64,000 nt of DNA from Cyanobium sp. CZS25K. Its GTDB lineage: Bacteria > Cyanobacteriota > Cyanobacteriia > PCC-6307 > Cyanobiaceae. The notes beneath the pieces are model-generated. The model ran no database searches. It had not been told where the DNA came from and saw nothing but the letters and a program-made list of their open reading frames with translations. The position numbers and the translations under genes are program-made. Positions within the stretch are counted from its first letter, which is position 1; each line of letters begins with the position of its first letter. The stretch covers positions 62,001 through 126,000 of the forward strand of contig JAUCZB010000006.1 in NCBI GenBank assembly GCA_030373325.1, written 5' to 3'. This document shows positions 1 through 64,000 of this stretch, one piece after another.

Positions 1-729
1 CAGCGCGGTCAGATCGGCACGGCCCTTGGCGAGCGGCTGCTTGAGGGTCGTCCGGGGGCAGGCCGGCCTTTCCTGCAGACGATGCTTGGCCAGCAGCAGA
101 TCGGTGTCGGCCGCTTCGCCACCATGCACCGGCAGGCTGCGGGCAACATGGCCGGCCGGGCCGAACTGGGCCACGGGGAAGCGGTCGATCTTCACCTCCA
201 CCACCGCCTCCTCGGCGGGCTCCAGGTGAACCGCATCCGCATCCGGCAAGGCCACCGCGGTCAGCAGCCTGTCGTCGAGGGGAACGGCGACGAGCTGGCC
301 GTCCTGCCGTTCCACCTGGGCCAGCAGGCTGGGGGTATGGCGTTCGAGGATGCACTGGACCCCGCCCTCCGGCGAGCGGCGACGGCCCCCTTCACGGGTG
401 ATCTTGACCAGGACCCGATCACCGTTCCAGGCATGGTTGAGCTGGTGGTCACGGATGTAGATGTCCTCGCCGCCGTCTTCCCTGAGCGCAAAACAGAAAC
501 CCTTGCTCGAGCAGCGCAGGCGGGCCGGGATCAGCTCCGGGGTCTGGCAGGCGCGAAGGCCTTCCGCGTCCTCCTCGACCACCCCGAGGCGGAGCAGGGC
601 ATCCAGGCCGATGCGCAGTTGCTGCTTGCAGGATTTGGTGGTCAGGCCCAGTGACTTCTCCAGTTTGGCGAGGGCCACCGCATCGGTCGTGGAGAGGTGG
701 TCGAGCAGATCGGCGACCGTGAACTTCAT
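1..729 (-). CDS. RNB-domain exoribonuclease (RNase II/R family), N-terminal part; runs off the window start
   Basis: Minus-strand frame from ATG at 729 reads MKFTVADLLDHLSTTDAVALAKLEKSLGLTTKSCKQQLRIGLDALLRLGVVEEDAEGL...FCFALREDGGEDIYIRDHQLNHAWNGDRVLVKI, an RNase R/II-like HTH plus cold-shock region; open to the window edge. Confidence 0.75.
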   Translation of the reverse strand, partial: MKFTVADLLDHLSTTDAVALAKLEKSLGLTTKSCKQQLRIGLDALLRLGVVEEDAEGLRACQTPELIPARLRCSSKGFCFALREDGGEDIYIRDHQLNHAWNGDRVLVKITREGGRRRSPEGGVQCILERHTPSLLAQVERQDGQLVAVPLDDRLLTAVALPDADAVHLEPAEEAVVEVKIDRFPVAQFGPAGHVARSLPVHGGEAADTDLLLAKHRLQERPACPRTTLKQPLAKGRADLTAL

Positions 730-873
730 CGGATGGGGAATACGCGGAGGATGGCACTGCCTGTGCAGCGCTGGGGCCAGGGTGGTCCGGAGCGCCAGGG
801 GGGTCGCCGGCCTCGGTGGACAGGGGATGGCCCGGGGAGCGCACGCCGTCACGGCGTACGTCATCCAGGGACT

Positions 874-1218
874 CTAAGGAGCGGGGGTGTCGGGGGTCGC
901 CGTGGTGGCCTCAGCGGGGGCTCCAGCAGGGGGTTCCGTGGCCTCGGCCCTGGAACGCAGGATCAGACGGGTGCCGATGATCAGGAAACCGGCGGCGGCG
1001 GCCAGCTGCAGTCCATCGGTGGGGATCACGCTGGAGAGGGAGCCACCCGCCGCTGCCCCCACCAGGCTGGCCAGCACCAGGGCGAAGGCACTACCGGCGA
1101 AGACGGCCCCGGGTCGGTTGGAGGTGCCGCTGATGCTGACGATGGCCAGCTGGGTCTTGTCGCCGAGCTCCGCCAGGAAGACGGTGGCGAAGGTGGAGGC
1201 GAGCAGGGCGAACGGCAT
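874..1218 (-). CDS. Half-size GDT1/UPF0016 (TMEM165) family cation transporter
   Basis: 114 aa with FLAELGDKTQLAIVSISG signature and TM segments. Confidence 0.85.
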   Translation of the reverse strand: MPFALLASTFATVFLAELGDKTQLAIVSISGTSNRPGAVFAGSAFALVLASLVGAAAGGSLSSVIPTDGLQLAAAAGFLIIGTRLILRSRAEATEPPAGAPAEATTATPDTPAP

Positions 1219-1236
1219 GGCGGACGGGCGGCGGTC

Positions 1237-1614
1237 TCAGGGGTTGAGCAGGTGCAGCGGAGCCAGATGCAGCATCGCCTGGCGGCCCAGCCACAGCCCC
1301 AGCGCGACCATCAACACACCGGCCGCCCGCTCGAGCTGGTGGGCGGGCATGACGGTGGAGAGCCAGCGCCCCAGCAGCACCCCCACCAGGCTGGAGCAGA
1401 TCAGGGCGAGGGAGGCCCCCACGAAAACGATCACCGGACGGCCCGACTGGGCCGACAGCAACAGGGCGGCGAGCTGGGTCTTGTCGCCGAGTTCGGCCAG
1501 GAACACCGTGGTGGCGGTGCTCAGAAACACCGCGATCCAGCCGGGCGCGGCCGGGCCAGCGGGCGTCTCCGGCTGGGGAGACGGGGGCGACGGGACCTCG
1601 GGGACGCTGCTCAT
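1237..1614 (-). CDS. Half-size GDT1/UPF0016 (TMEM165) family cation transporter, second subunit
   Basis: 125 aa with FLAELGDKTQLAALLLSAQSG signature; adjacent to a second half-size copy. Confidence 0.85.
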   Translation of the reverse strand: MSSVPEVPSPPSPQPETPAGPAAPGWIAVFLSTATTVFLAELGDKTQLAALLLSAQSGRPVIVFVGASLALICSSLVGVLLGRWLSTVMPAHQLERAAGVLMVALGLWLGRQAMLHLAPLHLLNP

Positions 1615-1970
1615 GAAGGGTGACGGATCGTCCGCAGGAATCGGCGCATCACCCGGTGGCGGCCGCCCAGCTCGGCGCGGATCTGTTGCTTGCAGGAGCT
1701 GATGGCCAGGGCATCGGGGTCGTCACCGGGAAGGCCGAACAGGGCGACGAGCTGGTCAACGCGGCAGAAGTCGGGCCGCTCGGCGTAGATGCGGCAGCGA
1801 CGGGAGCCGGTATCGAAGTGGCGGCACCAGCCGTCATCACCCACCATCGAAAAGTAGAGCTGCTGCTGGTCGCGATCGAGGGCCTCGATCGCGTCTCCCC
1901 TGAGGGCCGGGTCGAGTCGGCAGCAGGAGCCGCAACCGCCGATGCATTGCCAGTGCTCGGATCGGGGCAA
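1611..1970 (-). CDS. YkgJ-like cysteine cluster protein
   Basis: [13 protein letters not shown]...[13 protein letters not shown]...CKQQI cysteine pattern; 4-bp overlap with the next gene. Confidence 0.75.
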
Positions 1971-2077
1971 GGGGGCGAATCACGGTGCCCCCATTCACTC
2001 ACACCTTCCGCCCGGCGCCAGCCATCACAACCGATCACGGGCAGAGCTCAGAGGCGCGGAAGACGGCCGGAGCGGCC

Positions 2078-3517
2078 CTACACTCCTTGCCGATCGTCCC
2101 TTTCGCCTGCTGCCGCACCATGGGTATCGACTTCCATCTCATCTCCAACTTCGGCGCCCTGGCCCTGATCACCCTGGCCGGTCCGGCCGTGATCTTCATC
2201 CTCTACTACCGCCGTGGCGCCCTCTGAGGCCTGCGTCACCAGCAGGTCGGCCAGGGCGTGATACACCGGACGACGCTGAATCGCACGGCCGGTGTAGGCC
2301 GCGATCACCGAGGCCGCCACCAGGCCGACCATGAGTTGCTGATCGCCGGCCATGCGGATGGCGAAGGCGATCGTCATCACCGGCAGCTGGGTGGCACCGG
2401 CCAGCCCGGCGGCCATGCCGAGGGCCAGGCCCAGGTGGGGATCACCCGCCAGGGCCCGCACCACCCCGGCCCCGAACAGGCCCCCCAGGGCGAAGGAGGG
2501 GTCGATCAGTCCGCCGGGAACGCCGGAGGAGAGCGCCAGCACCGGGCCCAGCAGACGTGACGCCAGCAGGGCGGCCCAGCTCCAGTCGAGGGTGGTGTCG
2601 CCATCCCTGTCGAGGATCAGCCGCATCAGGGCCTCGCCATCGCCACCGCTGGCGCCACCGGTGATCAGGGCCAGCAGGGTGAGTGCCAGCCCCGCGGCCA
2701 GGCCCAGACGCAGGGGCTGGCGACGGGCGATCGGCGTGAACAACCCCGTGGCCGCCACCAGCAGCCGGGCGAAGCCACCCCCGAGCAGCCCGCCGCCGAG
2801 GCCGATCGGGATCGCCCAGAGCAGCTGCTCGGTCTCCGCCACCGGACTGGCGTTGAGCCCCAGGGCGAACATCGGCTGACCGCCCAGATTGCTGACCACG
2901 GCCGCCCCGCTGGCCATCACCAGCGCCGGCCACACCAGGCGTTCCTGGAAGCTGCGGGTGAGTTCCTCGACCACGAAGATCATCCCCATCAGGGGCGTGT
3001 TGAAGCCGCCGGCCAGACCGGCCCCGGCCGCCCCGGCCAGCAGATAGCCGCGGCTGGTACGGCGCATCATGCTGGGCCAGCGCCGCAGCAGGATCTGGCC
3101 CACGGCGGCGCCCACCTCCACCACGGGACCTTCCCGGCCCAGAGGAAACAGGGCCAGGCTGGCCACCGTCCAGAGCCCCACCCGTTGCGCCGTGGGGCTG
3201 ACGCTGAGCAGCTTCGTGCCGCGATGGGGATCCTCCAGGCAGAGCATCACCTGGGGAATGCCCGAGCCGGCGCCCCGGCGCCAGGGGCCGTGCTGGAACC
3301 AGAGCAGCAGGGGCATCAGGGGGATCGGTGCCAGAACCAGCAGCAGGCCGGCGGCGCTCCAGCCTCCACCGTGGAAGGCCGGCAGGGAGGAGAGGAGTCG
3401 ATCCTGGAGCCCGTCGACGCGGTTGAGGGGCCAGCAGGCCACACCCACCAGGGCTCCCAGGATCGCCAGCTGGGCAAAGGAACGCAGCACGCCATGGCGA
3501 TGGTGCAGGAGATTCAT
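2078..3517 (-). CDS. ClC-family chloride channel/antiporter with C-terminal tail antisense to psb30
   Basis: Likely start [13 protein letters not shown] at 3517 overlapping the recJ stop; [30 protein letters not shown] and [20 protein letters not shown] are ClC signatures. Confidence 0.9.
2120..2227 (+). CDS. psb30: Photosystem II protein Psb30 (Ycf12)
   Basis: 35 aa [35 protein letters not shown], characteristic Ycf12 sequence. Confidence 0.95.
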
Positions 3518-5439
3518 CCCGCCATCCCCAGCGCCATGGCCGCGTCCCGCAGCAGCCCCTGCACGTAGGGATGGGGTGGATCCACTACCGCCCCTGGGGC
3601 CTCGGAGTCCGGGTGGAGGCCGGACCGCAGCTCCTCCCCGGCGGCGTTGCGGATCACCAGGGTGTCCCCTTCGCGCCGGCACCAGTAGGTGCGATCCCGT
3701 CGCTGCAGGACAACCCCGTCGCCACCGCTGCAGCGGATCGCCTCCAGCTCCAGCTGGAACCGTTCCACGCCCTGCCAGTCATCGCGGCGCAGCCGATAGG
3801 CCACGTCCACCGGGCCCGTCCACTGGCTGGGCCCCTGCCAGCGCCAGGCGATCGCCCGCAGCTTCGCCTCCCCCTGGGCCAGCTGCAACTGCAGATGGCC
3901 GCCGCGCAGGAGTTTCTGCTCCACCACCTGGCAGCGGCTGCTCCAGAACAGGGGGGTGGGATGACCGATGCCGAAGGGAGCCAGCCGTTGCAGCTGGCGC
4001 CAGAACTCCCGGTCGATGCGCTCCAGCCGCAGCAGGGCCTCGGGCTCCACCGTCCGGCCGTCACCTGCCGCTTGCAGCCAGCGGCCGGCGAGGGCGTCCA
4101 GCCGCTCCTGCAGAGCACTGACGTTCTCGGCCCGCACCGTGAAGCCGCCGGCAGCCGGGTGGCCGCCGTGGCGCTCCAGCAGCTCCGTACAGGCCGTCAG
4201 GGCCGCATCCACGGCGAAACCCTTCGGAGCCCGCACGGACGCCCGCAGGCGGCCGCCCCCCTCACCCGCCAGCAGGGCCACCGGACGGCCGAAACGCTCC
4301 ACCAGCCGGGACGCGACGATGCCGATCACGCCATGGTGCCAGTGGCCCTGGGCCAGGAGCAGGAAGGCGGGACGCTGGGGGCCGTCGGCCTCCAGCAGGG
4401 CCAGGGCTTCGGCCTCGATCGCACTGCAGAGTTCGCGCCGCTGACGGTTGAGGGCTTCGCAGGAGCGGGCCAGTTCCAGGGCCCGCTCGGGATCCTCGGT
4501 GGTGAGCAGGTCCACCACCAGCTGCGGGTCCCCCAGGCGGCCGACGGCATTGATGCGTGGGGCCAGCTGGAAGCCCACCGCCTCGGCGTCAACGCGGTGC
4601 TTCTCCAGGCCCGCCAGCTGCTGCAGCGCCTGGAGGCCGGGCAGGGGGCTGCGGCCCAGCTGGGGCAGGCCATCGAGCAGCCAGCGGCGATTCACCCCTT
4701 CCAAGGGGGCCATGTCGGCGATGGTGCCGATGCAGAAGAGGTTGAGGGCGATCTCGAGCCCGTGACGGTGCCGCAGGCGCCGGCAGAGGGCTGTGGCCAG
4801 GACGTGGGCCAGCCCCACACCGGCCAGCCCGCGGTAGGGGGAGCCTTCAGGGGTGACGGCCGGGTGAAGCAGGGCCAGGTGGGGCGGCAGCTCCAGCGGC
4901 AGCGTGTGGTGATCGGTGAGAATCACCTCCACCTCCAGGGCAGCGGCCCGGTCGAGGGCCTCGGCAGCGGCCACACCGTTGTCCACGGTGATGAGCAGCC
5001 GCACCCCCTCGCCCGCCAGCCGCTCCACCATGGCGGCGTTGAGCCCGTAGCCGTCGTCCATGCGGCTGGGGATGGCGGCCTGTGGCCGGGCGCCGAGCCG
5101 CTGCAGCACCCCCACCAGCAGGGCGGTGCTGGTCATGCCATCGGCGTCGTAGTCACCGCAGATGGCGACCGTCTCTCCCGTCTGGCAGCAGCGCACCAAC
5201 CGCTCGACCGCTACCGCAAGACCGGGGAAATGGGCGTCGGGATCGGGGGCGGCAACCGGATCGAGCAGCCGGCAGACCGCCTCCGCCGTCCCATGGCCGC
5301 GGCGCCGCAGGATCGCCAGCAGTTCTTCGGGCAGGCCGCCGGGCCGGTCGACGTCCGGAGCCTCGGCGGCGGCGGCCGGGCCATCGCCGCCGAGCGGAGA
5401 GGGCAGCAACCAGCGGCGCTCGTCGACGGCAGAGAGCAA
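3514..5439 (-). CDS. recJ: Single-stranded-DNA-specific exonuclease RecJ
   Basis: 641 aa; DYDADGMTSTALL, DNGV, LTDHHTLP, GGHPAAGGF motifs of DHH/DHHA1. Confidence 0.95.
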   Translation of the reverse strand: MLSAVDERRWLLPSPLGGDGPAAAAEAPDVDRPGGLPEELLAILRRRGHGTAEAVCRLLDPVAAPDPDAHFPGLAVAVERLVRCCQTGETVAICGDYDADGMTSTALLVGVLQRLGARPQAAIPSRMDDGYGLNAAMVERLAGEGVRLLITVDNGVAAAEALDRAAALEVEVILTDHHTLPLELPPHLALLHPAVTPEGSPYRGLAGVGLAHVLATALCRRLRHRHGLEIALNLFCIGTIADMAPLEGVNRRWLLDGLPQLGRSPLPGLQALQQLAGLEKHRVDAEAVGFQLAPRINAVGRLGDPQLVVDLLTTEDPERALELARSCEALNRQRRELCSAIEAEALALLEADGPQRPAFLLLAQGHWHHGVIGIVASRLVERFGRPVALLAGEGGGRLRASVRAPKGFAVDAALTACTELLERHGGHPAAGGFTVRAENVSALQERLDALAGRWLQAAGDGRTVEPEALLRLERIDREFWRQLQRLAPFGIGHPTPLFWSSRCQVVEQKLLRGGHLQLQLAQGEAKLRAIAWRWQGPSQWTGPVDVAYRLRRDDWQGVERFQLELEAIRCSGGDGVVLQRRDRTYWCRREGDTLVIRNAAGEELRSGLHPDSEAPGAVVDPPHPYVQGLLRDAAMALGMAG

Positions 5440-5528
5440 CGATCGGCAGGCGGGGCCCCCGCATTGTGGGAGGCGAGGCCTCGCGGCGCACCCCTTTAGC
5501 CTGACGCGTCTAACAACTTTGACGCCCG

Positions 5529-6290
5529 ATGGCCCCGCCCCTGTCGGCCCTGCTCTGGGATGTGGACGGCACCCTGGCCGAAACAGAGTTCGAGGGCCAC
5601 AGGGTGGCGTTCAACCGCAGCTTTGAGGCCGCCGCACTCCCCTGGCGATGGGACCGGCCCACCTATGCCCGGTGGCTGGCCGTGAGCGGCGGCCACGAGA
5701 GGATCACCGCCTACCTGCGGGAGGTGGAGGGTCGCACGCCAGAACGCTCCCGGGTGGAGGAGCTTCAAAGCCGCAAGCAGGCCAGCTACGCCGATCTGCT
5801 GCGAGAGGGCGGCCTCGCCCTGCGGCCCGGGGTGGGCCGTCTGGTGGCGGCCGCGGCGGCGGCTGGCCTGCGGCAGGGGATCGTCACCACCAGCAGCCGC
5901 AGCGCCGTACAGGCCCTGCTGGAAGGGGCTCCGGCCGGTGTGGCCCGAGCCTTCGACTTCTGGATCTGCGGTGAGGACGTGTCCCACAAGAAACCCGATC
6001 CCGAGGCCTACCGGCTGGCGTTGCAGCATCTGGGCAGCGACGGCCAGGGCGTCCTGGTGCTGGAGGACTCCCCGGCCGGTCTGGCGGCGGCCAGCGGCGC
6101 AAGGCTGGCGTGCCTGGTCTGCCTCAGCGCGGCGATGCGGCAGGAACCGGCCACCCGCTTCAGCGCCGCCCGGGCCGTGATCGAGAACCTGGAGGAAGAA
6201 GAGAGGCCCATCGTCGTGCACCGGGGGCCTGCTTGCCCCGGGCGCCAGGTGACGCTGTCGTGGCTGCAGCGCCTGCTCGATCCGCCATGA
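5529..6290 (+). CDS. HAD-superfamily hydrolase, CbbY-like
   Basis: LLWDVDGTLAETE...HKKPDPEAYRLAL...VLEDSPAGLAAA. Confidence 0.85.
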   Translation: MAPPLSALLWDVDGTLAETEFEGHRVAFNRSFEAAALPWRWDRPTYARWLAVSGGHERITAYLREVEGRTPERSRVEELQSRKQASYADLLREGGLALRPGVGRLVAAAAAAGLRQGIVTTSSRSAVQALLEGAPAGVARAFDFWICGEDVSHKKPDPEAYRLALQHLGSDGQGVLVLEDSPAGLAAASGARLACLVCLSAAMRQEPATRFSAARAVIENLEEEERPIVVHRGPACPGRQVTLSWLQRLLDPP

Positions 6291-6634
6291 CCCGCCTGCC
6301 TGTGCAGCGCACCCGTTTCCAGGGACTGATCAGCCAACTGGGGGGAAGCGTGATCGGCGTGCTGCGGCGCAGCTGGCGGGCCGGCAGCCTGGCCTCCCTG
6401 GCGTTGCTGATCGGCTTCTTCGCCGGTCAGAACCTCACCAGCCTGCTGCTCTTTGCCGCCCCGGGAGGCCGGCCGATTGTGGTGCTCGGCGTGCTGCTGC
6501 TGATGGAGGTGCTGGTAAGGCTGCGCAGCCGCCTGGTGGGCGCGGAACCTTCCCTGGCCTGGGTGATCGTCGACAACCTCCGCATCGGCGCCACCTACTC
6601 GATCGTGCTGGAGGCCTTCAAACTTGGCACCTGA
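6287..6634 (+). CDS. Ycf20 / DUF565 family membrane protein
   Basis: GSVIGVLRRSWRAGSLASLALLIGFFAGQ...PSLAWVIVDNLRIGATYSIVLEAFKLG; ATGA overlap with the upstream HAD gene. Confidence 0.85.
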   Translation: MTRLPVQRTRFQGLISQLGGSVIGVLRRSWRAGSLASLALLIGFFAGQNLTSLLLFAAPGGRPIVVLGVLLLMEVLVRLRSRLVGAEPSLAWVIVDNLRIGATYSIVLEAFKLGT

Positions 6635-6638
6635 GCCC

Positions 6639-7580
6639 ATGGGGGACGCCTGGGAGCAGCGGCTGGAGCAGGCCGGCGACCTCGGCCCGCTGCAGCCCGG
6701 CCTGCTGCGGCATCTGGCCCTGCCGATGCTGCGGCGGCTGGAGGGCAGCCTGCACAGCGGGTCGGCGGCACGACGACGTCCCCTGCTGGCCCTGAATGGA
6801 CCGGTGGGCGCCGGCAAGACGAGCCTCGGCCGCGCCCTGGAGCGACTCGCCGGCCTCGGCGGCCTGCGGCTCACGGTGGTCTCGATCGACGATCTCTACC
6901 TCCCGGCCGAAGAACGACGTCGGCGGCTGGCGGGCAATCCCTTCGGCGTCAGCCGGGTGCCCCCCGGCAGCCACGATCTGCCCCTGCTGATGGCGGCGCT
7001 GGCCACCTGGCGAGCCGGAGGGCCGCTGCTGCTGCCCTGGTTCGACAAGACCCTGGCCGCAGGGGAAGGGGATCGGGCCGGCTGGCGCGAGCGGGGCGCC
7101 GAGGCGATCATCATCGAGGGCTGGCTGATGGGCTGTCGGGCCCTCGGCCCTGTGGCCCTGGGCCAGCGGATCGAGAACGGTGCCGGGCTCGAGCCTCTGA
7201 CGGCGCAGGAACGGATCTGGCTGCCCTGCTGGGACAACCATCTGGCGGCCTACGAAGAACTGTGGCGTACCTGTGACGGCCTCTGGCTGCTGCGTCCGGA
7301 ACGCTGGAGCCTGCCGCGCCGCTGGCGGTTTCAGGCGGAGGCCCGCCAGCGTCGCTCCGGAGGGGGCTGGTTGGGGGCCGACCAACTGGACGACTTGGTG
7401 CGAGCCACCCTCCACTCCCTGCCACCGCCGCTCTACCAGGACCCCCTGCTGGAGCCGGACCCAGACCGGCGACAGATCCCTCCGCTGGAAGGGGGAGTGA
7501 TTCTGGATGGCAGGAGGCGCGCACGCCCCCTGGCGAATCAGCTCTCTTCGCCGGCCTCAGCGTCGTCGGCGATCGGATAG
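6639..7580 (+). CDS. D-glycerate 3-kinase (plant/cyanobacterial GLYK type)
   Basis: [16 protein letters not shown]-loop; [40 protein letters not shown]. Confidence 0.85.
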
Positions 7581-7720
7581 ACGAAGCCCTGGGCACGCCC
7601 GCTCAGGACGGCCTTGCCCAGCGACATGGCCTTCTGGGCCGCCACGCCGGCCTTGGCCTTCCAGTGGGCGTGGCGCTGGTTGCGCTTGCCCTTGGAGGTT
7701 TTCTTCTTGGGAACGGCCAT
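7538..7720 (-). CDS. rpmF: 50S ribosomal protein L32
   Basis: [49 protein letters not shown]; no Cys zinc ribbon. Confidence 0.95.
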
Positions 7721-7825
7721 CCCGCACTCTCACTGCCAAACGATGATCCTGCGCCGCCGACTCGCCTTTCGTCAAATCGCTACAGTTCATTCCTGAAAAG
7801 CACTCCTGAAAAGGACGCCAGGCCT

Positions 7826-9760
7826 GTGAGCAGCAGTTCTTCTCCGGAGCCGGCCAAGACCTCCGCCACCCAGACCGCTCCAGGCGCCGAGGCCGGTCCC
7901 GCCAAACCGATCCCGGCAAAACCGGCCCCCGAGGTCCGGCCAGGCTTCACTCTGGGAGCTCAGCAGTCCGCTGCACCCTCCTACAGTCAGCTGCTTCAGG
8001 ACATCAAAGCCGGCCGGGTCAAGAACCTTGAGCTCTCGCCCGCCCAGCGGGTGGTGACCGCCACCTTCCAGGACGGCCGCATCCGCCAGGTGGCTGTCTT
8101 CAGCGACAGCCAGCAGCTGCTGCGTACGGCCCAGCAGGCCAGCGTGCCTCTGGCGGTGAGGGATGAACAGCGCGATGACGCCATGTCCGGTCTGGTGACC
8201 AACGGCCTGCTGGTGGCGCTGCTGATCGCAGGGCTGGTTCTGCTGGTGCGGCGTTCCGCCCAGGTGGCCAACAAGGCGATGGGATTCGGCCGCAGCCAGC
8301 CGCGGCTCCAGGAGGAAGGGGCCATCACGGTGCGTTTCGAGGACGTGGCGGGCATCGCCGAGGCCAAGGAGGAGCTGCAGGAGGTGGTCACCTTCCTCAA
8401 GACCCCCGAGCGGTTCACCTCGATCGGCGCCCGCATCCCCAAGGGCGTGCTGCTGGTGGGCCCCCCCGGCACCGGCAAGACCCTGCTGGCGCGCGCCATC
8501 GCCGGCGAGGCCGGTGTGCCCTTCTTCTCGATGGCCGCCACTGAGTTCGTGGAAATGTTCGTGGGGGTGGGCGCCAGCCGGGTCAGGGATCTGTTCCGCC
8601 AGGCCAAGGCCAAGGCTCCCTGCATCATCTTCATCGACGAGATCGATGCGGTGGGACGCCAGCGGGGCGCAGGCATCGGAGGCGGCAACGACGAGCGGGA
8701 GCAGACCCTCAACCAGCTGCTGACGGAGATGGATGGTTTCGAGGACAACTCGGGCGTGATCCTGCTGGCCGCCACCAACCGGCTCGATGTGCTGGACACG
8801 GCCCTGCTGCGCCCTGGCCGCTTCGATCGCCGCATCAGCGTCGATCTGCCCGATCGCGCCGGGCGTGAGGAGATCCTCTCGGTCCACGCCCGCACCAGGC
8901 CCCTGGCCGAAGAGGTGTCAATGGCCGACTGGGCCCGCCGCACACCCGGTTTCTCCGGTGCCGACCTGGCCAACCTGCTCAACGAGGCGGCCATCCTCAC
9001 GGCCCGGCGCCAGAAGAGCCAGGTGGATGACCAGGCCATCGGTGATGCCCTCGAACGCATCACCATGGGGCTGACCGCCGCCCCGCTCCAGGACAGCGCC
9101 AAGAAGCGGCTGATCGCTTACCACGAGATTGGCCACGCCCTGCTCACCACCCTGGTTCCCCACGCCGACAGGCTCGACAAGGTGACGTTGTTGCCGAGGG
9201 CCGGCGGCGTGGGTGGTTTCGCCCGCACCATGCCCGATGAGGACATCCTCGATTCCGGTCTGATCAGCAGGGCCTACCTGCGGGCCAGGCTGGTGGTGGC
9301 CCTGGGGGGACGGGCCGCCGAGATGGTGGTGTTCGGTGCCAGCGAAGTGACCCAGGGTGCCAGCAGCGATCTGCAGCTGGTGCGCCGCATCTGCCGCGAC
9401 ATGGTGCTGCGTTACGGCTTCTCCAGCCTCGGGCCCCTCGCCCTCGAGGAAGAGGGGGAGGAGGTGTTTCTCGGCCGCGACTGGATCCGCTCCAGCCCCC
9501 ACACCTCGGTGCGCACGGGCAACCGCATCGACGAGCAGGTGCGCCAGCTGGCCTTTGAGGCCCTGCAGCAGGCCATTGAGGTGCTCACGCCCCGCCGGGA
9601 ACTCCTCGATGAGCTGGTCAACCAGCTGATTGAGATGGAAACCATCGACGGTGACAGCTTCCGCAGCCTGGTGGAGGCCTACGAGGCCGGTGCCGGCTCA
9701 GCCCACCCCGCCCAGGCCGGAGGCAAAGCGGATATCGAGGCTGCGCAGGTGGGTGTGTAG
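7826..9760 (+). CDS. ftsH: ATP-dependent zinc metalloprotease FtsH
   Basis: [47 protein letters not shown]; second region of homology intact. GTG start at 7826 preferred over the listed ORF start. Confidence 0.95.
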
Positions 9761-10696
9761 GCCGGCATCCTGAATCGGCAGCAACCTTGCCATGCGGCCA
9801 CTGTGGTTCACGTGGGCATGCCAGTGGCCGGGCGGGGTGATGAAGGCCCCCCCCGGCTCCCAGTCGATGCGGGTGGGGTTGGCGATGGCGCCATCGGCAC
9901 CCAGCTCGGTGCCCACCAGGCTGTAACAGCCGGGGTCGCAGTCGATGATCAGGTCGAGGGCGACGGACTGGTGCCGGTGGGGTGGTTGAACGGCGCCGTC
10001 GGGCACCACCCCGAGCATGGCCCACAGGGTATGGGTGACGGTGCGGGTGGCGGGCAGATCGGCGTGGGCCAGGAGGATGCTCAGCCGGTTGGAGCGGGCG
10101 GCGCTGGGGTCGGCCAGCAGGCGCTGCAGGGCCTCCTCCTGGCGGGCGGCCGGATAGTGGACCGCACGGAAGCGGGGGCTGGCGGGCAACACCCCCAGGT
10201 AGCGCAGCAGGGGGGCGTCATGCACCCAGTAGAGAATGCTCTCCTCGCTGGCGTGCAGAAGCGGGTCGGCGCCGGCGGGCAGCACGAACAGATCGCCCCG
10301 GGCCCAGCTCAGGGCGAGGGGCTCGCCGAGCGTGTCGGCTGGACGCTCCAGCTGGCCGGTGCCACGGAGCACATAGAACAGGGAGCTGGTGGCGGCGGCC
10401 GCCGCTTTGAGCCCCTCGCCGGGCAGCAGCCTCAGGAAGTGGGCAGCCAGGCCAGGGCTGGTGGCAGGGCCCTCACAACCCAGGACCGCACTGAGATCCA
10501 GGGGCAACACCGCCGTGGGACCCCGGCCATGAAGCTCAGCACCCCAGCGGTGGTAGCGGATCGGTTCGGTCAGTCCGGGGCGTACCGGATTGGCCGCCTG
10601 GCGGTAGTCGAAGTAGCGGCCTGGCGACTGCCAGTCGTGGGCTGTGCCGGCGGCCCCTGCAGGAACCGTGGGGCTGGCGGCCTGGATCGGTTCCAT
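9698..10696 (-). CDS. Bicupin protein, gentisate 1,2-dioxygenase-like
   Basis: Two cupin-like regions (GDLFVLPAGADPLLHAS; PPHRHQSVALDLIIDCDPGCYSLVG...GGAFITPPGHWHAHVNHS). Confidence 0.65.
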   Translation of the reverse strand: MEPIQAASPTVPAGAAGTAHDWQSPGRYFDYRQAANPVRPGLTEPIRYHRWGAELHGRGPTAVLPLDLSAVLGCEGPATSPGLAAHFLRLLPGEGLKAAAAATSSLFYVLRGTGQLERPADTLGEPLALSWARGDLFVLPAGADPLLHASEESILYWVHDAPLLRYLGVLPASPRFRAVHYPAARQEEALQRLLADPSAARSNRLSILLAHADLPATRTVTHTLWAMLGVVPDGAVQPPHRHQSVALDLIIDCDPGCYSLVGTELGADGAIANPTRIDWEPGGAFITPPGHWHAHVNHSGRMARLLPIQDAGLHTHLRSLDIRFASGLGGVG

Positions 10697-10788
10697 GGGA
10701 GAGGTGGTTATGGGTGGGAAAGCCTATGGAATTTGCGACGCCATCGGCGTCTTCCTGCCGAACCGGGCCGCTCCTCTGGGATCCGGGC

Positions 10789-11064
10789 TCAGCCTCCGGC
10801 GACCGCCGGCACGATGCTCACCTCGTCACCGTCGCTGAGAACGGTGGCCTGGTTGTCGAGGAAGCGGATGTCCTCGCTGTTCACATAGAGATTGAGGAAG
10901 CGACGCAGCTTGCCGTTCTCATCGCAGAGGCGGGCCTGGATGCCGGGGTAGCGGCCTTCGAGGGCCTGGAGCAGGGCATCGATACTGGAGGCCTCAAGGC
11001 TGACGCTGGCCTCGTCGTTGGTGAATTTCTGCAGGGGGGTAGGGATCAGAACCTGGATGGCCAT
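10789..11064 (-). CDS. ThiS/MoaD-like ubiquitin-fold sulfur carrier protein
   Basis: 91 aa, [42 protein letters not shown]...[16 protein letters not shown] with C-terminal Gly-Gly. Confidence 0.85.
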
Positions 11065-11102
11065 GGAGAACGTCGGTGGAGCGAGGGAGGGACGGGGGGA
11101 AT

Positions 11103-12383
11103 TCAGGCCTTGGCGGCCGTGCTGGCGTGGGAGGCCTGGGCCTTCTCCCAGGCGGCATTGAAACTGGCCAGCTGGGGCTCGATCGTGAAGGGGGCGCCGA
11201 TGGAGGAGGCGATCGCTTCGGTGGTCTTGAGGCCGTTGCCGGTGATGTAGGCGACGGTGGTTTCGGAGGGGTCGATCTTTCCCTGTTCCACCAGTTTCTT
11301 GAGCACGGCGATGGTGGTGCCTCCGGCGGTTTCGGTGAACACCCCCTCCATCTCGGCCAGCAGCTTGATGCCGTCGATGATCTCCTCGTCGCTGACCGCG
11401 GCGATGCTGCCGCCGGTGCGGTTGGCGATATCGATGGCGTAGGGACCGTCGGCGGGGTTGCCGATGGCGATCGACTTGGCGATGGTGTTGGGCTTCACCG
11501 GGGTGATGAAGTCGCGGCCGGCGGCGAAGGCCTGGGCAATGGGGGAGCAGCCTTCAGCCTGGGCGCCACTGAAGCGCACCGGCTTCTCCTCGACGAGGCC
11601 CACCTTGATGAACTCGTCGAAGCCCTTGCGGATCTTGGTGAACAGGGAGCCGGAGGCCAGGGGCGCCACGATGTGGTCGGGAAGCTGCCAACCGAGCTGC
11701 TCGATCACTTCGTAGCCGAGGGTCTTGGAGCCCTCGGAGTAGTAAGGGCGCAGGTTGATGTTGACGAAGCCCCAGCCGTAGGTGTTGGCCACCTCGGAGC
11801 AGAGCCGGTTGACCTGGTCGTAGTTGCCCTTCACCGCCATCAGGGTGGGGTTGTAGACGAGGGTGCCCAGCACCTTGCCCAGTTCGAGATCGCTGGGGAT
11901 GAACACGCAGCACTCCAAACCGGCGTGGGCGGCGATCGCGGCGGTGGAATTGGCGAGGTTGCCGGTGGATGCGCAGCTGACGGTGGTGAAGCCCAGCTCG
12001 CGGGCCCGGGTGAGGGCCACCGACACGACCCGGTCCTTGAAGGACAGGGTCGGCATGTTGACGCCGTCGTTCTTGATGTAGAGAGAAGAAAGGCCGAGAC
12101 GCCTGGCGAGACGGTCCGCCTTGAGCAGAGGGGTGAAGCCGGTACCGACATCGATCGGTTCGCCCTCGACGGGAAGGAACTCCCGGTAGCGCCAGATCGA
12201 GGTGGGGCCGGCCTCGATGGTGGCGCGGCTCACCCGGCTGCGGATGGCGTCGTAGTCGTAGACCACCTCGAGCGGGCCGAAGCAGACGTCTTCGCAGACG
12301 TGACGCGCCCCGGCCTCATAGGGATGACCGCATTCCTTGCAGCGCAGGCCTGTGAAGGTGGAGCGGGAAAGGGTGGCGGTCAA
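11103..12383 (-). CDS. thrC: Threonine synthase
   Basis: N-terminal [45 protein letters not shown] (PLP Lys); [20 protein letters not shown] start at 12383 is a guess; the listed longer ORF is not supported upstream. Confidence 0.9.
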
Positions 12384-12557
12384 GGAGGGCCCGATCACTG
12401 GGAGAAAAGCTAACAGCGGCGACCGAAACCCGCCTGTAAAGCCGACCTCCTGAGTCGGATATGGAAGGCCCTGTCCCGCTGCGGGCGTCGCGGCGGGGGA
12501 TGGGTGTGCTGGGGGACGGCCCCTTGTCGGCCGCAGGGTTCTGCCTACGCTCCGCTT

Positions 12558-15446
12558 GTGCCAGTCCCTTCCCCCCTGCCATCCCGTCTGGGGCCACGCC
12601 TGGCCGCCGGCCTGGCCATCGCCTTCGGGCTGCTGCTGGCCTTCTGGGCGGCGGCGCGCCTGGGCATCGAATGGCTCTGGTTCGCCCAGTTCGACTTCCA
12701 GGCAATCCTGGTGCGGCGCTGGATGCTGCAGATCTCGGCCTTCGTTCTGGTCTTCGGCCTGGGCCTGGCGCTGCAGCTGGCCCAGCTGCAGCGCTGCTGG
12801 CGTCTGCGGGAGCAGGGGGCCGAGGCGCCAAGGCCGAGCGAGCCCCTGCTGCGGCTGGGAAACGGCGCCCTGGTGACGATGCTGGTCGGTCTCGTGCTGC
12901 TGCTGGCGGGGGGCCTGACCTACCTGATGGTGCAGGCCCGGGGGCTGATCGCGAATCCCTTCAGTGGCGACGTGATCACCGGCTTCTTCGTGCTCCGGGA
13001 TCTCCCGCCCCTGCTGGTGGCGGGCCTGGCGGGCGGTCTGCTGCTGCCGCTGCTTTTCTGGCCCCTCAACACCCTGCGGGTCACCCTGGCGGCCGCCCTG
13101 GCGGGTTCGGCCACGGCGGTGGCGCGGGGGTGGAGCCTCTGGCTTCCGGCCCTGCTGGCCACACCCTTCGGCGAAGGGGATCCCCTCACCGGTTTCGATC
13201 TGTCGTTCACGGTGCTGCGGCTGCCGGCCCTGCGCCTGCTGCTGAGCGTCCTGCTCGCCCAGGGGGTGGTGGGTCTGGCGGCGTGCCTGCTGCTCACCAT
13301 CGGCAAGGGGCGCAGCCTGTCGGATCTGCGTTTCGATGGGCTCAGCAAGGCCCAGCAAAGGGTGCTGCAGCCCCAGGTGGCGGCCCTGGCCGTCGTGATG
13401 GCCCTCAGCAATGCCCTGGCGCCCTTCGATCTGATGGTTGAGGGCAGCGGTGTGGCCTCGGGGGCGGGCTACGTGGATCTGCACGTGCGCCTGCCGCTCC
13501 GGCTCCTGTTCGCGGTGCTGCTGCTGCTGACGGCCATCGCCCTGCTGGTGCCGCTGCCCCGGGGCTGGGTGCGGCGCGGCGCCCTGCTGCCCCTGGCCGG
13601 CACGGCCCTGCTGGTGCCCATCAGTGAGTGGGTGCTCGCACCCCTGGCCCAGCGCTTCTGGGTCCAGCCAAGGGAGCTGGTGGTGGAGGCCCCCTACCTG
13701 GAGCGCAGCATCAAGGCCACCCGCCGCGCCTTCGGCCTGGAGCACGTGCGCAACCTGCGGCTCGAACCGCGCCAGATGCTCACGGCAGAGGATCTGGCCA
13801 AGGCCCCCGGCACCCTCGACAACATCCGCCTCTGGGACAGCCAGCCCCTGCTGGCCGCGAACCGGCAGCTGCAGCAGTTGCGGCTCTTTTACTACTTTCC
13901 CTCGGCGGATGTGGATCGCTATCCGCTCCAGGGCAAGACGGCCCGCGATGGCTCCCAGCAGGTGCTGATCTCGGCCCGGGAGCTGGACAGCAGCGCCCTC
14001 CCCCCGGGCTCACGCACCTGGCTGAACCGCCATCTGGTGTTCACGAACGGGCATGGCTTCACCGTCTCGCCGGTGAATGCCTTCGGCACCGACGGCCTGC
14101 CCCTGTTCTTCGTCAAGGACCTGGGCAGCAGCGGCCGGGTGCAGGGCATTCCCGAGCTGGGCATCACCGACCAGGAGGCCCGGGCCGCCCTTCCGGTGGG
14201 CAGTCCCAGTCTCTACTTCGCCTCCGGACCCTCTCCCTACGCCATCGCCCCCACCAAGGTGAAGGAGTTCGCCTATCCGGAGGGGGAACTGAACGTCTAT
14301 ACGCACTACAACGGCACCCGGGGCATCTCCCTGGCCCATCCCCTGCAGCGGCTCAGTGCTGCGATCTACCTGCTCGAACCGCGGATGCTGTTCACAGGCT
14401 CCTTCACCGACCGGTCGCTGCTGCTGCTGCGGCGGCAGGTGAACCAACGCCTGACGGCCCTGGCACCGTTCCTGCGGTTCGAAAGCCAGCCCTACCTGGT
14501 CACCGCCCGGGTGGCCGGCACGGAGGGTTACCGGCCGGAGCAATACCAGTACTGGCTGCTGGACGGCTTCACCACCAGCCGCTCCTACCCCTACAGCGAT
14601 CCCAATCCGGCGGGCCTGCGCTACTTCCGCAACCCGGTGAAGGCGGTGGTGGATGCCCACGACGGCCGGCTCTGGCTGTACGTGAACGACGCCCGCGATC
14701 CGGTGCTTCGCACCTGGGTGCGGGCCTTCCCGGAACTGTTCCGGCCGCTTTCGGCCATGCCTCGAGCCCTGCTCGCCCACATCCGGGTGCCCAAGAGCCA
14801 GTTCGACATCCAGGCGGAGCGGCTGCTGCGCTACCACGTCACCGACGTGCGCACCTTCTACAACGGCGACGACGTCTGGTCGGTGCCCGAAGAGATCTAC
14901 GGCGAGAACAACGTGCCGGTGTCGCCGTATCACCTCACCCTGCAGCTGCCCGGCCAGCAACGCTCCGAGTTCGTGCTGCTGCTGCCCTTCACCCCCCTGC
15001 GGCGCTCCAACCTGGTGGGCTGGCTGGCGGCCCGCAACGATCCGCCCCACTACGGCGAACTGATGCTGGTGCGCTTCCCCCAGCAGCGGCTGCTGCTCGG
15101 CCCCCAGCAGATCAGCGCCCTGATCGACCAGGACCCGACGATCAGCTTCCAGTTCGGTCTCTGGAACCGGCTGGGTTCCCGGCTGTTCCGCGGCAACCTG
15201 CTCGTGTTGCCGGTGGGCGAGGGATTGCTCTACGTGGAGCCGATCTATCTGCAGTCGAAGAGCAACGACCTGCCCACCCTGGTGCGGGTGGTGGTCACGG
15301 ATGGCCAACGCTTCGTGATGGAACGCAGCCTCCGCCGGGCCCTGGAGCGGCTGGTGGACGAGGACCCCAAGGGGAAGGAGCAAGCCGCGGGCCGTCCGCC
15401 CCTGCCCCTGCCGGCAGGGACGCCGGTGCCCCTGGCGTTGCCGTGA
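12558..15446 (+). CDS. UPF0182 family large membrane protein (COG1615-type)
   Basis: Long multi-TM N-terminus then conserved soluble part (YYFPSADVDRYPLQGK...TYIVG-like blocks, GLRYFRNPVKAVVDAHDGRLWLYVNDARDPVLRTW); GTG start at 12558. Confidence 0.85.
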   Translation: MPVPSPLPSRLGPRLAAGLAIAFGLLLAFWAAARLGIEWLWFAQFDFQAILVRRWMLQISAFVLVFGLGLALQLAQLQRCWRLREQGAEAPRPSEPLLRLGNGALVTMLVGLVLLLAGGLTYLMVQARGLIANPFSGDVITGFFVLRDLPPLLVAGLAGGLLLPLLFWPLNTLRVTLAAALAGSATAVARGWSLWLPALLATPFGEGDPLTGFDLSFTVLRLPALRLLLSVLLAQGVVGLAACLLLTIGKGRSLSDLRFDGLSKAQQRVLQPQVAALAVVMALSNALAPFDLMVEGSGVASGAGYVDLHVRLPLRLLFAVLLLLTAIALLVPLPRGWVRRGALLPLAGTALLVPISEWVLAPLAQRFWVQPRELVVEAPYLERSIKATRRAFGLEHVRNLRLEPRQMLTAEDLAKAPGTLDNIRLWDSQPLLAANRQLQQLRLFYYFPSADVDRYPLQGKTARDGSQQVLISARELDSSALPPGSRTWLNRHLVFTNGHGFTVSPVNAFGTDGLPLFFVKDLGSSGRVQGIPELGITDQEARAALPVGSPSLYFASGPSPYAIAPTKVKEFAYPEGELNVYTHYNGTRGISLAHPLQRLSAAIYLLEPRMLFTGSFTDRSLLLLRRQVNQRLTALAPFLRFESQPYLVTARVAGTEGYRPEQYQYWLLDGFTTSRSYPYSDPNPAGLRYFRNPVKAVVDAHDGRLWLYVNDARDPVLRTWVRAFPELFRPLSAMPRALLAHIRVPKSQFDIQAERLLRYHVTDVRTFYNGDDVWSVPEEIYGENNVPVSPYHLTLQLPGQQRSEFVLLLPFTPLRRSNLVGWLAARNDPPHYGELMLVRFPQQRLLLGPQQISALIDQDPTISFQFGLWNRLGSRLFRGNLLVLPVGEGLLYVEPIYLQSKSNDLPTLVRVVVTDGQRFVMERSLRRALERLVDEDPKGKEQAAGRPPLPLPAGTPVPLALP

Positions 15447-15457
15447 GGGCCATGAAA

Positions 15458-15480
15458 AAGGGGGCCCAGGGGCCCCCGAA
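15458..15480 (-). terminator. Rho-independent-type terminator downstream of fba (minus strand)
   Basis: Minus strand reads GGGGGCCCCTGGGCCCCCTTTTT: GC-rich inverted repeat followed by a T run, between the convergent UPF0182 and fba genes. Confidence 0.6.
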
Positions 15481-15501
15481 GGTTGGCAAGAGGGACGCCG
15501 A

Positions 15502-16575
15502 TCAGGCGGCCACGGCGGTCTTGGGATCCAAGGCGCCCTTGGCGTAGAGGGCGGCATAGTAGTTGATGTCGCGCTGCTTGATCTTGCTGGCGTTGCCGGC
15601 GCACCAGAACTGCTGGTAACGATCCAGGCAGACCTTCTTCATGTAGGCCCGGGCGGGCTTGTTGAAGTGGCGGGGATCGAAGTTGGCGGGATCCTTGGCG
15701 GCGGCTTCCCGCACGGCCGCGGTGAAGGCGAGGCGGTTGTCGGTGTCGATGTTCACCTTGCGCACGCCGTTGCGGATGCCTTCCTGGATTTCTTCGACGG
15801 GAACGCCGTAGGTCTCGGGGATGGCACCGCCGTACTTGTTGATCATGTCCAGCCATTCCTGGGGCACGGAGCTGGAGCCATGCATCACCAGGTGGGTGTT
15901 GGGGATGGCCTTGTGGATCTCGGCAATCCGGGAGATGGCCAGCACCTCACCGGTGGGCTTGCGGGTGAACTTGTAGGCGCCGTGGCTGGTGCCAATCGCG
16001 ATGGCCAGGGCATCCACCTTGGTCTTGGCGACGAAATCAGCCGCCTCGGCGGGATCAGTGAGCAGTTGGGAGTGGTCGAGGGAGCCTTCGAAACCGTGGC
16101 CGTCCTCGGCTTCACCCTTGCCGGTTTCCAGGGAACCCAGGCAGCCCAGTTCGCCTTCCACACTCACGCCGATGGCGTGGGCCACGTCGACCACTTCCTT
16201 GGTGACGGCCACGTTGTACTCGTAGCTGGCGGGGGTCTTGGCGTCAGCCTCGAGCGAGCCGTCCATCATCACCGAGGTGAAGCCGTTGGCGGCGGCGCCA
16301 TAGCAGGTGGCGGGGCTGTTGCCGTGGTCCTGGTGCATCACCACCGGGATGTCGGGATAGGTTTCGACCGCGGCCAGGATCAGATGGCGCAGGAAGCTTT
16401 CGCCGGCGTACTGACGGGCGCCGCGGGAGGCCTGCAGGATCACCGGGCTGTCGGTTTCGTAGGCAGCCTCCATGATCGACTGCACCTGCTCCAGGTTGTT
16501 GACGTTGAAGGCAGGAATGCCGTAGCCGTTTTCTGCGGCGTGATCCAGCAGCAGCCGAAGCGGTACGAGCGCCAT
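15502..16575 (-). CDS. fba: Class II fructose-bisphosphate aldolase
   Basis: [30 protein letters not shown]...[10 protein letters not shown]...GTSHGAYKF...[17 protein letters not shown]. Confidence 0.95.
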
Positions 16576-16668
16576 GGGAAATCTCGCGGTATTGGGGTGG
16601 GTACGGTTACGGAGAACCGTGATCGAAGGACGGCTGGCGGGATCGTCCCGCCGGGTCTGCCGGGCAGT

Positions 16669-17763
16669 CTAGGGGATGCCCCCCAGGGTTCCGGCTCCCG
16701 AGCGGGCCCAGTCGCAGCAACGCTGGCTGGCCACCGCTTCGGCGAGACCGGGCAGCATCGGCCGGCGCTCCCGCACCGCCTGGGCCCACCAGCCCAGCAG
16801 CCGCCGCACCGGAGCAATGCGGCCGTCCTCCCAGGTGCGGCCGTAGGCCAGGGACGGATCGGCCGGGACAGGCCGCAGGGCCTCCCCGGGCCGGGCCATC
16901 CACAACTGCATCCCGTGCACGTAGTCCGCCTGGTTGCTGGAGCCCAGCACCAGGGTGGCCTCGCTGCCGTAGAGCTCGATCCAGTAGCCCCGTCCGGCCC
17001 GCGCCACCGAGGAGAGGGTGAGCTGGGCGGGCACCGGGCGGCCGCGCCGGTCCTCGAGGTCGAGCTGGATCAGGGCGCTGTCCTCGGCATCCACCACGCC
17101 CATGGCGCCGGAGCCGGGGATGGGGCGCTCGCCGATGGCGGTGCTGAGGCGGGCGGTGAGCCCCCGGCTGGGGCCGATCAGCCAGTGGAGGGTGTCGAAG
17201 GCGTGGGTGCCCAGGGCGCCGAGCACGCCGCCGCCGGCCGCCGCCTGGGAGTACCAGCTCCAGGGACGGCTGGGGTCGGCGCGGCTGCTCATCAGCCAGT
17301 CGAACTTCACCAGCCAGGGATCCCCAAGCACCCCCTGCTCCAGCAGGGCCGCCAGCTGCTGCACATGGGGCACGGCCCGGTACTCGAAATCCACCGCCAC
17401 CCCCAGGCCCCGTTCGATGGCGAGGCGCTGGAGATCCTCCACCTGGCCGGCATCGAGGGCCACCGGCTTCTCCAGCAGCAGGTGCTTGCCGGCCTCCAGG
17501 GCCGCCCGGGCCAGGGCGTGGCGCGGCTCGGGCGGGGTGGCGATCACCACCGCCTCCACGCTGGGGTCGGCCAGGAGAGCCTCGAAGTCATCGAAGCCGG
17601 GCAGCTCCGCCGCCACTCCGGCGGCCGCAACCCGCTCGGGACGGGGGTGCCAGAGGGCCACAGGTTCGGTGCCAGGGCAGTCCCGCAGGGCCGGCAGGAT
17701 CACCTTCTCACCGAAGCCGAGGCCGGCGACGGCCACCCGCAGGGGAGCGTCAGCCCGTCGCAT
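16669..17763 (-). CDS. Gfo/Idh/MocA-family oxidoreductase
   Basis: VAVAGLGFGEKVILPAL Rossmann; HLLLEKPVALDAGQ; start ATG at 17763. Confidence 0.85.
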   Translation of the reverse strand: MRRADAPLRVAVAGLGFGEKVILPALRDCPGTEPVALWHPRPERVAAAGVAAELPGFDDFEALLADPSVEAVVIATPPEPRHALARAALEAGKHLLLEKPVALDAGQVEDLQRLAIERGLGVAVDFEYRAVPHVQQLAALLEQGVLGDPWLVKFDWLMSSRADPSRPWSWYSQAAAGGGVLGALGTHAFDTLHWLIGPSRGLTARLSTAIGERPIPGSGAMGVVDAEDSALIQLDLEDRRGRPVPAQLTLSSVARAGRGYWIELYGSEATLVLGSSNQADYVHGMQLWMARPGEALRPVPADPSLAYGRTWEDGRIAPVRRLLGWWAQAVRERRPMLPGLAEAVASQRCCDWARSGAGTLGGIP

Positions 17764-18214
17764 CGGTGCTCCGGGGGGACGGTACGGGGTGGCGGGCAGC
17801 CTCACAGGCGGCGTGCAGCACCCGGATCGTGAGGTTGTCGCCGGCAGCGGCCTGCCAGGTGGCGCCCCAGCGGGGCAGGCCATTGATGGCTGTGTCGCGG
17901 TACAGCTCCTCGTCGCAGTCGAGCTGCATCACGTAAAGCTGCCCAACGGGGGGGCGAGCGTCTTGGGCCGCATCGTCGGCGGCGGCGGGCTGGAAGCGGC
18001 TGAGCACCGAGAGGCGACCCTCCCGATCGAAGCGCAGGCTGCCCGCATCCCACCACTGGCGACCTTCGGCACTGGCCGGCACCTCCTGCCAGTCGACCGG
18101 GCCGGCCAAGGCGGCGGCAGGGCCCGCCAGCCAGCAGCCCAGCATCAGCAGAAGCGCGAGCATCCGGCCCGCATGCAACCCGCCGATCGGCCGGGGGGAC
18201 CGGTCGCCCCTCAT
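17750..18214 (-). CDS. Exported conserved hypothetical protein
   Basis: Signal-peptide-like N-terminus ([22 protein letters not shown]); lies between accD and the oxidoreductase. Confidence 0.6.
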
Positions 18215-19101
18215 GGCGCCACGGACAGGGACGGCCGCAGACTACCATGCAGACGCAGCAGGATGGCCAGGGTGCCGCGCATCTGGGGCCTGGGAACGAT
18301 CGTGTCAACGAAGCCGTGGTCCTGCAGGTACTCGGCGGTCTGGAAGCCTTCGGGCAGCTTTTCGCCCAGGGTCTGCTCAATCACCCGTCGGCCCGCGAAA
18401 GCGATCATCGCCTTGGGCTCCGCCAGGATCAGATCCCCCAGCATGGCGAAGCTGGCGGTCACCCCACCGGTGGTGGGATGGGTGAGCAGGGGCAGATAGA
18501 GGAGTTCGGCACTGCGGTGGCGCTGCAGGGCACCGGACACCTTGGCCATCTGCATCAGGCTGAGCATCCCCTCCTGCATGCGGGCACCGCCGGAGGCGCA
18601 GACGATCAGCAGCGGGTAGCGGCGGGCAGTGGCCAGTTCGACGAGCCGGGTGAGCTTCTCGCCCACCACCGAGCCCATCGAGCCGCCCATGAAGCGGAAA
18701 TCCATCACCCCCAGGGCCAGGGGCATGCCCTCCAGGCGGCAGAGGCCGGTGACCACCGCATCCCGCAGGCCCGTGGCCCGCTGGCTGTCCCGCAGCCGGT
18801 CGGCATAGCTGCGGCGGTCCTTGAAGGCGAGGGGGTCGGTGGGGGCGAGGTCGGCATCGATGGGCTCGAAGCTGCCCTCATCGGCGATCAGGCGGATGCG
18901 CTCGCTGCTGTCGATGCGGTGGTGGTGGCCACAGCCCTTGCAAACGCTGGCATTGGCCACCAGATCCTTGCGATACACCACCAGGCCGCACTCGGCGCAC
19001 TTGCTCCAGAGGCCATCCCCCTCGTCGGCTTCAGGCCCCTTGCTGGCCCGCACGGCGGGAGCGTTCTTGCGGCGATCGGCGAACCAGTCGAACAGGGACA
19101 T
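18211..19101 (-). CDS. accD: Acetyl-CoA carboxylase carboxyltransferase subunit beta
   Basis: [12 protein letters not shown]...[46 protein letters not shown]. Confidence 0.95.
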
Positions 19102-19140
19102 GGGGCGTCGGAAGCAACGGGGAACAGGGACCAACCGCCA

Positions 19141-19992
19141 TTAAAGACCCAGGCCCCACAGCCTCAACCAGGGCCCATGGCCACTGATCCAGACCGCCAG
19201 GGCAGCGGCGGCGAGGAAGGGGCCGAAGGGGAAGGGCTGCTGACGGCCGAGCCGGCCGGTGAGGCGGGCGACGCCACCGATGAGGGCACCACCGAGGACG
19301 GAGAGGCTGACGGCCAGGGCCAGGCCCACCGGTCCGAGCCAGGCCCCCATCAGGGCCGCCAGCTTGGCGTCCCCCAGCCCCAGGGCCGGCCGGCCCATCG
19401 CCTTCTCGGCCAGGGAGCTGAGCCCCTCGAAAGCCAGCAGACCGCCCGCCACGGCCAGCAGGTGGGAGAAGAGCAGTTCCCTGCCCACCGCCGCCCCCTG
19501 GTGGAAGCCAAGGCCCGCGGTGACCGCCAGACCGAGCACAACTCCCCAGCGGCAGAGCGGTTCCGGCAGCCACAGACTGTCCAGGTCGATCAGGGCCAGG
19601 GGCAGCAGCCAGCTGGCCAGCAGCCAGCCGGCCCCCAGCAGCAGCCAGGGACTGGGATCGGGGCCCATCCCAGCGGGCCGGGCAAAGAGCATGGCCACCC
19701 AGAGTCCGGCGGTGAGCAGCTCCACCAGGGGGTAACGGACGGCGATGGCGGCGTGGCAGTGGCGGCAGCGACCGCGCAGCAGGAGCCAACTCAGCAGCGG
19801 CAGATTCTCGAACCAGGCCAGGGAGGCGCCACAGCGGGGGCAATGGCTGCCGGGGAAGACCAGCGACTCCTCCCGCGGCAACCGCCACACCACCACGTTC
19901 AGGAAGCTGCCGATGCAGGCGCCGGCCAGGGCCACGAAGGGGGCCAGCAACGGCAGCAAATCCGTTGGGTAGAGAAAGGCGGCGGTGCTCAT
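19141..19992 (-). CDS. pilD: Prepilin peptidase (type 4, PilD-like)
   Basis: GSFLNVVVWRLPREES; CPRC...CRHC; ALIDLDS; GLGDAKLAALMGAWLG. Confidence 0.9.
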   Translation of the reverse strand: MSTAAFLYPTDLLPLLAPFVALAGACIGSFLNVVVWRLPREESLVFPGSHCPRCGASLAWFENLPLLSWLLLRGRCRHCHAAIAVRYPLVELLTAGLWVAMLFARPAGMGPDPSPWLLLGAGWLLASWLLPLALIDLDSLWLPEPLCRWGVVLGLAVTAGLGFHQGAAVGRELLFSHLLAVAGGLLAFEGLSSLAEKAMGRPALGLGDAKLAALMGAWLGPVGLALAVSLSVLGGALIGGVARLTGRLGRQQPFPFGPFLAAAALAVWISGHGPWLRLWGLGL

Positions 19993-20351
19993 GGCAGCGG
20001 GCGAGTGGCTCCCCCCCGGGCATTGCGGCCCCGGGCCGACCTGGGCCGCAGCAGCTCCATCGGCACAAACTGCTCCTCCGGCAACAGAATCGGGGCCTCG
20101 AACACCACCCGGCCCTGGGGACCGGCGCCGAGAAGTACCACTCCCATCGGCTCGGGGGCCGTGGGACACGACTCCAGAAAACGGAAGTAGACCCGCCGTG
20201 ACTGGCGGAGCAACTCAGCGCTGTTGATGCGATCGAGACGCAGCGAACCCTGGGACGGAGATCCCGAGGACTCGCCACCACGGATCCGGAACGAGGGGCT
20301 GCCGGATCCGGACGGGTTGATGGTGGGGGGCTGGGCGGTGATGGGATTCAC
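19989..20351 (-). CDS. Conserved hypothetical protein
   Basis: Intact 120-aa ORF overlapping the prepilin peptidase start by 4 bp. Confidence 0.5.
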   Translation of the reverse strand: MNPITAQPPTINPSGSGSPSFRIRGGESSGSPSQGSLRLDRINSAELLRQSRRVYFRFLESCPTAPEPMGVVLLGAGPQGRVVFEAPILLPEEQFVPMELLRPRSARGRNARGGATRPLP

Positions 20352-20403
20352 CGATTCCTTTCGGGGGATCTTAGGGCCGAAAGGAAGATCAAGAGACTGA
20401 TCT

Positions 20404-21306
20404 TCAGCTGAGTTTCTTCTGCTCCTCGATCATCTTGTGGATGATCGGAGTGAGGATGATCTCCATCGCGAAGCCCATCTTGCCGCCGTTCACCACGATG
20501 CTGGTGGGGCTCGACATGAAGGAATCGTGGATCATGCGCAGCAGGTAGGAGAAATCGATGCCCCACTTCTCACGGGCGCCCTTGCGGAAATGGATGATGA
20601 CGAAGCTCTCGTCGGGGCTGGGGATGTTGCGGCAGATGAAGGGGTTGGAGGTGTCAACCGTGGGCACCCGCTGGAAGTTGATGTCGGTGCGGCTGAACTG
20701 GGGGCAGATGTGGTTGATGTAATCGGGCATGCGGCGCAGGATCGTGTCGACGATCGCCTCGGCCGAGTAGCCCCGCTCGGCGTTGTCGCGGGAGATCTTC
20801 TGGATCCACTCCAGGTTGGCGATCGGCACCACACCGATCAGCAGATCCACCATCGCGGCCACGTCGTAGCCATCGCCCACCACGCCGCCGTGCAGGCCTT
20901 CGTAGAAGAGGAGCTGGGTGCCCGAGGGGATCGGCTCCCATGGGGTGAACTGACCAGGCTCGAGGCTGGTGCCGAGGCGGGCGTTGTGCTCAGCCGCCTC
21001 CTCCACCGAGTGGAGGTAGTAGCGGCGGTCACCGCTGCCGGTTTCGCTGTAGGTGCGGAACAGCTCCTCGAGCTTGTCGAAGATGTTGGCCTCGGGGCCG
21101 AAGTGGGAGAAGTTCTCGCCGCGGGCCTGGGCCTCGGCCATCGCCTGCTTCATCGGGCCCCGCTCGAAGCGGTGGAAGCTGTCGCCTTCCACCACCGCCG
21201 GGATGATGCCCTCGCGGGAGAAGATGTGCTCGAAGGCCCGTTTGACGGTGCTGGTCCCCGCTCCCGAGGAACCGGTGACAGCCACGACCGGGTGACGCTT
21301 CGACAT
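20404..21306 (-). CDS. prk: Phosphoribulokinase (class I/bacterial-type)
   Basis: MSKRHPVVAVTGSSGAGTSTVKRAFEHIFSREG...VVEGDSFHRF...NFQRVPTVDTSNPFICRNIPSPDESFVIIHFRKG. Confidence 0.85.
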   Translation of the reverse strand: MSKRHPVVAVTGSSGAGTSTVKRAFEHIFSREGIIPAVVEGDSFHRFERGPMKQAMAEAQARGENFSHFGPEANIFDKLEELFRTYSETGSGDRRYYLHSVEEAAEHNARLGTSLEPGQFTPWEPIPSGTQLLFYEGLHGGVVGDGYDVAAMVDLLIGVVPIANLEWIQKISRDNAERGYSAEAIVDTILRRMPDYINHICPQFSRTDINFQRVPTVDTSNPFICRNIPSPDESFVIIHFRKGAREKWGIDFSYLLRMIHDSFMSSPTSIVVNGGKMGFAMEIILTPIIHKMIEEQKKLS

Positions 21307-21385
21307 CGACGCAGGGGGGTTCAGAGGTTGTGAGTTTGGCAGGTCGCCGGTCCGCGCCCCCTGCGGCCGTCATCGGAAGGGGGGT

Positions 21386-22468
<1,083 letters not shown>

Positions 22469-22497
22469 CGCTGGGTGGGGCCGGGCAGCAGGCGAGG

Positions 22498-23526
22498 CTA
22501 CTTCTGCAGCTGCCGCAGGGTGCGGGCCATCTCGGGCAGTTTGTTGAAGACCGCGGAGCAGCGCAGCCAGAGCCGGTTGGGGATGGCGGGATAGCCGCTG
22601 ACCACTTCGCCGGCCGCGATCTCTCCGTGGATGCCGGATTTCGAGGAAGCGATGGCCCGATCGCCGATCACGGCCCGGTTGGCCACGCCCACCTGGCCCG
22701 CCAGGATCACGCCGCTGCCGAGCACGGCGCCGCCGGCGATGCCCACCTGGGCCGCCAGGGCACAGCCCTTGCCCGTGACGACGCCATGGCCCACGTGCAC
22801 CAGGTTGTCGATCTTAGTGCCGGCGCCGATGCGGGTTTCGCCCACGCTGGGGCGATCGATGGTGGAGCCGCAGCCCACCTCCACGCCCTCCTCGAGCACC
22901 ACCCGGCCGGTCTGGGGCATCTTCACCCAGCCAGTGGCGGTGGGCACGAAGCCGAAGCCCTCCGCCCCGATCACCGCCTGCGACTGCACCACGCAACCCG
23001 CCCCGAGGCGGCTGCCGGGATGGATCACGGCGTTGGCGTGGATCTCGCAGCCTTCGCCGAGCTGCACATCCTCGTACAGAACGACACCGGGGTGGAGCAC
23101 ACAGCCACGGGCCACCACGCAACCGGCTCCGATCACCGCATGGGCGCCCACATGCACCTCGCTGGCCACGCTGGCGCCCGGGTCGACGACGGCGCTGGGA
23201 TGGAGGCCCGGGGGCCTCGGGGTGGGGGGATAGAGGGCCGTGAGGGCCTCGGCGAAGCCGAGACGGGGATGCTTCAAGGCCACCCAGGCCAGGCCCCGGT
23301 CGGTGGCCAGCTGCTGCAGCTCCTCGTCGAGGGGCAGGAGCAGGGCGGCGGCACCGCTGGCGGAAAGGGCAGCGGCCAGGGCGTTGCCGGCTTCAAGGAA
23401 GGCCAGCTGGCCGGCCCCGGCGCGATCGAGTGCTTCGGCGCCGCTGATCTCCGGATCAGCGGCCAGATGGCGGGGACTGCCCGCCTCCACGGCGCCGATC
23501 CGGCTGAGCAGGCTGCTGAAACGCAT
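22498..23526 (-). CDS. lpxD: UDP-3-O-acylglucosamine N-acyltransferase
   Basis: Left-handed beta-helix hexapeptides; [43 protein letters not shown] at 23526. Confidence 0.92.
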
Positions 23527-23583
23527 TCCCCAGGGGGCGGACGGCCCGGATCGTAGGCCCCACACCCACCGGCGGGCGGGGCA

Positions 23584-24357
23584 TCAGGGGGCCGGATCGA
23601 GCAGCTCCCGCAGGGGCACGAAGCGGTAGCCGCGGCGGCGCAGGTCGGGAATGAGGCGGCGCAGGGTGTCCAGGGTGCGGCCGCTCAGGGCCGGCGTGTC
23701 GTGCAGCACCAGGATCCCGCCGGGGTGGGCGTTGATCCGCACGAAGAGGCGCACGAACCAGAGGGGCGGTCGCAGGGTGTCCCAGGGGAAGATCGAACCC
23801 AGCACCAGCCGGTAGGAGCGGGCGGAAAGCCCGTCGAGCATGCGTTGGTGGAACCAGCCCCCTCCGGGCCGGAACCAGCGCCAGCGCACCTGGGCAGGAG
23901 CGGCGGCCCGTTGGATCACCCGTTCGGTGTCGGCCAGCTGCTGCTGGAAAACAGGCGGCGCCAGGGCAGCGGCCCGCTCGTCGCGCCAGAGGTGGTTGCC
24001 GAGCTCGTGGCCCTGCTGCAGGGCGCGGCGGGCAAAGCGATGGTCCCGCTCCAGATGGGAGCCGATCAGGAAGAAGGTGGCCGGCACCTGGAGCTCCCGC
24101 AGCAGGGCCAGCAGGGCCTCCGAGCCGGGGCCGCTGGGGCCGTCGTCGATGGTGAGGGCCAGCCGTCGGCCCCGACCCGGCCCACAGAAGACCACGGCCG
24201 GGAACAGGGGCACGAGCAGGACGCGGATCAGCAGCGAAGGCAGCAGCACCACGAAGACCACCAGATCCAGCAGCAGGATCACCGCCAGGACGGCCAGGAG
24301 CAGGGACATGGGCAGGGCCGGGCGGAAGCTGGCCGGAAGGCCTAAGAACGATGACAC
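23584..24357 (-). CDS. Membrane-anchored polysaccharide deacetylase (NodB domain)
   Basis: N-terminal TM; LTIDDGPSGPGS; ATFFLIGSHLE; GHELGNHLW; ILVLHDTPAL. Confidence 0.85.
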   Translation of the reverse strand: MSSFLGLPASFRPALPMSLLLAVLAVILLLDLVVFVVLLPSLLIRVLLVPLFPAVVFCGPGRGRRLALTIDDGPSGPGSEALLALLRELQVPATFFLIGSHLERDHRFARRALQQGHELGNHLWRDERAAALAPPVFQQQLADTERVIQRAAAPAQVRWRWFRPGGGWFHQRMLDGLSARSYRLVLGSIFPWDTLRPPLWFVRLFVRINAHPGGILVLHDTPALSGRTLDTLRRLIPDLRRRGYRFVPLRELLDPAP

Positions 24358-24432
24358 CGGCAGGGCGCCATGGACCGCCAGCGGCCGCTGTGGCTATGGC
24401 TGGTTTTCGGATCTGTTTGCCTCGGTGACGCC

Positions 24433-26802
24433 ATGACCGCCCCGAAGAAAGCCTCCGCTGCCGGCACGCCGGCCCTGCGGGGGCAGGCCCGCACGGTGAT
24501 CTACTGCCACGGCATCTCGAACATGCCTCCTGAGGGGGTGCTGCGCTCGGAGTGGGACCGCGCCCTGTTCGGCTCCGACCAGGGGGAGCGCACCCGCATG
24601 GCCTACTGGGTGGACCGGGAGCGCTACCCGGAGACCGCCGGCGTCTCCACCCGGGCCATCGGCGACGACCGGGCGACGCTGCAGATGGGGGCGGAGGCGC
24701 TGCTGGCCGCCTCGATCCGGGACAGCGACGACCGGGAGGAATCGGCGGCCTTCGTGGCCGCCGTGACGAAGCAACTGGAGGAGGCCGCCCAGACGGCGGC
24801 CCAGCGGGGGGCGCCGATGGGAGGGGCCGCGACGAAATCGATGGAGGTCAAGGGGCTGTGGAGCCCGGTGACGGCCCTGTTCACCCAGGCGTTCCTGGCC
24901 GATGTGAACGACTTCCTGTTCAACAAGACCAAGCGCACACGGATGGTGCAGACGGTGAAGGACCGGGTGACCACGGGAGGGGGGCCCTTCGTGGTGATCG
25001 GCCACAGCCAGGGGAGCATGGTCACCTATCAGGCGCTGATGGAACTGGGCGCTGCGCTGGAGGTGGACCTGTACCTCACGATCGGCTCCCCTCTGGGGCT
25101 GCCCCAGGTGACCGACGTGCTGCACAAGTGGTACGGCAAGACGTTGCCGATTCCGCCCGGGGTGAAGCGCTGGGTGAACATCGCCCAGGACGGCGACATC
25201 GTCTGCCTGGATCAGACCCTGGCCGATGAATACAGCGCCAGCGGAAAACCGCCGGTGCTGGATGAAAGGGTGCCGGGGTTCGTCTGGCCGCCCAGCAAGG
25301 CCCATTCCGCCAGCCGCTATCTGTCGCGTCAGTCGACCCAGGAAACGGTGATGGCGGCGCTGGAACGCTCCCGTTTCCAGCCGGTGAGCCCGATGACAGT
25401 GGCGCGCAATCTGGCCGATTCCCTGGATGCGGACGCCATGGTGCGGGTGCCGGTGCTGATCGAACTGCTGGAGCGCAACCTGCTGACGGGAAGCAGCTCA
25501 GGGGCATCCGCTGCCGGTGACGGGGGCGATTCGCTGCAGGGGGCCCGCCAGAAGGTGCTGGCGTGGATCGAGAAGAACGTGCTGAAGGATCCGATCACCG
25601 CCGAGACGGTGTTTCTGGAGGACCAGCTCGACCGCTACGTGTCGGTGAATCTGACCCGCGCCGAGGTGGAAACCCTGGCGGCCGCAATGAGCCAGCAGTA
25701 CGGCGCCGCCTCACCGGCCGTGTACCGGATGTTCAGCAACAGCAAGAAGAAGGCGCTGATCCGGGAGTCGATCCACACCGTGCAGGCCCGCACCGCCCAG
25801 CTGGGGTACAACGCCTGCGGCCAGGGGATCACCTGGGCCGTGCTCGACACGGGCATCGACAACCGCCATCCCCACTTCCACAACCCCGCCTTTGCCCCTG
25901 AGGGCACGATCGCCGCCGAATGGGACTGCACCGCAAGGGGGCCGGTGCAGCCGGGCAGTGGCAACGACGCCAACGGCCATGGCACCCATGTGGCCGGCAT
26001 CATCGCCGGGGGGCTGCAAGCGGTGGGGGGCGAGGGGGGGCCGGACATGCTGGCCATGGCCCCCAAGGCCCGGCTGGTGACCTACAAGGTGCTCGCCGAC
26101 AACGGCAGCGGCTACGACGCCTGGATCATCAAGGCGATCGACCACATCTGGAAACAGAACCAGGACGGGCGGCGCCTGGCGATCCAGGGGGTGAACCTGA
26201 GCCTGGGGGGCTCCTTCGATCCGGCCAGCTTCGGCTGCGGCGATTCACCGCTGTGCGCCTCCCTGCTGCGGCTGGTGCGCCAGGGGGTGCTGGTGGTGCT
26301 GGCGGCGGGCAACGAGGGCAGCGGCGACATCGTGGTGGATGGCTTCAACGCCACCCGCTCCTTTGATCTCTCGATCGGCGATCCCGCCAACCTGGAGGAG
26401 GCGATCGCCGTGGGCTCGGTGCACCCCACCCTGCCCCACCGCTACGGCACCTCCTATTTCTCCTCGCGGGGACCCACCGCCGACGGCCGCCTGAAGCCCG
26501 ATCTGGTGGGCCCGGGGGAGCAGATCCGCTCGTGTCGCAGCAGCAGTGATCCCAAACGCACCCCCACGCGCGGCAAGGGGGAAAGCGTCGATGGTCTGTA
26601 TGTCGCCCTCTCCGGCACGAGCATGGCGGCCCCCCACATCTCCGGCCTGCTGGCGGCCTTCCTGTCGGTGCGCACCGAGTTCATCGGCTATCCCGACCGG
26701 GTGAAGCAGATCCTGTTGAGCCACTGCACGGATCTCAAACGCGACCGCTACCACCAGGGGGCGGGCCTGCCGAATCTGTCGAAGATGCTGCTGGAAACAT
26801 GA
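24433..26802 (+). CDS. Fusion: N-terminal alpha/beta-hydrolase-like domain + C-terminal S8 subtilisin-like peptidase
   Basis: N-part TVIYCHGISN and FVVIGHSQGSMVTYQAL; C-part VLDTGIDNRHPHF, NGHGTHVAGIIAG, LAAGNEGSG, SGTSMAAPHISG: complete D/H/S subtilase triad. Alternative upstream start at 24370. Confidence 0.85.
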   Translation: MTAPKKASAAGTPALRGQARTVIYCHGISNMPPEGVLRSEWDRALFGSDQGERTRMAYWVDRERYPETAGVSTRAIGDDRATLQMGAEALLAASIRDSDDREESAAFVAAVTKQLEEAAQTAAQRGAPMGGAATKSMEVKGLWSPVTALFTQAFLADVNDFLFNKTKRTRMVQTVKDRVTTGGGPFVVIGHSQGSMVTYQALMELGAALEVDLYLTIGSPLGLPQVTDVLHKWYGKTLPIPPGVKRWVNIAQDGDIVCLDQTLADEYSASGKPPVLDERVPGFVWPPSKAHSASRYLSRQSTQETVMAALERSRFQPVSPMTVARNLADSLDADAMVRVPVLIELLERNLLTGSSSGASAAGDGGDSLQGARQKVLAWIEKNVLKDPITAETVFLEDQLDRYVSVNLTRAEVETLAAAMSQQYGAASPAVYRMFSNSKKKALIRESIHTVQARTAQLGYNACGQGITWAVLDTGIDNRHPHFHNPAFAPEGTIAAEWDCTARGPVQPGSGNDANGHGTHVAGIIAGGLQAVGGEGGPDMLAMAPKARLVTYKVLADNGSGYDAWIIKAIDHIWKQNQDGRRLAIQGVNLSLGGSFDPASFGCGDSPLCASLLRLVRQGVLVVLAAGNEGSGDIVVDGFNATRSFDLSIGDPANLEEAIAVGSVHPTLPHRYGTSYFSSRGPTADGRLKPDLVGPGEQIRSCRSSSDPKRTPTRGKGESVDGLYVALSGTSMAAPHISGLLAAFLSVRTEFIGYPDRVKQILLSHCTDLKRDRYHQGAGLPNLSKMLLET

Positions 26803-26919
26803 GCCGTACAGCCGATGGTAGGCGTGTTGCTGGTTGGAATCGCGGGGGCGGATGGCACAAGGCGACGTTGGGCTCTGCCAAGATGGTTCACAAGATTCAG
26901 TCGAACGTAGGAAACTGCA

Positions 26920-27942
26920 TTGCAAAAGCCTGACATTCCAAAAGACGAACAAGCCCGACTTGAGACACTTTGGACACTCGATATCCTGGATACCCTGCCT
27001 GAGGAACGTTTCGACCGGCTGACACGCATCGCCAAACGGATGTTCCGGGTGCCGATCGCGCTTGTCAGTCTTGTGGATGAGAACCGCCAGTGGTTCAAGT
27101 CGTGCATAGGCTTAAGCGCAAGCGAAACATCGCGCGACATTTCATTTTGCGGCCATGCGATTCTCGGTGACGAAGTTTTCATCATACCCAATGCCATAGA
27201 AGACCCACGATTCGCTGACAATCCCTTGGTTTTGGGTGAGCCGAATATTCGTTTTTATGTCGGATGCCCACTCTCTCTGAGTGACCACAAACTGGGAACT
27301 CTGTGCCTTATTGACCAGAAGCCAAGAAGCTTTGAAGATGAAGACGTCGAAGCACTGAAAGACCTTGCGTCCATGGTAGAGCGCGAACTCGCGGCCGTTC
27401 AACTGGCGACGTTGGACGAGCTGACCAAGATTTCAAATCGTCGGGGCTTTATGGTGCTGGCTCAGCACAGCCTGAGCCTCTGTGCCCGGCAGAAGATTCC
27501 CGCAGCACTGGTTTTCCTGGACCTGGACAGATTCAAGCCCATCAACGACAAGTTTGGACATGCGGAAGGCGATCGGGCATTAGTTGCATTTGCCAATCAG
27601 ATGAAGAGTAGCTTCCGGGATTCAGACCTTTTCGCGCGGCTGGGAGGCGACGAGTTTGTCGTATTGCTCACCAATACTTCGAAACAACAAGCAGAGGCAA
27701 TCATCGAGAAGTTCAATCGCTCATTGACAAGGAACTATCAAGAAGCATGTCGCGGGTACGCCATTACATTTTCCCATGGCATCGTGGAATTCGATCCGGA
27801 AAAACATCCTGCCGTCGAAGAGCTGCTGGCGAATGGTGACGCGCTGATGTATGAAGTAAAAAGAGCAAAGCGGTGCTATCTCAAGCCAATGGGGATTCTG
27901 ACTGCTTCAGAGACCCTACCCAACCGATCGCTTCTGCCTTGA
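26920..27942 (+). CDS. GAF-domain diguanylate cyclase (GGDEF)
   Basis: GAF region (RMFRVPIALVSLVDENRQWFKS...CGHAIL) then RDSDLFARLGGDEF: intact GGDEF with RxxD I-site 5 aa upstream; TTG start. Confidence 0.9.
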   Translation: MQKPDIPKDEQARLETLWTLDILDTLPEERFDRLTRIAKRMFRVPIALVSLVDENRQWFKSCIGLSASETSRDISFCGHAILGDEVFIIPNAIEDPRFADNPLVLGEPNIRFYVGCPLSLSDHKLGTLCLIDQKPRSFEDEDVEALKDLASMVERELAAVQLATLDELTKISNRRGFMVLAQHSLSLCARQKIPAALVFLDLDRFKPINDKFGHAEGDRALVAFANQMKSSFRDSDLFARLGGDEFVVLLTNTSKQQAEAIIEKFNRSLTRNYQEACRGYAITFSHGIVEFDPEKHPAVEELLANGDALMYEVKRAKRCYLKPMGILTASETLPNRSLLP

Positions 27943-28055
27943 GCGGCTGAAGCTGAAGATCAGACCAGAAACCAAAGATCAGAGATGATTCCGAAAGCAG
28001 GCGTGGATCATTTGAGGTCCGGATCTACACTGACACTGGCAGTCAACCTTCACTT

Positions 28056-28460
28056 GTGCAGCCCATGCGGAAAAGAGTGCTCACTGTGGTGGTGGCTCTG
28101 ACGATGGGTTCAACGCCGTCCTGGGCTGTGCCAGCACCGTCAGCCTGTGATGCGGCAGTCGGCACCTGGGATTACGTCTCGCCGAGCAAACCCGGCAGGG
28201 CGGTGGTGACGAAGCTGGCCGACGGTCGCCATCACCTGGTGTGGATCGTATCCGAAGCAGGCGCCACGGCCGCCGGCGCCTGGGAGGCCACCTGCGAAGG
28301 GTCCCGCAGGACGTGGCGGATCCTTTTCCCATCGGATCCAGGCACCGTGGGGTTGAAGGTGGTGGAGGAGTTTGAGGTGAGCGGCGACGCGATTCGCTTC
28401 TGGCTGCTGGGGCCTGATGGCAAGCGTGGTCCGATCGGTGGCGCCCGGCGTCTCCCCTGA
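28056..28460 (+). CDS. Exported hypothetical protein
   Basis: Signal peptide MRKRVLTVVVALTMGSTPSWAVP followed by a small soluble domain. Confidence 0.5.
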   Translation: MQPMRKRVLTVVVALTMGSTPSWAVPAPSACDAAVGTWDYVSPSKPGRAVVTKLADGRHHLVWIVSEAGATAAGAWEATCEGSRRTWRILFPSDPGTVGLKVVEEFEVSGDAIRFWLLGPDGKRGPIGGARRLP

Positions 28461-28495
28461 GACGTCCGCCAAGGGAAAGCTGAGCAAAACCCGCC

Positions 28496-29341
28496 CTAAG
28501 ACCCACCTGACAGACCCACCTGCACACTCTGCTCATTGAGAAAGTAGTTCGGGTCAAAAGCCTTCAGCTTTCGATCCATCTCAAGGTCCTGTTTCACTGG
28601 ATCATCCAGCCGGAGACAGTCGGTGGGTTGGCTTTCCATGCACAGCAATGGAATGACAATGTCACTCTTGTCATACCCCCATTCCAGCATCCTTCCACCC
28701 CACAGGCCTTTCCCCCTAGGGGGCTCCCGCGTCAGAACGGGGACCAGCACATCCACCTGGGCAGCATAGGATCCCGAGGGCAGGGTCACAATCAGGGAGC
28801 GATGGATGGTTTCACCGGGATTGATGTGATCGTCCACGAACAACTTGCCAGCCGCTTCGGTTGGGTAAGGCTGGAGTTCCGCTCCCCTCTCCACGTGAAA
28901 GGCGTCGAAGGGTCCTTTGGCCCGCTCAGAAAAAGTTGATCGATTCAGCAACTGGCGACGAATCGGGAACATCTCCCAGAAGCTGCTGAGCAGGTAGAGC
29001 CTGCGATGGCTGGCGTTGGTGGCGCTGACCTTCAGTTCCCGCTGAAGCGACGCTTGCGAGCGATCGCTCGGCCCACCACCGGCGATCGGAGTCAGGCTGA
29101 TCTCAAGACTGATGCTGGCTGGCGCCTGGGAAGGCACATAGATCTCCTTCCAGATGAAGGTGTAGATCCCCCAGGAGGCGGCGATGATGATGCCCAGCGT
29201 CTTGACCCAATCGTGAAGCAAGGGCGAGCGCATCCAGGCGCGCAGGCGGAATGGTCCTGTCGTGGCATGGGCGGAGGGCATTCCCTTTCTGGGCCGCTTC
29301 TCACTGTCTCCAGGTGACTTGTTCGGGGCTTCGCTGCTCAC
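28496..29341 (-). CDS. Single-TM membrane-anchored hypothetical protein
   Basis: Cytoplasmic N-term, one TM (TLGIIIAASWGIYTFIW), extracytoplasmic domain; same strand and immediately downstream of the metallopeptidase-like gene. Confidence 0.55.
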   Translation of the reverse strand: MSSEAPNKSPGDSEKRPRKGMPSAHATTGPFRLRAWMRSPLLHDWVKTLGIIIAASWGIYTFIWKEIYVPSQAPASISLEISLTPIAGGGPSDRSQASLQRELKVSATNASHRRLYLLSSFWEMFPIRRQLLNRSTFSERAKGPFDAFHVERGAELQPYPTEAAGKLFVDDHINPGETIHRSLIVTLPSGSYAAQVDVLVPVLTREPPRGKGLWGGRMLEWGYDKSDIVIPLLCMESQPTDCLRLDDPVKQDLEMDRKLKAFDPNYFLNEQSVQVGLSGGS

Positions 29342-29357
29342 GGGCTCAGGTGCTCCC

Positions 29358-30194
29358 TCACTTCTGGCCGGAGAAACGGGGCACTTGCCTCGGGCAGGGG
29401 GCGTTGGGCAGCCTCCGGCAACGGCGATGGATCACCCCCAGCGTGTTCAAGACGGCCCGATCTGTTCCCGTGGCCAGCTCCGTCAGCAGGGCTGGATCGG
29501 GGACCTGGTCCATGGCGAGCTGGGCCATGGATGCATCGGAGCAGCCGCCAAGATCCGTCACCCCAAGGCCGGTGAGCAAGGCATAGGAGCGCTGGCTGCG
29601 GGTCCCCATCTGCTCAGCCGCGGCGGTGGCGTACGCCCGATTGGCCGGGGCGACGAGCTGATCGGGCTTCGGGGGGGCCTGGGGCCTGGGTTGCAGGTTG
29701 GTGCCACCGATCAGGACCCCCGCCAGGCAGTTGGCCTGGAGGTTGGCGGCGGCAGGTGGCAGGAGCGACGTCGGACGGCTGCCAAGGATGGCCTTGGCGA
29801 GGCCGACCCCGACCCAATAGACCACGCCCCACTCCCCATGGCGGCTGGCCTCCCTGGCCAGCCTGGTGCGATCCAGCAGCACCTTGCCGCTGGCGGCGCA
29901 AAACAGGGCAGGGCTCTGCGCTCCTGTTGCCACGCTGGCCGCCGCGTTGGCGCCAGAACAGACCGCCAGCGGCGTCTGGCCAGGGGGAAGCACCTCGATC
30001 GCCGGCCACAGCAGCGTTGCGGTGCCGGGATCCGCGTTCCAGGTCTGGCGGAGCTGGGTGGCGATGCTCTTCACCGTGCTGTCCAGTTCAGCGGAGTCGA
30101 CGGCAGGGGCGGCGGCCGCAGCGGCCATCGGCGCGAGCGGTGATGTTGTGCCCAGCAGAGCGCCCAGTGCCGCAGACCCCAGGTGTTTTCGCAT
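29358..30194 (-). CDS. Exported protein resembling a YpfJ-type neutral zinc metallopeptidase lacking HExxH
   Basis: Signal peptide MRKHLGSAALGALLGTTSPLAPMAAAAAAP; ALFCAASGKVLLD and LQANCLAGVLIGG resemble conserved blocks of that family, but no HExxH in between. Could start at 30257. Confidence 0.45.
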   Translation of the reverse strand: MRKHLGSAALGALLGTTSPLAPMAAAAAAPAVDSAELDSTVKSIATQLRQTWNADPGTATLLWPAIEVLPPGQTPLAVCSGANAAASVATGAQSPALFCAASGKVLLDRTRLAREASRHGEWGVVYWVGVGLAKAILGSRPTSLLPPAAANLQANCLAGVLIGGTNLQPRPQAPPKPDQLVAPANRAYATAAAEQMGTRSQRSYALLTGLGVTDLGGCSDASMAQLAMDQVPDPALLTELATGTDRAVLNTLGVIHRRCRRLPNAPCPRQVPRFSGQK

Positions 30195-30253
30195 GGGTTG
30201 GGAACGAGAACAGCCTGCCGCCGTCTCAGTTTGCCTGCTGTGCAGAACTTGGC

Positions 30254-33115
30254 TCATAACCCGGGAATCGGTCCGCCATCGCCGGTGAGTTGCCAGGCGG
30301 CCCAGAATTTGTGGTCGGCCCAGTCCGGCTCTAATGGGTTGCTGCGGAACTCCTCCTGCACCGTCGTCAACGCGTCCATGCGACCCCTTCCCTGTTTGAG
30401 CAGGGCGACGTAACGCTGCATGAACGCTGCCGTGGCGTCATCATCCACTTTCCACAGCGACAGCAGGGTGGAGCGGGCGCCGGCCACGGTGAGGGCCCGC
30501 TGCAGGCCGTAGACCCCTTCGCCGGTCTGCAGAATTCCGGAGGCGGTGTCGCAGGCGGAGAGCACCACCAGCTCGGTGCCATCGAGCTGCAACTGGGCCG
30601 CCTCCTTGGCGGTGAGATAGCCGTCATCGTCGGCCGTGCTGGTGGCCATGCCGGTGGCCGCGCCCTGGCCGGACAGGCGGTGGCGGTTGGCGCCCGCCAG
30701 CACGATCCCGCTGCTGAGCAGCGGGTCGCCGCTGCTGCTGCCTGGCATGTCCTGGGAGGTCTGGGCGCCTGGCCCTGTGAAGAATCCATGGCTGGCGATG
30801 TGCAACACCCTGGGGCCGCGCGCCTGTTGCAACACGGCTGTGGTGGCGGCAGATCCCAGATACAACGCCGCACCCAACCGCTCGGCGATCCAGCGGCCCT
30901 CCTCGGCGGTGGCGAGCAAGGGTTGCCAGGCCCCAGGGCCACCGAAATCAGGGGCAGCGAGCACCAGGGACCGCTGGCCGCCTGGCCCGGGGTTTCGCAG
31001 GCTCAGCAGATCACGACCGCTGGTGAGGATCCGCAGCTGCACGCGCTGCCCCAGGGTGGCCGTGGATTCGGCCTCGGCCCCGCCTGGGCCAGCAGCGGCA
31101 GCCGGCAGGGCAGTGAAGGGGATGCGGCTCAGCTCGCCATCGGGTGAAACGAACCACTGCCGCCGCCCCACCAGCTGGGGCATCAGGGGCCCCAGCACCT
31201 TCTGGCTCACCCGGGCCCAGAACGGGCCAGCGGGTCGATTGCGGGCCAGGCTTTCGGCCAGGGCCTGCTGGATCAGGGGATCGGTGTCAGCAGCCAGGCC
31301 GAGGTCTACCGCACGGGTCGCACCATCGGGAAACAGCAGCATCGCCAGATAGCGCGCTTCCCCCCAGCTCCTGGCCTCCGGTTGACGCGCGTCGTAGGGG
31401 CGGAAGCGCTGGAATTCGATCAGCACCCCATCAGCGGGCAGGGCAGCGGCCACCTGGGCGGCGTCCACCAGCCGCGGGGTGAGGGCCGGCAGCTGGCGGT
31501 AGAGCTCCTGCTCCACCCGATCACGCTCCTGCTGCAGCGTCTGCCGCTGAGGTTCACTGAGGTTCACATCGGCCAGTCGGGCCGTCAGGGCCGTGAGCTG
31601 GCTCACCAGGAGTTGCTGGGCAGAGGAACCTCGCCCGAGCTGGGCCTGGTGCCGTTCGATGTCCTGCAGCAGGCCATGGCGGTTCAAGCGCGTGAACAGG
31701 GCCAGGGAGGCTCCGTCAGGAGCTTTGGCCACCAGCGAGTAGGGGATCTCCCAGACATTGCCGAGAGCCTTGATCTGCTCCTGCCGCCGGGCCTGGGGAA
31801 GCAGCGGGGCCTCCCGCTGGAGAAACAGGGACTGGCTGCCGATGCCGCGGCGCAGCGGGGGCTCGGCCCTGGCGACGGCGCCCTGGCTCAGGTACGCCTT
31901 CGCCAGGTTGTTGAGGCTGAGGGCGGTCGTGGGGTGATCGGGCCCCAGCGCCTGCTCATAGATCGCCAGGGAGCGGAGGAACAGGGGCTCAGCTTTGGCG
32001 CCAGAACCCTGAAGACGGAGGAGCTCCGCCAGGTTGTTGAGGCTGCCGGCGGTATCGGGGTGCTTGGGCCCCAGGGCTTTCTCCCTGATCGCCAGTGCGC
32101 GGCGGTGGAGCGGCTCGGCTTTGGCAGAAGCCCCCTGGTTGTCGTACAGCACCGCCAGGTTGTTCAGGCTGGTGGCGGTGATGGGGTGCCCGGGACCCAG
32201 CATGTTCTCGTTGATCGCCAGGGCGCTCAGATAGAGAGGTTCTGCCTTGGCGAAGGCGCCCTGGTTGTCGTAGAGCGCCGCGAGGTTGTTGAGGCTGGTG
32301 GCGGTATCGGGGTGGTCGTCACCCAGCACCTTCTGCTTGATGGCCAGGCTGCGGCGCAGAAGGGGCTCAGCCTTCGCGTAGGCGCCCTGGCTGATGTACA
32401 GCGCCGCAAGGTTATTGAGGCTGGTGGCGGTGTCGGGGTGCTCGGATCCCATCGCCTTCTCCCTGATGGCCAGGGCGCGAAGGTATAGGGACTCGGCCTT
32501 AGCGTAATCACCCTGGCTGCTGTACAGCAGCCCGAGGTTATTGAGGCCGAGGGCGAGGCCAGGGTGCTCAGGCCCCAGAGCCTTCTCGGCGATCACCAGA
32601 GCGCGCAGGTAGAGGGCTTCGGCCTTGGCATCACTGCTCTGGTTGTCGTACAGCCAGGCGAGGTTATGGAGGCTGAGGGCGGTAAAGGGATGGTCCGGCC
32701 CCAGGATCCTGGTTCTGATCGCCAAGGCGCGAAGCAGCAGGGGCTCGGCCTTGGCAAAGGCGCGCTCCTTGATGTAAAGCAGCCCTAGGTTGTTGAGGCT
32801 GGCGGCGGTATCGGGATGGTCGGGTCCCTGCGCCTTCTCACGCCAGGCCAGCACCTGTTCCCATACCGTCGCCGCCTTTCCATCGTCTCCCTTGGCTTCC
32901 AGGGCGTTGGCCTGGTCGATCCACTCCCACACCTGCGCAGGGATCTGGGGATAGCGCTCGCCCAACGGCTGGGCCAGCCACTCCTGCAGACGTGGAACCG
33001 GTGGCTTGCCGTAGCGATTGGCGGCAGCCGACTGCGGCCCATCGGCCAGCAGCAGCAAGGCCAGCGCAGTTCCCCACCGGAACAGAGCCATGAAGGAGGG
33101 ACCGGACCGGGTCAT
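30254..33115 (-). CDS. Exported TPR-CHAT protein (caspase-fold putative protease)
   Basis: Hydrophobic leader [24 protein letters not shown]; about eight 42-aa kinesin-light-chain-like TPRs ([38 protein letters not shown]); CHAT His/Cys motifs [10 protein letters not shown] and [12 protein letters not shown]. Confidence 0.9.
   Translation of the reverse strand: [953 protein letters not shown]
31850..32835 (-). repeat. Tandem 126-bp (42-aa) TPR-coding repeats
   Basis: About 8 consecutive units with period 42 aa, several near-identical over long stretches. Confidence 0.85.
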
Positions 33116-33277
33116 GGGGGTTCCCAGCAGCCCCACCAACGAACGTCTCCGGTCTGTCTGCACGGGGTCCACCGTTACCGGAAGCCGTCTCATCGTCTCA
33201 AGGCCCCGTGCGGTGCCGCAACGGATCGATCACCGGGACACCTCTACGGTGCAGCCACAACACTGCGGCGCCAGACA

Positions 33278-34023
33278 ATGAACAGCATGCGTCTGGGACT
33301 CTGTCTGTCCGGCCTGTTGCTGATGCCAGCCCCGCTGATGCTGGGGATGCCGGCACTGGCAAAGCCGGCCGACCCGGCGGGGGCCTGGTGCTCCAACCGA
33401 CCCGCTATCGCGCCGTGCTGGGCAGCCCACCGGCCCGCGGCAGCCGGCAGGAACTCGATGACCTGGCCATCCTGCGCTGGAACCAGCGCAGCCGCACCCC
33501 GGCGGGGATCCTGCACAGCTGGCTCTTCCTGAACCGCAACCTCAGCCTCTTCAATGCCGCCGTGGGTGCGGACCTGGCCAGGACGGCGCCCAGCCTCTTC
33601 GCGGGGTTGCCAGCCTTCCTCGAGCGTGCGGAAGCCCGCAAGGATCAGCTCAAGGATGCCGCTGCCAGGCCGCGCCCGTTCGCGAACCACGGGGATCTGA
33701 AACCCTGTCTGCCCCTGGAGATGTCCTGGTCGTACCCCAGTGGCCACGCCACCTGGTTCGCCACCGCGGCCCTGCTGCTGGCGGACCTGCTGCCGGAGCG
33801 CCGGGAGCGGCTGCTGCCGGTGGGCCTTCAGGGGGGCTACGTCCGTGCCTACTGCGGCTTGCACTACCCCAGTGATGTGGCGGCGGGGCAGCGCCTCGCC
33901 GAGGCGCTCAGCCAGGAGTTGATCGCCTCGCCCCAGTGGCGCACGTTCAAGCAGCAGCTGGCTGGGGAGCGCCGCCAGCTGCTGTCGGTCCCACCGGCCG
34001 GGCTGCCCTTGCTCATGGATTGA
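33278..34023 (+). pseudogene. PAP2/PhoN-like acid phosphatase, frameshifted between signal peptide and catalytic domain
   Basis: Signal peptide MNSMRLGLCLSGLLLMPAPLMLGMPALAKPADPAG in one frame; body GLVLQPTRYRAVLG...SYPSGHATWFATAALL...YVRAYCGLHYPSDVAAG in the -1 frame; junction at G run 33379-33383. Confidence 0.65.
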
Positions 34024-35108
34024 TGGAGTTCCGCGGCACGGTTCGCAGCACGAAACGCAACGGGCTCGGCCTGCTGCTCACCCCGCGCTGATCCGCCGCT
34101 TCGTCCAGTCGGTGGCTCTGGCCCTCGAGCGCATGATCTGGCGGGAGCTGATCGAGGCCGAGGCGCCCGCCAGCCCGCTTGTCAATCTGCTGGCCTTCCT
34201 GCTGTTCTCCGCCCTCTGCCTGCTGGCCAGCCTCCAGGGAGCGGTGGCCTACGTGATCGGTCTGCTGCTGTTCCTGCTGCCGATGGAGTGGCTGATCGCC
34301 CAGCTCGGCTATGCCTCCCCGGTGGAGCGCCGGGTCCTGCTGCAGAGCTGGGGAGATCGGATCCGCCTGTGGTCGCAGACGCAGCAGGGGAGCGACCACC
34401 TGGAGATCGGCCGGGCCGCCATCGAGGCCGTGGTGATTCGTTTCTCCAGTCTGTCGATCCCGCCCCTGGGGGAACGGCCGCTCGGCTGGGATGTGGGGCT
34501 GGCCGTGACCGGCCCCAGCGATGAGCAGCTCCTGGCCCGCAGCCCCAGACTCTCGGCGGCCTGGCAGCAGGCCAGCAGCCTGGCCGTTGATCTGGGGGTT
34601 CCCCTACGGCTGGCCGGCGCCACCGGGCCGGGCACCCGGGGCGCCTCCTCCATCCAGCGGATCCCCATCGAGCAGGAGGCAGGCGTCTGGAGGGTGTTGA
34701 ACGACGCTGCCGCCACCCGCATCGTCCGCAACCGCTGCAGCGTGGGGGCTTTGCCGTGGTGGCGTTCCTTCGCCGAGCAGGGCAGCTACCTGCTGTTCGT
34801 CGCCGCGCTCAACACGGTGATGGTTGAAGTACGGGGGGTTTCTGGTCTGGATGCTCGGGCCGCGCCTGGGTCTGAGCGAAACCACCACCTTGATGCTGGA
34901 TCTTTCGGTTCCAGGGCTGCTCTCGTTGGCCCATCCGGAGTGGACTGAGGTGCGCCTGCAGCACGAACCGGTGCCCCGGGTGATCCTGTGGAGCGAACGC
35001 CGGCTTCCGATCGTGGTAAGCGGACTCTCCAGCGAAGGCGAAGCGTTCGAACTGCTGGAGAAGCTGCAGGCTTCCCTGGATCAGCAGCGCCGATATGGGA
35101 CCGCCTGA
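34023..35108 (+). pseudogene. Membrane protein of unknown function, apparently split by two single-base indels
   Basis: Frame 1 MEFRGTVRSTKRNGLGLLLTP..., frame 2 ...ALIRRFVQSVALALERMIWREL...LLFVAALNTVMVEVRG, frame 1 again FLVWMLGPRLGLSETTTLMLDLSVPGLLSLAHPEW...; the third segment returns to the first frame. Confidence 0.55.
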
Positions 35109-35665
35109 ACGTCCTGGCCTTGCACGCGCAGGCATGGGGTGATCGCGGCAGTCGCCAGGATCGTGATGGAGGCCTTCGCTGCTGGATCGCAGACCCCGCG
35201 CTGAACGCCAGGCATGGGTCAGGCAACTGCCCTGAAATGCTTTTTGCCGCAAGGCACTTCAGCGATTTCAGCATGCGGAATCAGGGCAGAGAAGGGGCAT
35301 TGATCAGATCTTCTGACCAGTCGAGCCAAGATGCTTCGGATCCACCTGAGAGCCTGCGATCTGAGCCATCAGAACTAGCGAGATATCGAATAGGTTGCAT
35401 TTTACGGTTGTAGTGATCGACGGCAGCGTGATAAGGTGAATTTGCTGGAACGGCTCCAGCTTGCACGTTGGTCGTCCTCAGGACTTCCAGGCTCAGGAAA
35501 CAGCGCTTCCTTGCCTTGATCACGTGCCCTGCCCATCCCTTGAAGGATTCGCTACACGTTTCGTCTGAGCATTTCGCCAGACGTCGTGAGCAGGCCAGCA
35601 GCCCATCGGGCCATTGCCAAACAGACTTGGCCGTTCCAGTTGTCGTATCGAAGGAGAATCCATCC

Positions 35666-36010
35666 ATGACCACCCAACAACCCACCATCAACCGCTCCAC
35701 CCAGGAGATGGCCAACGTCGATGAACGCCTGCGCCAGGCCATCCTCGACAAGCGGCAGGCCCAGATTCAGGAACTGTCCGACAAGATCGATCAGCTGCAG
35801 AACCAGGCCAGACAGGTGGCGGAAGGCGTTCGCGACGAAACCGAGAGCAAGCTCGAGGAACTCAGGGCCGCCCGCGATGCGGCCAGATCACGGCTGCAGG
35901 AGCTCCAACGCAGCACCGAGGAGGCCTGGTCCAGCCTGCTCGAGCAGACCGATGAGGCGTTGCAGTCCGTGTCCGATCGCTTCCACGCCTTCGTCAACAG
36001 CCAGAGCTGA
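35666..36010 (+). CDS. Small coiled-coil protein
   Basis: 114 aa, AAGGAG RBS upstream, heptad-rich QIQELSDKIDQLQNQARQVAEGVRDETESKLEELRAARDAARSRLQELQ. Confidence 0.7.
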   Translation: MTTQQPTINRSTQEMANVDERLRQAILDKRQAQIQELSDKIDQLQNQARQVAEGVRDETESKLEELRAARDAARSRLQELQRSTEEAWSSLLEQTDEALQSVSDRFHAFVNSQS

Positions 36011-36083
36011 TCACGGACGTGCTTGTTCTCTTCAGCTTGCCATCCGATCTCCGATTTTTACCCGCCCACTGCATGTCCTGCCG

Positions 36084-37163
36084 ATGTCCAACGCCACAAC
36101 CACCGAACCCAACACCATCCATCCCCCGATCGTGGAGTCCCACGACCAACCCCGCGTGCTCTGCTTCGGCGAAGCCCTGATGCATCGCATCAACAATCCC
36201 GAAGCCGATACCGAAAACAAGGCGAACACCACGGATCGTCCGGGGGGCGCCCCGGCCAGCGTGGCCTGCGGGGTCACCCGCCTGGGAACCCCGGCCAGCT
36301 TCCTGGGCCGGATCGTCGCCGATCCGGTTGGCCAGCAACTGCTGGCGCTGTTCGAGCGACGGCAGGTGAGCACGCCGGCGCTGCAGACGGATCCGCAACG
36401 TCCGACACGTGTGGCCCGTCTGAAAAAGGTGCCCGGCGGGGATCTTTGCCTCGACGACTTCCTGGGCGACCTGGGCCAGGGCTTCGCCGACAGCGCCGTG
36501 GTTCCCGCCACGCTGGCTGAATCGGTGAAGCCCCTGCTCGGGGAAGCCCGCTGGCTGCTCGTCAGCACCAATACCCTCGTCAGTGGCCTGAGCGCCATGG
36601 CGCTGGATCTGCTGCTCAAGAGGGCCACGGCCCAGGGCCTCGGCATCGCCCTGGACATCGATTGGTGCCCCGTTTTCTGGGGTCTCGCTCCGGATGCGGG
36701 CCCATCGGCCGAAGTGCTGCGCCGTTTCCGGCCCCTCGGCGAGAAGGCCACCCTGATCCTCGCTTCCGCAGAGGAAGCCGAGAGCTTCTTCGGCAGCGCC
36801 GATCCCGCGACCCTTCACGGCGCCCTGGCCAAACGCCCGGCCGTCCTGGTGACGGACCGCAAGGGAACCGTGCGCTGGTGCCTGGGGGGTCGCCAAGGCA
36901 CCCTGTTGCCCGCCGAGGAGAGCGCTCCCAGCCATCCCCTGGGCGTCCGTGAAGCCTTCACAGCAGCCCTGCTGGATGGTCTCTGCCGCCGGCCGGAGCT
37001 GCTCGACGCTCCGGCACCGGGCGGTGCTGGCGTCGCCGGACCCGGTCCGATCGAAGAGCTGCTGCGCTTTGCCTCGGCCTGCGCCACCCTCGTGGGCCGC
37101 ACCGAAGGGGCGATCGAGCCCCAGCCCGGGCGCGAGACCGTGAAGGCGTTCCTCAACGCCTGA
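36084..37163 (+). CDS. PfkB-family carbohydrate kinase
   Basis: VLCFGEALMHRI...DRPGGAPASVACGVTRLGTPASFLGRIVADPVGQQL; ALDIDWCPVFW; HPLGVREAFTAALLDGL (usual G-A-G-D site is altered). Confidence 0.8.
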   Translation: MSNATTTEPNTIHPPIVESHDQPRVLCFGEALMHRINNPEADTENKANTTDRPGGAPASVACGVTRLGTPASFLGRIVADPVGQQLLALFERRQVSTPALQTDPQRPTRVARLKKVPGGDLCLDDFLGDLGQGFADSAVVPATLAESVKPLLGEARWLLVSTNTLVSGLSAMALDLLLKRATAQGLGIALDIDWCPVFWGLAPDAGPSAEVLRRFRPLGEKATLILASAEEAESFFGSADPATLHGALAKRPAVLVTDRKGTVRWCLGGRQGTLLPAEESAPSHPLGVREAFTAALLDGLCRRPELLDAPAPGGAGVAGPGPIEELLRFASACATLVGRTEGAIEPQPGRETVKAFLNA

Positions 37164-37211
37164 TCACCAACCTCCCCTCAAGGCGCTCCGCAACCGGCCT
37201 TCTTGTCCCCT

Positions 37212-37238
37212 GCCCCCTGGCTTCTGTCGGGGGGCTTT
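37212..37238 (+). terminator. Possible terminator after the PfkB-family gene
   Basis: GCCCCC-TGGCTTCTGTC-GGGGGGC-TTT hairpin between convergent genes. Confidence 0.4.
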
Positions 37239-37251
37239 GTGGTGCGAAACC

Positions 37252-38415
37252 TCAGGAGGCCAGGCAGGTGAGCACCAGCTGATCGCGGTGCACCACCGCA
37301 TCCCCCACGTCCCCCAGCCGGCGCCGCACCTCCTCGCTGCTCAGGCCCATGATCTGGCGCAGCTCCTCGCTGCTCAGGGTGCTCAGGCCCCGGCCCAGTT
37401 CGCGGCCATCGCTGGCCAGCACCCGCACCGCCTCGCGCCGCGAGAAGTTTCCCTCCACCTGGCGGATGCCCACCGCCAGCAGGGAGGCCCCCTGCTGCAG
37501 CAGGGCCCGCTCGGCGCCCGCATCCACCCGCACGCTGCCCTTCACCAGCAGGGCATGGGCGAGCCAGCTCTTGCGGTCGGCCAGGGGGGTGGAGCTGGGC
37601 TGGAACACCGTGCCCACCTTCTCGCCGGCGAACAGGGCGTCGAGCACCGCCGGATCTCGGCCGTCGGCCAGGCGCACCCGGATGCCGCTGGAGGTGGCGA
37701 TGCGGGCCGCCGCCAGCTTGGTGGTCATGCCGCCGGTGCCCCACTGGCCGCCGCCTTCGGCCACGTGGCTGAGGCGCTCCAGCTCGGCCAGATCCCTCAC
37801 CTCCTCGATCGGGCTGGCCTGGGCGTCGGTGCGGGGATTGCCGGAATAGAGGCGGTCCACGTCGGTGAGCAGCACCAGTTCATCGGCGCCGATCGCCACC
37901 GCCACCAGGGCCGAGAGGGTGTCGTTGTCGCCGAAGCGCAGTTCGTCGGTGGCGAGGGTGTCGTTCTCGTTCACCACCGGCAGAACCCCCCACGCCAGCA
38001 GCTGCTCCAGGGTGCGGCAGGCATTCTGATACCGGCGCCGGGAGGCCAGATCGCTGCGGGTGAGCAGCACCTGGGCCACCGCCAGACCCCGCACGGCGAA
38101 GGCCTCCTGGTAGAGGGCCATCAGCTGGCCCTGGCCCACGGCGGCGGCCGCCTGCAGGGCCACCACCTCGGTGGGGCGCTTGCTGAAGCGAAGGGCCTCG
38201 CAGCCCAGGCCCACCGCCCCGCTGGTCACCAGGGCCAGCTGGTCGCCCCGGCGCTGCTGACGGCCGAAGCTGGCGGCCAGATCGGCGATCACCGCCGCGG
38301 TGGAGCGCCCGGGGCTGCCCCTCAGCAGGCTGGTGCCCACCTTGATGACGCGCCGCCGTCCAGCGCCGGAGCCCACCACCGGCCCGGAGGTTGGCGTTGT
38401 GCCGGACATCGCCAT
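37252..38415 (-). CDS. proB: Glutamate 5-kinase
   Basis: RRVIKVGTSLLRG; LVTSGAVGLG; VVNENDTLATDELRFGDNDTLSALVA; GTGGMTTKLAAA; C-terminal PUA-like domain. Confidence 0.95.
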   Translation of the reverse strand: MAMSGTTPTSGPVVGSGAGRRRVIKVGTSLLRGSPGRSTAAVIADLAASFGRQQRRGDQLALVTSGAVGLGCEALRFSKRPTEVVALQAAAAVGQGQLMALYQEAFAVRGLAVAQVLLTRSDLASRRRYQNACRTLEQLLAWGVLPVVNENDTLATDELRFGDNDTLSALVAVAIGADELVLLTDVDRLYSGNPRTDAQASPIEEVRDLAELERLSHVAEGGGQWGTGGMTTKLAAARIATSSGIRVRLADGRDPAVLDALFAGEKVGTVFQPSSTPLADRKSWLAHALLVKGSVRVDAGAERALLQQGASLLAVGIRQVEGNFSRREAVRVLASDGRELGRGLSTLSSEELRQIMGLSSEEVRRRLGDVGDAVVHRDQLVLTCLAS

Positions 38416-38924
38416 CAGCCCGGAACCGATCCCACCCAGCGGGCCATGCGCAACTCCAGATTCTGCAGCCGGTCCTGGCGGCAGGGTTCGCCGTCGGGAT
38501 CGATCGGCTTCACCAGCACGGTGAACAGACCCATGCGGTTGCCCACCAGCACATCGGTGAACAGCCGATCACCCACCAGGGCCACCTGGGCAGGGGGCAG
38601 ATCCAGCTCCTTCAGCACCCGGCGCAGGGCCGCGCGCCGCGGCTTGCCCGCCGAAGCGGTGTAGGGAAGACCCATGGTGTCGGCCACCGCACCGATGCGG
38701 CGACGGGAGGGGTTGTTGCTGAGCAGATGCAAGGGCATGCGCTCGCGGGCGTGGCGCAGCCAGAGCTCGGCCTGAAGCGGCATGGTGGCCTGGCGACGGG
38801 GCAACAGGGTGCGGTCCACGTCGAGGACGAGGGCGCGAATGTCACGGTCGATCAGCTCCTGCAGCGGCAGGTGGGCCAGGGAGGTCCCCAGCAGCCAGTC
38901 GGGCGTGAGCAGATCGCGCAGCAT
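38415..38924 (-). CDS. YqeG-family HAD IIIA-type phosphatase
   Basis: DIRALVLDVDRTLLPRR; LSNNPSRRRI; GKPRRAALRRVL; VALVGDRLFTDVLVGNRMG. Confidence 0.88.
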   Translation of the reverse strand: MLRDLLTPDWLLGTSLAHLPLQELIDRDIRALVLDVDRTLLPRRQATMPLQAELWLRHARERMPLHLLSNNPSRRRIGAVADTMGLPYTASAGKPRRAALRRVLKELDLPPAQVALVGDRLFTDVLVGNRMGLFTVLVKPIDPDGEPCRQDRLQNLELRMARWVGSVPG

Positions 38925-39472
38925 CAGTCGTCGCTCTCCCGATCGTCGAGCTCCGCCTCGATACGGGGCTGGACCCGCTCGAACTCCTCCCCCTCCACCA
39001 TCACCGCCTCGGCCCCGTCCATGCGGGCCACCACGAAGAAGGGATCCAGGGGAATGTAGAGGCCGTACTCCTCATCGCCGGCCATGAAGCTCACCAGCAG
39101 TTCATAGGTCTCGCTGTCATCATCGGCCTCCTCGTCCTCGAGCTCATCGGGGTCCGGCTCCTCGAGTTCACCGCTGACGGTGAGGGTGACGGCCGAACGC
39201 ACCAGGGTGAGGTCGTGCTCCTGCAGCACCACATCGGCCACCGAAAGGACCGGCTCGGTGGCATCGAGGGTCTCGATCAGTTCGGGGTCGTCGTCCTCCG
39301 TCAACCGGAACAGGCAGACCGGGGTGTCCACCGGCGTCAGCAGGGCGTAGTCGTGCCCATCGAGGGGGATCAGCTGCTCCAGGAAACAGAGAAGCTGGCG
39401 GCCGCTGCCGTCCCTGACCTGCACGGTGGGCACATCGCCGGAACCCGTCATCGCAGGGGGGTCGGAGGCCAT
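38924..39472 (-). CDS. DUF3727/DUF1292-like cyanobacterial protein
   Basis: Acidic YrzB-like N-part (LICFLEQLIPLDGHDYALLTPVDTPVCLFRL) and conserved C-part; ATG at 39472. Confidence 0.7.
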   Translation of the reverse strand: MASDPPAMTGSGDVPTVQVRDGSGRQLLCFLEQLIPLDGHDYALLTPVDTPVCLFRLTEDDDPELIETLDATEPVLSVADVVLQEHDLTLVRSAVTLTVSGELEEPDPDELEDEEADDDSETYELLVSFMAGDEEYGLYIPLDPFFVVARMDGAEAVMVEGEEFERVQPRIEAELDDRESDD

Positions 39473-39491
39473 GGGAGAGGAGCAGGTGTCC

Positions 39492-40010
39492 TCAGAATGA
39501 AGCAGCGTTGGCCCGAGTGCCCACGGCGAGGGCCGCCGGCATGACCGGATCGGCAGGGATCGCCGGGCTGGCCAGCGGTTCAGGGCCCTGCCGCAGCCAT
39601 TGCTCCAGCAGCAGCGCCGCCGCCGCACTGTCGAGACGGCCGCTGCGATCGCCATGCAGGCCGAAGCGTTCGCCGGCCTCCCAGCTGCTGGCGTGCTCGT
39701 CCACCCAGGCCAGGGGCAGGGGCTGGCCGAGGGCCTGCAGGGCCCTGGCGAGACGGAGGCCATAGCGGCGGCAGTGAATCCCCTGGGCGGTGGGCCGCTG
39801 GCCGGCATCAAGGGGCACCCCCACCACCAGCGCTTCCACCCGCCGCTGGCGCACCAGGGCCAGCAGCTGGCTCAGGTCAGCCTGAAAGTCGCCACGGGCC
39901 AGGGCCGGCAGCGGGGACACGGTGCAGCCGAGGGGATCGCAGCCGGCCAGGCCGATGCGGCGCCGACCCACATCGAGGGCGAGCACCGACCGCGGCCGTG
40001 GAGGTGCCAT
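39492..40010 (-). CDS. ruvX: Holliday junction resolvase RuvX/YqgF
   Basis: VLALDVGRRRIGLAGCDPLG; VVGVPLD; WVDEHASSWEA; LDSAAAALLLEQWL. Confidence 0.88.
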   Translation of the reverse strand: MAPPRPRSVLALDVGRRRIGLAGCDPLGCTVSPLPALARGDFQADLSQLLALVRQRRVEALVVGVPLDAGQRPTAQGIHCRRYGLRLARALQALGQPLPLAWVDEHASSWEAGERFGLHGDRSGRLDSAAAALLLEQWLRQGPEPLASPAIPADPVMPAALAVGTRANAASF

Positions 40011-41165
40011 TCAGCTCGGCAGCGGGGCCGTGGGCAGACTGCCGAGGGGACCGCTGGGGGTGGGCATGGGCCGACGCCGTGGCTGCAGCTGCTCCAGCAC
40101 CGCTTCGATGCGGCGCGCCGCCCGCTGGGCCGGCTGGCCCTCCTGGCGCCGCCAGACGCTACGGGCCATCAGCACCTCCTCGCCGTGGGCTTCGGCTCCC
40201 AGGGCCTGCAACCACCCCTGCCGGTCGCCGTCGCTCACCTCACAGCGCAACCAGAGGCTGCTGCCCCGTTTGGCGATCCGATGCAAAAGCGACTCGGCCG
40301 CCGGACCGAGCAGATGCCCCCAACCCGGATGGATGCTCAGCTCCACCGCCTGGCCGCCGCCGGGGTGCTCATCGAGCCAGCGCACACCGGCCACCGCCTC
40401 ATTGCGCACGGCATCGACCAGCATCCAGCCCTGGCTGCGGCTCTGGTCGAGCAGATCTTCGATGCGGCGATCCTGCAGCTGCCGCAGATGGGCCGGACAG
40501 GTGGCCTGCTCCAGGTGCCACAGCAACGCGGCGCTGCGGCGGTTGAGCTGACGCAGCTGAAGATCGGCGGGCGGGAGGGGGGCGGGGCGATCCGCCGCTG
40601 GCTGCCAGCGCCACAACCGATCGGTGCGCTGGGGCTGAAAGCCCTGCTCCCGCAGGGTGGCCAGCCGGGGGGTGTCGAGGCTGGAGGCGGTGGCGATCCA
40701 GCTGGCGGCCCCCTTGACCCTGCCGATGGCCTGGCGCAGAAGATCCCCGGCCAGGGCCGCCCTGCCGGGGGCCAGGGAGTCTGGGGAGGACCCTTCCGTG
40801 GCGGCCAGCGCCAGGCGCAGATGCTGCACCTGCCAGCAGCTGCCGCTGCGGTTGAGCCGGCGGGTGACGATCAGCCCCAGGGCCTGCTGGCGCGTGAGCC
40901 CCTGGCGCTGCAGGGCCACCAGCACCTGGGCCGCCAGGGGCCGGCGCCTGACCACCGCCGTCAGCAGCTTCTCCGGCAGGGCCAGCAACAGCGAACGCTG
41001 CAGCAGCGGCTGCAGGGGAAGGAAGGCCGGGTCGTCAAGCAGGGGCAGGTGCCAGCCCTGGAGCGGCTGCACCGTCCAGCTGGGGGAGGTTCTGCCCTGG
41101 GCAGGCACTGGCACGGCAGGCACTGGCACGGCAGACGACGGTGGGGGAAGGGAAGCGGAACGCAA
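40011..41165 (-). CDS. Conserved hypothetical protein with GNAT-like C-terminal region
   Basis: Intact 384-aa ORF; 15-bp tandem duplication near the start (VPVPAVPVPA). Confidence 0.5.
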   Translation of the reverse strand: MRSASLPPPSSAVPVPAVPVPAQGRTSPSWTVQPLQGWHLPLLDDPAFLPLQPLLQRSLLLALPEKLLTAVVRRRPLAAQVLVALQRQGLTRQQALGLIVTRRLNRSGSCWQVQHLRLALAATEGSSPDSLAPGRAALAGDLLRQAIGRVKGAASWIATASSLDTPRLATLREQGFQPQRTDRLWRWQPAADRPAPLPPADLQLRQLNRRSAALLWHLEQATCPAHLRQLQDRRIEDLLDQSRSQGWMLVDAVRNEAVAGVRWLDEHPGGGQAVELSIHPGWGHLLGPAAESLLHRIAKRGSSLWLRCEVSDGDRQGWLQALGAEAHGEEVLMARSVWRRQEGQPAQRAARRIEAVLEQLQPRRRPMPTPSGPLGSLPTAPLPS

Positions 41166-41200
41166 ACGGCGCCACAGGCAGCGGCGACGTTGAAGCGATT

Positions 41201-42379
41201 CTACGTGGGACGCACCAGGACAAGAGGCGTGCGTTCGTTGGCATTGCCGGCGGGATTGGGGCGCAGGGCCCGCATCAGCAGCCCCTCATCGGTGCCGCCG
41301 CTGGCGGCCAGCACCTTCACCCGTCCGAGATCGTTCACGTCCACCACCGCCACCGCCACGCCAAGAGCCGCGGCCATCCGCTCACACCAGGCCTCCGGTT
41401 GGTCCGGGCCCAGCACGATCGTCTGGTCGTAGGGGGGCGTGGTGCCGGTGATGTCATCGATCAGGCGGGCCTGCTCCCCCGCCAGGCGATAGAACCAGCC
41501 CTTGCTGCCCACCAGCTTCAGGGCGGTGCCCACCAGCCAGGCACCGAGCACCCTGGCGGGCCCGGACACATCGATCAGGGTCTGGAGGCCGCAGGCGGTG
41601 GCCAGGGAGCTGGTGGGGTGGAACACCCGGCACAGCAGGCGGGCCAGGAAGGAGGGCTCCACCGTGGAGGGGTGGTGATAGCGCCCCTGGATCACCGCCA
41701 GGGGGGTCTCGCCGATCGTGAGCACGTCACCGGGCTGGAGCAGCCCGTCGGTGTAACGCCTGAGCACCTCGAGCGGATCGTCGAGCACCCCCAGCAGATG
41801 GGTGCGCACCGGCAGCACCCGGCAGCCCTCCCCGTCACGCCAGGAGGGGGCCGCCGGATCGCCGGGTTCCGGCTTCTGCAGCGGCAACAGGATCCCCTGG
41901 CGCCGCTGCAGCCGCCCGAAAGGTCCGTAGTTCACCCACTGAATGTCCATCCAGAGGGTGTCGAGCACACTCTCCAGATCCAGCCCCGAAGGTCCGAACA
42001 GGTTGAGGCGGATGTGGGCGGCGGTGGTCTTGCGGCCCTTGACGATGTAGGCGGCCCAGTAGCCGTCGGGGCGGGCCTCCTCGTCAGGATGCCGGGGCGT
42101 GATGCACAGCTCGTGGCGCACCTGGGTGACATCGCTGCGGCCCAGCAAGGTGGGCACCACCGTGATCTCCGGCACCATCACCTCCATGCGCGGGTGGGGG
42201 TTGCGGATGCGGACCTCCCCGGTGATCTCCAGGCCCTGGGCCCGGCGTCGCACCTGGAAGGCGCCGGGCAGCAGCTGCAGGGGCGAGGCCGGCCGGAGGC
42301 GATGGCGCAGTTCGAGCACCACAAGCCCCAGACCGAGCAGCAGCAGCAGAACCAGCAGAAGGGAAACGGGGAACGGCAA
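41201..42379 (-). CDS. Membrane-anchored protein with CofE/F420-0:gamma-glutamyl ligase-like region
   Basis: N-terminal TM (LPFPVSLLLVLLLLLGLGLVVLEL); LLQPGDVLTIGETPLAVIQGRY; TTG start uncertain. Confidence 0.55.
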   Translation of the reverse strand: MPFPVSLLLVLLLLLGLGLVVLELRHRLRPASPLQLLPGAFQVRRRAQGLEITGEVRIRNPHPRMEVMVPEITVVPTLLGRSDVTQVRHELCITPRHPDEEARPDGYWAAYIVKGRKTTAAHIRLNLFGPSGLDLESVLDTLWMDIQWVNYGPFGRLQRRQGILLPLQKPEPGDPAAPSWRDGEGCRVLPVRTHLLGVLDDPLEVLRRYTDGLLQPGDVLTIGETPLAVIQGRYHHPSTVEPSFLARLLCRVFHPTSSLATACGLQTLIDVSGPARVLGAWLVGTALKLVGSKGWFYRLAGEQARLIDDITGTTPPYDQTIVLGPDQPEAWCERMAAALGVAVAVVDVNDLGRVKVLAASGGTDEGLLMRALRPNPAGNANERTPLVLVRPT

Positions 42380-42464
42380 GCCGATACGTCGAGGAATGTC
42401 CGGCCGGAGCGTAGAGGCAGACGCGGACCTAGTTTCGGCCCCATGGAACCGGCAGGTCACTGGC

Positions 42465-43844
42465 ATGCGCAAGACCTTCGTGCTCGACACCAATGTGTTG
42501 CTGCATGACCCCCAGGCCCTGAACCGGTTCGAGGACAACCAGGTGGTGATCCCGATCGAGGTGGTCGAGGAGATCGACCGCTTCAAGCGGGACCCCTCCG
42601 AGAAGGGCCGCAACGCCCGCCAGGTGTCACGCCTGCTCGACCAGCTGCGCCAGAAGGGCAACCTGGCCGAAGGGGTGCCCATCGACGCCATCAGCGGCGG
42701 CACCCTGAAGGTGGTGTTCTGCCGCAGCGAAACCCTGCGCCAGCTCCCCCCTGAGCTGAAGGCGGGCAACGGCGACAACAACATCCTGGCCGTGGCCCTG
42801 GAGCAAAGGCTGCAGGGGGTGGTGGGCAGTCAGCCGCCGGTGGTGCTCGTCACCAAGGACACCAACCTGCGCATCAAGGCCGATGCGGTGGGCCTGATCG
42901 CCCAGGACTACACCACTGACAAGGTGGACATGGCGGACCTCTACCCGGGCATCTGCGAGCGCTGGCTGAGCGCCGAGCAGATGGATCAGGTGAAGGTTGG
43001 CGAGGGTCTGCCGGCGGAGTCCCTCCCCGAGCAGCCGGAGCCTGTGTTGCCGCTGCAGGCGAACGAGGGGGTGACCCTGGTCGACCTGGCCCAGCCGGCC
43101 CACACCCTGCTGGCCCGCTACAACGGCCGCACGGCCACCCTGCAGCCGCTGCAGAGGACGCCCAAGGCCAAGATGGGTCGCATCCAGCCCCGCAACCGGG
43201 AGCAGACCTTCGCCCTCGACCTGCTGCTCGATCCGGCGGTGGCCCTGGTGACCCTGGTGGGCAAGGCCGGCACCGGCAAGACCCTGCTCGCCCTGGCGGC
43301 GGGCCTGCACCAGGTGGCGGATGAGCATCTCTACGAACGCCTGCTGGTGACCCGTCCGGTGATCTCCCTGGGCAAGGAGATGGGCTTCCTGCCCGGAGAT
43401 CTCGAGGAGAAGATGGCCCCCTGGATGCAACCCATCGTTGACAACCTCGACTTTCTCCTGGGGGGCGAGGAGGCCCAGCCTGTGCGGGGTGGGCATCGTC
43501 CCCCGCGCAGCAACTGGAGCGATCTCAAGGGCATGGGTCTGCTGGAGGTGGAGGCGATCAGCTACATCCGGGGCCGCTCGATTCCCCGCCAGTTCATGGT
43601 GGTGGACGAAGCCCAGAACCTCACCCCCCATGAGGTCAAGACGATCGTCACCCGGGTGGGCGAAGGCACCAAGATCGTGCTCACCGGAGACCCCTATCAG
43701 ATCGACAATCCCTACGTGGATGCCGAGAGCAATGGCCTCACCTGGCTGGTGGAGCGTTTCAAGGGCCAGGTGCTCTCCGGCCACATCACCCTGATGCGGG
43801 GCGAACGCTCCGAACTGGCGGAACTGGCGGCCAACCTGCTCTGA
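42465..43844 (+). CDS. PIN-domain + PhoH-like ATPase
   Basis: MRKTFVLDTNVLLHDPQAL...PIEVVEEIDRFK (PIN); [62 protein letters not shown] (PhoH). Confidence 0.93.
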   Translation: MRKTFVLDTNVLLHDPQALNRFEDNQVVIPIEVVEEIDRFKRDPSEKGRNARQVSRLLDQLRQKGNLAEGVPIDAISGGTLKVVFCRSETLRQLPPELKAGNGDNNILAVALEQRLQGVVGSQPPVVLVTKDTNLRIKADAVGLIAQDYTTDKVDMADLYPGICERWLSAEQMDQVKVGEGLPAESLPEQPEPVLPLQANEGVTLVDLAQPAHTLLARYNGRTATLQPLQRTPKAKMGRIQPRNREQTFALDLLLDPAVALVTLVGKAGTGKTLLALAAGLHQVADEHLYERLLVTRPVISLGKEMGFLPGDLEEKMAPWMQPIVDNLDFLLGGEEAQPVRGGHRPPRSNWSDLKGMGLLEVEAISYIRGRSIPRQFMVVDEAQNLTPHEVKTIVTRVGEGTKIVLTGDPYQIDNPYVDAESNGLTWLVERFKGQVLSGHITLMRGERSELAELAANLL

Positions 43845-43877
43845 TCTCCTCCCGCAGGGCCCCCAGGGACTGCGGGA

Positions 43878-44294
43878 TCAGGGCAGGAACTCGCAGAGCA
43901 TGGAGCCATCGGCCTCCACTGTGATTCTGGCCTGACGGTGGTTCACCGTCGCCGGTTGCCCCAGGCAAAGCACGCCCGATGCATCGCCAGACCAGGGCCG
44001 ACTGCTGATCAAACTGGCAGAGGTGTTGTCGCAGTTGAGGCTTCCACCGGAGGGCGGCTCCAACACAGTCGATAACCCAGACTTGTGAGCCACGGAGCAC
44101 TGTTCGGCAAAGGACACCGTTTCCAGAATGCTGGTGGAGGCCTCAGCCAAGACAAGGGTGCGGCGGTACTGGGGGAACACAATGGCGCTGAGAATACTGA
44201 TCACACTCACCACAATCATGAGTTCGAGCAGCGTGAAACCAGGCCTTCCGAGTGGGCGCAGGGACCTGCTTCTCCGGTGCGTCCCCCACGGCAC
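43878..44294 (-). CDS. Type IV pilin-like protein
   Basis: Prepilin signature RPGFTLLELMIVVSVISILSAIVFPQYRR; GTG start at 44294 is a guess. Confidence 0.8.
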   Translation of the reverse strand: MPWGTHRRSRSLRPLGRPGFTLLELMIVVSVISILSAIVFPQYRRTLVLAEASTSILETVSFAEQCSVAHKSGLSTVLEPPSGGSLNCDNTSASLISSRPWSGDASGVLCLGQPATVNHRQARITVEADGSMLCEFLP

Positions 44295-44648
44295 CAGACA
44301 CCGCAAACGGACCGGCTGGCTGTCTCGAGCCGTCTGATCGCTGGTGCCCAAGGGTTGGAGGTGGTACATCTCAGGCCTGCCGCATGCCAGGCCCGGCAGC
44401 GACGAGAGCAGCTTCCTGTAGACAACCGATCCCTTCAAAGACGAACGCATAGGGCCTCAACAACAGGCTACTGGCGGAGCCGATCGGGAGATTCAGAGGC
44501 GACAACAGGGGCGTGATCAAGTCCGTAAGATATCCTCGGTAACCTGAACACCTTCGGCAAGCCCTGAAAGGTACTTTTTCAGGTGAATCGCTTCAGGTTT
44601 TCCTGCGGAGTTTACGGTCGATCCAGGGGAAATCAAGGTTTGGAATGC

Positions 44649-46028
44649 TCAGACCATCTGCTCGGGCCTCACCAGGCGGTCGAAGTCTTCCCCACTGATC
44701 TCCCCCAACACAAGGGCCGCCTCCCGCAGGCTGAGCCGCTGCTGGTGGGCGTGGCGGGCGATGGCGCAGGCCTTGTCGTAGCCGATGGCCGGCGTCAGGG
44801 CCGTCACCAGCATCAGGCTGCGGTCGCGCTGGGCTTCGATGTGCGCCACATCCGCCCGCAGTCCGTCGATGCAGAGCTCCCGGAACGTGCCGCAACTCCC
44901 CGCCAGCAGATCGATGCTCTCCAGAAGGTTGTGGGCGATCAACGGTTTGAACACATTCAGCTCGAAGTTTCCCTGGCTCGCGGCCATCTGAACCGCGGTG
45001 TTGTTGCCCATCACCTGCACGGCCACCATGGTGAGGCTCTCGCACTGGGTCGGATTCACCTTGCCGGGCATGATGCTGGAGCCCGGTTCGTTCTCCGGCA
45101 GCACGAGTTCGCCGAGACCGCAGCGGGGTCCACTCGCCAGCCAGCGGATGTCGTTGGCGATCTTCATCAGGCTGCCCGCCAGCACCGTCAGGGCCCCATG
45201 GGCCGCCGCCAGTCCCTCCTGGCCCGCGAGGGCCTGGAACTTGTTGGGGGCACTGGTGAACGGCAGGCCGATGCGTTCCGTCAGCCGGGCCGCCACCGCC
45301 TCGCCGAAGCCCACCGGGGCATTCAGCCCGGTGCCCACCGCCGTGCCACCGATGGCCAGCTGCAGCACCTGGGGCAGGGTGGAGCGCAGGTGAACCAGCC
45401 CCATCTCCAGCTGGGACCCGTAGCCCCCGAATTCCTGTCCCAGGCTGAGGGGGACCGCATCCTGCAGGTGGGTGCGCCCGATCTTGATCAGGCCGGCGTA
45501 GGCCTCCGCCTTGGCCCGCAGGGCGGTGATCAGCGCCTCCAGGCTGGGAATCAGCCGCTGGTGCAGCGCCATCGCCACGGCGATGTGCATGGCGGTGGGA
45601 AAGGTGTCGTTGCTCGACTGGCTCAGATTGACGTGGTCGTTCGGATGGACCGGCACCTTGCTGCCCAGGGCACCGCCGGTGGCGGCGATCGCCCGGTTGG
45701 CGATCACCTCGTTCACGTTCATGTTGGTCTGGGTGCCCGATCCGGTCTGCCAGACCCGCAGCGGGAACTCCCGATCCAGGCGGCCCTGGCTCACCTCCTC
45801 GGCGGCCGCCACGATCAGGCCCGCCAGCGGCGCCGGCAGCAGGCCCCGGGCGGCATTCACCTCGGCGCAGGCCGCCTTCAGCTGGCCGAAGGCATGCACC
45901 ACCGTGATCGGCATCGGCGCGCCGAAGGGGAAATTGCGCAGCGATCGCTGCGTCTGGGCCCCCCAGTAATGCTCCGCCGGCACCTCCACCGGGCCGAGGC
46001 TGTCGGTTTCGGTGCGGGTGGCCGGCAT
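44649..46028 (-). CDS. fumC: Class II fumarate hydratase
   Basis: [47 protein letters not shown]. Confidence 0.95.
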
Positions 46029-46615
46029 CAGCGGGACGCCACCACTTCGCTGTTGAGTTCGTTGAAGCTCAAGGTGGCACTGTTGCCCGAGCCTGGCGCC
46101 ATGGGAATGCCGGTGGCGGCGCTCACGGCGGTGTTGATGGCATCAACGTTCACCTGACCATGGCGATCGAAGACCACCCGGCCGTCGCTGTCGATCACCA
46201 CGACCTGGGGGATCAGGCCATCCCAGTAATGGGCGGGATCGCTGACGCCGCCATCGGGCCGGTTCTGAAGCGGATCGGTGACCAGGGGGATCAGGTCGAT
46301 GGCATTGCCCCAGATCCGCTGCAGCTCCGACACCACCGGCGAGAACTGCTTGCTGACGCGGCTGTCGTCGAGGTAGTAGACGAGCACCGCCACCCGATGC
46401 GCTTCGAGGGACTGGGCCAGGCTGCTGCGGGGCGGCACCAGGGAGCCGTTGCCGGCGTAGAGGGCGAAAATGTTGCCGTCGTAGCGATCGTTCTCCAGGC
46501 TGGCCGCGGCGGGGCCAGGCACCAGACCCAGCGCCACGATCAGGATCAGGGCCCAGAGGCCAAAGAAGGGCCGGGTCAGCGAACGGGGCAAGGGCGAGCG
46601 GGCGTCTGTGCTCAT
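46028..46615 (-). CDS. Thioredoxin-like thylakoid photosystem I accumulation factor-like protein
   Basis: Signal/TM then [47 protein letters not shown]...; thioredoxin-like fold without CxxC. Confidence 0.65.
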
Positions 46616-46637
46616 TGTGCCGTGGTCAGCGACCGCC

Positions 46638-48347
46638 TCAGCTGCGGTTGAGGCTGCGGCCCATCCCCTGCACGATGCCGCGACCCACCAGACCGATCGC
46701 CTTGCCGACCACCTGGGTGAGCAGGACCACCAGCAGGTCACCCAGGCGCTTGAGCAGGCTCTGGAGCTGGGGGCCCAGGGCATCCCGCGCTTCCAGGGCC
46801 AGGGTGACCGCCTGCTGCACCCAGCCGAGCTGGCGCAGTTCGGCATCACGGGGTTCGGTGAGATCCACGCAGTCGATGGCGCCGGCGCCAAGACGGAACA
46901 GGGGGCGGCGGCTCTCGTAGAGGTGGATGGGCCGCTCGAACCAGCTGGTCCAACGCTGCTGGGCATTGAGCTGGTTGCGCAGCCGTTCCAGGTTGCGGGT
47001 GGGGAGCAACTCGGGACGCAGCAGGTAGCGGCGCAGTTCGGGCCATTCCGCACAGGCCGCCAGCACCTCGGCGCTGATCAGCTCGGCACTGCGCACCAGC
47101 CAGTTGCTGAGCAGCAGTTCCAGGTACAGAACCGCCTGGGGCTCATCCGCAGCCAGCAGACGGCCGTCGACCAGCAGGGGACGGGCCTGCAGCAGTGGGG
47201 TGAGCATGGCCGAAGGATCCGGCAGCTCCAGGTCGTCGGCGTCGAGGGCGCTGCGCAGCAGGAGCGTTTCCGCCACCGGGCACAGCCTGCCCTGCATGGG
47301 CAGCTGCACATAGGACCCCGCCATCTGGCGCAGGGCCTGCTGGCGCAGCTCGGGCTGCAGCTCCCTCCAGAGCCGCTCGAGCTGGTCGCCCCGGGGGTCG
47401 TCCTGCAGCAGTCGGCGGCGCAGCCGGTCGAACTGCTCCAGCAACCCCAGCAGCAGATCACTGCGGCGGGAGGCATGGAGTCCGTCGAGGGCCAGGAGCT
47501 GGCCGCTGTTGTTGCTGGGGCCGGCGGCAGCGGCCTCCCTGAGCCGGCCCTGCAGGGCTTCCCAGAGCCCCTCGGCCGTGCGCTGGCGCAGGGTGATGGC
47601 CACCCCGTGGCCCTTGCCGGGGGCCTGGCTGTCGGCAGGGGTGGCGGCGGCGGGCTCTTCCACAAGGGGCTGGCCCCAGGCCAGGCTGACCGGTCCCCAG
47701 AGCCAGAGCAGGAAATGGCGGGCCAGCCGCAGCTCCCGCACCCGACCCTGCAGCAGCAGCAGAGGCAACAGCTGGGCCGGTGGCGGATCGAGCAGGCCCA
47801 GACAGAGGCGGAGTTCGACGTCGATCTGCTGCAGACCGCTCAACAGCAACCACTGGCCCAGGCCCATCGGAACGGCTGGGGTGGAGGCGGAGGCGGCGTG
47901 GTGGGCAGCGGCGTGGTGGGCAGCGGCGTGGTGGGCAGCGGCGATGGAGAGGACACGGCCGCCGGCCAGCACGGTGGTGACGGCCTCCCGCAACGTGTCG
48001 GCATCGGCCTGCTCGATCAGGCCCTGGGCCGGAAGCTGCAGCAGAAAGTCGCTGGTGTAGGGGTGGTGCTCAGGCAGCAGGAGCAACAACGGCGCCGGAT
48101 GCCAACGCTCCAGCAGGCGGCGGCTCTCGGCATCGAGCGCCTGAGGTTCGGGCAGGGTGCCCAGACACCAGAGGAGGAGCTGGGGTGCCCCCTTCAGCTC
48201 ATCGACCCCGACGACCTGGCAACCGCTCCAGCCGGCAGGTTCGTCGCTGGAATCATCCGCCTGGAGCCAGCTAGTGAGGCCCGCCCGCTGCAGGGGTTCG
48301 GCGAACAGCAGCAGCTGGGGGAGGGGCTGTGCCGGACGTCGTCCCAC
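46638..48347 (-). CDS. DUF3685 (Ycf55-like) protein
   Basis: 569 aa; C-terminal QLGWVQQAVTLALEARDALGPQLQSLLKRLGDLLVVLLTQVVGKAIGLVGRGIVQGMG resembles the cyanobacterial DUF3685 family. Confidence 0.6.
   Translation of the reverse strand: MGRRPAQPLPQLLLFAEPLQRAGLTSWLQADDSSDEPAGWSGCQVVGVDELKGAPQLLLWCLGTLPEPQALDAESRRLLERWHPAPLLLLLPEHHPYTSDFLLQLPAQGLIEQADADTLREAVTTVLAGGRVLSIAAAHHAAAHHAAAHHAASASTPAVPMGLGQWLLLSGLQQIDVELRLCLGLLDPPPAQLLPLLLLQGRVRELRLARHFLLWLWGPVSLAWGQPLVEEPAAATPADSQAPGKGHGVAITLRQRTAEGLWEALQGRLREAAAAGPSNNSGQLLALDGLHASRRSDLLLGLLEQFDRLRRRLLQDDPRGDQLERLWRELQPELRQQALRQMAGSYVQLPMQGRLCPVAETLLLRSALDADDLELPDPSAMLTPLLQARPLLVDGRLLAADEPQAVLYLELLLSNWLVRSAELISAEVLAACAEWPELRRYLLRPELLPTRNLERLRNQLNAQQRWTSWFERPIHLYESRRPLFRLGAGAIDCVDLTEPRDAELRQLGWVQQAVTLALEARDALGPQLQSLLKRLGDLLVVLLTQVVGKAIGLVGRGIVQGMGRSLNRS
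47893..47943. repeat. 15-bp minisatellite (gcggcgtggtgggca)x3 plus partial copy
   Basis: Three perfect tandem copies read directly, in frame in the DUF3685 gene, encoding AAAHH-type repeats. Confidence 0.95.
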
Positions 48348-48461
48348 GTTGCCTGAAGAGTGTTGGCCCGACCTTAACCAACGCGGACGGGTTTCTCCAG
48401 TGCCGCCGGCTGCTGCCCGTTCTCCACAGACGTCGCTTCGGACGGTGCTTCGGACGGTGAT

Positions 48462-48956
48462 TCAGGTCGGACGGGGACGGCCGGAAAGGTGGAGGGTGTA
48501 CGACTCGATGGCAAAACCCGTCTGTGCCTCGATCTGCTGGAGAAGGGTGTCGGGAAGGAGGACATCGAGGTCGTGGATTTCCCCGGATTGCGTGCAGGTC
48601 AGATGGCTGTGGGGATCGGCTCGATAGCCATAGAGACGACCACTGGCCCGCTCGAGACATTCGATCACCCCGGCCGATTGCAGGGCCTCGAGGTTCTGAT
48701 AAACAGAGGTGTGGCCGATGTGACGGCCCTGATTGTTGAGCTTCTCGAAGATGTCCCGGGCGGAAAGATGGCTTTTCTCGGCCCAGAGGAGATCGAGCAC
48801 CATGCGTCGCTGACGGCTCAGCCGCATGCCGAGATCCCGGCAACGCTGATACACCTCCTCCACATGGGCCAGGCCAGGCTCTTCACCACGACGATCACCA
48901 TCCTCGCCACGGCTGCCGGCGGCCGAGGAGGATTCTGTGGTCGTGGTGGAACGCAA
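48462..48956 (-). CDS. Fur-family transcriptional regulator
   Basis: LSRQRRMVLDLLWAEKSHLSARDIFEKLNNQGRHIGHTSVYQNLEALQSAGVIECLERASGRLYGYRADPHSHLTC. Confidence 0.9.
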   Translation of the reverse strand: MRSTTTTESSSAAGSRGEDGDRRGEEPGLAHVEEVYQRCRDLGMRLSRQRRMVLDLLWAEKSHLSARDIFEKLNNQGRHIGHTSVYQNLEALQSAGVIECLERASGRLYGYRADPHSHLTCTQSGEIHDLDVLLPDTLLQQIEAQTGFAIESYTLHLSGRPRPT

Positions 48957-49044
48957 CCGGTGCCGAAAGGAACATTGGCTCTGTTATAGAGCAGTTGCAT
49001 CAGCACCGACATGGACCGGCCTCCGGCCTGCGCTGCGACAGGCT

Positions 49045-49806
49045 TCAGGCGATCGGCAGGTGCAACGGATCCTGCAGCCGCTGTTCACCGATGGCCTGCA
49101 GGGCCTCGCCCAGATCCACCCGGCCGTCATAAAGGGCCCGTCCCACGATCACCCCTTCCACCCCCAGGGGTTCGAGACTCAGCAGGCTCAGCAGGTCGGT
49201 GAGACTGCCCACGCCGCCCGAGGCGATCACCGGCAGGGAGGACGCCTGGGCCATCGCCCTCAGAGCCGCGAGGTTGGGGCCCTCCAGGGTGCCATCGGTG
49301 GCGATGTCGGTGCTGATGATCGCCGCCACGCCGGTGCCCTCGAGGCTCGCCGCCAGGGCCGTGGCCTCCACGGTGCTCTGCTCGATCCAGCCGCGGGTGG
49401 CCACCTTGCCCTCGTTGGCATCGATCCCCACCACGATCCGACCGGGATGGCGGCCGGCCAGGGTGCGCACCAGCGCCGGATTTTCAACGGCCACCGTGCC
49501 CAGGATCACCCGATCCACACCCCAGCCCAGCAGCTGTTCGGCCCGTTCCACCGAGCGCACGCCTCCCCCCAGCTGCACCGGAATCGCCAGCGCCGCGGTG
49601 ATGGCCCGCACCGCCCCGTCGTTGCTGGGCGCACCGCTCCTGGCCCCATCGAGATCCACCAGGTGCAGACGCCTGGCCCCCTGGCGCTGCCATTCCAGTG
49701 CCTGGGCCACAGGATCGTCGCTGAAGCGGGTGACGCGGTCGTAGTCGCCCTGATGCAGTCGCACGCAATGCCCGTCGAGCAGATCGATGGCGGGGATGAC
49801 TTGCAT
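49045..49806 (-). CDS. hisA: 1-(5-phosphoribosyl)-5-[(5-phosphoribosylamino)methylideneamino]imidazole-4-carboxamide isomerase
   Basis: [32 protein letters not shown]...VQLGGGVRS...[15 protein letters not shown]. Confidence 0.95.
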
Positions 49807-49847
49807 GGAACGAGAGAACAAAGCCGGTCTGGGATCCATCCTGTGCC

Positions 49848-50084
49848 ATGACCAAGCCCGCCGTTGCGAACCTGATGGCACCCACCCCGCCCGTACTGGA
49901 CCCGGACGACTGGCGCCGGCTCAGGGATGCGCTCCGCTACCAGGGCCGCGATCTCCACCACCGCTCCTACGCGGTGGAGGCCCGGCGCCGGGAACTGCTC
50001 TGGGAAGAGATGGACCGCTGCCTGGAGCTGGCCGATCGCATCGAACGGCACCTCGATCAGCTCAGCGAAGCCGTTGAAGACTGA
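49848..50084 (+). CDS. Small conserved hypothetical protein
   Basis: 78-aa intact ORF between hisA and an exported protein. Confidence 0.5.
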
Positions 50085-50160
50085 AGCGCCTTCCCGAACA
50101 AAGGCGTAATTTGCCCCCATCCACCGGCGACGGCCTTCGCCAGGCCCCTGTCCTTCCCCG

Positions 50161-50910
50161 ATGTCGCCGCTGCGGCTGTTTGGTGTCCTGCTGCTGATCG
50201 GCTGCTGCCGCCCTGCCCCGGCCCAGCCCCTGCCCCCCCCTCCCCTGGCGCCGCCGGCCCCGCCGCCACGCTCCCTGCTGGGTCCCGACGGGCCGGATCC
50301 CCGTGACGTGCCCCCGCCCCTGGCACCGCCCGGACCGGTGATCCCCCCCATCGGCCGCTCCGACCCCCGGCTGGAAGCGGCTCTGCGGGCCCGCCTGTTC
50401 GCCGGACCGGTGGCGGCCCCCCCCGCGGCGGCCGGCGATCCCGATCAGACCGAATGGGAACAGGCCCGTGCCACGGCCCAGCGGCCGATGTGCGCCGATG
50501 TGGGGCCCCTCCGCTATCTCCACAACCGCATCGACCTGGACGGCGACGGCCGACTGGAGACCGTGGCGGTGGTGGTGGGCTCCTACGCCTGTGGCAGCGG
50601 CGGCTGCAGCCTGCTGGTGTTCCGCGATGGCAGCGGCGGCCTGGAGCTGGTGGCGGAGAACGGGCTGTTCCAGTCGCCGCTGAAGGTGATCAGCAACCGT
50701 CATCGCGGCTGGCTGGATCTCACCATGCCCGCCAGCCTGCACGGGGCCCCCGACGGGCTGTTGGAACTCCGCTTCGATGGCCGCACCTACCGGCCGGTGC
50801 CGCTGCCGGAGGCCGAGGCTGCCGCCGGCGGACCGCCCGGAACGGTGGTGCTGGAACTGCTGCCCCTGCCCTTCGAACGGCTCGGTCGGCCGCTGCCCTG
50901 CGGACCCTGA
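50161..50910 (+). CDS. Exported proline-rich hypothetical protein
   Basis: Lipobox-like LLLIGCC and Pro-rich N-terminus; IDLDGDGRLETVAVVVGSYACGSGGCSLLVF. Confidence 0.55.
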   Translation: MSPLRLFGVLLLIGCCRPAPAQPLPPPPLAPPAPPPRSLLGPDGPDPRDVPPPLAPPGPVIPPIGRSDPRLEAALRARLFAGPVAAPPAAAGDPDQTEWEQARATAQRPMCADVGPLRYLHNRIDLDGDGRLETVAVVVGSYACGSGGCSLLVFRDGSGGLELVAENGLFQSPLKVISNRHRGWLDLTMPASLHGAPDGLLELRFDGRTYRPVPLPEAEAAAGGPPGTVVLELLPLPFERLGRPLPCGP

Positions 50911-50948
50911 TCCGGGCCGGCCGCTTGAATGGCGCTCACAGACGCGGC

Positions 50949-51872
50949 ATGGCGATGAGGATCCTGGTGATGGGCGGCACCCGCTTCGTGGGCCGGCCCC
51001 TGGTGAAGCGGCTGATGGGCGCGGGCCACGAGCTTTGCCTGTTCACCCGCGGGCGGAATCCCGTGCCCGAGGGGGTCGAACACCTGCAGGGCGACCGCGG
51101 CAGCGCCGAGGGCCTCGCTGCCCTGCAGGACCGCCCCTTCGAGGTGATCATCGACAGCTCCGGCCGCAGCCTCGAGGACACCCGCCTGGTGATCGAGCGC
51201 ACCGGCCCCCCCTCCCACCGGCTGGTGTACGTGAGTTCGGCCGGGGTGTATGCCGACAGCGAGCTCTGGCCGCTGGATGAGGAGGCCCCCACCGACCCGC
51301 AGAGCCGCCACGCCGGCAAGCTGGAAACCGAAGCCTGGCTGCGGGAGGAGGGCATCCCCTTCACCAGCTTCCGGCCCACCTACATCGTGGGGCCCGGCAA
51401 CTACAACCCGGTGGAGAGCTGGTTCTTCGATCGGATCGTCCATGGCCGGCCGGTGCCCCTGCCCGGCGACGGCAGCACCATCACCCAGCTGGGCCACGTA
51501 AGCGACCTGGCCGCCGCCATGGCCCGCTGCATCGAGGTGGAGGCCGCCACCAATCGCGTCTACAACTGCACCGGCTCCCAGGGCGTCACCTTCCGGGGGC
51601 TGGCGGCTGCCGCCGCGCGCGCCTGCGGCCAGGATCCCGCTGCGGTGGAGATCCGCCATTTCGATCCCGCCGGACTCGACAGGAAAGCCCGCAAGGCCTT
51701 CCCCCTGCGGCTCGCCCACTTCCTCACCAACACCGACCGGGTGCGGCGGGAACTGGCCTGGGAGCCTGCCTTCGACCTGGAGACCACCCTGGCGGACAGC
51801 TATGCCAACGACTACGCCCTGCGCCCTGCCGGAACACCCGATTTCAGCGGCGATGCGGCGTTGCTGGGCTGA
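50949..51872 (+). CDS. NAD-dependent epimerase/dehydratase, CSP41-like
   Basis: MRILVMGGTRFVGRPLVKRLMGAGHEL...LVYVSSAGVYADSE...YIVGPGNYNPVESWFFDRI. Confidence 0.85.
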   Translation: MAMRILVMGGTRFVGRPLVKRLMGAGHELCLFTRGRNPVPEGVEHLQGDRGSAEGLAALQDRPFEVIIDSSGRSLEDTRLVIERTGPPSHRLVYVSSAGVYADSELWPLDEEAPTDPQSRHAGKLETEAWLREEGIPFTSFRPTYIVGPGNYNPVESWFFDRIVHGRPVPLPGDGSTITQLGHVSDLAAAMARCIEVEAATNRVYNCTGSQGVTFRGLAAAAARACGQDPAAVEIRHFDPAGLDRKARKAFPLRLAHFLTNTDRVRRELAWEPAFDLETTLADSYANDYALRPAGTPDFSGDAALLG

Positions 51873-52080
51873 GGAGCCCCTGAGCTGGCTGATCGAAGGA
51901 GCGGTCGCCATCCCGTAGCAGGGGATAGCAATCTTCTCAGGCGATAACGTCAATCATTCCTGCCAACCGAGCAAGAATCAGACTGGCCGTTTCCGGTCGT
52001 CGCCTTACCGCGCACCCGGAGTCAGTTCGGCGTTGGCGGCGGCTTCGACGTTGGCGTTGGCGTCTGCCCCTGGAGGACCC

Positions 52081-52806
52081 ATGCTTTTGCGGCGACGGCT
52101 ACTACCACTGGGCATTCGCCAGGAGCTCAGGCATCGCTGGCGACAAATGCAGGATGGCATCCATCGGACCAGGTTCGACAGCACGTCAGGCGTCCTGGGA
52201 AGGCGAACCAGAATCGGCCTCACGCAGCCAATCATGCCGAGCGCGTTGTATCACAACAAACTGATCAACATCACACGTGGCGCCGCCCTGCTTGACAACA
52301 ACATCATTGGAGCCCATAGGAACTGGTCCTTTTGGCACCGAATCCACCGTCCCAATGCAGCCAATGGATTTGTCCCGGGGCGCAACCTCGTCAACGGCAG
52401 ACTTGTCGCCCTCTCCGGCGGCGGCCTCTGCCAACTTTCTTCGATGGTGTATCACCTGGCGTTGCTTGCCGGATTGACCATCGTGGAAAGGCACGCCCAT
52501 AGCCTGGACATCTATGAAGAAGATCAGCGTTTCACGCCCCTGGGCGCTGACGCTACGGTTGTCTGGGGCTTCAAAGACCTACGGCTCCACAATCCCCACC
52601 CCTTCCCTCTATCCCTCCGGTTCAGGGTTGAGAATGGCAGGCTGATTGGCGAGATCCAATCCGATGCTGACCTGATGGCTCATCATGTCGATTTTATTCA
52701 GATTCCCCTGAAAGGTCCATTCGTTCAGGTCAACACTGTCGTCAACAATCACCTCAAAGACAGCACCATCTATGAGCAACAGCGAGGCCTGGAAGTGATC
52801 GCCTAG
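52081..52806 (+). CDS. VanW-family protein
   Basis: GFVPGRNLVNGRLVALSGGGLCQLSSMVYHLALLAGLTIVERHAHSLDIYEE...GADATVVWGFKDLRLHN. Confidence 0.85.
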   Translation: MLLRRRLLPLGIRQELRHRWRQMQDGIHRTRFDSTSGVLGRRTRIGLTQPIMPSALYHNKLINITRGAALLDNNIIGAHRNWSFWHRIHRPNAANGFVPGRNLVNGRLVALSGGGLCQLSSMVYHLALLAGLTIVERHAHSLDIYEEDQRFTPLGADATVVWGFKDLRLHNPHPFPLSLRFRVENGRLIGEIQSDADLMAHHVDFIQIPLKGPFVQVNTVVNNHLKDSTIYEQQRGLEVIA

Positions 52807-53110
52807 CGGTGGCCTGTCAGCATCGGCGTCAAGACCGGTCCGGGGGACACCTCCTTGATCCGGATCCTCCACTGCGGGCACACCGCCACCGCTCCGCATT
52901 GCGCCCACCCCCCTCGCGCAGGCACAGAACAGGCCCCGGAGGTTCGTGCCAACGACATGGTCAACATCCGCGGCGGTGGAGTCGAGGACGCCGGCGCTCC
53001 TAACGCCCCCCGCCCAGTTCCCCGCACAGCCAGCGATGGCTGATGCCATTGGCCCATGGCTGGAAGCGGCCGGGTAGGGCCGGATGAGGCAGCTGCTGCA
53101 GTCCGCCGCC

Positions 53111-54094
53111 TCAGCGAGGACGTGCAGGCTGTTGTGGCTGTTTGAGCCCGAGCACGGCGATGCCCGTATCAATTCGCTGGATCGGCGGTGCACCGAGGCC
53201 CTGCTGCCAGAGGGTGAGCACCGACCAGTAGCCCTGTGACCTGGGCTTGCTGGCCGCTGTGGAATCCACAACACCGCGTTTGATCAGGTCCATCAGCTCA
53301 GGCAGGTCATCCAGGGCCACCACCTGGACATTGCCCTGCTTGCCCATGGCCTGGATCGCGCGACCCACGCCGATTCCGCCGCCCGCGTCACTCACAACCC
53401 AGCCCTTCAACTGTGGATGCTGCTCCATCGTGGCCACGGCCTGTTGTCGGGCGGTTTCCATGTTGTCGTTGTCCGCGGGACTGGCCACCACCTTGATGCC
53501 CGGGAAGCTCGCGAACAGCTTGCGGTGGCACTCCGCCCGGATCGCGTGGTTGGGAGCTGTTGGCACACCGCGCATGATCGCGACTTCGCCCTGCCCGCCT
53601 ACCAGCTCCGCCAGGCGCGCAGCGGCGATGCGCGCCTGTTGGCAGAAATCGGCGCCGATGCTGGTGATCGGAAGTTCGGCTGGCGGTTCTGAGTCGAACA
53701 CGGTGATGGGGATGCCCTGGCGTTCGGCCTGCTCAAGCAGAGGCTTGAGCCGGTTTGCATCCAGCAGATCGATGGTGATGCCGCTGGCTCGGGAGCGAAT
53801 CGCCGCCTGAAGAATGGCTGCCTGCAGATCGGCCTCAGCTCTGGCGGGAGGCCGGTAATCGATCACCACCGGGGTGTTGGTTTGCCCCTGGATCATCTGG
53901 GCGGCTGCCTTGGCGCCGCCATGCACCGCTTCAAACCAGGGGTGTGTCACCTTGGGAATCACCACGAACCGCAGCGGTTGTGGTGCTGCGTCAGCCCTCG
54001 CAGCACCCATCAGCAGGGAGCCGCCGATGATCAGGGCTTGAAGGCTGACTTGAAGGCTGTGAGAAACCGCGCGCATGGATCCTGACGGCAGCAA
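53111..54094 (-). CDS. Ribose/sugar-type ABC transporter substrate-binding protein
   Basis: Signal peptide; LRFVVIPKVTHPWFEAVHGGAKAAAQ...ITIDLLDANRLKPLLEQAERQGIPITVFDSEPP; periplasmic-binding protein type 1 pattern. Confidence 0.85.
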   Translation of the reverse strand: MLPSGSMRAVSHSLQVSLQALIIGGSLLMGAARADAAPQPLRFVVIPKVTHPWFEAVHGGAKAAAQMIQGQTNTPVVIDYRPPARAEADLQAAILQAAIRSRASGITIDLLDANRLKPLLEQAERQGIPITVFDSEPPAELPITSIGADFCQQARIAAARLAELVGGQGEVAIMRGVPTAPNHAIRAECHRKLFASFPGIKVVASPADNDNMETARQQAVATMEQHPQLKGWVVSDAGGGIGVGRAIQAMGKQGNVQVVALDDLPELMDLIKRGVVDSTAASKPRSQGYWSVLTLWQQGLGAPPIQRIDTGIAVLGLKQPQQPARPR

Positions 54095-54852
54095 CTCAGC
54101 CGCCGGCTCAATGTCACCTCAGCCTAGGAATGAGCGATGGGGCGTCGACGCTTTCGTGACCCTCTGACAGGCGGAGGTGATGAAGCGTCAGGTGGCTCTT
54201 GCGGCCTTGCTACCTCCAGCAGGCGGCGATCAGATTGCTGACGGATCGGCCCTCCCCATCCGCAAGCGGCTGGAGCTTCTGGTGGTGCTGCCAGTGGTTG
54301 ATGAGGGGATCCGCTGCCGCCTTCAGCCTTGAGCAGGCGATGTGTTTCAGCCCCCTCATGCGGCGCTCCGACCGCCAAGCGACTGCTTCGGCGGCAGCAA
54401 AGGAGAGCGGGCTGCTCAGGCTGCTGGGATCGCGACAAAAACCGGCAACAGAGCAAACAGGATGACTTCCAAAAGACCCTGGGGGCAACCCCACGTTCTG
54501 CTGGAAAGGACGTTCCTGGGCTTCGCATTCATCGACGAGACAGGCGATCTCTGCATCACTGCTGAGGGATAGAGCTGATGGCAGAAGGAACGCGACGCAG
54601 CAGCATTTAAAACAGCAAGTCCTGGATCGGATCTGGATGAAGAGTTCCGTCAGATAACGCTGCACCTGAGTGGCAGGCGAGGACTCCTACCGCGCTGGCA
54701 AGGCATCGGTCGTTGCCTGTCCTCTCATGGAACTAAATAGCTTCAGCCCCGCAGCCGTCGACCCTTCGTTGGCCGGCGGACAGGCTCATCGCCAAGGCCG
54801 GGCTTGGGCCGCTGCGCTCGTTGACCTCCTCGCTGGCGATCAGTGGTGGCGA

Positions 54853-55401
54853 TCAGTTCCGCGGGCCGGCCCGCAGATACCCCAGGGCGGAGCTGAGCGC
54901 CAGCAGCAGGGATGGCCAGAACAGCCACCAGCCGATGGCGTGAAGAAAGAGCGCGGTGGACGGCCCGGCGAGGCCCCAGTCCGGGGGCCAGAGCAGCAGC
55001 AGCAGCGACACGAACTGCAGGATCGTCTTGGCCTTGCCCCCCATCGAGGCGGGGCCGCCGCTGTCCTGGCCGGCCCGCCAGCCGGAGATCAGCAGCTCCC
55101 TGGCCAGCAGCAGCCACACTGCCCACAGGGGCAGACCACCGGTGTGGGCCAGCCACAGCAGCGGGGCGCTGATCAGGATCTTGTCGGTGAGGGGATCCAG
55201 CCGCGCCCCCCACACCGAGCCACCACCGGCCCGGCGGGCCAGGGCGCCATCGGCCCAGTCGCTCAGCCCCCCCAGCAGCAGCAGCACCCAGGCCAGGGCG
55301 GGACGTCCGCCGGCCAGGGCCAGCAGCAGGGGCAACCCCATAACGGCCCGTCCGATGGTCAGCAGGTCGGCGAGGCGACGCAGAGGAAGGGTCCCGTTCA
55401 C
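54853..55401 (-). CDS. pgsA: CDP-alcohol phosphatidyltransferase (PgsA-like)
   Basis: GGLSDWADGALARRAGGGSVWGARLDPLTDKI = CDP-alcohol phosphotransferase motif; GTG start at 55401. Confidence 0.85.
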   Translation of the reverse strand: MNGTLPLRRLADLLTIGRAVMGLPLLLALAGGRPALAWVLLLLGGLSDWADGALARRAGGGSVWGARLDPLTDKILISAPLLWLAHTGGLPLWAVWLLLARELLISGWRAGQDSGGPASMGGKAKTILQFVSLLLLLWPPDWGLAGPSTALFLHAIGWWLFWPSLLLALSSALGYLRAGPRN

Positions 55402-55431
55402 GAGCAGAATGCCATCACCGAGGAGATCCGC

Positions 55432-55899
55432 ATGGTCGTCGAGCGCAGCATGGCCGAGGTGATGACCAGCCCCGTGCTGAGCGTCACCACCACCACTCCC
55501 CTGCAGGAAGCCGTGCAGCTGATGAGCGACCACCATGTCAGCGGTCTGCCGGTGCTCGATGAGCTCGGGAACCTGGTGGGGGAGCTCAGCGAACAGGATC
55601 TGATGGTGCGTGAAAGCGGCTTCGATGCCGGGCCCTACGTGATGCTGCTCGATGCCGTGATCTACCTGCGCAACCCGCTCGACTGGGACCGGCAGGTGCA
55701 TCAGGTGCTGGGCAGCACCGTGGGCGATGTGATGGGCTCCAAGCCCCACAGTTGCCCCGTTGGCACCAGCCTGCCCCAGGCGGCCCGCCTGCTGCACGAC
55801 CGGGGCACCCAGCGCCTGTTCGTGCTCGACGACCAGGAGGCGCTGGTCGGGGTGATCACCCGGGGCGACGTGGTGCGGGCCCTCGCCGCCCAGGCCTGA
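55432..55899 (+). CDS. Tandem CBS-domain protein
   Basis: MAEVMTSPVLSVTTTTPLQEAVQLMSDHHVSGLPVLDELGNLVGELSEQDLM...RLFVLDDQEALVGVITRGDVVRAL. Confidence 0.88.
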   Translation: MVVERSMAEVMTSPVLSVTTTTPLQEAVQLMSDHHVSGLPVLDELGNLVGELSEQDLMVRESGFDAGPYVMLLDAVIYLRNPLDWDRQVHQVLGSTVGDVMGSKPHSCPVGTSLPQAARLLHDRGTQRLFVLDDQEALVGVITRGDVVRALAAQA

Positions 55900-56560
55900 A
55901 GCCGACCTGGCGGGGGGCAGGGGTCCAGGGAACGACGGCGCCATCGGCCACCAGCCAGAGCGCTTCGCCAGCTGAACAGGGATGGCCGCCGGTGAGCTGG
56001 CCGAAGGCGGGCAGGACCAGCTGATCGGCCGTCGGGTCGAAGGCGAAGCAGGGCAGCCGCAGCCGGTCGGCACCGCCCCCGATCAGGGCGACGGGGTGGC
56101 GATGGCCGCAGACGTTGAGCAGGCCGGCCCGAGGCTCGGGGGCGTGGCTCAGCCAGAGGGGACCCACGGCCACGGAGGCCTCCTGCTTCAGACCCTCGAG
56201 CCAGGAGCCCCGTTCGTGGTTGCCGCCGATCAGCCGCAGGGGGCAACCCAGCAGGTCCGGCAGGGCCCGCAGCTTCTGGCGCAGGTCCGCCGTCAGGCCC
56301 AGCCGGCTGTGGATCAGATCCCCCAGCACCAGCACCTGGACGGGCCTGTGGGCATGGGCCACCGCCAGCAGGGTGTTGAGGGTGGCCCCATCGCCATCGC
56401 TGGGGAGCGGGATGCCCTGGCTCTGGAAGCTCTCCGCCTTGCCCAGGTGCAGATCCGCCAGCAGCAGCACGCCCTGGCGCGGGTCGAAGGCGGCCCGCGC
56501 GCCCAGCAGCTGCAGCCGGTGACCCCGCCAGTGGAACTCGGCCGCCCCCGAAGTGGTCAT
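55856..56560 (-). CDS. PdeM-like metallophosphoesterase
   Basis: VLLLADLHLGKAESFQSQGIPLP; VLVLGDLIHSR; LIGGNHERG; CGHRHPVALI. Confidence 0.85.
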   Translation of the reverse strand: MTTSGAAEFHWRGHRLQLLGARAAFDPRQGVLLLADLHLGKAESFQSQGIPLPSDGDGATLNTLLAVAHAHRPVQVLVLGDLIHSRLGLTADLRQKLRALPDLLGCPLRLIGGNHERGSWLEGLKQEASVAVGPLWLSHAPEPRAGLLNVCGHRHPVALIGGGADRLRLPCFAFDPTADQLVLPAFGQLTGGHPCSAGEALWLVADGAVVPWTPAPRQVGFRPGRRGPAPRRPG

Positions 56561-56581
56561 GGTTGATCGATCACAGAGCCG

Positions 56582-58777
56582 ATGGCACCGGAGCCGCAGC
56601 CCAGGCGTCCCATCTTCTCCGGCGAGAATCACCCCAGCGCGCGGTCAGCGATGACGTCAAGCCAGCCGGAGGCCAGCAGCGAGGCGAGGGCCTGCCTGCT
56701 GCGCCTGGCTCCCTACCTGCTGGGCCGGGCCCGCCGCGGGGTCGTCGGCAGCAGCCGCTATGCCCAGAAACTGCGGGACGCCATCCGCGCCGCGGCAGCC
56801 GACGCCACGGCCCGGCCAGTGCTGATCAGCGGGGAACCGGGCCTGGAGAAGGACAACATCGCTGCCCTGATCCACTTCGGCTCGAAGGCCCGCAAGCAGC
56901 TGCTGGTGCGCATCAACTGCGCCCTGCTGCGCCCCGACGGCGCCGAGCTGTTCGCCCCCACCGGCGACGGCATGGCCCTGATCGACTGCATCGGCCAAGG
57001 CGCTCTGCTGCTCGATCAGATCGATCGCGCCGCCCCCTCCCTGCGGCCCGCCCTGCTGGAGCTGGCCCGCAGCGGCCGCTGGCGTTCCCCGGCCGGCGAC
57101 CAGGCCGAGCATGTCTTCGCCGGACGGGTGTTCCTCACCGCCGAGAAGAGCGAGCCCGATTTCGACAGCCTCTGCTGCCACATCCGCGTGCCGCCCCTGC
57201 GGGTGCGGCGCCAGGACCTGGGCGAATGGCTGCGCTACGGGGTGCGCCAGCGGGCCCTCAGCCTGGGCTGGAGCCGGCCGCCCGGCGTGGGGGAGGCCCT
57301 GGTGAAGAGGCTGCAGGGCTACGACTTCCCCGGCAACGTGCGCGAGTTGCTGGTGCTGATCGACCGGGCCCTGCGCCAGTGCAGTGACGACCACCCCGAC
57401 GCGCTGCCCGAGGACGTGTTCTGGACCCTGCGGCGGCCCCAGCGGGCCCGCTTCGATCTCTGGCGCTGGAAACCGTTCCTGCGCGACGCCATGCGTTCGC
57501 CCCGGTTCTGGAACGGGCTGCTGTTCGGCCTGGTGAGCTGGGTGTTCGTGCTGGTCAACCTGTGGCTCTGGTGGGGCCCCCAGGACCGCGCCCACAACGG
57601 TGGCCTGAACCTTTTCTGGGCCTGGTGGTGGCCCCTGATCCTGCTGGGATATCCCCTGGTGGGACGCCTTTGGTGCTCCTTCTGTCCGTTCATGGCGTGG
57701 GGCGAGATCAGCCAGCGGCTGGCGAAGCGCTTGGGCTGGCAGCCGGCCCGCTGGCCGCGGGGGGACACGGACCGCTGGGCGGCGCCCCTGCTGGCGGCAG
57801 GCTTCGCGGCGATTCTGCTGTGGGAGGAACTGGGCGATCTGCGCAACAGCGCCTGGCAGAGCAGCGCCCTGCTGCTGCTGATCACCGCCGGAGCCGTGGT
57901 CGGCTCGCTGCGCTTCGAGAAGCGCTTCTGGTGCCGCTACCTCTGCCCGGTGGGGGGCATGAACGGCCTGTTCGCCAAGCTGGCGATCAGCGAACTGCGG
58001 GCCGAGGCGGGCACCTGCAGCGGCAGCTGCAACAGCTACGCCTGCTTCAAGGGGGGTCCGGCGGAAGGGGAAGGCCTGGCCACCGCCGGCTGCCCCCTGG
58101 GCACCCATCCGGCCCACCTGGTGGACAACCGCAACTGCGTGCTGTGCCTCACCTGTGCCCAGGCCTGCCCCCACCGGTCGGTGCAGCTCCGCCTGAGGCC
58201 CCCCGCCGCCGACCTGCAGCGGGACATGGCACCACCGGCCGGGGAGGCCGGCCTGATCCTGGTGCTGGCGGGAGGGATCTGCCTGCGGCAGTGGGAGCGG
58301 CTGCTGGGGTGGCTGCCGCTGGCACCGGCCTCCCTGGAACAGGGGCCGATGCTGCCGCGTCTGGCCTTCGCCGCCCTCGCCCTCGCCCTGCCGGCGGGGC
58401 TGTGGCTGGCCCTGCGGCCCCTGGTGAAGCGGCTGCGCCCCGCCACGACCAGCTGGCAACTGCTCTATGGCCTGCTGCCGCTGCTCTGGGCCCTGCTGCT
58501 GGCCCAGCACCTGCCCATGGGCATGGCGGAAGGGGGCCTGCTGCTGCCGGTGAGCACCGAGAGCCTTTGGCCCGAACTGGCCACCCGGCTGCCCGCCTGG
58601 AGCGCCGATGCCCATGTGGTCGGCTTCTGCCAGAGCCTGGCGGTGCTGGTGGGTGTGGGCGGATCCCTGCTGATGCTGCGGCGGTTGCTGCAACTGGCTT
58701 TCTGGGCCGTCCCCTCCCTGGCCCTGAGCGGTCTGGTGATCGGCCTGGGGGCAGGCGGACGCTGGCTGGTGGGCTGA
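56582..58777 (+). CDS. Fusion: degenerate NtrC/sigma54-activator-type AAA+ domain + membrane polyferredoxin (NapH/NosR-like 4Fe-4S)
   Basis: AAA part PVLISGEPGLEKDNIAALIHFGSKARKQLLVRINCALL...GALLLDQIDRAAPSLRPALLEL...YDFPGNVRELLVLIDRAL; then TMs with GRLWCSFCPFMAWGE, FWCRYLCPVGGMNG, CVLCLTCAQACPH. Confidence 0.85.
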   Translation: MAPEPQPRRPIFSGENHPSARSAMTSSQPEASSEARACLLRLAPYLLGRARRGVVGSSRYAQKLRDAIRAAAADATARPVLISGEPGLEKDNIAALIHFGSKARKQLLVRINCALLRPDGAELFAPTGDGMALIDCIGQGALLLDQIDRAAPSLRPALLELARSGRWRSPAGDQAEHVFAGRVFLTAEKSEPDFDSLCCHIRVPPLRVRRQDLGEWLRYGVRQRALSLGWSRPPGVGEALVKRLQGYDFPGNVRELLVLIDRALRQCSDDHPDALPEDVFWTLRRPQRARFDLWRWKPFLRDAMRSPRFWNGLLFGLVSWVFVLVNLWLWWGPQDRAHNGGLNLFWAWWWPLILLGYPLVGRLWCSFCPFMAWGEISQRLAKRLGWQPARWPRGDTDRWAAPLLAAGFAAILLWEELGDLRNSAWQSSALLLLITAGAVVGSLRFEKRFWCRYLCPVGGMNGLFAKLAISELRAEAGTCSGSCNSYACFKGGPAEGEGLATAGCPLGTHPAHLVDNRNCVLCLTCAQACPHRSVQLRLRPPAADLQRDMAPPAGEAGLILVLAGGICLRQWERLLGWLPLAPASLEQGPMLPRLAFAALALALPAGLWLALRPLVKRLRPATTSWQLLYGLLPLLWALLLAQHLPMGMAEGGLLLPVSTESLWPELATRLPAWSADAHVVGFCQSLAVLVGVGGSLLMLRRLLQLAFWAVPSLALSGLVIGLGAGGRWLVG

Positions 58778-58799
58778 GCGGGAGGCCGCGGGATCCGCC

Positions 58800-59429
58800 T
58801 CAGCGGTTGCTGCAGAGACGCCTCAGATCGCTGGTGGCATAGAGGGGCACCACCGGCGCGTCAGGGTTCGCCGGCCCAGGGGAGCGCTCCAGGTGAAGGC
58901 GCGTCAGGGAATGGGCGGCCCCAAGGGCGTTGGCGAGCCGCAACTTCTGCTCACCGGTGGCCCGCTGCCAGGCCTGGCAGGTGGCTGCGCCGGACCCTTG
59001 CTCGGGAGGGACCTGGGCCAGGGCTCCGGGGTGTGCGGCGCCCAGCCCCAGGGCCACCATCAGCCCCAGAACCCGACGGCCACGCCAGCACCCTCCCCCC
59101 AGGACCGGCGAGTGGCGCACCTGCCGCGAGCGGCCCACGTACACCCAGGCCAAGCGCCCGTCCATGAGGGGCATGGGCTGCCGGTCGTAGAGGCGGGGAT
59201 AGCCCTCAAGCCGGTCGAGGGCGTCCAGGGCCCGGTCCACGAGCCGGTAGACCTCCCCCTGCACCATGCCGCTGCCCGCGATCGCCATGGGGAAGGGACC
59301 GAGGTCGTGCAGCACCAGCCCGCCCACGGTGCCCTCCCCCTCGAAGCCGCACCCCCCGAGCCAGTGGTGATTGACCTGGCCCCGCTGGAGGGTGCCGTAC
59401 ACGAAGACCAGCTCGGGATTCCGGTTCAC
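58800..59429 (-). CDS. Gamma-glutamylcyclotransferase (AIG2-like) fused to a TM/exported-like C-terminal segment
   Basis: ELVFVYGTLQRGQVNHHWLGG...GEVYRLVDRALDALDRLEGYPRLYDR (GGCT fold) followed by RRVLGLMVALGLGAAHPGALAQ and a Cys-containing tail. Confidence 0.7.
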   Translation of the reverse strand: MNRNPELVFVYGTLQRGQVNHHWLGGCGFEGEGTVGGLVLHDLGPFPMAIAGSGMVQGEVYRLVDRALDALDRLEGYPRLYDRQPMPLMDGRLAWVYVGRSRQVRHSPVLGGGCWRGRRVLGLMVALGLGAAHPGALAQVPPEQGSGAATCQAWQRATGEQKLRLANALGAAHSLTRLHLERSPGPANPDAPVVPLYATSDLRRLCSNR

Positions 59430-59489
59430 GGGGCGGGCCAGGGAGAGCAGGGCCAATGGCCATAATGAATCGGTTTCGCACCGGATTCC

Positions 59490-59573
59490 ATGACCATCGC
59501 CCTGCTCGCGGCGTTGCTGGGTTCGCTGGTGTTGATGGGCTGGATCGTGAAGCGGCTCGAGAAGGCCTCCTGA
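59490..59573 (+). CDS. Putative 27-aa single-TM microprotein
   Basis: MTIALLAALLGSLVLMGWIVKRLEKAS; ATG, one hydrophobic helix, basic C-term; CATAAT box just upstream. Confidence 0.5.
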   Translation: MTIALLAALLGSLVLMGWIVKRLEKAS

Positions 59574-59574
59574 A

Positions 59575-60408
59575 TCAGACCTCCAGGTGGCGAACCTGGC
59601 CCGCAACCCGGATCGAGCCGCCCGGTTCCCCGGGAATCTCGGCGCTGAGCAGGGAGCGGCAGCCCATGTCCTCCCCCTGCACCACCGTGATGCGGCCGCC
59701 GTGGGGCCAGCCGAGGCTCTGCAGATAGCCAGCCAGGGCCGCGGTGGCCGACCCCGTGGCCGGATCCTCATAGACGCCACAGGCGGCGGCGGGATTGCGG
59801 CTGTGGAACGTCCGGGGCCCTTCTGCCCACACCAGCAGGAGCGTCAGCAGTCCCGCCTCCCCCATCAGTCGGGCCCCGTCCTCCATGGCGTAGCGCATGG
59901 CCGCCAGGTCCCCACGGCGGCGCAGGGCCAGCAGCAGGTGGTCGGCACCGCCGTGGACGATGGCCGCTGACAGGACCGGGTCCAGGTCGCTGGGTTCGTA
60001 GCCGAACAGCGCCAGGCTGGCGATGAGCAGATCGGGCGCCACGGGGCGCTGGTGGGTGGGGGGCGACTGCAGGGCGGCGCTCCAGTGCTCCCCCTGGCGC
60101 CGCCCCTCCACCGTGATCTCGGCCTGGTTCAGCGTGAGCGGGAAGACCCCGTCGCCGCAGCGCTCGGCCAGGGCGGCCCCCAGGGCGACGGTGGCATGGC
60201 CGCAGAAGGGCACTTCGACGGTCGGGGAGAAATAGCGCACCCGCCAGCCCGCCCCATGCGGGGCTGAGAAAACCGTTTCCGAATACCCCACCGCGGCGGC
60301 GATCCGCTGCATCTCCCCGGCCTCCGGCAGGTGATCGCCGATCACGACGCCGGCGGGATTGCCGCCCCGATCACCGTCGCTGAAAGCCGCCAGGCGCAGG
60401 AGGGTCAT
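59575..60408 (-). CDS. PhzF-family isomerase/epimerase
   Basis: GGNPAGVVIGD; VGYSETVFSAP; RYFSPTVEVPFCGHATVALG; DPATGSATAALAGYL. Confidence 0.9.
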   Translation of the reverse strand: MTLLRLAAFSDGDRGGNPAGVVIGDHLPEAGEMQRIAAAVGYSETVFSAPHGAGWRVRYFSPTVEVPFCGHATVALGAALAERCGDGVFPLTLNQAEITVEGRRQGEHWSAALQSPPTHQRPVAPDLLIASLALFGYEPSDLDPVLSAAIVHGGADHLLLALRRRGDLAAMRYAMEDGARLMGEAGLLTLLLVWAEGPRTFHSRNPAAACGVYEDPATGSATAALAGYLQSLGWPHGGRITVVQGEDMGCRSLLSAEIPGEPGGSIRVAGQVRHLEV

Positions 60409-60415
60409 GCCGGCC

Positions 60416-61225
60416 TCAGTCGTCTTCCCGGGCTCGCACGTACACGATCGTGCGGTTGCCGCTCGGGGCCTCCCGCTCCTCCATCCCGAACAGGGAGGGA
60501 CAGCCGCGGACCAGATCGGAGAGCTTGCGGAAGCCGTAGAGGCGGGTGTCGAAGTCGGGCTGGATCTTCTGCAGATAGCTGCCGAAGGTGCCCAGCTGGG
60601 TCCAGCCCGATTCATCCACCGAGCGATCCAGCGCCTCCATCAGGAAATCGGCGGGGATGACGGGATGGCCGGCGGTGGGCGGATCGGCCTCCCGGGGCCG
60701 CCGGGAGCGTTCCGGTTCGACGGCGTCATCGCCGTGGCGGGAGGCGGTGCGCAGCACTTCGGTGAACAGGAACTTGTGGCAGGCATTGCGGAAGGCCGCC
60801 GGGGTCTTCTCCTCGCCGAAGCCGTAGACCAGCAGGCCCTCCTCCCGCAGGCGCACGGCCAGGCCGGTGAAGTCGCTGTCGCTGGTCACCAGGCAGAAAC
60901 CATCGAAGCGACGGGTGTAGAGCAGATCCATCGCGTCGATGATGAGGGCGCTGTCGGTGGCGTTCTTGCCCACGGTGTAGGCGAACTGCTGCATCGGCTT
61001 GATCGAGAACTTGTTGAGCAACGCCTTCCAGGAGGCGCTCTGGCTCGAGGTGAAATCGCCGTAGATGCGTCGCACGATCGCCTCCCCGAAACGGGCCACC
61101 TCTTCCAGCACCGCCTCGATCACCGCCGCCCGGGCGTTGTCGGCATCGATCAGGACCGCCAGCTGCTTGCCGTTCTCCTCTGCCAGGCCCCCGGCCGCCG
61201 CGTGGGCTCCCGATGGGCTTTTCAT
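60416..61225 (-). CDS. NYN-domain (LabA/DUF88) protein with OST-HTH/LOTUS-like C-terminus
   Basis: LAVLIDADNARAAVIEAVLEEVARFGEAIVRRIYGDF...DSALIIDAMDLLYTRRFDGFCLVTSDSDFTGLAVRLREEGLLVYGFGEEKTP. Confidence 0.88.
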   Translation of the reverse strand: MKSPSGAHAAAGGLAEENGKQLAVLIDADNARAAVIEAVLEEVARFGEAIVRRIYGDFTSSQSASWKALLNKFSIKPMQQFAYTVGKNATDSALIIDAMDLLYTRRFDGFCLVTSDSDFTGLAVRLREEGLLVYGFGEEKTPAAFRNACHKFLFTEVLRTASRHGDDAVEPERSRRPREADPPTAGHPVIPADFLMEALDRSVDESGWTQLGTFGSYLQKIQPDFDTRLYGFRKLSDLVRGCPSLFGMEEREAPSGNRTIVYVRAREDD

Positions 61226-61279
61226 CGCGCGCCCCCAGAGGCCCTTGACCCTACCCGCCGCGCGGACACGTGTCCCCCG

Positions 61280-62329
61280 ATGCCGCCGAGACCCCATGGC
61301 GACAGGAGAATCCTGGCCATGGTTCTGCCGCTCGCCGCCGCCGCTGCCCCCCCCCTCCTGCCCTGCCCTGCCGAGGCGGGCTGGGAACTGGTGGCCGGCG
61401 CACGGCTGCCGCGGCGTGGGGCGAATGGGCAGCCGTCGGGAGGCTTCTCGGCCGCCGGCTACCGGCCCGAAACGGATGAACTTCTGCTGCTCAGTGACGC
61501 GCCCCGGGGCCGCATCAGCGGCTGGAGCGGCCTGCGCAAGCTGGGTCTGGTGCCCCTGCGCCCCCTGTTCCGGCTGGAACTGCAGGGATCCCCGCAGGCC
61601 GCGCTGCCGGAGGAGATCGATGGCGAAGGCCTGGTGGTGCTTGGCAACCGCCTCTGGGTCGCCAGCGAAGGGCGCCGCAGTGCCGCCCGTGAGGCGCAAC
61701 TGCTGGCCTTCGATCGGCTCAGCGGCCGGCTGGAACGCGCCTATCCCCTGCCGACCGACTGGCAGCCTGCCCCGGGACGGGGGCTCGTCGCCAACCGGGG
61801 GCCGGAATCCCTGGCCCTGCTGCGCCGGCCGGGGCAGACGGACGTGCTGCTGATGGCCTCGGAATCCCCCCTGCTGCAGGATCCTGCCGGCCAGGTCCGG
61901 CTGCTCGCCTGGTCACTGAACGCCTCCGGGCCGGTGGCCCGACCCCTGGGGCGGCTGGCCATTCCCGTCGGCGAAGGCTGGGGGCTGACCGATCTGCTGG
62001 TGGTGAACGACACCGGAGCCGCCCCGGGGCTGCTGGCCCTGCTGCGGCGCTTCCAGCCCCCCGACCGATGGCAGGTGCTCCTGGCCCACTACCCGCTTCC
62101 AGACGGCCGTGCCGATCCCGATGGCGTGCTGGAGCCCCTCCGCAGCTGGGATCTGATCGAGGCCGGCCTCCCCCCCGACAACTGGGAAGCGATGACCCTC
62201 GGGCCGGAGCAGGCCGATGGCAGCCCCAGCCTGCTGCTCGCCGCCGACGACAACTTCAGCGCCCTGCAGGACAACCATCTGGCCCTGCTGGTGCCCCGCC
62301 GCAGCGGTAGCTGCCCCCCGAAGCCATGA
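61280..62329 (+). CDS. Esterase-like activity of phytase family protein, exported
   Basis: Signal-like MVLPLAAAAAPPLLPCPAEAGW; LLLLSDAPRGR...EIDGEGLVVLGNRLWVASEG...NWEAMTLGP. Confidence 0.75.
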   Translation: MPPRPHGDRRILAMVLPLAAAAAPPLLPCPAEAGWELVAGARLPRRGANGQPSGGFSAAGYRPETDELLLLSDAPRGRISGWSGLRKLGLVPLRPLFRLELQGSPQAALPEEIDGEGLVVLGNRLWVASEGRRSAAREAQLLAFDRLSGRLERAYPLPTDWQPAPGRGLVANRGPESLALLRRPGQTDVLLMASESPLLQDPAGQVRLLAWSLNASGPVARPLGRLAIPVGEGWGLTDLLVVNDTGAAPGLLALLRRFQPPDRWQVLLAHYPLPDGRADPDGVLEPLRSWDLIEAGLPPDNWEAMTLGPEQADGSPSLLLAADDNFSALQDNHLALLVPRRSGSCPPKP

Positions 62330-64000
62330 ACCGACGCGACCTTCTCACCCTGCTCGGGATCGGGGCCTGTTCCTTCGCAGGGGCCGCCCTGCCCCGCACT
62401 GCTGAGGGGAGCACAGAAGGGAACGCGGCGGCCCTCCCCTTCCCGTCGGTTCCGACCCCCCTGCCGGTGCCCAGCGACGGGCTCGACGCCGACGGCCAGC
62501 GCCGCACATATGCCCGCATCGAACTGGAGGACCGGCTGGTGCTGCCCGACGGCTACCGAGCCGATCTGGTGGCGGTCTGGGGGGATCCGCTCGCCGATGG
62601 CCGCTTCGGCTTCAACAACGATCACCTTTCCTTACTGGCCCTGGGTGCGGATCGGGCCCTGCTGACGGTGAACTTCGAGTACATCAGCGCCAGGTCCTGG
62701 CGGGAGGGTTACGCCGAAGCCGTGGGCGGGGAGCTGCCGTTCGAGGCACTGATCGAGGCGCTGGCGGCCAGGGACGGGCGGGTCGATGCCGGCACCCTCC
62801 CGGCGGACGACCCGCTGCTGGAGAGCGTGCGCCGGGTGGCGGAGGCGGCCATGGCCGATCTGGGCCTCGGTGTGATCGAGCTGGAACGCCAGCCAGGCGG
62901 CCCCTGGCGTCGCCGGCCAGGGAGGTTCGATCGGCGCATCACCGGCCTGAGCGGCTGGCGCGATCCCGCCCAGAGGCTGCGGAGCAGCGGACCGGCGGCA
63001 GCCGTGTTCCGCCGCCGCGAGCGGCTCGGCTACGACGACGGACTGGGGGACGCGATCATCGGCAGCTTCGCCAACTGCGCCGGCGGCGAGACCCCCTGGG
63101 GCACCGTGCTCAGCGCCGAGGAGAACCTGCAGAACCAGGTGGCCGAGGCGGTGCATGCCGACGGCTCCTCCGTCTCCCCCGCCGCCCGTCCCTTCGCCTA
63201 CGACGGCCAGCGCCTCGACGGCCTCGGCAACCCCTTCGGCCTGGCGGGCAACAAGTACGGCTGGATGGTGGAGATCGACCCACGCCGGCCCGAGCAGGCC
63301 GCGGTGAAGCACAGCTGGCTGGGCCGCTTCCGCCACGAGGCGGTGGCCGTGAAGGCGGTCGCCGGCCAGCCCCTGATCGTCTATTCCGGCTGCGACCGCC
63401 ACGGCGGCCACCTCTACCGCTTCGTCAGCGACGCCACGATCCGGGACCCGGCCGACCCGGCCAATTCGGACCTGTTCACTGCCGGGCGGCTTGAGGTGGC
63501 CCATTTCGATCCGCCCGCCAGCGCCGGCGGGGAGGGGCGGGGCCGCTGGCTGCCCCTGGAGCCCTCCAGCCCGGTGGCGCCGCTTTCCCCCAGCCATTTC
63601 GCCCGTTACGGCCTCGAGCAGGCGATCCTGCTGCCCCACTCCGATCGCCTCAAGCCCGGCGCCGAAGCCTTCAGCAGCGACGCGGCGGTGGCGGCCTACC
63701 GCCGCCAGTACCCAACCCTGGCGGACCTCTACCCCGGTGAGGGGGAGGAGCGGATGGGGGCGATCCTGATCGATGCCCACCTGGCCGGCTGCGCCATCGG
63801 GGCCACCCCCGGGGCGCGGCCGGAGGACACGGTGATCGATCCGGCCAGCGGCGATCTGCTGATTGCCTTCACCGCCGGCGGCGGCAGCGACGACGGCCGG
63901 GCCGACCCGGCCATCTTCCAGGGGCCGCAGGGGCAGTCCACCTGGCCCTACGGCTGGATCATGCGCCTGGCCGACGAGGGTTCGGCGAAGGCGGGGGCCT
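62326..64000 (+). CDS. phoX: PhoX-like (DUF839) alkaline phosphatase, Tat leader; truncated by the window end
   Basis: MNRRDLLTLLGIGACSFAGA Tat-like leader; FGFNNDHLSLL; NFEYISARSW; CAGGETPWGTVLSAEEN; YGWMVEIDP; ATGA overlap with the previous gene. Confidence 0.88.
   Translation, partial: MNRRDLLTLLGIGACSFAGAALPRTAEGSTEGNAAALPFPSVPTPLPVPSDGLDADGQRRTYARIELEDRLVLPDGYRADLVAVWGDPLADGRFGFNNDHLSLLALGADRALLTVNFEYISARSWREGYAEAVGGELPFEALIEALAARDGRVDAGTLPADDPLLESVRRVAEAAMADLGLGVIELERQPGGPWRRRPGRFDRRITGLSGWRDPAQRLRSSGPAAAVFRRRERLGYDDGLGDAIIGSFANCAGGETPWGTVLSAEENLQNQVAEAVHADGSSVSPAARPFAYDGQRLDGLGNPFGLAGNKYGWMVEIDPRRPEQAAVKHSWLGRFRHEAVAVKAVAGQPLIVYSGCDRHGGHLYRFVSDATIRDPADPANSDLFTAGRLEVAHFDPPASAGGEGRGRWLPLEPSSPVAPLSPSHFARYGLEQAILLPHSDRLKPGAEAFSSDAAVAAYRRQYPTLADLYPGEGEERMGAILIDAHLAGCAIGATPGARPEDTVIDPASGDLLIAFTAGGGSDDGRADPAIFQGPQGQSTWPYGWIMRLADEGSAKAGA

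Follow-up and report, generated by a model that had tools for sequence, protein, structure and literature searches.

An alpha/beta-hydrolase–subtilase fusion in Cyanobium that may be a one-gene version of protease–hydrolase effector pairs

Bacterial hydrolases that are encoded together with a protease have been described. In Hachiman and AVAST, MBL enzymes are pro-nucleases which are opened by a trypsin partner, and versions with a caspase were also found (Tuck et al. 2025, PMC12799240). Pairs of an MBL pro-nuclease with a trypsin or a caspase occur in Hachiman, AVAST, Lamassu, DRT, and canu (PMC12799240). Neither subtilisin nor lipase is mentioned in the text of that paper (PMC12799240). Kaur et al. 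(2020, PMC7159879) noted an alpha/beta-hydrolase (ABH) gene next to every caspase-type VMAP, and the ABH and the caspase were inferred to work together. The same paper describes NucA-trypsin systems with an occasional S8 peptidase; subtilisin is mentioned once, beside NucA and not with an ABH (PMC7159879). Because pairs of MBL nuclease with trypsin or caspase and of ABH with caspase have been published, the theme is not without precedent. An S8 version and a single-chain ABH-S8 form were not found in the open-access papers searched, and absence from these is no proof of being undescribed. An earlier note on this DNA named no described system with this architecture; protease–hydrolase pairs, however, are described (PMC12799240, PMC7159879).

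The gene studied here lies in a stretch of 64,000 nucleotides (the window) from the 3.1 Mb genome of Cyanobium sp. CZS25K. Its product consists of an N-terminal ABH domain, a linker with a pro-domain-like stretch (approximately residues 396-450), and a C-terminal S8 peptidase, in this order. The features are, in window coordinates:

24433..26802, + strand: ABH-S8 fusion gene, 789 aa (ORF, domain searches, full-length relatives in several phyla)
24487..25347, + strand: ABH domain, residues 19-305, with oxyanion motif VIYCHG (22-27) and elbow GHSQGS (Pfam ABH families, AF2 model with Foldseek, profile match)
24631..24882, + strand: ABH lid insertion, residues 67-150 (helical, fast-evolving, partly low-confidence)
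25006..25008, + strand: codon of S192, predicted ABH nucleophile (invariant in fused and stand-alone relatives)
25195..25197, + strand: codon of D255, predicted ABH acid (invariant in fused and stand-alone relatives)
25303..25305, + strand: codon of H291, predicted ABH base (invariant in fused and stand-alone relatives)
25348..25617, + strand: fast-evolving linker, residues 306-395 (pN/pS 0.57; low pLDDT at 349-365 and 386-397)
25618..25782, + strand: stretch resembling a pro-domain, residues 396-450, RYVxxxLTxxE...RxW/FxN...S (common to fused and unfused S8 relatives)
25783..26799, + strand: S8 peptidase catalytic domain, residues 451-789, with D472, H516, N627, and S730 (Pfam PF00082, PADLOC, invariant residues)

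The frame is already open from an ATG at 24370, upstream of 24433. The N-terminus of the relatives, MTAPKK, aligns with position 24433, and this supports the start chosen here. The frame runs for 815 codons without a stop; the longest such run in 200 random 64-kb sequences of matching composition was 546. The earlier note had described one uninterrupted ORF with two complete active sites in a single chain, and both points were borne out: full-length relatives exist in several phyla, the motifs that it quoted (VIYCHGISN, VIGHSQGS, DTGID, NGHGTHVAG, AAGNEG, SGTSMAAPH) are all present, and the two predicted sites are S192/D255/H291 and D472/H516/S730.

By its GxSxG nucleophile elbow, its Ser-Asp-His triad, and its predicted fold, the N-terminal domain was confirmed as a member of the alpha/beta-hydrolase superfamily. 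The S192/D255/H291 triad is invariant in alignments of fused and stand-alone relatives at 22-42% identity. In the window protein, Pfam ABH families match residues 167-265, all of them below threshold. When 21 relatives were scanned singly, ABH families were found in every one (Abhydrolase_6, PGAP1, Tle3, and LCAT-like families recur), likewise below the gathering cut-off. The best solved match of the ABH profile is group XV phospholipase A2 (E 0.0046). An AF2 model of the N-domain alone (pTM 0.77) has a strand and helix order that fits an ABH core with a long helical insertion. Foldseek searches with this model returned mostly lipases and other ABHs, with modest E-values, low TM-scores, and one match with E <0.001. 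Because the Foldseek matches are modest, it is the combination of motifs, invariant triad, and weak but unanimous family matches that carries the assignment. On sequence and model the domain is lipase-type, and lipase/esterase activity is predicted. Its lid insertion is modelled with pLDDT <50 at model residues 59-70 and 113-133 (protein residues 72-83 and 126-146), has a pN/pS of 0.47 in cyanobacteria, and over residues 81-140 shares approximately 10% identity with distant relatives from other phyla. The lid is possibly a gate.

Residues 396-450 follow the motif RYVxxxLTxxE...RxW/FxN...S...A...G.xIxWAV.D[TS]G in fused and unfused relatives. A BLASTP alignment with a Streptomyces S8 peptidase reaches into this pre-catalytic part, from residue 404, and the pN/pS of the stretch before S8 is 0.31 in cyanobacteria. 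AF2 modelled the whole chain with low confidence (pLDDT 64), showing strand-helix-strand elements at 339-440; as the model is poor, the docking of the domains is unreadable from it. A profile search by sequence found no significant structural relative of the stretch before S8. The assignment of residues 396-450 as an I9-type pro-domain was for this reason dropped, and the stretch is described as no more than pro-domain-like.

By sequence, the C-terminal domain is a Peptidase S8 (subtilase) with an Asp-His-Ser triad and an oxyanion Asn. Pfam Peptidase_S8 (PF00082) matches residues 463-777 with an E-value of 6.6e-46, and D472, H516, N627, and S730 are invariant in the alignment of fused relatives. 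The PADLOC profile "subtilase" (PDLC03014), which comes without a cut-off or a system name and was not traced in the papers searched, gives 200 bits. The protein does not qualify as a T7SS mycosin (TIGR03921: 81.5 bits, cut-off 278.75).

Unfused relatives of the S8 domain were surveyed in plasmids, in samples of 349 Pseudomonadota, 247 Acidobacteriota, and 200 Gemmatimonadota genomes, and in one family member (L092), which yielded 22 loci. A separate hydrolase gene lies directly beside the S8 gene in 21 of them, often at a spacing of approximately 10 bp. Thirteen loci have S8 followed by a separate ABH of approximately 440 aa (L040, L041, L042, L077, L078, L083-L088, L091, L092), which in L086 is in an overlapping frame. 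In eight loci the neighbour is an MBL gene (L043, L044, L074, L075, L079, L080, L089, L090); patatin is also present in five of these MBL loci, and a Tle1-type phospholipase in L043. One locus (L076) has neither ABH nor MBL. The MBL partners of S8 are relatives of the protease-activated pro-nucleases of AVAST, Lamassu, and DRT; the two that were tested scored 177-178 bits to PADLOC LmuA, and Avs1a and RTasMBL matched too. In an all-against-all comparison of neighbours (approximately 8 kb on each side), the main recurring families were S8, ABH, MBL, and patatin; the other clusters were one of six members at scattered positions and a few of two or three. No separate ABH or MBL was seen beside the fused gene in the fused loci inspected.

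Some of these loci have additional features. On a Miltoncostaea plasmid (L043, 5512-9650), S8, MBL, and Tle1-type phospholipase genes are consecutive, so that two effector-type hydrolases accompany one protease. In L079 a second S8 gene (10232-12142) is found approximately 4 kb downstream of the patatin-S8-MBL set. The fused ABH and the separate one of the S8 operons were treated as two families, and their homology was rejected: there was no BLASTP similarity, and a profile comparison matched at the elbow only (probability 18%). As no alignment of the two families extends past the nucleophile elbow, the pairing with S8 may have arisen separately. In the cyanobacterial phylum sample, distant ABH relatives (345 aa) were found on the same strand as, and downstream of, a more distant S8 gene (L216, L218), possibly a further S8-ABH pairing.

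Stand-alone relatives of the ABH domain were gathered by a search with the N-domain only and by a profile survey. The ABH is found with trypsin in Agrobacterium (L177), R. etli (L179), and Sinorhizobium (L184), and beside a trypsin with a TPR-S sensor domain in L205. It is found with caspase in L182, L183, and L206, with caspase-TPR-PIN in Leptolyngbya (L185), with CHAT in L186, and with VMAP and an AAA ATPase in Streptomyces (L180). An operon in S. meliloti (L176/L181) contains trypsin-NucA, ABH, PAS/GAF, CHAT, and S8. On the S. meliloti plasmid this operon (L181, 4795-21038) also includes another trypsin-like peptidase, so three protease classes occur together. In the Pseudomonadota survey, the three closest stand-alone ABHs (E <1e-45) all have protease neighbours, whereas eight weaker ones (E 1e-23 to 1e-39) have none. 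Taken more widely, the weaker ABH relatives in Pseudomonadota (E approximately 1e-22 to 1e-39) are mostly without them. Two Agrobacterium plasmid loci, one with ABH and trypsin (L177, 5992-8514) and one with caspase and ABH (L182, 3238-5870), have like flanks with a ParB-like protein and a DEAD/DEAH helicase; the protease was swapped at apparently one site, as expected of exchangeable cargo.

The best explanation of the ABH-S8 protein is that it is a one-gene version of a protease–hydrolase effector pair (probability roughly 0.55). The protein is probably an effector made in one piece and controlled by its protease, and not an unusual digestive enzyme, because relatives of both halves recur in other bacteria as protease and hydrolase pairs, some of them in or beside known immune-like systems. 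The two halves are very likely functionally coupled: a single fused clade, together with adjacency elsewhere for both halves, is a classical sign of joint function. The balance leans towards the protease acting on the hydrolase and not the reverse. Since the S8 subfamily pairs with pro-nuclease-type MBL and the ABH with conflict-system proteases, control of the hydrolase by the protease is the simplest reading. The neighbourhoods of the unfused relatives of both halves lend support to the coupling proposed in the earlier note, "a protease regulating or releasing a lipase". A role in conflict or against phages has about even odds. Against a defence role, the Cyanobium gene sits at one fixed place by housekeeping genes and is kept in 8 of 11 sampled genomes of the genus, unlike fast-turnover defence cargo.

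Most Cyanobium relatives share the left flank, where phosphoribulokinase, leuB, lpxD, and polysaccharide deacetylase precede the fusion gene, and the right flank is variable. The description of the region as accessory-looking therefore fits its right side, but the left flank is a conserved core block. The immediate neighbours in the window are the polysaccharide deacetylase and a GAF-GGDEF gene. The deacetylase neighbour was not found in strains lacking the fusion gene, and no clean empty site was shown. Neither a conserved sensor gene accompanying the fusion gene nor, in the window, a defence gene adjoining it was found, except for a TPR-CHAT gene 3.4 kb away. This downstream gene (30254-33193, - strand; CHAT E 1.9e-59) encodes a candidate caspase-like protease. 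The GAF-GGDEF gene (26920-27942, + strand) has a GC of 0.52 and a GC3 of 0.56, compared with approximately 0.69 and 0.90 around it, is without a match in the loci of the 23 relatives compared, and looks recently acquired.

The nearest relatives of the window protein are in Cyanobium and freshwater Synechococcus, where the whole chain is 78-87% conserved. Full-length relatives at approximately 45% occur in Acidobacteriota, Gemmatimonadota, Pseudomonadota, and another cyanobacterium. Within cyanobacteria the pN/pS is 0.11-0.27 for the ABH core and 0.20 for S8, and purifying selection on both enzyme parts is confirmed. Of 201 genomes of the family, 19 have a match to the gene; of the 11 in the genus, eight do, one of them with a fragment only. 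Elsewhere among cyanobacteria, a sample of 244 contained one more full-length copy. Some cyanobacterial copies are truncated or frame-broken (L026, 7983-8597; G005; L019), so the gene can be lost: L026 retains the last 170 codons adjoining lpxD, G005 has a similar fragment, and the Synechococcus WH 5701 copy is split across two frames.

The best surviving alternative is an intracellular bifunctional housekeeping hydrolase that would be maintained together with the lpxD/deacetylase block and serve protein/lipid turnover or the quality control of envelope lipids; the fusion would then merely co-regulate two degradative enzymes. Such an enzyme would suit the fixed locus by prk-leuB-lpxD-deacetylase, the normal GC and GC3, and the purifying selection. 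However, the absence of the gene from most of the family and nearly all other cyanobacteria argues against it, as do the broken copies (L026, G005, WH 5701) and the pairing of the relatives with effector-type hydrolases and conflict-system proteases, which together make it unlikely.

In the S8 tree, for which the root is arbitrary, every fused copy falls in one clade (97/100), in which the Cyanobium copies have their closest relative in a gene of the Gemmatimonadota sample (94/84). The GC and GC3 of the fusion gene match the host. The tree, the constant left flank, and the host-like composition point to an old transfer followed by vertical inheritance with some loss. Horizontal spread, which had been suggested from the setting of the gene, is thus upheld between phyla, but a recent acquisition by this strain is not supported. 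Among plasmid and phage records, none covers 80% of the full chain. Two IMG/VR contigs cover at least 80%, with the gene beyond a tmRNA gene at a prophage edge. The ABH-S8 gene adjoins the tmRNA gene in L096, L097, and L025, and the two IMG/VR contigs have a phage integrase across the tmRNA. A Pseudoxanthomonas genome has the gene with the same tmRNA neighbour. Given this neighbour and the tmRNA-edge position, the IMG/VR copies were rejected as phage cargo and are probably the host flank of a prophage inserted at ssrA.

Across phyla the S8 domain is the best conserved part (identity 56-61%, compared with 35-43% for the ABH core, residues 141-305). This would agree with a reverse order of action, where the ABH would act as the sensor or the brake, for instance by binding a lipid or acyl group or by cleaving it, and S8 is the executioner degrading cell or phage proteins; S8 proteases are also the named S component of IetAS and a PADLOC-listed defence protein. 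However, the partners of this S8 subfamily also include MBL pro-nucleases, which have relatives that are substrates of their protease (PMC12799240), and effector-looking patatin and Tle1-type enzymes, and the ABH triad is invariant. The reverse order is rated unlikely, slightly below the housekeeping enzyme. A chance fusion or an assembly artefact joining two adjacent genes, each fold being common alone, is already refuted by independent full-length copies: the full-length chain recurs in independent assemblies from several phyla, the fused copies are a single monophyletic clade, and pN/pS is low.

If the protein is a one-gene protease–hydrolase pair, the chain would work in the cytoplasm as a zymogen, and the pro-domain-like stretch before S8 would keep the protease quiet. 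On triggering, S8 would cut its own junction (around 443-460) and/or the disordered linker or the lid of the hydrolase. A cut in the linker or at the junction of pro-domain and S8 would split the chain into the same parts as in two-gene systems, and it would free and un-gate the lipase/esterase domain. The freed ABH would then hydrolyse an ester substrate, most likely a membrane lipid, and this could stop or kill the cell, as in abortive-infection systems.

A broader and more tentative proposal is that, besides trypsins and caspases, S8 subtilases form a third class of proteases gating effector hydrolases in bacterial immunity, and that the window protein is a minimal version in a single chain, which would release a membrane-attacking lipase by cutting itself. 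If true, picocyanobacteria would own a one-gene death module. The fusion would extend the published idea of protease-switched effector hydrolases by a new protease class and by an effector of lipase type, both in one polypeptide. With two separately mutable active sites in one gene, it is an unusually simple test case for self-cleavage, activation order, and toxicity. The network of swaps, with S8, trypsin, caspase, and CHAT on one side and the two ABH families, MBL, patatin, and Tle1 on the other, would help to find further uncharacterised systems.

Among known families and systems, the nearest solved or Pfam relatives of the N-domain are group XV phospholipase A2/LCAT and PGAP1/Tle3/DDHD-like ABHs, but the domain is below every curated cut-off and no described family reaches threshold. 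IetAS (AAA ATPase with S8 peptidase) shares the S8 peptidase, with a weak profile match; NCBIfam NF042956 scores 23.9 bits against a cut-off of 900, and no AAA ATPase is among the flanking genes tested. Unlike the VMAP ternary (vWA-MoxR) systems, the window gene has no VMAP, MoxR, or vWA neighbour, and its peptidase is an S8 and is fused. As in these systems and in the NucA-trypsin-S8 systems, the stand-alone relatives of its ABH adjoin VMAP, caspase, CHAT, and TPR-S-trypsin. The pairs of Tuck et al. differ in that the window protease is an S8 and not trypsin-like or a caspase, the hydrolase is a lipase-like ABH, both are in one chain, and the gene is without a neighbouring MBL, helicase, STAND, SMC, or RT. 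In common with the MBL pairs of Tuck et al., a protease is encoded with a hydrolase effector, and the sister S8 genes adjoin MBLs that match LmuA, Avs1a, and RTasMBL.
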